Shown: positions 1 to 35,857 of the stretch, one piece after another
How the letters are laid out: each line of letters starts with the position of its first letter
Numbering within the stretch: the first letter of the stretch is position 1
From: Cellvibrionaceae bacterium
GTDB taxonomy: Bacteria > Pseudomonadota > Gammaproteobacteria > Pseudomonadales > Cellvibrionaceae
Direction: 5' to 3'
Assembly (NCBI GenBank): GCA_030597965.1
Contig: JAUVQU010000002.1
Coordinates: 1-35,857 of the forward strand
Length of the DNA: 35,857 bases
Translations under genes and position numbers: made by a program
The notes under the pieces: model-generated
Told to the model about the DNA's origin: nothing
Databases searched by the model: none
Seen by the model: only the letters and a program-made list of their open reading frames with translations

Positions 1-105
1 CACTTAAGTGTTGGGACAAATCCATCATCAGTTTTCTTATGCGGCCTAATTACAATACAAATGATTTTTTAACTGCCAGTAAGTGTAACCTATATCAATC
101 GCTGC

Positions 106-1254
106 CTATATTAACCTCTGATAGCCGCTTCCTGTCTGCGCTGCCATACCCTTAATCTCTAACGTCATTAATGCAGAAAGCACCTGCGCTACCGGCAATC
201 TGCTCCTGTTTACTAAGGTGTCGATACTGGCCCCTTCAAAGCCTAAAGAGCCCCAGAGGCATTTCTCATCATTAGACAGCTCAGGCAGCGAAGTCCCCTC
301 TATTAGCTGTTCAGGAATAGCAACCGAGGGACAATGCCAGCCGCATAACCCATTCAAAACATCCTCTGGCGATTCCACCATGGTCGCCCCCTGCTTAAGT
401 AGCTGATGACAGCCACGGCTTAGTGCACTCCTAATAGAACCTGGAACAGCAAATACCTCTCTGTTTTGCTCCACAGCATAGTGGGCTGTAATTAATGAGC
501 CACTTTTTACCGCCGCTTCAACAACCACTACGCCTAAACTCATGCCACTGATGAGCCGATTACGGCGGGGGAAATGGCTGGCCAATGGCGGTGTGCCGGG
601 TAAAAACTCTGTTACCAACGCGCCTCCAGTAGCTAAGATTTGGTCGGCCAATACCTTATGGCCTTTAGGATAAACACTATCAATACCTGTCCCCATCACA
701 GCAATGGTCGACCCACCAGCCGACAATGCACCCCTATGCGCCTCGCCATCTATCCCTGCTGCCAGGCCACTGGTCACCACCAAACCGCGTCGACTTAGCT
801 CGGATGAAAACTCAAATGCTGTTTCTTTTCCTGTCGGAGTGGGTCGGCGGCTACCAACAAAGGCTATTTGCTCCTCCGACAACAAATTCACCTCCCCACG
901 CACATACAAAATCGGCGGTGCGTTGTGGATATTACTGAGCAATGATGGGTAGCGCGCGTCTATGTGTGTAACAAGAGAAGCATTGAGTGGCTGTAGCTTT
1001 TCAACATCCATAAGATATTGTTGCCAGCAATCGCTTTTCTCTCTACCTTGATAAAGTTCTCGAAATTGCTTTCGCGCACGGCTCGGAAATTGAGGTAACA
1101 AATAATCCAGCGGTAATGAGAATAACGTCTCTATGCCGTTAATCGCTTCCAATAAATTCCAATAGCTGTGACAGCCAAAACCGGATATATATTGTAGTGC
1201 AGCAATCGAATGCTCTGGGGACTCCAGGCACGGAGGTGCATTGTAATCTGACAT
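106..1254 (-). CDS. dprA: DNA-processing protein DprA (Smf)
   Basis: DprA binds incoming single-stranded DNA and loads RecA during natural transformation; it is also widespread in bacteria not known to be competent. The 382-residue protein has the family layout: an N-terminal helical part, a Rossmann-like DprA/Smf domain (about residues 85-295) and a C-terminal winged-helix-like segment. Visible motifs are GSRRPT (134-139), SGLAAGID (162-169) and FPRRNRLISG (228-237), all typical of the family. The ATG is preceded on the minus strand by AAGGAAG, which supports this start. It lies downstream of the LysM gene in the same direction, separated by a hairpin terminator, so it may have its own promoter. 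The 105 bp beyond its stop show no complete gene. Identification is secure; an actual role in DNA uptake is not shown by the sequence. Confidence 0.96.
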   Translation of the reverse strand: MSDYNAPPCLESPEHSIAALQYISGFGCHSYWNLLEAINGIETLFSLPLDYLLPQFPSRARKQFRELYQGREKSDCWQQYLMDVEKLQPLNASLVTHIDARYPSLLSNIHNAPPILYVRGEVNLLSEEQIAFVGSRRPTPTGKETAFEFSSELSRRGLVVTSGLAAGIDGEAHRGALSAGGSTIAVMGTGIDSVYPKGHKVLADQILATGGALVTEFLPGTPPLASHFPRRNRLISGMSLGVVVVEAAVKSGSLITAHYAVEQNREVFAVPGSIRSALSRGCHQLLKQGATMVESPEDVLNGLCGWHCPSVAIPEQLIEGTSLPELSNDEKCLWGSLGFEGASIDTLVNRSRLPVAQVLSALMTLEIKGMAAQTGSGYQRLI

Positions 1255-1303
1255 AACATCTTCCTTGATGTTGTTTGTGAAACTTTGTTCTTCCTGAACA
1301 AAA

Positions 1304-1321
1304 GACCCGGTTTCCCGGGTC
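1304..1321 (-). terminator. Hairpin terminator after the LysM gene
   Basis: On the minus strand GACCCGG and CCGGGTC form a perfect 7-bp stem closed by a GAAA (GNRA) tetraloop, followed by CTTTTGTT. This is a compact rho-independent terminator for the LysM gene. It also separates that gene from dprA. The U-tract is short, so read-through into dprA is possible. Confidence 0.7.
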
Positions 1322-1359
1322 CTAAAAACTGAAGGGACTTCTAATAATTTAAATACCCT

Positions 1360-2412
1360 TTAAGGGTTGCGCACAAAATCCGATACATGAAGCGGCCTTT
1401 CCGCCTCAAGAACCAGAGCAAAGCTCATTTTTTCAAAGGTACGGAATACCATCAGCAGGCCGGATTTTTCATCCGGCAAGCGAACCTTGTCCTTACCAAT
1501 ACGATCAGTGATTAAAGCCCCTTGTTGGTAGATAGCCAGTACATTGCCCACCTCAATACCCTCACGATCACCGCGATTGATCACCACAACGTCCATGCGG
1601 CCAACATTGGTCAAGCCACCCTCGACGGCCATGATCACACCATTAATATCTTCCTCTGGAGCCGATGGGAAAAAAGTGGACTCAATGGAGCGCTGCTCGT
1701 AGGGCAGCAAGCGGTCACCAATACGAATTTCTTCGGTTGTGCGAGTTACATCAAGCGTCGCCACTTCGTCGGCTATTGCTTTCACTTTTACAGTGCCAAT
1801 ATCTAAAGCTTGCAGACCCAGCAACTCTCCCGTTTGAGGGTCGACAAACCGTTCCCCTCGACGGTAAACACCATACACCTTCACACCATCAGAAAAATCA
1901 CCGCGCGCGTACATACTGTCGCCCGCACCAACAATCAACCGCTCCTCTTCACCCATCAATGCATAGGGAGCAGCATCTAACTCTCTCGTCTGAACCACAC
2001 GACTGCGTGACAGAAACTGTTCTATCTGATCCAACGGAATCGTCGAAATCGCCTCGTCCAATGGTCTGATGCGCACTGATGGCACCAACTTAATTGTCGT
2101 TGGCGACATTTTATACTTACGCCCCTCAACCACTAAACGCGGCTTGCCGTCGATATACACCAGCTTAATAATATCGCCAGGGAAAATAAGGTGCGGGTTA
2201 TCAACCTGTGGATTAGCGTGCCAAATTTCTGGCCACATCCAGGGATTCGCTAAAAATTTCTCTGAAATATCCCAAAGCGTGTCACCTTTCACAACCACAT
2301 GCTTCTGCGGGTGCGAACCACTAAGCTCAAGCTCTTCTGCACTGGCCCAAGCGGAGGAAATGGCCAGCCATAACACCGTAACGACTAATAGAGACCTTTT
2401 CACGAAAGCCAT
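1360..2412 (-). CDS. Secreted LysM-domain protein
   Basis: Predicted periplasmic or wall-associated protein of 350 residues. It begins with a signal peptide (basic MAFVKR, hydrophobic core, likely cleavage after AWA near residue 23). One LysM domain follows at about residues 38-84 (HVVVKGDTLW through FPGDIIKL), a fold that binds peptidoglycan glycan chains. The rest (about 95-350) is a conserved but uncharacterised region without a catalytic motif I recognise. The open frame extends upstream to 2547, but the start at 2412 is preferred because it gives a proper signal peptide and has GGAAG about 5 bases upstream. A LysM gene beside dprA and divergent from def is a familiar arrangement in pseudomonads. 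Molecular function is unknown; cell-envelope binding is inferred from the domain. Confidence 0.88.
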   Translation of the reverse strand: MAFVKRSLLVVTVLWLAISSAWASAEELELSGSHPQKHVVVKGDTLWDISEKFLANPWMWPEIWHANPQVDNPHLIFPGDIIKLVYIDGKPRLVVEGRKYKMSPTTIKLVPSVRIRPLDEAISTIPLDQIEQFLSRSRVVQTRELDAAPYALMGEEERLIVGAGDSMYARGDFSDGVKVYGVYRRGERFVDPQTGELLGLQALDIGTVKVKAIADEVATLDVTRTTEEIRIGDRLLPYEQRSIESTFFPSAPEEDINGVIMAVEGGLTNVGRMDVVVINRGDREGIEVGNVLAIYQQGALITDRIGKDKVRLPDEKSGLLMVFRTFEKMSFALVLEAERPLHVSDFVRNP

Positions 2413-2718
2413 TTCGCTTCCATGCTGCGTTAAAAACGTACTCAATCGGTCATTTATACATATAAACTCCCTCATTCCGTGCGTTTTTTCCTTGCCTGAA
2501 AGCGAAATCATCTTCCGTGCAAATATCTCTACTAATATTTTTTTCATAAAAAAACCAATCCTGTTAGTTTCGGCTCACGGGCAGTTAAAGGGTATAATGG
2601 CGTAATAATGCACGGCGCTGCGTAATCGCACCGTGCCCCCTTAACATACGCATAAACGCCGCCTGCTCCAATATTAGCAACGCTTATTGTTTATTTACTA
2701 GAAGTTTGTCACAAAGCC
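2413..2718. other. Divergent LysM/def intergenic region
   Basis: About 306 bp between two divergent genes, so both promoters should lie here. It includes an upstream open extension of the LysM frame (2413-2547), which I treat as non-coding leader because the internal start has a better ribosome site and signal peptide. The clearest promoter-like element is TATAAT at 2593-2598 on the plus strand. No other gene is visible. Confidence 0.6.
2568..2598 (+). promoter_or_regulatory. Possible def promoter
   Basis: A perfect TATAAT at 2593-2598 lies upstream of def, but the matching -35 position (TTCGGC near 2569-2574, 18-bp spacer) is poor. It would give a leader of about 110 nt. Weakly supported. 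Confidence 0.3.
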
Positions 2719-3222
2719 ATGTCCATTTTAGAAATTTTAGAGTTCCCGGATCCTCGTTTGAGGACCTCAGCCAAACCAGTCAAAGATGTTAATGACCGCA
2801 TGCACGCTATTATCGATGACATGTTTGAAACCATGTACGACGCCGCAGGCATTGGTCTGGCTGCCACACAAGTTAATATCCACCAGCAAATTGTGGTGAT
2901 GGATCTCTCGGAAGAAAAAAACGACCCACTGGTCTTTATTAATCCAAGTGTTGAAGTTTTAGCCGATGAGACGCAGCCTCACGATGAAGGCTGCTTGTCC
3001 GTTCCCGGCTTTTACGAGACCGTTGAGCGCCCCAGCAGCATACGGGTGAGTGCATTAGATAAAGATGGCAACGCGTTCGAATTAGAACCCGACGGGCTGC
3101 TGGCCGTTTGTGTTCAACATGAACTTGATCATTTAAACGGTAAGCTTTTTGTTGATTACATATCGCCAATAAAACGCCAGCGCATTCGAAAGAAGCTAGA
3201 AAAAGCTCATCGTCAGCGCTAA
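2719..3222 (+). CDS. def: Peptide deformylase
   Basis: Removes the N-terminal formyl group from nascent proteins, undoing the modification whose donor step is made by the adjacent fmt product. At 167 residues it matches the usual length of type 1 deformylases. All three active-site motifs are intact: GIGLAATQ (44-51), EGCLSVPG (90-97, metal ligand Cys92) and HELDH (134-138, metal ligands His134 and His138, catalytic Glu135). The basic C-terminal tail ([16 protein letters not shown]) is common in the family. The gene is first in the def-fmt-rsmB cluster, 34 bp upstream of fmt. The ribosome site before its ATG is weak, but the start fits the conserved N-terminus ([15 protein letters not shown]). 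Confidence 0.98.
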
Positions 3223-3256
3223 CAAAACATTCTTTTAACCTTACGATGAGACCATT

Positions 3257-4201
3257 ATGTCCGGTTTACGCTTAATCTTTGCGGGCACCCCAGAATTTGC
3301 CGCCCATCATCTGCAGGCTCTAATTGACTCAGAACATGAAGTGATTGGCGTCTACACCCAGCCTGACCGCCCTGCTGGTCGGGGCAAAAGATTAGTCGGC
3401 AGCCCGGTTAAAGGGCTTGCCGAACGTCATAACATACCCGTTTTTCAGCCAGCCTCTCTGAAATCAGAAGAGGCTCAAGAAGAGCTGCGTCAATTGAATG
3501 CCGACATCATGGTGGTGGTCGCTTACGGCTTACTGTTGCCTCAAGCCGTGTTAGATGCCCCAAAGTACGGTTGCATTAATGTACACGCATCTCTATTACC
3601 ACGCTGGCGTGGCGCCGCACCGATTCAGCGAGCCCTAGCCGCAGGTGATACTGAATCCGGTGTTACCATCATGCAAATGGACATTGGCCTTGATACTGGC
3701 GACATGCTGGTAAAAGCAACCTGCCCCATTCTTAATGATGACACGGGTGGCTCACTCCACGACCGACTGCTCACCCTGGGCGGCCCCGCTCTACTTGATG
3801 CGCTGGAGCAAATTAAAACAGACCGAACGCAACCTGAACAACAGGATGACCGCCTTGCCAATTACGCCCACAAGCTCAGCAAGCAAGAGGCGAACATTGA
3901 CTGGAGCCTGCCTGCCACGGAATTAGCGTTGATGATTCGAGCTTTTAGCCCTTTCCCTGTCGCCTATTTTTTAGAGGGTAAAGACCGAGTACGGGTGTGG
4001 GACGCGGTAGTCGTGCACCATACTGCTGGCAATCAACCGGGTTCCATTTTAAAGGCTGATGCGAACGGGCTTTTAATTGCCTGTGGCACACAGGCGCTTC
4101 TTCTTAAGCAACTACAACTGCCGGGGAAAAAGATATTGCCCTTCCGCGACATCCTAAACGGCCACGCTCAACGCTTTGCCGTTGGCGTACAACTTCCATG
4201 A
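3257..4201 (+). CDS. fmt: Methionyl-tRNA formyltransferase
   Basis: Transfers a formyl group from 10-formyl-tetrahydrofolate to the methionine on initiator tRNA. The 314-residue length is the family norm. The catalytic domain shows the conserved stretch from Asn108 and His110 ([15 protein letters not shown]) and Asp146 in LDTGD, the expected catalytic residues. The C-terminal OB-like domain (about 207-314) is complete. Its last codons overlap the rsmB start by four bases (ATGA at 4198-4201), which indicates translational coupling within the def-fmt-rsmB operon. Confidence 0.98.
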
Positions 4202-5544
4202 GCTCGCCCACGCCAGAAGGCAACGCCAACTCTGGTGTAAAGCTGCGTGTCGTCGCAGCTCAAACACTCGCTCAAGTGCTGCAGCAACAAGCTTCACTGG
4301 CTGGGCTAATGGCCCCAGCACAAGAAAAATTGCCCGCACAAGATCAGGCGCTTCTGCAGGAACTATGTTTTGGCACCTTGCGCTGGCAGCCAAAATTGCA
4401 ATCTATATTAGGTCGTTTGCTCGATAAGCCTCTTAAAGAAAAAGATCAGGATATACAGGCTTTATTGCTGCTTGGCCTGTACCAACTGCTCTATACTCGC
4501 ATTCCTGATCATGCTGCGCTGAGCGCAACCGTTGCTGCCGCCAAAGCATTGAAAAAGACGTCTTTCCAAAAACTAATAAACGGTGTTCTGCGAAATTTTT
4601 TACGCCAAAAAGACAGCCTTACCGTCGAGTTAGAGAAAAGCCCCGCCTACATTACCGCGCACCCTAATTGGTTGCGGAAGCGCATCGAACGATTTTGGCC
4701 GAATCACGCCGAGCAAATTTTTGAGGCAAACAACCGACACCCACCGTTTACGCTACGTGTCGATTTACAGCAGCAGAGCCGCGAAATATTTTTAGCGCAA
4801 CTAGGCGACGCCAAGATAGACGCCTCCCCTACAATTTATAGCCGTTTTGGTGTGACCTTAGCGCAGGCGATCCCCGTCGAGAAAATCCCGGGCTTCGCCG
4901 AAGGCAAAGTCAGCGTGCAGGATGAAGCCGCTCAACTTGCCGCCGACCTCCTCGACCTACAGCCGAATCAACGCGTATTGGATGCCTGCGCAGCGCCCGG
5001 CGGAAAAACAGGTCATATACTGGAAGCACAGCCGAAACTGGCCGAAGTCACTGCTTTGGATTTAGAAGAGCGCCGTCTCGTTCGGGTTAAAGAAAACCTT
5101 GCTCGGCTTGGAAAGAAAGCCAAAATAATTTGTGCCGATGCCGCAGACTTATCCAGTTGGTGGGACGGAAAAACCTTCGATCGTATTTTACTCGACGCTC
5201 CCTGCTCAGCTACCGGCGTCATTCGTCGGCACCCCGACATCAAATTACTGCGCAAAGCGGGAGATATTGCTAAGCTAGCTCAATTACAGCTCTCTCTGCT
5301 AGAGGCGCTATGGAAAGCCTTAGCCCCCGGCGGCCGCTTAGTGTACGCCACCTGCTCGGTATTACCTGTAGAGAATACCGACGTGATAGAGCGGTTTTTA
5401 CAACAGCAACACGATGCAAAGCACCTACCCATTGATGCAACATGGGGAATAGAACAAACCTGCGGACGTCAGCTTTTTCCGCAAATAAATGGCCATGACG
5501 GTTTCTACTACGCCTGTTTGGTCAAACAGGGCACAACCGAATAG
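4198..5544 (+). CDS. rsmB: 16S rRNA (cytosine-967-C5) methyltransferase RsmB
   Basis: Methylates C967 of 16S rRNA using S-adenosylmethionine. The 448-residue protein has an N-terminal NusB-like RNA-binding helical domain (about 15-140) and a C-terminal Rossmann methyltransferase domain. The SAM-binding motif [11 protein letters not shown] is at 262-272. The two family cysteines are present: Cys336 in DAPCSATG and Cys386 in YATCSVLP, the latter the position expected for the nucleophile. The [15 protein letters not shown] segment (233-247) is characteristic of this enzyme group. It starts inside the end of fmt (ATGA overlap), as expected for a coupled operon, and is followed 44 bp later by trkA. 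Confidence 0.97.
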
Positions 5545-5588
5545 CTCAACATTAAGGCTTAAATAAAAATAAGGGTCCACCTGAGAAC

Positions 5589-6974
5589 ATGAAAATAATT
5601 ATCTTGGGAGCCGGTCAGGTTGGCGGCACACTCGCCGAAAACCTCGCCAATGAAGACAACGACATTACTGTAATTGATCAAGATAATGATCGTCTGCGTG
5701 AGCTCCGTGATCGTCTGGATATTGGCGTCGTTCACGGTAACGGCGCGCATCCCTCAACACTCGCAGAAGCGGGCATTGAAGACGCTGATATGCTGATCAC
5801 CGTTACCAGTAATGACGAAATCAATATGATCGCCTGTCAGGTGGCCTACAGCCTCTACCGGACACCAACCAAAATTGCCCGGGTTCGAGCCAGTGCGTAT
5901 CTTGAAAAGGAACAGCTGTTTACCACCGAAGCCATTCCCATTGATGTTCTGATCAGCCCCGAGCAGTTAGTTTCAGACTATATCGCCCGACTTATCAACC
6001 GACCAGGCGCATTGCAGGTGGTGGATTTTGCCGATGGCGTCATTCAGCTGGTCGGCATGAAAGCGCTCCACGGCGGACCACTGGTCGGACAGGAAATCAG
6101 CTTTTTGCGCGAACATATCCCCAATGTTGACACCCGGGTAGCAGCCGTATACCGACGCGGCAGCGCCATAATGCCTGAGGGCAATACTATAATTGAGGCC
6201 GAGGATGAAGTCTTTTTTATTGCCGCCAAAGAAGATATTCGCGCAGTGATGAGTGAGCTACGCCGACTAGAGAAGCCCTACAAACGTATCCTTATTGCTG
6301 GTGGCGGCAACATTGGTTTCCGACTGGCGAGCTACCTTGAAAACAAATATAACGTAAAAATTATTGAGTTTTTTCACGATCGTTGTACTTTCCTTTCTGA
6401 ACAACTAGATAAAACAATTGTTCTGCACGGCAGTGCATCAGACCAGGAATTGCTGCAGGAGGAAAACATCGAAGACATCGATGTTTTCCTCGCGCTGACC
6501 AATGACGACGAAGCCAACATCATGTCCTCCATGCTCGCTAAGCGTATGGGGGCAGGTAAAGTGATGACACTGATTAACAACCCAGCCTATGTAGATCTAG
6601 TACAAGGCGGAGAAATTGATATCGCTATTTCTCCGCAGCAAAACACCATCGGCAGCTTGTTAACCCATGTGCGCCGAGGAGACATTGTTAAAGTTCACTC
6701 TCTACGTCGCGGTGCCGCCGAGGCCATTGAGGTAATCGCCCACGGCGACAGAAGAACCTCTAAAGTGGTCGGTAAAACCATAGAAACTGTCGACTTGCCG
6801 CCAGGTGCAACCATTGGAGCTATTCTTCGGGAAAATGAAAATGGCAGTGAAGTACTGATCGCCCACGATGACATTGTCATTAAAACCGGCGACCACGTAA
6901 TTGTGTTCTTGGTTAACAAAAAGTACACAAAAGACATCGAACAACTATTCCAAGTTGGTTTTGCTTTTTTCTAA
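5589..6974 (+). CDS. trkA: Trk K+ transport system NAD-binding subunit TrkA
   Basis: Peripheral regulatory subunit of the Trk potassium uptake system, bound to the cytoplasmic side of TrkH. The 461 residues contain two tandem RCK units, each with a Rossmann nucleotide-binding half and a TrkA-C half. The first dinucleotide motif is GAGQVGG (7-13) with the acidic strand end at Asp30. The second is GGGNIG (238-243). Length agrees with the E. coli protein. The gene lies between rsmB and trkH, 12 bp upstream of trkH, so regulator and channel are probably co-transcribed. In many gammaproteobacteria trkH is elsewhere, so the adjacency is a useful lineage trait. Confidence 0.97.
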
Positions 6975-6986
6975 AGGGCTGCGTTA

Positions 6987-8435
6987 ATGCATTTTTCAAT
7001 TATCTTTCGCATCCTCGGAATACTGTTGATGCTATTCAGCCTGACGCTGTTCCCGCCTATGCTGGTATCGTTCATTTACGATGACCATAACGTCGGCGCA
7101 TTTTTAATCGCGTTTTTAATCACGTTTATCTCCGGCCTTTTAGTTTGGTTTCCTGTATATCGCTCACGACATGACCTGCGTACCCGCGATGGCTTTTTAA
7201 TTACCGCTCTCTTCTGGATTGTATTAGGACTATTCGGCTCACTACCATTTATGTTCTCAAACGAGCTGCATCTATCCTTTACCAACGCACTGTTTGAATC
7301 ACTGTCCGGCCTCACTACAACCGGGGCAACCGTAATTACCGGCCTCGACGACCTACCTAAATCCATTTTGTATTATCGCCAGCAACTCCAATGGCTTGGA
7401 GGTATAGGTATTATCGTTATTGCTGTGGCCATTCTCCCAATGCTGGGTATTGGTGGTATGCAGCTTTACCGAGCAGAAGCACCTGGGCCAGTTAAGGATA
7501 GAAAACTAACCCCGCGTATTACAGAAACAGCAAAATACCTATTCTTTATTTATGTCACCCTGACCACAATGTGTGGGGTGGCCTACTGGGTTGCTGGCAT
7601 GAATGCTTTTGATGCTATTTGTCACGCTTTTTCGACCATCGCCATTGGCGGCTTTTCAACTCATGATGCCAGTATCGGGTTTTTCCAAAGCGAAAAAATC
7701 ATGTGGATCTGTACTGTTTTCATGGTGATATCCGGCATTAACTTTGCCCTTCATTTTTTCAGTTGGCGTGAAAAAAAGTTGTCACATTTTTTCCAGGATC
7801 CCGAATGCCGGTTTTATTTAACCGCAATACTGTTTGGCTCCATTCTCACAGTAAGCCTACTTTATTACTTTGGGACTTTTGATTTTAGAGGCAGCCTGAG
7901 CCACGGCGTTTTCCAACTAGTTTCCATCTTAACGACCACTGGGTTTGCTACTACCAACTTCAGTATCTGGCCCAATGTATTGCCGTTTATGTTGTTTTAT
8001 TTTGCCTTTATGGGTGGCTGTGCAGGATCAACCGCTGGTGGGATGAAAGTGATACGTATTCTACTCCTCATAAAACAAGGCTCACGAGAAATTAAAAGGC
8101 TCATTCACCCCAGCGCCGTTATTCCCATCAAGATTGGAAACACTTCAATCCCAAGCCGTGTTGTTGATGCCGTTTGGGGCTTTTTTGCGGTGTATATTGC
8201 CGCCTATTTCATTATGTTCTTGGCATTGGTTGGAACCGGCCTGGATGTGCTGACCGCCTTTTTTGCCGTAGGAGCCTGTATTAATAATCTGGGCCCCGGT
8301 CTTGCCGAAGTCGCCGCCAATTACGGCGACATTAATGACCCAGCCAAGTTAATTTTGTGCTTTGCCATGCTACTGGGTCGTTTGGAAGTATTCACTCTAC
8401 TGGTGTTATTTAGCCCCATGTTCTGGCGCCGCTAA
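6987..8435 (+). CDS. trkH: Trk K+ uptake channel TrkH
   Basis: Integral inner-membrane K+ translocating subunit, partner of TrkA. The 482-residue protein is highly hydrophobic and shows the four pore-loop repeats of the SKT superfamily, each contributing to the selectivity filter: around TTTGATVITGL, STIAIGGFSTH, TTTGFATTNFS and GACINNLGPGL. The first helix starts right at the N-terminus (residues 4-30). The ATG has AAAGGG a few bases upstream, overlapping the trkA stop. The 3' end converges on the acyltransferase gene with only 16 bp between the two stops; no hairpin terminator is visible there. Confidence 0.97.
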   Translation: MHFSIIFRILGILLMLFSLTLFPPMLVSFIYDDHNVGAFLIAFLITFISGLLVWFPVYRSRHDLRTRDGFLITALFWIVLGLFGSLPFMFSNELHLSFTNALFESLSGLTTTGATVITGLDDLPKSILYYRQQLQWLGGIGIIVIAVAILPMLGIGGMQLYRAEAPGPVKDRKLTPRITETAKYLFFIYVTLTTMCGVAYWVAGMNAFDAICHAFSTIAIGGFSTHDASIGFFQSEKIMWICTVFMVISGINFALHFFSWREKKLSHFFQDPECRFYLTAILFGSILTVSLLYYFGTFDFRGSLSHGVFQLVSILTTTGFATTNFSIWPNVLPFMLFYFAFMGGCAGSTAGGMKVIRILLLIKQGSREIKRLIHPSAVIPIKIGNTSIPSRVVDAVWGFFAVYIAAYFIMFLALVGTGLDVLTAFFAVGACINNLGPGLAEVAANYGDINDPAKLILCFAMLLGRLEVFTLLVLFSPMFWRR

Positions 8436-8451
8436 ATTACATTTATTCAGT

Positions 8452-9357
8452 TCAATATATTTTTGGCGCGCCTTCTGGCTGCGCCCGAAAACGCTTGTAC
8501 TCCCATTGATATTGCTCGGGGATATCACGCACACAAGCTTCTATCGTTCGGTTCATGGCGGTCAGAGCAATGAGTGCATCGTCACTATAAACATCTGGAT
8601 CCACGCTTTTAAACACCACCTCAAAGCCACCCTTAACGCGCTTGGCATAGCCAGTAACAAGACGACAATTGGTTCGCTCACGCAAGCTATGCACCAGAGT
8701 CATTGTCAGTGCCTGATTATGGAAGAAAGGTGCAAATTCTCCACTTACAATTCCCGGGACCTGGTCCGGCAGGATACCCGTTAAACCCCCTTGCTTTAGA
8801 AATCGCAACAAACTGGCAACACCACGACTGTTGGTCGGCACCACTGCCGCACCCTGCTTCTGCCGCGCCTCGCGAATAATTACCCCTACCGAAGCCATTT
8901 CTGGAGGCTGATACAACACCATAGTTGGCGCCACCTCTACCAGATAGCCCCCGAATATCTCCCAATTACCAATGTGTGGAGCCAACAAAATAACCCCTCG
9001 GCCTTTAGCCAGTTCTTCTTCTAGTAACTCGCGATTAATAACGGATTTAATCCGTGGTTTTAGCCAAGTCTGGTAATCACGCAACCACACAGCCGGCATC
9101 TCTAACCCTAACTTTAAAGTTTCTATCATGCTTTTCCGAGACAGGGCTTCACGCTCCTGTACCGTGAGTTCAGGAAAACACAATTCAATATTCTTACGTG
9201 TAACCTGAGCAAAGCGGCTGTTTATATGAACAGCAAAAAAGCTGACAAATACTCCTAATGAACGGCTAACCGACAGTGGTAAATAAGAAACTGTTTTGAT
9301 GTATCCAACCGCAACACGCTCTTTGAGTGATCGGGTCTGTGAATTTGGAACCGTCAT
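8452..9357 (-). CDS. LpxL/HtrB-family lipid A acyltransferase
   Basis: Inner-membrane lysophospholipid acyltransferase of the LpxL/LpxM/HtrB family, which adds secondary acyl chains to the lipid A precursor. At 301 residues it has the normal family length, an N-terminal hydrophobic segment (about 24-44), the catalytic HX4E box (His128 to Glu133 in APHIGNWE) and a downstream GILPDQVPG motif (194-202). Which chain and which position it acylates cannot be read from the sequence. In Pseudomonas an htrB-like gene sits at the equivalent place. It is convergent with trkH and divergent from glyQ. Confidence 0.9.
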   Translation of the reverse strand: MTVPNSQTRSLKERVAVGYIKTVSYLPLSVSRSLGVFVSFFAVHINSRFAQVTRKNIELCFPELTVQEREALSRKSMIETLKLGLEMPAVWLRDYQTWLKPRIKSVINRELLEEELAKGRGVILLAPHIGNWEIFGGYLVEVAPTMVLYQPPEMASVGVIIREARQKQGAAVVPTNSRGVASLLRFLKQGGLTGILPDQVPGIVSGEFAPFFHNQALTMTLVHSLRERTNCRLVTGYAKRVKGGFEVVFKSVDPDVYSDDALIALTAMNRTIEACVRDIPEQYQWEYKRFRAQPEGAPKIY

Positions 9358-9544
9358 AATACCTCTGACATCTATGAATTTACTGGTTTGGACGAGCCCT
9401 TATGCTACACCCACAAAAGGGGTAGTACATAAACGAAGCCAGCCAAATAATGCCAAAACATAGTCGTTTTTACCCTTCTTGTGTTACTTCTCCTGCACTT
9501 CTTGGTAATTAGAACAATATTTAGCCTCTTTTTATCCCCTTACC

Positions 9545-9574
9545 TTGGTCGTAGGGGCCTCGGAAGGCTATAAT
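9545..9574 (+). promoter_or_regulatory. Predicted sigma-70 promoter of glyQS
   Basis: TTGGTC (9545-9550) and a perfect TATAAT (9569-9574) are separated by 18 bp, about 75 bp upstream of the glyQ start. The surrounding 294-bp divergent gap (9358-9651) otherwise shows no gene and no riboswitch that I recognise. Confidence 0.55.
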
Positions 9575-9651
9575 CTCGCCCTTTGTAATGTCATCTGTGT
9601 ATTTTCACAGGGACGCTTTTCTTTGATTATTTGCTGGAGGCGCAGACAGCC

Positions 9652-10668
9652 GTGTCTGAGACCAATTCACCTGATCCAAAAACGTTCCAGGGACTCATTT
9701 TAGCTCTGCAACAATACTGGGCACGCCAAGGCTGCGTGATATTGCAACCACTCGATATGGAAGTAGGCGCAGGGACTTTTCACCCAGCCACTTTCCTGCG
9801 TGCGATCGGCCCAGAAACCTGGAACAGTGCTTATGTACAGCCCTGCCGCCGCCCAACCGATGGCCGCTACGGTGAGAACCCTAATCGCTTGCAGCACTAC
9901 TACCAGTTCCAGGTAGTCATGAAGCCATCGCCAATTAATATTCAGGAATTGTATCTTGAATCATTGCGCGAGCTTGGTATCGATACCAACGTTCATGACA
10001 TTCGTTTCGTAGAAGACAACTGGGAATCGCCAACTCTGGGCGCCTGGGGTCTGGGTTGGGAAGTTTGGCTCAACGGCATGGAGGTAACCCAGTTCACCTA
10101 CTTCCAGCAGGTCGGCGGCCTTGAGTGTTTCCCTGTTACCGGCGAAATCACCTACGGCGTCGAACGTATCGCTATGTACATACAGGGCGTCGACTCCATT
10201 TACGATTTGGTTTGGACCGTTGGCCCCGACGGCAGCAAAGTGACTTACGGAGACGTTTTCCATCAAAACGAAGTGGAAATGTCCCACTACAACTTTGAAG
10301 AAGCAGATGTCGATTTCTTATTCCAGACCTTTGATACCTGCGAGCGAGAATCTGCCCGTTTAATAGAAAAAAGCCTGCCGCTGCCCGCCTACGAAATGGT
10401 AATGAAAGCCTCCCACGCGTTTAACCTGTTAGACGCGCGCCATGCGATTTCTGTAACCGAACGTCAGCGCTTCATTTTGCGCGTCCGCACGTTAGCCCGT
10501 GCTGTAGCCCAGTCGTATTTTGATGCACGTAGAAAGCTGGACTTCCCGCTGGCTGAAAACAGCGTAAAACAACAAGTACTGCAACAGCTGGCTGAACTTG
10601 AAAAAGCTGAGGCCAAAAAAGCAGCAAAGGCCGCCGCCAAAGCGGCTAAAAAGGGAGGAGCTCGATAA
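9652..10668 (+). CDS. glyQ: Glycine--tRNA ligase alpha subunit
   Basis: Catalytic subunit of the tetrameric (alpha2beta2) bacterial glycyl-tRNA synthetase. The sequence is strongly conserved throughout ([46 protein letters not shown], the class II core). I start it at GTG 9652, which follows GGAGG at 9636-9640; an in-frame TTG at 9631 lacks a ribosome site. This gives 338 residues, longer than the roughly 300-315 usual for the family. The excess is a C-terminal Ala/Lys-rich tail ([17 protein letters not shown]). The last codons of that tail contain GGGAGGAG, the ribosome site for glyS, which overlaps by one base. Confidence 0.97.
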
Positions 10669-12749
10669 TGTCTGCTGATTTTCTTGTAGAACTGGGCACC
10701 GAAGAACTACCACCCACTCAACTTAAAACCTTAATGGAAGCATTTCATCAAGGCATTGAGCGTGGATTAAAGGAGCTCGAGTTATCCTACGACTCACTAG
10801 ACGCCTACGCCTCACCACGCCGTTTGGCCGTTGTCGCTAAGCAGCTCGCCAGTCAAACCCCGACCAAAGAAGTCACCGTTTGGGGGCCGCCGGCAAAGGT
10901 CGCATTTGATGCCGATGGCAATCCAACCAAAGCTGCAGAAGCCTTTGCCAAGAAAAACAACGTAGCCCTTGGGGATTTGCAAACCGCCAACGATGGCAAG
11001 GTCGACAAGCTCATGGCTTCCGTTAAAAGCGGTGGCGATTCCACTGTAGAAAAACTGGCCGCCATTGTTGAAGCTTCGATCAACTCCCTGCCTATTGCCA
11101 AGCGCATGCGCTGGGGCGCAAGCCGAACCGAATTCATTCGTCCTGCCCACTGGCTGGTGATGTTATTCGGCAATGATGTGATTGATGCCAACATCCTAAG
11201 TGTTACGTCTGGCCGCACGACTCGCGGACACCGCTTCCACTGTAACCAGGAACTCAGTATTGATAACGCCGACGACTATTTAGCGAAGCTGCCAACCACC
11301 GGTTACGTGCAAGTAGATTACGCCGCTCGACAGACAAGTATTCGAACGCAGGTTGAAGCCGAAGCGGCTAACGTAGGTGGTGTTGCGGTTATCGACCAAG
11401 CTCTTCTTGATGAAGTCACCGGTTTGGTTGAATGGCCAGTAGCCCTGACCGGACGCTTCGAAGACCGTTTCCTGGCGGTACCCGCAGAAGCCCTGATCTA
11501 CTCAATGAAAGAGCACCAGAAGTATTTTCCTGTGGTCGATGCAGATGGCAAATTAATGCCGCACTTTATTACTCTCGCCAATATTGAGAGTAAAGATCCA
11601 GCCCAGGTGATTGACGGCAATGAGCGCGTGATTCGCCCACGCCTTTCCGACGCCGCCTTCTTCTTTGAAACCGACAAAAAGAGCAACTTGGGTGAATTCC
11701 GTGAGCGCTTAAAACCCATAGTCTTCCAGGCGCAGTTAGGTTCTATCTTTGATAAAACTGAGCGTATTAAAACGCTGGCTGGCCACATTGCCGCACAAAT
11801 TGGTGCCGACCAGACCAAAGCCGAACGCGCTGCGGAACTGTGCAAGTCTGACCTCGTCACTAATATGGTGGGTGAATTTGATAAGATGCAAGGTATCGCC
11901 GGCTATTACTACGCTCTTAACGACGGCGAAGATGAAGAAGTGGCCATTGCACTTAACGAGCAATACCTGCCTAAATTCTCCGGTGATAAATTACCCACCA
12001 CCACCACCGGTACCATTGTCGCGCTGGCTGATCGCTTGGATACCTTAACCGGGATTTTCGGTATCGGCCAAAAACCTACCGGCTCCAAAGATCCGTTCGG
12101 TCTGCGCCGCTCCAGCCTTGCCGCACTGCGCCTGTTAGTGGGAAAAAAGTTAAGCCTTGATCTGCGTGATCTGCTGTCTGTTGCTGCCAATGGCCACGCT
12201 GCAAACATTAGCGATGTTGATGGCACAATAGCTACCACCTTCACCTATATGATTGACCGCTTCCGCTCCTGGTATGAAGAAGAAAATATTTCTGCTGAAG
12301 TTTTCCTCGCGGTGAATGCCAAGAATTTAAGTGAGCCACTGGATATCAACAATCGTGTTCACGCGGTTAACGCTTTCAACCAGTTACCCGAGGCGCAAGC
12401 CTTGGCCGCTGCGAACAAGCGAGTGTCCAATATTCTGGCCAAACTGAATGGTGAAAGTTCTACCGAGCTAAACCCTGACTTATTTGAGCTGGATGCAGAA
12501 AAAGCGCTGGCCAGTGCCGTTGCCCAAAAAGCCGAACTGGTTGCGCCGCTCTTCTCAAACCGTCAGTACACGGAAGCCCTGGCAGAATTGGCGGACCTTA
12601 GGGCCTCCGTCGATACCTTCTTTGATGATGTCATGGTCATGACCGACGACTTAGCGCTGCGTAACAATCGTATTGCCTTGCTGAATCAGCTGCGCAATCT
12701 GTTCCTTGAGGTAGCCGACATTTCATTGCTTGTCCCTACGAAGAGCTAA
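10668..12749 (+). CDS. glyS: Glycine--tRNA ligase beta subunit
   Basis: Beta subunit of glycyl-tRNA synthetase; it recognises tRNA-Gly and is required for activity with the alpha subunit. The 693 residues match the family length. The N-terminus [15 protein letters not shown] is diagnostic, the middle region carries the conserved segments (YSMKEHQKYFPV, LSDAAFFFETD), and the C-terminus is a helical DALR-like anticodon-binding domain. Its ATG shares a base with the glyQ stop (TAATG), with a strong ribosome site inside glyQ, so the two subunits are translationally coupled. gmhB follows after 12 bp. Confidence 0.98.
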   Translation: MSADFLVELGTEELPPTQLKTLMEAFHQGIERGLKELELSYDSLDAYASPRRLAVVAKQLASQTPTKEVTVWGPPAKVAFDADGNPTKAAEAFAKKNNVALGDLQTANDGKVDKLMASVKSGGDSTVEKLAAIVEASINSLPIAKRMRWGASRTEFIRPAHWLVMLFGNDVIDANILSVTSGRTTRGHRFHCNQELSIDNADDYLAKLPTTGYVQVDYAARQTSIRTQVEAEAANVGGVAVIDQALLDEVTGLVEWPVALTGRFEDRFLAVPAEALIYSMKEHQKYFPVVDADGKLMPHFITLANIESKDPAQVIDGNERVIRPRLSDAAFFFETDKKSNLGEFRERLKPIVFQAQLGSIFDKTERIKTLAGHIAAQIGADQTKAERAAELCKSDLVTNMVGEFDKMQGIAGYYYALNDGEDEEVAIALNEQYLPKFSGDKLPTTTTGTIVALADRLDTLTGIFGIGQKPTGSKDPFGLRRSSLAALRLLVGKKLSLDLRDLLSVAANGHAANISDVDGTIATTFTYMIDRFRSWYEEENISAEVFLAVNAKNLSEPLDINNRVHAVNAFNQLPEAQALAAANKRVSNILAKLNGESSTELNPDLFELDAEKALASAVAQKAELVAPLFSNRQYTEALAELADLRASVDTFFDDVMVMTDDLALRNNRIALLNQLRNLFLEVADISLLVPTKS

Positions 12750-12761
12750 AGGCGAAACCCT

Positions 12762-13343
12762 ATGAAGCTGGTAATTCTAGATCGTGATGGTGTCATTAAT
12801 CAGGACTCGGATGAGTATGTTAAATCTGCCGATGAGTTCCTGTTGATCAACGGTAGCGCCGAAGCGATTGCTCACTTACATAAAAACGGCTTTACCGTAA
12901 TAGTGGCAACCAATCAGTCGGGTTTAGCTCGAGGCTACTTTGAGCTGGATGACCTCGAAGCCATGCACAGTAAATTAACCGTCGCGGTTGAAGCCGCTGG
13001 TGGTGAGCTTGCCGGTATTTTTTATTGTCCTCACGGCCCCGACGATGGCTGTTATTGTCGCAAACCAGAATCCGGGTTGATTGAGGCTATTGAGGCTGAA
13101 TTTGAAGTTTCTGCCGCCGGCGCGCCATTGGTCGGTGACAGCATCCGTGATTTACAGGCGGGCCTAGCCAAAGGCTGTGAACCTATCTTAGTGAAAACCG
13201 GTAAAGGCCAGCGCTCTTTAGAAAAACTACAAAGTGACGGTGGCACTGCAGAAACAGGCATATCTTTAGAAACTCTGCCATGCTTTGATAACTTAAGTAC
13301 CGCGGCCGATTACATTATCGAGCACTACAGCGAAAACGAATAA
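12762..13343 (+). CDS. gmhB: D-glycero-beta-D-manno-heptose-1,7-bisphosphate 7-phosphatase
   Basis: HAD-family phosphatase that removes the 7-phosphate in ADP-heptose synthesis for the LPS inner core. The 193-residue length is typical. The nucleophile motif LDRDGVIN places Asp7 and Asp9 as expected. Motif II is ATNQSG (49-54), and Lys101 in CRKPESG and VGDSIRD (124-130) complete the active site. A structural zinc loop is present with Cys89, His91, Cys97 and Cys99, in a shorter form than that of E. coli. It lies between glyS and plsC, as in pseudomonads. A histidinol-phosphatase-type function is less likely given the zinc loop and context. Confidence 0.93.
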   Translation: MKLVILDRDGVINQDSDEYVKSADEFLLINGSAEAIAHLHKNGFTVIVATNQSGLARGYFELDDLEAMHSKLTVAVEAAGGELAGIFYCPHGPDDGCYCRKPESGLIEAIEAEFEVSAAGAPLVGDSIRDLQAGLAKGCEPILVKTGKGQRSLEKLQSDGGTAETGISLETLPCFDNLSTAADYIIEHYSENE

Positions 13344-13373
13344 TCACTCACTGCTTATAAGACAAACAAAATC

Positions 13374-14099
13374 ATGATGAACGCCATACAAACTCTGCGC
13401 GCTTTTTTGTTTTACCTCATCACACTGCCACTGGCGCTCATTTTTGGCGCCTTGGGCGTATTGCTTTTCTTTATTCCCTATCGTCAGCGCTACTCCATCG
13501 TTATGTTTTTCAATCAGTTCGCTATTTGGAATCTGCGCCTGTTCTGCGGCATTAAGTACAAGGTGACCGGCGATCAAAATCGCCCGGATGTTCCTTTTGT
13601 GGTAATGGCTAAACATCAGTCCACTTGGGAGACTTTTTTCCTACAGTTGCACTTCGCGCCGCTTTCAACGGTATTAAAAAAAGAGCTGCTACGTATCCCT
13701 GGGTTTGGATGGGGCTTGGCATTGCTCAAACCCATCGCTATTGACCGCAGTAACCCCCGTGCGGCGCTCAAAAAAGTAAAAGGTGATGGCATTAAGCGTC
13801 TCGGTGAGGGCAATAATGTACTAATTTTTCCAGAAGGTACTCGTACCAAAGCCGGTGAAGTGGGAACCTACGCTCGCAGCGGAGCCGATATTGCCATCAA
13901 CGCCAATGCACCAGTCATTGCCGTAGCGCACAACGCCGGGGTTTACTGGCCCAGTACAGGACTTGCCAAGCATCCGGGCACCATTGAGATTTCCATCAGT
14001 GATCCAATCTACGCTGAAGGCAGAAACAGTCGAGAACTCACCGCCTATGTAAAGGATTGGATTGAAGGTGAGATTGAGAAGATGGCAAAAGAACCGTAA
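13374..14099 (+). CDS. plsC: 1-acyl-sn-glycerol-3-phosphate acyltransferase
   Basis: Converts lysophosphatidic acid to phosphatidic acid at the inner membrane. The 241 residues include a hydrophobic N-terminal segment (about 8-36), the catalytic HX4E motif (His81 to Glu86 in KHQSTWE) and the glycerol-phosphate-binding motif FPEGTR (152-157). Two adjacent ATG codons (13374 and 13377) are possible starts; no strong ribosome site distinguishes them. A close homologue at this locus in Pseudomonas has been called lptA. It is last in the glyQ-glyS-gmhB-plsC run and is followed by a long non-coding gap. Confidence 0.93.
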   Translation: MMNAIQTLRAFLFYLITLPLALIFGALGVLLFFIPYRQRYSIVMFFNQFAIWNLRLFCGIKYKVTGDQNRPDVPFVVMAKHQSTWETFFLQLHFAPLSTVLKKELLRIPGFGWGLALLKPIAIDRSNPRAALKKVKGDGIKRLGEGNNVLIFPEGTRTKAGEVGTYARSGADIAINANAPVIAVAHNAGVYWPSTGLAKHPGTIEISISDPIYAEGRNSRELTAYVKDWIEGEIEKMAKEP

Positions 14100-14495
14100 G
14101 TAATTACTCACTTACTTTTTGTGGCGTGGTTTATATGGTTTCCAGCCCTCCTTTTTGAGTAAAAAGACCAGCTCGCCCACTGCTGCCTCACAAATAATTG
14201 CCAATTTTGCTTCATTGGCTGTTATTACTGATGTTTGTGTATTGGCAGTTCATACAAGACATGAAACCCAAATATTTCAGCGTCGTCATTGCACCAAGTC
14301 TCGTGCCAAGCCTTTATTTATGTCTATCCAGACCTGTGTCGTCGCAGAGACCAGAGACCCTGTTCAACTGTTGGCTTTAGTGTTTTGCTCTAACTCACTA
14401 GCCACATAGCCACGTGAACGTTAGACCGCAGGCGCTATCACCACATCAGAAATTACACTCCTTTTAATCTAGCCCCTATCTAGCCCCCAATAACG
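14100..14495. other. Gene-poor gap between plsC and gyrB
   Basis: About 400 bp before the shared terminator. An open frame (14119-14409) lacks a ribosome site and any family resemblance I recognise. At its end lies an imperfect inverted repeat, CTCTAAC (14388-14394) with GTTAGAC (14420-14426), flanking TCAC/GTGA, vaguely like integron attC ends. Otherwise I see nothing. Confidence 0.5.
14388..14426. repeat. attC-like imperfect inverted repeat
   Basis: CTCTAAC-TCAC on the left pairs with GTGA-AC-GTTAGAC on the right, leaving two unpaired bases on one arm. GTTAGAC fits the integron GTTRRRY core. The 39-bp span is shorter than known attC sites and no integrase gene is present, so this may be chance. 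Confidence 0.25.
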
Positions 14496-14527
14496 ACAAA
14501 AGCCACCTTATGGGTGGCTTTTGTTTT
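14496..14527. terminator. Bidirectional terminator between plsC and gyrB
   Basis: A perfect 12-bp stem (ACAAAAGCCACC with GGTGGCTTTTGT) encloses a 5-nt loop at 14508-14512. It is followed by TTTTGTTTT on the plus strand and by CTTTTGT on the minus strand. It lies 24 bp past the gyrB stop and is well placed to end both convergent transcripts. Confidence 0.85.
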
Positions 14528-14550
14528 AAATCATTCTCTAATAAAAGAGA

Positions 14551-17034
<2,484 letters not shown>

Positions 17035-17086
17035 TTATTGTTCTATGAGCTTATATTTTTATTTATACGCGTTTCGTCACTTGTTT

Positions 17087-18214
17087 CTATACGGCAATGC
17101 TGGGCAATTCAACCTCTTTCACCGCACCATGTTCCACGTGAAACATCTTTGTACAATCTTGCGTCTTTAGCTTATCTGGCCATGCAGCAAGTAAAATTTC
17201 CTGATCTACACCAGTAACAAACACCTGGGCCTGCATATCACAGAGCCAACCGGCCAATGTCGCCCTGAAATGAGCATCGAGCTCGGCTGGTAAATCATCA
17301 ATCAAGTACACACACTGGCGGTCGGTTTGCTGGCTAAACACCAGGCCCTGTGCGATCAAGAGCGCACAAGCTACAATCTTTTGCTGTCCTCTCGACAAAG
17401 TGTCGGCAGCCAAGTGGCGCCCAACCATCACGCGAATATCAGCTCGCTGCGGGCCCTGCCGTGTATACCCAAGGTCAATATCGCGCTGCTGGTGCTCTGC
17501 CAATAAAGCCTCTAATGTTTGTTCCCTGTCCCACCCTCGGTGGTAATTGAGAGCAACATCCGACAATCCTTCCAAACCACCAACCAAGCCTCTGTAGGCT
17601 TCGCTTAACCGCTCAAACACCCTTGCCCTCATCTCATCTATGGAGTGGGCCAATCGTGCCAGCTCGGCATCCCAGGGAGCCAGCTGTAAAGGATCTATTT
17701 TATCACGTCGGAGCAAACTATTGCGGTGTTTTAAGCACTTTTGTATGCCTTTCCACACACTTAAAAAGGAAGGTTCCACGTGAAACACTAGCCAGTCTAA
17801 ATACTGTCGCCTCACCGATGGTGACCCGCCCAACAAATCAAAAGCGCTGCTGTCAATTGCCAGTACGGGAAGGTTTTCAGCCAACTCAATCGCGGACAAA
17901 ACATTGCGACCATCAATACGAATAATCCCATCACCACTGCGTTCACGCTGAACACCCACGGAAACTTGTCCAGCAACATCCGAAACAGACTCCACCTTAC
18001 CGAACACAGTAAAAGATGGCTGGTCATACTGGATCATGGTTTTATGTTTTCGTGAGCGGAAAGATCGACCCAAAGAGAGGATGTTTATGGCCTCAAGCAA
18101 ACTGGTTTTACCGCTGCCATTAGCGCCATAGATAATATTGAGCCGTGTGGCTGGCTCAATATCTATAGATTGAAGATTGCGGAGGTTTTGCACTGACAGA
18201 CATCTTAAAGACAT
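17087..18214 (-). CDS. recF: DNA replication and repair protein RecF
   Basis: SMC-like ATPase that helps load RecA at single-strand gaps. The 375 residues include Walker A GANGSGKTS (30-38), an ABC-type signature in LSRGQQK and a Walker B region ending in YLIDDLPAELD. The protein is slightly longer than E. coli RecF (357). The extra C-terminal end contains MFHVEH, which is encoded by a perfect parS site; a second near-perfect parS encodes FHVEP in the middle. The coding sequence therefore doubles as a ParB-binding region. It is 30 bp downstream of dnaN in the same direction. Confidence 0.97.
   Translation of the reverse strand: MSLRCLSVQNLRNLQSIDIEPATRLNIIYGANGSGKTSLLEAINILSLGRSFRSRKHKTMIQYDQPSFTVFGKVESVSDVAGQVSVGVQRERSGDGIIRIDGRNVLSAIELAENLPVLAIDSSAFDLLGGSPSVRRQYLDWLVFHVEPSFLSVWKGIQKCLKHRNSLLRRDKIDPLQLAPWDAELARLAHSIDEMRARVFERLSEAYRGLVGGLEGLSDVALNYHRGWDREQTLEALLAEHQQRDIDLGYTRQGPQRADIRVMVGRHLAADTLSRGQQKIVACALLIAQGLVFSQQTDRQCVYLIDDLPAELDAHFRATLAGWLCDMQAQVFVTGVDQEILLAAWPDKLKTQDCTKMFHVEHGAVKEVELPSIAV
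17130..17145. promoter_or_regulatory. parS: parS site 1 (perfect match)
   Basis: TGTTCCACGTGAAACA matches the 16-bp parS consensus known from Bacillus and other chromosomal ParABS systems at every base. It lies in the 3' end of recF, about 13.5 kb from parB, the expected binding protein encoded in this window. Confidence 0.9.
17772..17787. promoter_or_regulatory. parS: parS site 2 (15 of 16)
   Basis: GGTTCCACGTGAAACA differs from the parS 16-mer only at the first base. It is inside recF, 642 bp from parS site 1 and in the same orientation. Two close sites would nucleate ParB efficiently. Confidence 0.85.
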
Positions 18215-18244
18215 CGAAGAAAAATAACGCCAACCAATACGCCC

Positions 18245-19345
18245 TTACAGGCGCATCGGCATAACAACATAAACAGAGTCGCCACCATCTGGCTCCTCTA
18301 ACAGGGCGCTGCTATTTGAATCAGAAAGCGTCATCTTGATGTTCTCCGAAGTTAATACTCCACATACATCCTGCAGATAGCTGACGTTAAAGCCTATTTC
18401 CAGTGTTTCGTCACTATAGTTGATCGAAACCTGTTCTTCTGCTTCTTCCTGTTCGGGGTTGTTCGCAACAATTGTCAACTGACCTTCTGCAAAGGTCAGG
18501 CGCACACCGCGATACTTTTCATTCGACAAGATCGCAGTTCGACTAAAGGCTTGGCGCAGCTCGTCGCGATCACCTATCACCTCTTTATTGCCACCACGCG
18601 GTAATACTCTGTCGTAATCTGGGAACTTTCCATCCACCAGCTTAGAGGTGAATGTATATTCGTCGGTAGAAACACGAATGTGGTTGCCGCTTAAATTCAC
18701 GTCTACAGCGCCAACACCGTCAAGCAAGCGCGCCAACTCAACAACACCTTTACGCGGCAAGATAGCCTGCACCGTTTCTGCACTCGACACAGAGATAGGA
18801 CGAGTACACATAGCCAGGCGATGTCCGTCGGTAGCCACAGAGCGCAACTGCCCTTCTGTCACTTCCCACAACATACCGTTCAAGTAGTAGCGAACATCCT
18901 GCTGGGCCATTGCAAAACTGGTGCGGTCAATTAAGCGCTTGATATCCTGTTGCTCACAACTAAAGCGCAAATCGCCTTGGGCAGATTCCACATTAGGAAA
19001 GTCCGTGGCAGGCAAGGTAGAAAGGGTAAAGCGGCTGCGCCCAGATTTAACAATGACACGCTGATCACTCTCGATAAAATCAATCACCGCATCGTCCGGT
19101 AAAGACCGACAAATATCGACAAGCTTTTTAGCGGGAACTGTCAGCTCACCACTCTCGCCAGCCTGCTCAAGATGAACTCGCGCAACAATTTCTACTTCTA
19201 AGTCGGTGCCGGTTAAAGACAATTGATCACCGTCCAGTACAATCAATACGTTGGCTAAAACGGGAAGCGTCTGACGGCGTTCAACCACACCACCCACCAA
19301 CTGCAAAGGCTTTAACAAAGATTCACGTGATACACTGAATTTCAT
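18245..19345 (-). CDS. dnaN: DNA polymerase III beta sliding clamp
   Basis: Ring-shaped processivity factor that tethers DNA polymerase III to DNA. The 366-residue length is identical to the E. coli protein, and the three repeated clamp domains can be followed along it. The N-terminus MKFSVSRESLLKPLQLV and the C-terminus ending VYVVMPMRL are diagnostic; the C-terminal MPMRL forms part of the partner-binding pocket. It lies 47 bp downstream of dnaA and 30 bp upstream of recF, an arrangement normally co-transcribed. A degenerate parS-like 16-mer overlaps its 5' end. Confidence 0.99.
   Translation of the reverse strand: MKFSVSRESLLKPLQLVGGVVERRQTLPVLANVLIVLDGDQLSLTGTDLEVEIVARVHLEQAGESGELTVPAKKLVDICRSLPDDAVIDFIESDQRVIVKSGRSRFTLSTLPATDFPNVESAQGDLRFSCEQQDIKRLIDRTSFAMAQQDVRYYLNGMLWEVTEGQLRSVATDGHRLAMCTRPISVSSAETVQAILPRKGVVELARLLDGVGAVDVNLSGNHIRVSTDEYTFTSKLVDGKFPDYDRVLPRGGNKEVIGDRDELRQAFSRTAILSNEKYRGVRLTFAEGQLTIVANNPEQEEAEEQVSINYSDETLEIGFNVSYLQDVCGVLTSENIKMTLSDSNSSALLEEPDGGDSVYVVMPMRL
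19319..19334. promoter_or_regulatory. Degenerate parS-like sequence in dnaN
   Basis: AGATTCACGTGATACA keeps 12 of 16 parS bases, including the CACGTGA core. It is too degenerate to call a site with confidence but falls about 1.5 kb from the two good ones. Confidence 0.25.
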
Positions 19346-19392
19346 TTTATGGTCTCTTAGTCTTCTTAATTATTGTTGATATAAAATTATTT

Positions 19393-20979
19393 TTAACTGG
19401 TTAGAGAGCGCTTAAGATTTTTCCAGTCTTCTCTTAAATCCGAGTCTTCTTCCCGAAGAGACTTAATCTTGCGACACGCATGCAAAACCGTTGTGTGATC
19501 TCGTCCACCAAACGCTTCACCAATCTCTGGCAAACTGCGGGTGGTTAACTCTTTTGCCAGTGCCATCGCCATTTGTCGTGGTCGTGCGACTGAGCGACTA
19601 CGGCGCTTAGAGAGTAATTCACTGAGTTTTATTTTAAAGTATTCAGCAACCACCCGCTGAATATTATCTATGCTCACCTGCTTATCTTGCAGCGCCAACA
19701 AATCTTTTAAGGCTTCGCGTACCAACTGTACATCAATGTCACGAACAGTAAATTTCGCATAGGCAATAACACGCTTTAGCGCCCCTTCCAGCTCTCGCAC
19801 ATTCGATCGTATACGCTGAGCAATAAAGAAAGCTGCATCATGGGACAGGTCGATACGCGCCTGCTCCGCTTTTTTCATTAAGATGGCTACACGGGTTTCT
19901 AATTCCGGCGGCTCTACCGCTACCGTCAAACCCCAGCCAAAACGACTCTTTAGGCGCTCTTCTAAGCCATTAATTTCCTTCGGGTAACGATCACAAGTCA
20001 AAATGATCTGCTGTCCACCTTCCAGCAACGCATTAAAGGTGTGGAAAAACTCTTCCTGGGAGCGTTCTTTGCCCGCAAAAAATTGAATATCATCAATCAA
20101 CAAAGCATCCACTGAACGGTAATAACGCTTAAAATCGTTAATGGCGTTGAGCTGTAACGCTTTTACCATATCAGCAACAAAGCGCTCAGAATGTAGATAC
20201 ACCACCTTAGCGTTCGGGTTTTTCTTAACCAGAGCATTACCCACAGCGTGCATCAAATGGGTCTTACCCAAGCCAACGCCACCATATATAAAGAGTGGGT
20301 TATATGAACCGCCAGGGTTTTCGGCAACCTGCTGCGCCGCAGCCAAACCTAACTGATTAGATTTACCGCCTACAAAACTATTAAAATCAAAACTCTCATT
20401 AAGGTAGTTGCGGTGCTTAAGCCCACCTCGAACCTCAACGGTAGATGCACGCTCTTTCTTAGCACCCATCACAGAGGCTGGTACATGCAGCGCCTTACCG
20501 GCAGCAATAGTCTGCTGCTCATCGGGTGTCGCGGTAACAATTCTTGATGTTGTTGCACTGGTTATAGCCGATGTGGCACTAGCGCCATCCATAACCAACG
20601 CACCAGCCTCATCTAAAACAGGGCCATTACTATTCTGTTTTGTATGGCTGTTTTGAGCGGGTATTGCAGCTTGCAATTCAGAGTATTCAACTACAGGTGG
20701 CTGCTGCACAGTTCGACGCTGATAGCGTACAGGCTGTTGGGAGGTCACCTTCACTTCTACAGAAAGGCTGGTATCGGCGTTTTGCAACACCAATTCAGAG
20801 ATACGATCAAAAAATTTATCGTTGACCCAATCCATTACAAAGCGATTAGGCGCCTGCAGGGATAAGACTGACGTTACCGAATCATCGACCTTGAGGGGAC
20901 GAATCCAAGTATTAAATTGTTGGGCTGGTAGCTCATCACGCAAACTATCGACACACTTTTTCCAAACGGACGCTGGCAA
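19393..20979 (-). CDS. dnaA: Chromosomal replication initiator DnaA
   Basis: AAA+ protein that binds 9-mer DnaA boxes and melts the origin. The 528 residues contain domain I (about 1-80, [10 protein letters not shown] and the hydrophobic helicase-loading surface). A long Gln/Ala/Thr-rich linker domain II (about 82-190) follows. Domain III has Walker A GGVGLGKT (233-240) and Walker [10 protein letters not shown]. Domain IV has the DnaA-box-reading motif [14 protein letters not shown]. The excess over E. coli (467) lies in domain II. The start is TTG, preceded by GAGGG 7 bases upstream; no ATG fits the conserved N-terminus. It reads away from rpmH across a 526-bp gap with DnaA boxes, so autoregulation is likely. 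Confidence 0.98.
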
Positions 20980-21246
20980 TGTTTTCCCTCACAAGGAGCT
21001 GATATCTTTAAAAGTAAAAATTATTTTTATTGAAACGATTATGCAAGCAGACCTGCCTGTAAGCCGCGTAATTTTATTATGTGAAGCCACAACAAATGTG
21101 TGAACAACTTCCGCTTAAAGATTATTTAATAAGTCGTCAAAAACAGGCTGTGTAAAACTTACTGCTTATTGTAATATCAGTGGATTAAGTTATCCACAAA
21201 AAACTTAATTGCATCGCACATTTTTATAAAAAACTAATAAAATCAA

Positions 21247-21280
21247 CAAGTTAAAATAAATCGCTGCTTATTTTAACTTG
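21247..21280. repeat. 13-bp perfect inverted repeat
   Basis: CAAGTTAAAATAA (21247-21259) and TTATTTTAACTTG (21268-21280) are perfect complements around an 8-nt loop. It is too AT-rich and lacks a U-tract for a good terminator. It lies between two DnaA boxes. Confidence 0.8.
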
Positions 21281-21403
21281 CATGAAAAGAAAAGAAAAAC
21301 TCCACTTTCTGCAGGCGTCTGTTGATAAGTCTGTGATTAAGTTGGATATAAGATGTGGATTTAACGTGGTTATAATTAATTTACATATAAAGAGGCAAAA
21401 GGA

Positions 21404-21432
21404 TTGCACTAATCCCTTAAAATCTATAAAAT
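21404..21432 (+). promoter_or_regulatory. Predicted rpmH operon promoter
   Basis: TTGCAC (21404-21409) and TAAAAT (21427-21432) are separated by 17 bp and lie about 75 bp upstream of rpmH. The same stretch can fold: AAAGAGGC (21389-21396) pairs with GCCTCTTT (21436-21443), with GGATT/AATCC inside and six T residues after. It could act as an attenuator if transcription began further upstream. Confidence 0.5.
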
Positions 21433-21505
21433 TCGGCCTCTTTTTTGCGCACCCTCATTATTGTGAATGGTGCAAATATATATTTTAATTCGGCAGGTTA
21501 GTCCA

Positions 21506-21640
21506 ATGAAAAGAACATTTCAGCCAAGTACTCTAAAACGTGCTCGTACCCACGGCTTCCGTGCCCGTATGGCAACCAAAGGCGGCCGTAGGATCCTAGC
21601 TCGTCGTCGCACTAAAGGTCGTAAAGAGCTATCAGCATAA
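21506..21640 (+). CDS. rpmH: 50S ribosomal protein L34
   Basis: Small basic ribosomal protein of 44 residues, the standard length. It begins [18 protein letters not shown] and continues with [17 protein letters not shown], which is diagnostic for L34. It is the first gene of the rpmH-rnpA-yidD-yidC run. The stop codon lies in the loop of a stem-loop formed by the last codons and the bases just after them. Confidence 0.98.
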
Positions 21641-21674
21641 GCTGATAGTTATTGGCTTACTATTAAAGTAAGCC
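21629..21674 (+). promoter_or_regulatory. Two tandem stem-loops between rpmH and rnpA
   Basis: CTATCAGC/GCTGATAG (21629-21648) has its 4-nt loop, ATAA, made from the rpmH stop codon. GGCTTACT/AGTAAGCC (21654-21674) has a 5-nt loop. Neither has a U-tract. They may stabilise or process the rpmH mRNA, letting L34 be made in excess over RnpA, rather than end transcription. Confidence 0.55.
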
Positions 21675-21726
21675 GTTACGTATTTAAACTTGTGCTTTTA
21701 ACTACGTATAAAAAGGTTGTGGCGTT

Positions 21727-22134
21727 TTGAGTGAGTCATTTGGGAAAGATCTCCGCTTACTCAACGCCAACGACTTCAAAGCCGTCTTTGATGACGCGCC
21801 CTTTCGAGCTTCACATCAGCATTTACTCATTCTTGCTAGAACTAACCCTGCTTTAAATGCCCCTGTTTTAAGTGATGACGCAATGTGCCCGCGTATCGGT
21901 CTCGTTATAGCCAAGAAAAACATCCCCCTTGCTGTTCAGCGTAATCGTATTAAACGTATCGCCCGCGAAACCTTTCGTCAGCAGCAAGATAAGCTGTCTG
22001 GGATTGATGCTGTGGTTTTAGCTCGACGCAACCTAGACTCTCTGGATAATGCAGAGCTACACTCATTGTTTAATAAGCAGTGGCAACGCGTGATTAAGAA
22101 AGCCAAGAAAGCACAAGAAATGGCAGCAACATGA
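21727..22134 (+). CDS. rnpA: Ribonuclease P protein component
   Basis: Protein cofactor of RNase P, which trims the 5' ends of precursor tRNAs. The 135 residues carry the conserved RNR region (AVQRNRIKRIARETFR, about 69-84) and a typical N-terminus (KDLRLLNANDFKAVFD). The start is a TTG with AAGG about 11 bases upstream; no ATG is suitable in this frame. A loop near residues 40-52 (NPALNAPVLSDDA) makes it somewhat longer than the E. coli protein (119). It overlaps yidD by four bases (ATGA), so the two are translationally coupled. Confidence 0.96.
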   Translation: MSESFGKDLRLLNANDFKAVFDDAPFRASHQHLLILARTNPALNAPVLSDDAMCPRIGLVIAKKNIPLAVQRNRIKRIARETFRQQQDKLSGIDAVVLARRNLDSLDNAELHSLFNKQWQRVIKKAKKAQEMAAT

Positions 22135-22523
22135 AGCAGGAATCCCAACCAAGGTTTTCAGGCAGGCGCATTGCGATCAAGTTGATCCATATCTACCGCT
22201 ACCTGTTAAGTCCATGGATTGGTAATCAGTGCCGATTTTACCCTACCTGCTCGCACTACACAGAAGAAGCCATAGAAACGCATGGGTTTTTAAAGGGGTG
22301 TTATCTCGGCCTACGTCGACTATTAAAATGTCACCCTTGGCACTCAGGTGGGGTAGACTTAGTCCCCGAAAAGTTAGGCTCCAAAAACAGAGCCAAAGAA
22401 AACATAAACCCTGAAAACAGAGCCCCTCAAAATAGCACCACTATTTCAAAAGAACACTCTGAGAAAGAATGTTCTGAAAAAGCGACACACAATTCACAAT
22501 CACAACACGGCAGTAATTATTAA
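22131..22523 (+). CDS. yidD: Membrane protein insertion efficiency factor YidD
   Basis: Small membrane-associated protein that aids YidC-dependent insertion. Residues 1-81 are the conserved family core: an amphipathic basic N-terminus, LIHIYRYLLSPWIGNQCRFYPTCSHY cut here into its two halves (LIHIYRYLLSPW and CRFYPTCSHY), and CHPWHSGGVDLVP. The three family cysteines are present. The remaining 49 residues (82-130) are a hydrophilic, low-complexity Asn/Glu/Ser/Lys-rich tail, unusual since family members are commonly about 70-85 residues. It overlaps rnpA by four bases and yidC by one (TAATG). Confidence 0.95.
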   Translation: MKQESQPRFSGRRIAIKLIHIYRYLLSPWIGNQCRFYPTCSHYTEEAIETHGFLKGCYLGLRRLLKCHPWHSGGVDLVPEKLGSKNRAKENINPENRAPQNSTTISKEHSEKECSEKATHNSQSQHGSNY

Positions 22524-24226
22524 TGGACTGGCAACGCATACTTCTAATTGGCTCTATTGTTATAGTCTCTATTCTACTAATTGATGAATGGGGTAACTTC
22601 CAGGAAGCAAACCAGCCAGTAGCAACAACTCAACAAACGGCTACATTGGCAACGACAAAGACTGTAGCTAATTCAGTGATCCCTTCTGCTGTAGAGCAAA
22701 TATCTGCTGATAGCGATCTTCCTCCAGTACACAATGACGCTGAAGAAGAAGAGACAACCAATGACTTTGTTACTTCATCTACCAGTCAATTGGTCAGTAT
22801 CACCAGCGACAAGCTAACCCTGCTGATCGATACCTACGGTGGTGATATTGTTAAGGTTTCTCTTAACGACCATTTAGACGAAATCGATAACCCCGATGAG
22901 CCATTTGTATTACTTAACCGCACAGAGCAAACCACCTACATTGCACAGAGTGGTTTAGTCGGCGCAAACGGAACTGACACTGCAGCCGGGCGCCCTATTT
23001 TCTCCAGCGTACAAAACACCTATGAATTATCAGACGGCCAAGACACAGTCAGCGCCGATCTGCAGTTCAAGCAGGGTGACGTGTTAATCACCAAACGCTT
23101 CACACTTACCCGTGGCGACAACCTGGTGAGTATTGAATACATCATCAACAATCGCAGTCAGGACAACTGGCAGGCAAAACTCTACGGCCAAATTAAGCGC
23201 GACAGCCACAACCCAATTGAAACCTCTGGTATGGGTATGAAGCCTTTCTTAGGCGCTGCCATCACCACCGACGATGTAAACTACGAAAAATTTACCTTTG
23301 ATGATTTAGCCGACGATGACCTGACAACCATAGGTGGTTTTAAAACATCTAAAGACGGTGGCTGGGTTGCCATGGTTCAGCACTACTTCTTAAGTGCCTG
23401 GGTACCAAACGCAGAAGACACCAACAACTACAGCCTGCGTAAAGGTAAAGGTGATATCTACCTATTAAGCTTTACCGGCCCGGCGACCAATGTTGCTGCC
23501 AACACCCAAACTACATTAAGTTCTAGTTTTTACGCCGGCCCTAAAGACATTGATCGTCTGGAAGAGATTTCTCAGTACCTTGATCTCACCGTGGATTACG
23601 GTTGGTTGTGGTGGATTGCAAAACCACTGTTCCACTTTATGCAATTTATCTACAGTGTTCTTGGCAGCTGGGGTTGGTCAATTATCGTACTGACTATCTG
23701 TATTAAAGCGGCCTTCTTTAAGCTATCTGCTACCAGTTATCGCTCAATGGCAAACATGCGCAAAGTACAGCCTAAAATGCAGGCTATGAAAGAGCGCTAT
23801 GGTGACAACAAGCAGAAGATGTCTGAAGAGACCATGAAGCTCTACAAGACAGAAAAGATTAATCCGCTCGGCGGCTGTCTGCCAATGCTTGTGCAGATGC
23901 CGGTGTTCATTTCGTTGTACTGGGTATTAATGGAAAGTGTTCAGCTGCGTCACACACCATTTATGGGTTGGATTCACGATTTGTCTGTAATGGATCCGTA
24001 CTATATTTTACCGGTCATTATGGGCATCACCATGTGGGTACAGCAGAAGCTTAACCCAACCCCTCCAGACCCAACACAGGCGAAAGTAATGCAGATGATG
24101 CCTTACTTCTTCACCTTTATGTTTATGTGGTTCCCGGCGGGTCTGGTTTTGTACTGGGTCGTGAACAACATGCTCTCTATTCTTCAGCAATACATTATTA
24201 CCAAGCAGATTGAAGCCGAAGGCTGA
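22523..24226 (+). CDS. yidC: Membrane protein insertase YidC
   Basis: Inner-membrane insertase (Oxa1 family) acting alone or with SecYEG; substrates include the F1Fo c and a subunits encoded further right. The 567 residues begin with a first membrane helix (about 5-21). A variable linker rich in Thr/Ala/Glu and a large periplasmic beta domain (about 90-350) follow. The conserved Oxa1 core spans roughly 370-560, with NPLGGCLPMLVQMPVFISLY and the closing helix ending NNMLSILQQYIITKQ. Length and order agree with gram-negative YidC. Its ATG overlaps the yidD stop, and a strong hairpin terminator lies 20 bp downstream. Confidence 0.98.
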   Translation: MDWQRILLIGSIVIVSILLIDEWGNFQEANQPVATTQQTATLATTKTVANSVIPSAVEQISADSDLPPVHNDAEEEETTNDFVTSSTSQLVSITSDKLTLLIDTYGGDIVKVSLNDHLDEIDNPDEPFVLLNRTEQTTYIAQSGLVGANGTDTAAGRPIFSSVQNTYELSDGQDTVSADLQFKQGDVLITKRFTLTRGDNLVSIEYIINNRSQDNWQAKLYGQIKRDSHNPIETSGMGMKPFLGAAITTDDVNYEKFTFDDLADDDLTTIGGFKTSKDGGWVAMVQHYFLSAWVPNAEDTNNYSLRKGKGDIYLLSFTGPATNVAANTQTTLSSSFYAGPKDIDRLEEISQYLDLTVDYGWLWWIAKPLFHFMQFIYSVLGSWGWSIIVLTICIKAAFFKLSATSYRSMANMRKVQPKMQAMKERYGDNKQKMSEETMKLYKTEKINPLGGCLPMLVQMPVFISLYWVLMESVQLRHTPFMGWIHDLSVMDPYYILPVIMGITMWVQQKLNPTPPDPTQAKVMQMMPYFFTFMFMWFPAGLVLYWVVNNMLSILQQYIITKQIEAEG

Positions 24227-24245
24227 TCTGTTAAGTAACAATATT

Positions 24246-24269
24246 AAGGGAGCTTCGGCTCCCTTTTTT
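24246..24269 (+). terminator. Terminator after yidC
   Basis: AAGGGAGC pairs with GCTCCCTT around a UUCG tetraloop (24254-24257), followed by a run of T to 24269. It is a textbook rho-independent terminator ending the rpmH-yidC transcript. Confidence 0.92.
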
Positions 24270-24293
24270 ATAATTAGAATTTTAAATATAACT

Positions 24294-24378
24294 TTCGCTT
24301 GCAGGGCAAGCTCCTACACTTAAATACACCCCATCGGAGCTCCCTTAAAAGGGCCTACTTTTGGTGCCTGCAAGCGAA
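24294..24378. repeat. REP-doublet-like inverted repeat
   Basis: TTCGCTTGCAGG (24294-24305) and CCTGCAAGCGAA (24367-24378) are perfect 12-bp complements about 61 bp apart. Read on the minus strand, the left copy is GTAGGAGCTTGCCCTGCAAGCGAA, given here only as a short motif split at GTAGGAGCTTGCC and CTGCAAGCGAA. It resembles pseudomonad REP sequences, of which two inverted copies make a REPIN. It sits between the yidC terminator and mnmE. Confidence 0.55.
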
Positions 24379-24424
24379 CAATGTTAAATTAGAGCTACAT
24401 TATTTAAAAATAGACAATTTAATT

Positions 24425-25831
24425 ATGGTTTTAAACACCGACACAATTGCAGCTATCGCAACCCCACCCGGCAAAGGCGGTGTTGGAATTATTCGTGTGT
24501 CCGGTCCAAAAGTTCGCGAGTTATCAGAAAAAATAATTCAAAAAGAATTAAAACCAAGACAAGCGTTCTACGGTGCATTTCACGAGCTGGATGAACAAGA
24601 AAATTTTCAAGTTATCGATCAAGGCATCGCGTTATTTTTTCCTAGCCCAAATTCTTTTACCGGTGAAGACGTACTGGAATTACAAGGCCACGGCGGGCCT
24701 GTAATTCTCGACTGTTTATTACGAACATTAACAAAACTCGGCGTAAGAATTGCACGCCCGGGTGAATTTTCTGAGCGTGCTTTTTTAAATGACAAAATGG
24801 ATTTGGCACAAGCCGAAGCCATTGCTGATCTAATTGAAGCTTCATCGGAACAAGCCGCACGAAACGCGCTGCACTCTTTACAGGGAGTATTTTCCGATCA
24901 AGTACATAGCCTTGTTGAGAAGCTAACCCTCTTAAGAATTTACGTAGAAGCGGCGATAGATTTTCCAGAAGAAGAAATAGATTTTCTCGCCGACGGAAAA
25001 GTTTCTGGCGATTTAGAAAAAATTATCTCGCAATTAAAAACCGTAAAAGGTGAAGCCAAACAAGGCGCCATTATTCGTGAAGGCATGCGTGTAGTCATTG
25101 CCGGAAAACCCAACGCCGGTAAATCAAGTTTACTTAACGCACTCTCCGGAAGAGACAGCGCCATCGTTACCAGCATCGAGGGAACAACCCGCGATGTACT
25201 GCGTGAACATATTCATATCGATGGAATGCCACTGCATATTATCGATACCGCAGGCCTTCGTGAAAGCCCGGACGAAGTAGAGAAAATTGGTATAGAACGC
25301 GCCTGGCAAGAAATACATCAAGCCGATCAAATTCTATTAGTAGTCGACTCCAGCACTACCAACGAAACAGACCCACATAAAATCTGGCCGGAGTTTGTCG
25401 ATAAATTAAATACCGACGATCACCTCACTATTGTTTGGAACAAATGTGATTTATCCAATCACCAAATCGATTCAAACCAAAATAGCAGGCTCTCTCAAAA
25501 CGAACTCTCTAAAAAAGAGTATCCACAAATTGCCCTCTCGGCAAAAGCAGGTACAGGTATCGATGACCTGCGTAACCACTTAAAAACCTGCATGGGTTAC
25601 ACGGGTAATACCGAGGGTGGCTTCACCGCTCGCAGGCGCCACCTGGACGCGATAGACCGAGCAGAACAACTATTACTAACTGGTCAGGCTCAGCTTCTTT
25701 CTATGGGCGCAGGGGAGTTACTGGCAGAAGATTTACGACAAGCTCAAAACACTTTGAGTGAAATCACCGGTGAGTTCACACCAGATGATTTATTAGGAAG
25801 GATTTTTTCTAGTTTTTGTATTGGGAAGTAA
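24425..25831 (+). CDS. mnmE: tRNA modification GTPase MnmE
   Basis: With MnmG it installs the 5-carboxymethylaminomethyl group on wobble uridine 34 of certain tRNAs. I use the ATG at 24425 (468 residues) because [21 protein letters not shown] is the conserved N-terminus; the open frame extends to a TTG at 24299 through the REP-like repeat, which is unlikely to be coding. GTPase motifs are G1 GKPNAGKSS (227-235), G2 TTRD (254-257), G3 DTAG (274-277) and G4 NKCD (339-342). The C-terminal FCIGK with Cys465 is the family hallmark. No good ribosome site is seen. Codon use looks more AT-rich than in yidC. Confidence 0.97.
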
Positions 25832-25905
25832 CACCATAAACAGCCGTAATTGAAGCGAGCCTGACGGGTATCTCAGCCACGAACTAATTTGCCTTGTTAT
25901 AGTCT

Positions 25906-26169
25906 TTACTCATAGTGAGCCCAAAGCCGCAGAATTTTGATTGCTTTTTCTTCTTCTAGTACTTGATATACCAAACGATGCTGGATATTGATTCTGCGAG
26001 AATATGCTCCCGCTAAATCCCCAACTAATTTCTCGTATGGTGGAGGGTTTTGAAAAGGATTACTCTCAATAGTGCGTAACAATTTCTGGGCTTTATCCTT
26101 TAGTCCAGACGACGCCAATTTACGGGCGTCTTTTTGGGCTTGCTTAGTGTAATAGACTTTCCAAGTCAC
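25906..26169 (-). CDS. yoeB: YoeB/Txe-family toxin (mRNA interferase)
   Basis: Predicted ribosome-dependent mRNA endonuclease of the RelE superfamily, Txe/YoeB branch. Taking GTG at 26169 as start gives 87 residues. The expected catalytic positions are present: Glu46 (YEKL), Arg65 (HRLVYQV) and C-terminal His85-Tyr86, like E. coli YoeB Glu46, Arg65, His83 and Tyr84. The SRRINIQHRLVY block is family-typical. One extra Glu follows the terminal Tyr. The GTG overlaps the antitoxin stop (GTGA); a TTG three bases earlier is also possible, and AGGAG serves either. The gene appears intact and probably active. It is convergent with mnmE. Confidence 0.92.
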   Translation of the reverse strand: MTWKVYYTKQAQKDARKLASSGLKDKAQKLLRTIESNPFQNPPPYEKLVGDLAGAYSRRINIQHRLVYQVLEEEKAIKILRLWAHYE

Positions 26170-26408
26170 CAATCAAGCTCCTGATCGCACTCATCAAGCA
26201 CAGCATCCATGCCTTCCCGAATTGATTCGCGCATACCTGGAATTGATAAGAGGTGCAGAGTCTCATTTACGGCATTCCAGTCCTCTTCAGCCAATAGTAC
26301 GGCGTTACCTCTTTTTCCAGTAATAACAATAGGTTGATGACTGGTAGAGGTTTCATCTATCAGTGTGTAGAGCTTGGAACGAGCTTCTGTTGCATTAAGT
26401 GTAGTCAT
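26166..26408 (-). CDS. yefM: YefM/Phd-family antitoxin
   Basis: Predicted antitoxin that binds and neutralises the adjacent YoeB-like toxin and represses its own promoter. The 80 residues show the family N-terminal fold for DNA binding and dimerisation (MTTLNATEARSKLYTLID, then HQPIVITGKRGNAVLLAEEDW) and an acidic C-terminal tail (DAVLDECDQELDW) suited to wrapping the toxin. GGAGG lies 6 bases before the ATG. It precedes and overlaps the toxin gene by four bases, the usual order for type II modules. Upstream is a promoter with two CGTACG palindromes. Confidence 0.94.
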   Translation of the reverse strand: MTTLNATEARSKLYTLIDETSTSHQPIVITGKRGNAVLLAEEDWNAVNETLHLLSIPGMRESIREGMDAVLDECDQELDW

Positions 26409-26428
26409 GGGTCACCTCCGACCCACCA

Positions 26429-26457
26429 AGCGTACGCATCAGCGTACGTTATGTCAA
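26429..26457 (-). promoter_or_regulatory. Promoter and operator of the toxin-antitoxin pair
   Basis: On the minus strand a perfect TTGACA (26457-26452) is followed after 17 bp by TACGCT (26434-26429). Two copies of AGCGTACG (26429-26436 and 26441-26448) put CGTACG palindromes 12 bp apart, inside the spacer and -10. In the E. coli yefM-yoeB operator two palindromes with TGTACA cores are also spaced by 12 bp, so repression by the antitoxin complex is likely. Confidence 0.75.
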
Positions 26458-26458
26458 T

Positions 26459-27195
26459 ATGCTAGTGCTGGGTGACTATAACACCGTAAACAGGGGCTGA
26501 CTTTAGCTGATCCCTGCATGCTTTACCTTGTGAATTAGCATTGTTATTGGGGCTGTTCGTGCCGTTGTGCCCGCAACAGCTCTATCAATCGCGATTGTTT
26601 ATACCAACTCATCCTGCCCTTCTAGATAAATTACGTTATCTAGAAGGGCCCAAAAAATAAAGTTATCCACAGAAAAAACTGCCAAATCCTCTAAAAATCA
26701 CAGACTTCGCAAAGGTTATTAACACTCTTTCACAGGTTTATCCCCTAACCTACTGATTTTCATTGTTTTTAAGGTCTTAAAATCGAAGCTTGTGAATAAC
26801 TATCGTATAAACCATAGAGTCTGTACTGGACAAAAATGTTAATAACCCTGATTTCTAAAAAAAGACGCTTTTATCCACATTTCATACTCAGGTTTTTATC
26901 AACAATTGATCAGGAAATACGCAAAAAATACGGACTTTATAAGTGCTACAACCTATTGATTTATATATTTTTAATATGGTTATCCACTGAAAACAGGCTC
27001 AGTAACTATAACAACAATAATTAACTTATATATATACATACATATATTTATTTACTTATTAATTAATAATATTAAAAAAAGCTTCGTTTATTTTTTGTAC
27101 AACCATCCTCCCACAACATATAATGCTCGCCCTTTTAAATTTGCCTGTATCTGTAATGGGAATAGGCTCAGTAACAGACAGTAGTGAGACATCCT
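26459..27195. other. oriC: Gene-free region with candidate oriC
   Basis: About 740 bp without a credible gene. From 26616 it holds a 14-bp-stem hairpin and DnaA-box-like 9-mers: TTATCCACA at 26663-26671 and 26871-26879, TTATTCACA on the minus strand at 26791-26799, TTATCAACA at 26896-26904 and TTATCCACT at 26980-26988. An extremely AT-rich tract (about 27000-27082) follows that could be the unwinding element. The position next to mnmG matches oriC in enterics and Vibrio. Dam sites (GATC) are few. The segment before 26616 shows only a weak GCTGTT/AACAGC repeat. Confidence 0.7.
26616..26649. repeat. Long perfect hairpin beside the oriC candidate
   Basis: GCCCTTCTAGATAA (26616-26629) and TTATCTAGAAGGGC (26636-26649) form a perfect 14-bp stem around a 6-nt loop. 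Neither strand has a U-tract after it, so it is not a normal terminator. It ends 13 bp before the first DnaA box. Confidence 0.85.
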
Positions 27196-29085
27196 ATGGA
27201 CTACCCTAAACACTATGACGTGATTGTCATTGGTGGTGGACACGCCGGTACAGAAGCCTGCTTGGCTGCTGCGCGCATGGGTTCCCGTACTCTGCTGCTT
27301 ACACACAATATTGAAACGCTGGGTCAGATGTCCTGTAACCCGGCCATTGGTGGTATTGGTAAAAGCCACCTGGTTAAAGAGATTGATGCCCTAGGCGGTG
27401 CTATGGCACTGGCTACCGACAAAGGTGGTATTCAGTTTCGTACGTTGAACGCTCGCAAAGGCCCTGCCGTTCGTGCGACTCGCGCCCAGGCCGATCGCGC
27501 ACTCTACAAAGCAGCAATTCGTAAGATTTTAGAAAATCAACCCAACCTCGATATTTTCCAGCAAGCCGCTGATGACTTGATTGTTGAAGCTGATCAGATC
27601 ACGGGTGTAGTAACTCAGATGGGGCTTAAGTTTTACGCACCAAGTGTGGTGCTGACGGTAGGTACCTTCTTGGGTGGTGTGATCCACATTGGTATGGATA
27701 ATCACTCCGGCGGCCGTGCGGGTGACCCCCCCTCGATTGCCTTGGCGCATCGTTTACGTGAGCTGCCACTACGAGTAGACCGTTTAAAAACCGGCACCCC
27801 TCCCCGTATTGATGCCCGCAGTGTCAATTTTGATGGTCTTGAAGAACAATACGGCGATGAAACAACGCCGGTTATGTCTTACATGGGCAAAGACGAAGAC
27901 CACCCTGAGCAGACGTGCTGCTGGATTACCCACACCAACGAGAAGACTCACGATATTATTCGCGCTGGTCTTGATCGCTCGCCAATGTACACAGGTGTAA
28001 TTGAAGGCGTAGGCCCACGCTATTGCCCATCGATTGAAGATAAGATTAATCGCTTTTCAGATAAGAGCTCGCACCAGATATTTATTGAGCCTGAAGGTTT
28101 AACTACTCACGAGCTTTATCCGAACGGTATTTCCACCAGTTTGCCCTTTGATGTGCAGTTGAATTTTTTGCATTCGATCAAAGGTTTTGAGAAAGCTCAT
28201 ATCACTCGCCCTGGTTACGCGATTGAGTACGATTACTTTAATCCGCAGGATTTGAAATACAGTCTGGAAAACAAGTGCATCGGCGGTTTGTTCTTTGCGG
28301 GGCAGATTAACGGCACCACAGGTTACGAAGAAGCCGGTGCGCAGGGTTTGTTGGCGGGTTTGAACGCGTCGCTGAAAGCGCAGGACAAAGGCGTGTGGTG
28401 CCCGCGTCGCGATGAGGCTTACATTGGTGTCTTGGTGGATGACTTGATCACCATGGGTACCCAGGAGCCTTACCGTATGTTCACCAGTCGCGCGGAATAC
28501 CGTTTGTTGCTACGTGAAGATAACGCCGATTTGCGATTGACCGAAAAAGGCCGCGAGTTAGGTTTGGTGGACGATGCCCGCTGGGGCGCCTTCAGCAAGA
28601 AACGTGAAGCGATAGAGCTGGAAAAACAGCGCTTAAGAGACACTTGGATTCAGGCCGGTAGTGATGAGGCTGAATCTTTGAAGGATCGCCTGAAGTCACC
28701 ACTGAATCGAGAATACAGTTTGCATGATCTGCTTAAGCGCCCGGAATTAACTTACAGTGATATTGCCAACTTCAAGGGTGAAGCGGTGGCCGATAAACAG
28801 GTCGCCGAGCAGGTACAGATTGAGGCTAAGTACGCTGGTTACATTGATCGCCAGCAGGATGAAATTGTGCGCTTGCGTCAACATGAAAACACCCCAATTC
28901 CTGCGGAGTTTGATTACAGCACCGTGGAAGGTCTTTCGAATGAAGTGAAGCAGAAGTTGATCGAAGCTCGACCAGAGACCTTGGCACGGGCATCCAGAAT
29001 TCAGGGTATTACTCCGGCGGCCGTATCGCTGTTGATGGTGTATCTTAAGAAACAAGGTCTATTGCGTAAGGCGGCTGTACACTGA
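27196..29085 (+). CDS. mnmG: tRNA uridine-5-carboxymethylaminomethyl modification enzyme MnmG
   Basis: FAD-binding partner of MnmE (also called GidA). The ATG at 27196 gives 629 residues, the same length as E. coli MnmG; an in-frame GTG at 27184 is less conserved. The dinucleotide motif GGGHAG is at 13-18. Further conserved blocks are the [22 protein letters not shown] region (given as [10 protein letters not shown] and KEIDALGG), [11 protein letters not shown] and [11 protein letters not shown]. The C-terminal helical domain that contacts MnmE and tRNA is complete. Plus-strand composition is clearly G-rich here. It overlaps rsmG by one base (TGATG), starting the mnmG-rsmG-parA-parB run beside the putative origin. 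Confidence 0.98.
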
Positions 29086-29789
29086 TGTCTAGGAATATGT
29101 CACAGACAGTGCCGCAAACTTTACGAAATGATTTAGTTACGTTGTTAACTGATGGCTGTGATGCGATTGATGTTGTCGTATCAGAAGTGCAACAACAGCA
29201 ATTGATCGATTATATTTTATTGTTCGATAAGTGGAACAAAGCCTACAACCTTTCTGCGGTGCGTGATGTACGTAAGATGATCAGTCGTCATTTGATCGAT
29301 AGTTTGGTGGTTGCGCCATTGGTGGAAGGTCAGAGTTTGATTGATGTGGGTTCTGGCGGTGGTTTACCTGGTATTCCGCTGGCGATTCTTTTCCCTGAGC
29401 GCGATTTCACGTTACTGGACAGCAACGGCAAAAAAACACGTTTTCTGTTTCAGGTGAAAAATGAGCTGGGGCTGGATAATGTCACGGTAGTGAATACCCG
29501 TGTAGATGCTTTCCAGCCAGATGAATTATTTGACGGTGTGATCAGTCGCGCTTTTGCCAGTTTGTTGGATATGACGACCTGGTGTGAGCATCTGTTAAAG
29601 CCGAATGGTAAGTTTTGGGCGTTGAAGGGTATTTACCCGACAGACGAGTTGAGCGCCATAGAAAAACACTATAATGTTTCCGCTTCTTATCCTTTGCGCA
29701 TCCCCGGAGAAGAAGGTGAGCGTCACTTATTGGCACTGATTTCGACATTGTCCTCGACAGAGCCAGCAGACGCAGAAGTAACGATCTAA
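29085..29789 (+). CDS. rsmG: 16S rRNA (guanine-527-N7) methyltransferase RsmG
   Basis: Methylates N7 of G527 in 16S rRNA using S-adenosylmethionine; loss causes low-level streptomycin resistance in other bacteria. The 234 residues contain the SAM-binding motif DVGSGGGLPGIP (87-98), the acidic LLDSNGKKTRFL block and VISRAFASL. It is longer than E. coli RsmG (207), partly at the N-terminus. The start may be the overlapping ATG at 29085 or the ATG at 29097, which has AGGA close upstream. It is translationally coupled to mnmG. Confidence 0.97.
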   Translation: MSRNMSQTVPQTLRNDLVTLLTDGCDAIDVVVSEVQQQQLIDYILLFDKWNKAYNLSAVRDVRKMISRHLIDSLVVAPLVEGQSLIDVGSGGGLPGIPLAILFPERDFTLLDSNGKKTRFLFQVKNELGLDNVTVVNTRVDAFQPDELFDGVISRAFASLLDMTTWCEHLLKPNGKFWALKGIYPTDELSAIEKHYNVSASYPLRIPGEEGERHLLALISTLSSTEPADAEVTI

Positions 29790-29804
29790 ATGTTTATTTT
29801 ATTT

Positions 29805-29820
29805 GTGTACTTGAGTACAC
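29805..29820. promoter_or_regulatory. Palindrome upstream of parA
   Basis: GTGTACT and AGTACAC flank a 2-bp centre, 14 bp before the parA start and right at its ribosome site. It could be an operator or a small mRNA hairpin. No function is known. Confidence 0.4.
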
Positions 29821-29833
29821 CAAGGATCTTGAG

Positions 29834-30637
29834 TTGAGTAAAATCTATGCGATCGCTAACCAGAAAGGTGGCGTTGGTAAAACCACCAGCTGCGTAAATA
29901 TTGCAGCGTCACTGGTGGCCGCCAAGCAAAAAGTATTGCTTATTGATCTTGATCCACAGGGCAATGCAACTACGGGTAGTGGTATCGAGAAGTCTGCACT
30001 GGAATATTCCATTTACGATGTGATGGTGGGTGAAAAAACAGCCGCTGAAGTAATTGAGCCGTCTCCTTCTGGCAAGTTTGATGTGATACCAGCCAATGGC
30101 GATTTAACCGCCGCCGAAGTGGAGCTGCTGTCGCTGCCGAACAAAGAGTTTCGTCTGCGCAGTGTATTGGAAGGTCTTGCTGACCAGTATGATTTTGTTT
30201 TGATTGATTGCCCACCCTCTCTGAACATGCTCACATTGAATGCTTTAACGGCAAGTAACGGTGTGATTATTCCTATGCAGTGTGAGTACTATGCGTTGGA
30301 GGGTTTGTCTGCCTTGATGAGTACGATCAATCAAATTCAGCAGGCGTTGAACCCTAAACTCAGAGTTCAGGGTATTTTGCGCACCATGTATGACCCGCGT
30401 AACAGTTTGACCAACGATGTATCCGCTCAGCTGACAGAGTATTTTGGCGACAAATTGTATAAAACCTGCATCCCAAGAAATGTTCGCCTGGCTGAAGCGC
30501 CAAGTTTTGGTCAGCCAGCGTTGATTTATGATCGCACATCGAAAGGTGCATTGGCTTATTTGGCGTTGGCCGGTGAGATTCTTCGCCGTGAGCGTGCAGC
30601 TCAATCAGAAGTGACAGTGGAAGCTGTTGTTTCTTAG
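29834..30637 (+). CDS. parA: Chromosome partitioning ATPase ParA (Soj)
   Basis: Deviant Walker ATPase that moves ParB-parS complexes along the nucleoid. The 267 residues start MSKIYAIANQKGGVGKTTSC, with the ParA-type P-loop KGGVGKTT (11-18), including the signature lysine. The LIDLDPQGNATTG and FVLIDCPPSLNMLT motifs follow. It lacks an N-terminal helix-turn-helix, as usual for chromosomal (type Ib-like) ParA proteins. The start is TTG, with AAGGA 7 bases upstream. parB follows after 33 bp, and parS sites lie about 12.7 kb to the left in recF, completing a ParABS system. Confidence 0.97.
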   Translation: MSKIYAIANQKGGVGKTTSCVNIAASLVAAKQKVLLIDLDPQGNATTGSGIEKSALEYSIYDVMVGEKTAAEVIEPSPSGKFDVIPANGDLTAAEVELLSLPNKEFRLRSVLEGLADQYDFVLIDCPPSLNMLTLNALTASNGVIIPMQCEYYALEGLSALMSTINQIQQALNPKLRVQGILRTMYDPRNSLTNDVSAQLTEYFGDKLYKTCIPRNVRLAEAPSFGQPALIYDRTSKGALAYLALAGEILRRERAAQSEVTVEAVVS

Positions 30638-30670
30638 AGATATTTACTTATTAAAACCTAGGGCAAGACA

Positions 30671-31600
30671 ATGGCGGGAAGAAGAAAAGGGTTAGGTAGG
30701 GGCTTGGATGCACTGCTTGGTGGTGCGACAGGTGCTGTTGCTGCCGAAGCCATTGCTGAAGTGAAATCTACCGATCCTGCAGAGAAAATGACCGGCGATC
30801 GCTTAATTGAGATACCGATTGAGTATATTCAGCGCGGTAAGTATCAGCCACGACGCGATATGCATCAGGAAGCGCTGGAAGAACTTGCCAACTCCATCAA
30901 AGCCCAGGGGGTTATGCAGCCGATTATTGTTCGACCAATTGGTGAGCGCGATGGGCACGCCACTTATGAAATAATTGCGGGTGAGCGTCGCTGGCGTGCA
31001 ACGCAATTAGCGGGTCTGGATAAGATTCCAGCCATCATTCGTGATGTGAGTGATGAAACTACCATTGCCATGGCGTTGATAGAGAACATTCAGCGTGAAG
31101 ATTTAAACCCAATGGAAGAAGCGGTCGCCTTGAAGCGGTTGCAGGACGAATTTGAGCTAACACACCAACAGGTAGCGGAGGCTGTGGGTAAATCTCGTAC
31201 CACGGTGACCAACCTGCTGCGTTTGATCGGTTTAACCGATGATGTAAAAACCATGCTGGAGCACGGTGATTTGGAAATGGGCCATGCCCGTTCGTTGTTG
31301 TCACTTGATGCGGCTGACCAACGCAGCGTTGCGCGACAGGTTGTTGCTAAAGGTTTATCCGTTCGCCAAACGGAAGCACTGGTTCGTCGACTGCACGAGC
31401 AACAGCAGAAGCCGATCGTGACGGATATTGTGGATAACAATCACGATGTTGAGAAGCTGGAAGAAAACCTCTCCCAGAAAGTCGGTGTCCCGGTAAAAAT
31501 TAGCTACAATGCTAAGGGTAAGGGTAAATTAGTCTTAAATTACAACAGCTTGGATGAGCTGGATGGTATATTGAGCCACTTGGGTTACAGTGAAGATTAA
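30671..31600 (+). CDS. parB: Chromosome partitioning protein ParB (Spo0J)
   Basis: CTP-dependent DNA clamp that loads at parS and spreads. The 309 residues have the usual N-terminus (KGLGRGLDALLG, ParA-interacting region), the CTP-binding boxes including GERRWRA (104-110) and ENIQREDLNP (138-147), a helix-turn-helix (about 164-184, THQQVAEAVGKSRTTVTNLL) that should read parS, and a C-terminal dimerisation domain (about 255-309). Its targets are probably the TGTTCCACGTGAAACA-type sites in recF. Last gene of the mnmG-rsmG-parA-parB group. Confidence 0.97.
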   Translation: MAGRRKGLGRGLDALLGGATGAVAAEAIAEVKSTDPAEKMTGDRLIEIPIEYIQRGKYQPRRDMHQEALEELANSIKAQGVMQPIIVRPIGERDGHATYEIIAGERRWRATQLAGLDKIPAIIRDVSDETTIAMALIENIQREDLNPMEEAVALKRLQDEFELTHQQVAEAVGKSRTTVTNLLRLIGLTDDVKTMLEHGDLEMGHARSLLSLDAADQRSVARQVVAKGLSVRQTEALVRRLHEQQQKPIVTDIVDNNHDVEKLEENLSQKVGVPVKISYNAKGKGKLVLNYNSLDELDGILSHLGYSED

Positions 31601-31651
31601 GTAAGTTACCTTCTACTTGATCTCAAGCAAGGTGCTATACAGCTATTTGTC

Positions 31652-31680
31652 TTGATTGGATTAGGCATAATCCCTATAAT
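31652..31680 (+). promoter_or_regulatory. Predicted promoter of the atp operon
   Basis: TTGATT (31652-31657) and a perfect TATAAT (31675-31680) with a 17-bp spacer lie 87 bp upstream of the atpI start. A ten-codon open frame from GTG 31742 to TAG 31774, preceded by CGGAG, overlaps the atpI ATG and could couple its translation. Confidence 0.65.
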
Positions 31681-31766
31681 TCGAGCGCTAAATTTGCGTG
31701 AGAAGTAGACGTATTAGCTGCAGAGAAACGGAGTATTGGTTGTGAGCGCCCCTCAAGAGATTCGCC

Positions 31767-32138
31767 ATGACTAGCATTAAAAGACCACCAGTAATGCGTA
31801 TCCCCTTGATTCAATTGGGGTTTTTATTGGTACTGAGCTTGATTGCTTTTGGCTTTCTGGAACAGTTACTCTCTTTTTCGCTCTTTGTGGGCGGCCTGCT
31901 TGTTATTGTTCCACATGCGTATTTTTCGTTTTATGCATTCCGTTATATGGGTGCAAGCTCGACCCGATTGGTTGCGCAATCGTTTTATCGGGGTGAATCG
32001 GGTAAATATATGTTGACCCTGGTGGGGTTTGGTTTGGTGTTTTGGCAGTTTGAAACGGTCAATTTACCCCTGCTGTTCACTGGGTATGTAGTAATGCTTA
32101 TGTTGCAATGGTGGCTAACAGCCAGGGCGATTAAGTAG
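31767..32138 (+). CDS. atpI: ATP synthase subunit I
   Basis: Small membrane protein encoded first in atp operons; thought to assist c-ring assembly, not part of the final complex. The 123 residues form four predicted membrane helices (about 12-29, 32-55, 79-94 and 98-115), with basic residues in the loops. The sequence itself is weakly conserved, so the call rests on size, topology and its place before atpB. The ribosome site is poor. It is 158 bp from atpB, an unusually wide gap. Confidence 0.88.
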   Translation: MTSIKRPPVMRIPLIQLGFLLVLSLIAFGFLEQLLSFSLFVGGLLVIVPHAYFSFYAFRYMGASSTRLVAQSFYRGESGKYMLTLVGFGLVFWQFETVNLPLLFTGYVVMLMLQWWLTARAIK

Positions 32139-32205
32139 CAGAGTCAGGATGATTCGCTGGATTGAGATAACGGAACTGAAGCAAAAGTGTTCTAAAAAGG
32201 CTTTA

Positions 32206-32220
32206 TATCTTCTGAAGATA
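32206..32220. repeat. Short palindrome between atpI and atpB
   Basis: TATCTTC and GAAGATA flank a single central base. It may be an operator or mRNA hairpin, or chance. Confidence 0.3.
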
Positions 32221-32263
32221 GTCAGAGAGTTTTTACAACATTTTTTAAGCGCACCCTTTTTAG

Positions 32264-33223
<960 letters not shown>

Positions 33224-33237
33224 GCATTTTATTTAAC

Positions 33238-33268
33238 CCAGATAAAAGACGTTGTGTTTTTTATCTGG
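33238..33268 (+). promoter_or_regulatory. Stem-loop between atpB and atpE
   Basis: CCAGATAAAA (33238-33247) pairs perfectly with TTTTATCTGG (33259-33268) around an 11-nt loop. No U-tract follows. It may protect or help define the atpE message, which must be translated at high level for the c-ring. Confidence 0.6.
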
Positions 33269-33325
33269 AGAAGAGAATTTTGAGAGCAGTTTTCGGGCTG
33301 TGATCAGATAATTTTGAAACTTTAA

Positions 33326-33589
<264 letters not shown>

Positions 33590-33637
33590 TCACCTCGGTC
33601 TTTATATAAATTTTCTAAAGAGTAATGAGGTGTCGGT

Positions 33638-34108
33638 GTGAACATTAATTTAACTTTGATCGGTCAAACGCTAACGTTTTTTGTATTCATTTGGTTTTGT
33701 GCAAAATTCATTTGGCCTGTGCTTATTTCCATGATGGAAGAGCGTGAAAAGAAAATCGCCGATGGTCTGGAAGCTGCAGAACGTGCAGATAAAGATCTGG
33801 AGCTGGCCCAACATAAGGCCGTTCAGCAAATGAGTGAAGCGAAGAAGGACGCAGCTGAAATTATTGAAGCTGCTAACAAGCGCGCATCACAAATTGTTGA
33901 AGAAGCGAAAGATCAGGCACGTGTTGAAGGCGACCGTATTAAGGCTGCTGCTGAAGCGGATGTCGAGCAAGAAGTGAGTCGCGCAAAAGAAGAATTGCGT
34001 GGCAAGGTGGCTGCTCTGGCGTTGGCTGGTGCTGAGAAAGTACTGGGCGCGTCAATTGACGCACAAGCTAACAGCGAACTGGTAAACCAGTTAGCAGCCG
34101 ATTTGTAA
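33638..34108 (+). CDS. atpF: F1Fo ATP synthase subunit b
   Basis: Peripheral-stalk subunit, dimeric, anchored in the membrane and extending to the delta subunit. The 156-residue length equals E. coli subunit b. One N-terminal membrane helix (about 5-25) is followed by a long charged, Ala/Lys/Glu-rich coiled coil. The start is GTG, with GAGG 8 bases upstream. It lies 48 bp after atpE and 12 bp before atpH. Confidence 0.97.
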
Positions 34109-34120
34109 GAGAGGTACGAA

Positions 34121-34657
34121 ATGGCCGAACTTACTACTATCGCAAGACCCTACGCTAAAGCAGCGTTCGAATCAGCCGAACAGGCTGGCGAGCTGCAGCA
34201 GTGGTCTGAGATGTTAGCTTTGGCGGCAGCCGTGGCTCAACAAGACAAGATGAAACTGGTTTTAGTCTCTCCGGGCTTAACCACTGAAGAGAAAGCTAAA
34301 ACCTTCTTGGATGTTTGTGGCGATGCATTGAATGATGCAGCGGCCAACCTAGTTTTAACTCTAGCGGGTAACCAGCGTTTGTTACTGCTCCCTGAAGTTA
34401 AGGAGCTGTTTGAACTGCATAAGGCCCAGCGTGAGAAGTCTGTCGATGTTGAAGTTGCGACAGCGTTCGAGCTTTCCGACGAGATGCAAGACAAGTTGGC
34501 GAAGGCACTGAGTGCCAAGCTGGATCGTGAAGTGAGTTTGTCTACATTGGTAGATAAAAGCTTACTAGGGGGTGTCCTTGTTCGTGCAGGTGACACAGTA
34601 ATTGACGGTTCGGTGCGTGGTCGTTTGACCAAGCTCGCCGAAGCAATGAACTCCTAA
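34121..34657 (+). CDS. atpH: F1Fo ATP synthase subunit delta
   Basis: Connects the top of the F1 head to the b-subunit stalk. The 178 residues match the family length: an N-terminal six-helix domain beginning [15 protein letters not shown] and a C-terminal part with the conserved [21 protein letters not shown] region (as [17 protein letters not shown]). The ribosome site GAGAGG precedes the ATG. atpA follows after 34 bp. Confidence 0.97.
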
Positions 34658-34691
34658 TCCTGCCAAGTAGGCGGATATTGAGGAACAGAGC

Positions 34692-35857
<1,166 letters not shown>

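Follow-up and report, generated by a model that had tools for sequence, protein, structure and literature searches.

The DNA analysed here (the window) is 35,857 nucleotides long and constitutes one entire contig of a 2.29-Mb Cellvibrionaceae draft genome in 260 contigs, whose DnaA has as its best named match that of Microbulbifer marinus (69% in the DnaA comparison). On the minus strand the order is gyrB, recF, dnaN and dnaA, followed by the dnaA-rpmH gap; to the right of this gap lie rpmH, rnpA, yidD, yidC and mnmE, a YoeB/YefM-like toxin-antitoxin pair and a second gap, beyond which mnmG, rsmG, parA, parB and the atp genes occupy the plus strand. The two gaps are 5.5 kb apart, and between them are the five core genes and the toxin-antitoxin pair. 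An Rfam search returned no match. For comparison, both gaps were taken from each member of a set of 36 (34 family genomes, M. marinus and the window itself). The features in and around the dnaA-rpmH gap are as follows.

19,393–20,979, minus strand: dnaA, with a TTG start (TIGR00362, 614 bits)
20,980–21,505, no strand: dnaA-rpmH divergent intergenic control region, from gene boundaries, boxes and box enrichment
21,099, minus strand: weak DnaA-box-like sequence TTGTTCACA
21,149, minus strand: weak DnaA-box-like sequence TTTTACACA
21,168–21,196, minus strand: predicted dnaA promoter, TGGATA (21,196–21,191), 17 bp, TACAAT (21,173–21,168), from comparison of relatives
21,190–21,198, plus strand: box A, exact DnaA box TTATCCACA, also the −35 region of the predicted dnaA promoter
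21,241–21,253, plus strand: putative IHF-like site AATCAACAAGTTA between A and B, a full consensus match, called from sequence only
21,320–21,340, minus strand: box pair B1 (TTATCAACA, 21,320–21,328) and B2 (TTAATCACA, at 21,332), in a 12-bp register
21,343–21,373, minus strand: weaker repeats extending the B array (offsets 23, 34 and 45), from the family consensus and weak in the window's genome
21,404–21,432, plus strand: candidate promoter for rpmH (TTGCAC-17-TAAAAT), lying outside the A-B module, from its position and comparable promoters in relatives
21,506–21,640, plus strand: rpmH (L34), from sequence

The original prediction had placed a perfect DnaA box, a second box and several weaker ones in an AT-rich gap between divergent genes, and each of these elements was recovered. 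Positions 20,980–21,505 are exactly the interval between dnaA (−) and rpmH (+), 68% AT compared with 53% across the window (72% between A and B), and they contain the perfect box A together with B1 and the three weaker boxes, all four on the minus strand. This interval thus does carry a cluster of DnaA boxes of the kind expected at oriC: five box-like 9-mers at no more than one mismatch versus 0.98 expected (P=0.0015, 2000 dinucleotide shuffles), one of them exact (P=0.047 in dinucleotide shuffles). The prediction would have failed had the boxes been missing from close relatives, and on inspection they proved to be conserved, with dnaA gaps among the 36 genomes usually holding two or three exact boxes versus approximately 0.03 expected. 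The DnaA boxes of the dnaA-rpmH gap are genuine and conserved.

The conserved arrangement consists of exact box A followed by a reverse box pair in an exact 12-bp register, the latter found in 28 of 36 genomes against 0.05 expected from shuffles; any alternative register in the 10–30 bp range occurs in at most 8 of the 36. In the family consensus weaker repeats follow at offsets 23, 34 and 45, making a phased head-to-tail array. Across the family, 132 ± 16 bp separates A from B, compared with a variation of 96 bp in the distance to dnaA and 65 bp in that to rpmH, and this tighter spacing argues that A and B act as a unit. M. marinus and two relatives (L039, L124 and L128) carry a different layout in the dnaA gap, with two forward exact boxes 106–108 bp apart and no reverse 12-bp pair. 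Approximately 11 of 27 genomes have an IHF-like motif with at most one mismatch 50–69 bp from box A, full-consensus sites being confined to a minority of relatives. IHF-β was detected in the genome assembly of the window, and IHF-α gave no match exceeding the cut-off, the assembly being 90% complete. A perfect 13-bp inverted repeat (CAAGTTAAAATAA / TTATTTTAACTTG, 21,247–21,280, 8-nt loop) overlaps the IHF-like site, and by eye it is not evident in the A-B intervals of relatives.

Box A also occupies a fixed place relative to dnaA. Read toward dnaA, a TANNNT hexamer stands at a constant 17-bp spacer (offset 25) from box A in 27 of 35 family genomes and in 28 of 51 other gammaproteobacterial loci, which include most Pseudomonas; among these 51 it is absent from the Enterobacteriaceae loci. 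From this fixed spacing of a −10 hexamer it follows that box A serves as the −35 element, with TGTGGATAA as the −35, and the conserved overlap of box and promoter indicates, as judged from sequence, direct autoregulation of dnaA by DnaA. It is this comparative test alone that makes the promoter credible, as a promoter scan of the dnaA-rpmH gap by itself gave matches no more frequent than in shuffles. On the opposite side of the module, relatives have their best candidate for an rpmH promoter beyond B, usually 60–160 bp to its right, and the region perhaps also controls rpmH.

The second gap, on the mnmG side, has a different composition.

26,410–27,183, no strand: predicted oriC in the mnmG-side gap, with 3 exact boxes
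26,980–27,025, plus strand: origin core, comprising R1-like box TTATCCACT, 14 nt and DnaA-trio-like TAACTATAACAACAATAATTAAC (29.5–33.7 bits)
27,000–27,096, no strand: predicted unwinding element, with the 80-mers of highest AT content in the window (90%) at 27,001–27,096

The DnaA-box cluster that had been reported on this side is likewise real, and is stronger than that of the dnaA gap, with 8 boxes at no more than one mismatch (1.4 expected) and 3 exact (0.05 expected), counts reached in 0 of 2000 shuffles. In most family genomes this gap presents, next to mnmG, a forward box, a 14-nt spacer and then trio-like repeats with an AT-rich tract, and conservation 3' of the R1 box sums to 29.9 bits over 12 genomes; after box A in the dnaA gap there is little (6.5 bits over 27 genomes). 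The toxin-antitoxin pair between mnmE and the predicted oriC (25,906–26,408) encodes a YoeB/ParE-like toxin and a YefM/Phd-like antitoxin, and in relatives the length of the mnmG-side gap varies widely, from approximately 0.6 to 4.7 kb. Given both the pair and this variable length, the gap looks like an insertion spot.

Boxes alone would give two origins in the window, and what tells an origin from a DnaA-controlled promoter is the presence of an R1-trio core and the skew of the genes lying between the candidate sites. We scored the former with an ungapped, fixed-register model of 48 positions (R1 box plus DnaA-trios) trained on 14 non-family sequences, among which the Marinobacter, Halomonadaceae and Pseudomonas origins were chosen by gene context and resemblance rather than from mapped starts, which makes them inferred origins. 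A simpler AT-step score was too noisy and was replaced by this model. The mnmG-side gap scored 29.5 bits at 26,980 versus 7.7 for the dnaA gap, with a shuffle maximum of 11.8; hence an R1 box with DnaA-trios and unwinding element was not found in 20,980–21,505. This maximum was exceeded by the mnmG-side gap in 22 of 32 family genomes and by the dnaA gap in 6 of 36, and leaving out the training groups one by one gave 21–32 and 5–7 bits for the two gaps of the window, respectively. The E. coli oriC, which was not in training, was found at its R1 box (20.7 bits), while the E. coli dnaA-rpmH gap scored −1.3. On the other hand, box A is the second-best origin-core match in the whole window (14.9 bits), which counts against a promoter-only reading. 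Being ungapped, the model misses Pseudomonas dnaA-gap cores when these are held out; inspection by eye places the start of the trio 1 nt earlier in some such cores, for example that of L040.

For strand asymmetry the informative piece is the rpmH-mnmE block, which would be leading if replication started at the dnaA-rpmH gap and lagging if it started at the mnmG-side gap. Its third-position GC skew is −0.239, close to the −0.229 of plus-strand genes on the left arm and opposite to the +0.157 of leading genes, so that the block is as strongly lagging as genes lying 10 kb more to the left. From these values the dnaA gap is estimated to account for a −0.03 share of starts (95% interval −0.34 to 0.18 by gene bootstrap), an index applied to the window only, being unstable in genomes where the lead/lag contrast is small. 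The 2-kb GC skew becomes positive only past 27 kb, and the maximum of the profile likelihood is at 28.0 kb, with 27.0 kb lying 6.2 lnL units lower and 21.25 kb 49.7 lower. The switch is accordingly at approximately 27–28 kb and not at 21 kb: the dnaA gap is 43 lnL units worse than 27.0 kb, and no leading/lagging switch occurs there. One point counts against the mnmG-side gap, namely that the best point of 28.0 kb falls outside it, 0.8 kb inside mnmG. Over the 36 genomes the rpmH-mnmE block averages −0.184, with flanks of +0.034 and −0.040, and its skew is below that of the dnaA-side genes in 35 of 36. Skew is an evolutionary average, in which a recent change would leave no sign. Pseudomonas was rejected as a positive control because its lagging glyQ and glyS share the third-position skew of leading genes. 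In SAR86 (L097, L102 and L104) the polarity of third-codon GC skew is reversed, the dnaA- and mnmG-side genes being negative and the rpmH-mnmE block positive; the block is still distinct from its flanks, as expected with an mnmG-side origin.

By these two independent tests, strand asymmetry and the origin-core model, the dnaA gap is not an origin, and oriC is predicted to be the mnmG-side gap, in the style of E. coli and Vibrio and some 5.5 kb away, where boxes, R1-trio core, AT-rich element and asymmetry switch are found together. We consider it probable that 20,980–21,505 is the control region of dnaA with oriC at the mnmG-side gap, a reading supported at the level of sequence by the boxes, the promoter overlap, the conservation of the module and the place of the switch. 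DnaA bound to box A would cover the −35 and block RNA polymerase, resulting in self-repression of dnaA, and the reverse array B, about 130 bp upstream, would provide a platform for cooperative DnaA binding. Although conjectural, an IHF-type bend between A and B could bring B onto A, and such looping might make repression responsive to both the level and the state of DnaA. Replication would start at 26,410–27,183, from its boxes, R1-type box, DnaA-trios and AT-rich unwinding element. In P. putida, dnaA was not repressed when the level of the species' own DnaA was raised (Ingmer and Atlung 1992, as relayed in PMC8203912), an account that calls for caution in assuming repression.

Two origin-like regions about 5 kb apart had originally been proposed, forming either a bipartite origin or an origin plus a site purely regulatory for dnaA. 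Both box clusters stand, yet only the mnmG-side gap shows the core and the asymmetry switch, and it is the regulatory option that our data favor, with box A acting as −35 in a conserved promoter of dnaA, in a gap devoid of an R1-trio-unwinding core. A bipartite origin, in which DnaA complexes at both gaps loop across 5.5 kb and unwinding occurs on the mnmG side, would account for the conserved box clusters in both gaps of nearly all relatives, and in E. coli rnhAB mutants oriC has been suggested to aid initiation near dnaA, perhaps through a shared DnaA platform (PMC12000880). However, in known bipartite origins the two box clusters, one of which has the unwinding element, flank a single gene and are up to approximately 2 kb apart (PMC4285127), far less than the 5.5 kb seen here; one cluster alone, that of the mnmG-side gap, has every core part, the switch lies at that gap, and the dnaA promoter explains the A-B unit, leaving a bipartite origin quite improbable.

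Somewhat less remote, while still unlikely, is a dnaA gap that fires at times or is a former origin as in Pseudomonas. In P. aeruginosa, two elements capable of autonomous replication are reported, one of them essential (PMC4403523), and the oriC of this species lies next to dnaA (PMC3642087); in E. coli, the dnaA region serves as a DnaA-dependent alternative origin after UV in rnhAB mutants (PMC12000880), and the A-B interval is 72% AT. Set against this are the missing trio/unwinding core and a share of starts of −0.03, with a 95% upper bound of 0.18. An accessory or conditional origin role is nevertheless conceivable for the dnaA gap. The constrained spacing of boxes around an IHF-like site would also suit a datA/DARS-like locus, for DnaA titration or nucleotide switching, whose position at dnaA is fortuitous, but a promoter-embedded box A with a fixed −10 explains the conservation with no extra role, and we give this explanation very little credence.

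A control region at dnaA is of an ordinary and already known kind; the A-B module and its contrast with Pseudomonas are modestly new. As in the E. coli dnaA promoter region, the dnaA-rpmH gap contains an exact box that has the same orientation and lies away from oriC (PMC8203912). Unlike the E. coli box, which lies between two promoters, box A is itself the −35, and the window has a phased reverse array some 130 bp off, whereas enteric loci lack the offset-25 hexamer. The 26,410–27,183 interval resembles the mnmG-side oriC of E. coli and Vibrio in its R1 box, 14-nt spacer, trios and AT-rich element beside mnmG, with dnaA and oriC about 6 kb apart, a distance that in E. coli is about 42 kb (PMC12000880). 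With the Pseudomonas oriC in the dnaA-rpmH gap, the region shares its gene context, the use of box A as the −35 of dnaA, and reverse boxes 85–147 bp on, but lacks the rpmH-proximal forward box and AT-rich trio-like sequence of Pseudomonas. Most Pseudomonas species have 4–6 exact boxes in this gap and Stutzerimonas 1–2, compared with 1 in the window and mostly 2–3 in the family.

If the promoter reading is true, dnaA genes that control themselves directly, by way of a DnaA box acting as −35, are widespread outside enteric bacteria, and the exact site of the origin differs among relatives that share gene order, making relocation testable. As a control region of known kind, the dnaA gap could have latent origin capacity. 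In Pseudomonas (L040–L063) an R1 box and trio/AT-rich sequence occur in both gaps, often sharing an AAGCTTT motif, as if they were alternative or duplicated origin cores, and origin relocation is for this reason worth a dedicated study. Our tentative and rather doubtful suggestion is that, within this one gene neighborhood, either gap can be the site of oriC (core-like in both for Pseudomonas, in the mnmG-side gap only for the present family and in the dnaA gap for Marinobacter-like bacteria), that the origin hopped approximately 5 kb in the evolution of the Pseudomonadales, and that the dnaA gap here is still a DnaA platform able to fire or assist under stress. One relative with the same gene order (L125, genome G043) carries 5 exact boxes and a 25.9-bit origin-core match in its dnaA gap, and its rpmH-mnmE block has no clear lagging bias; a dnaA-side origin is possible in this relative.
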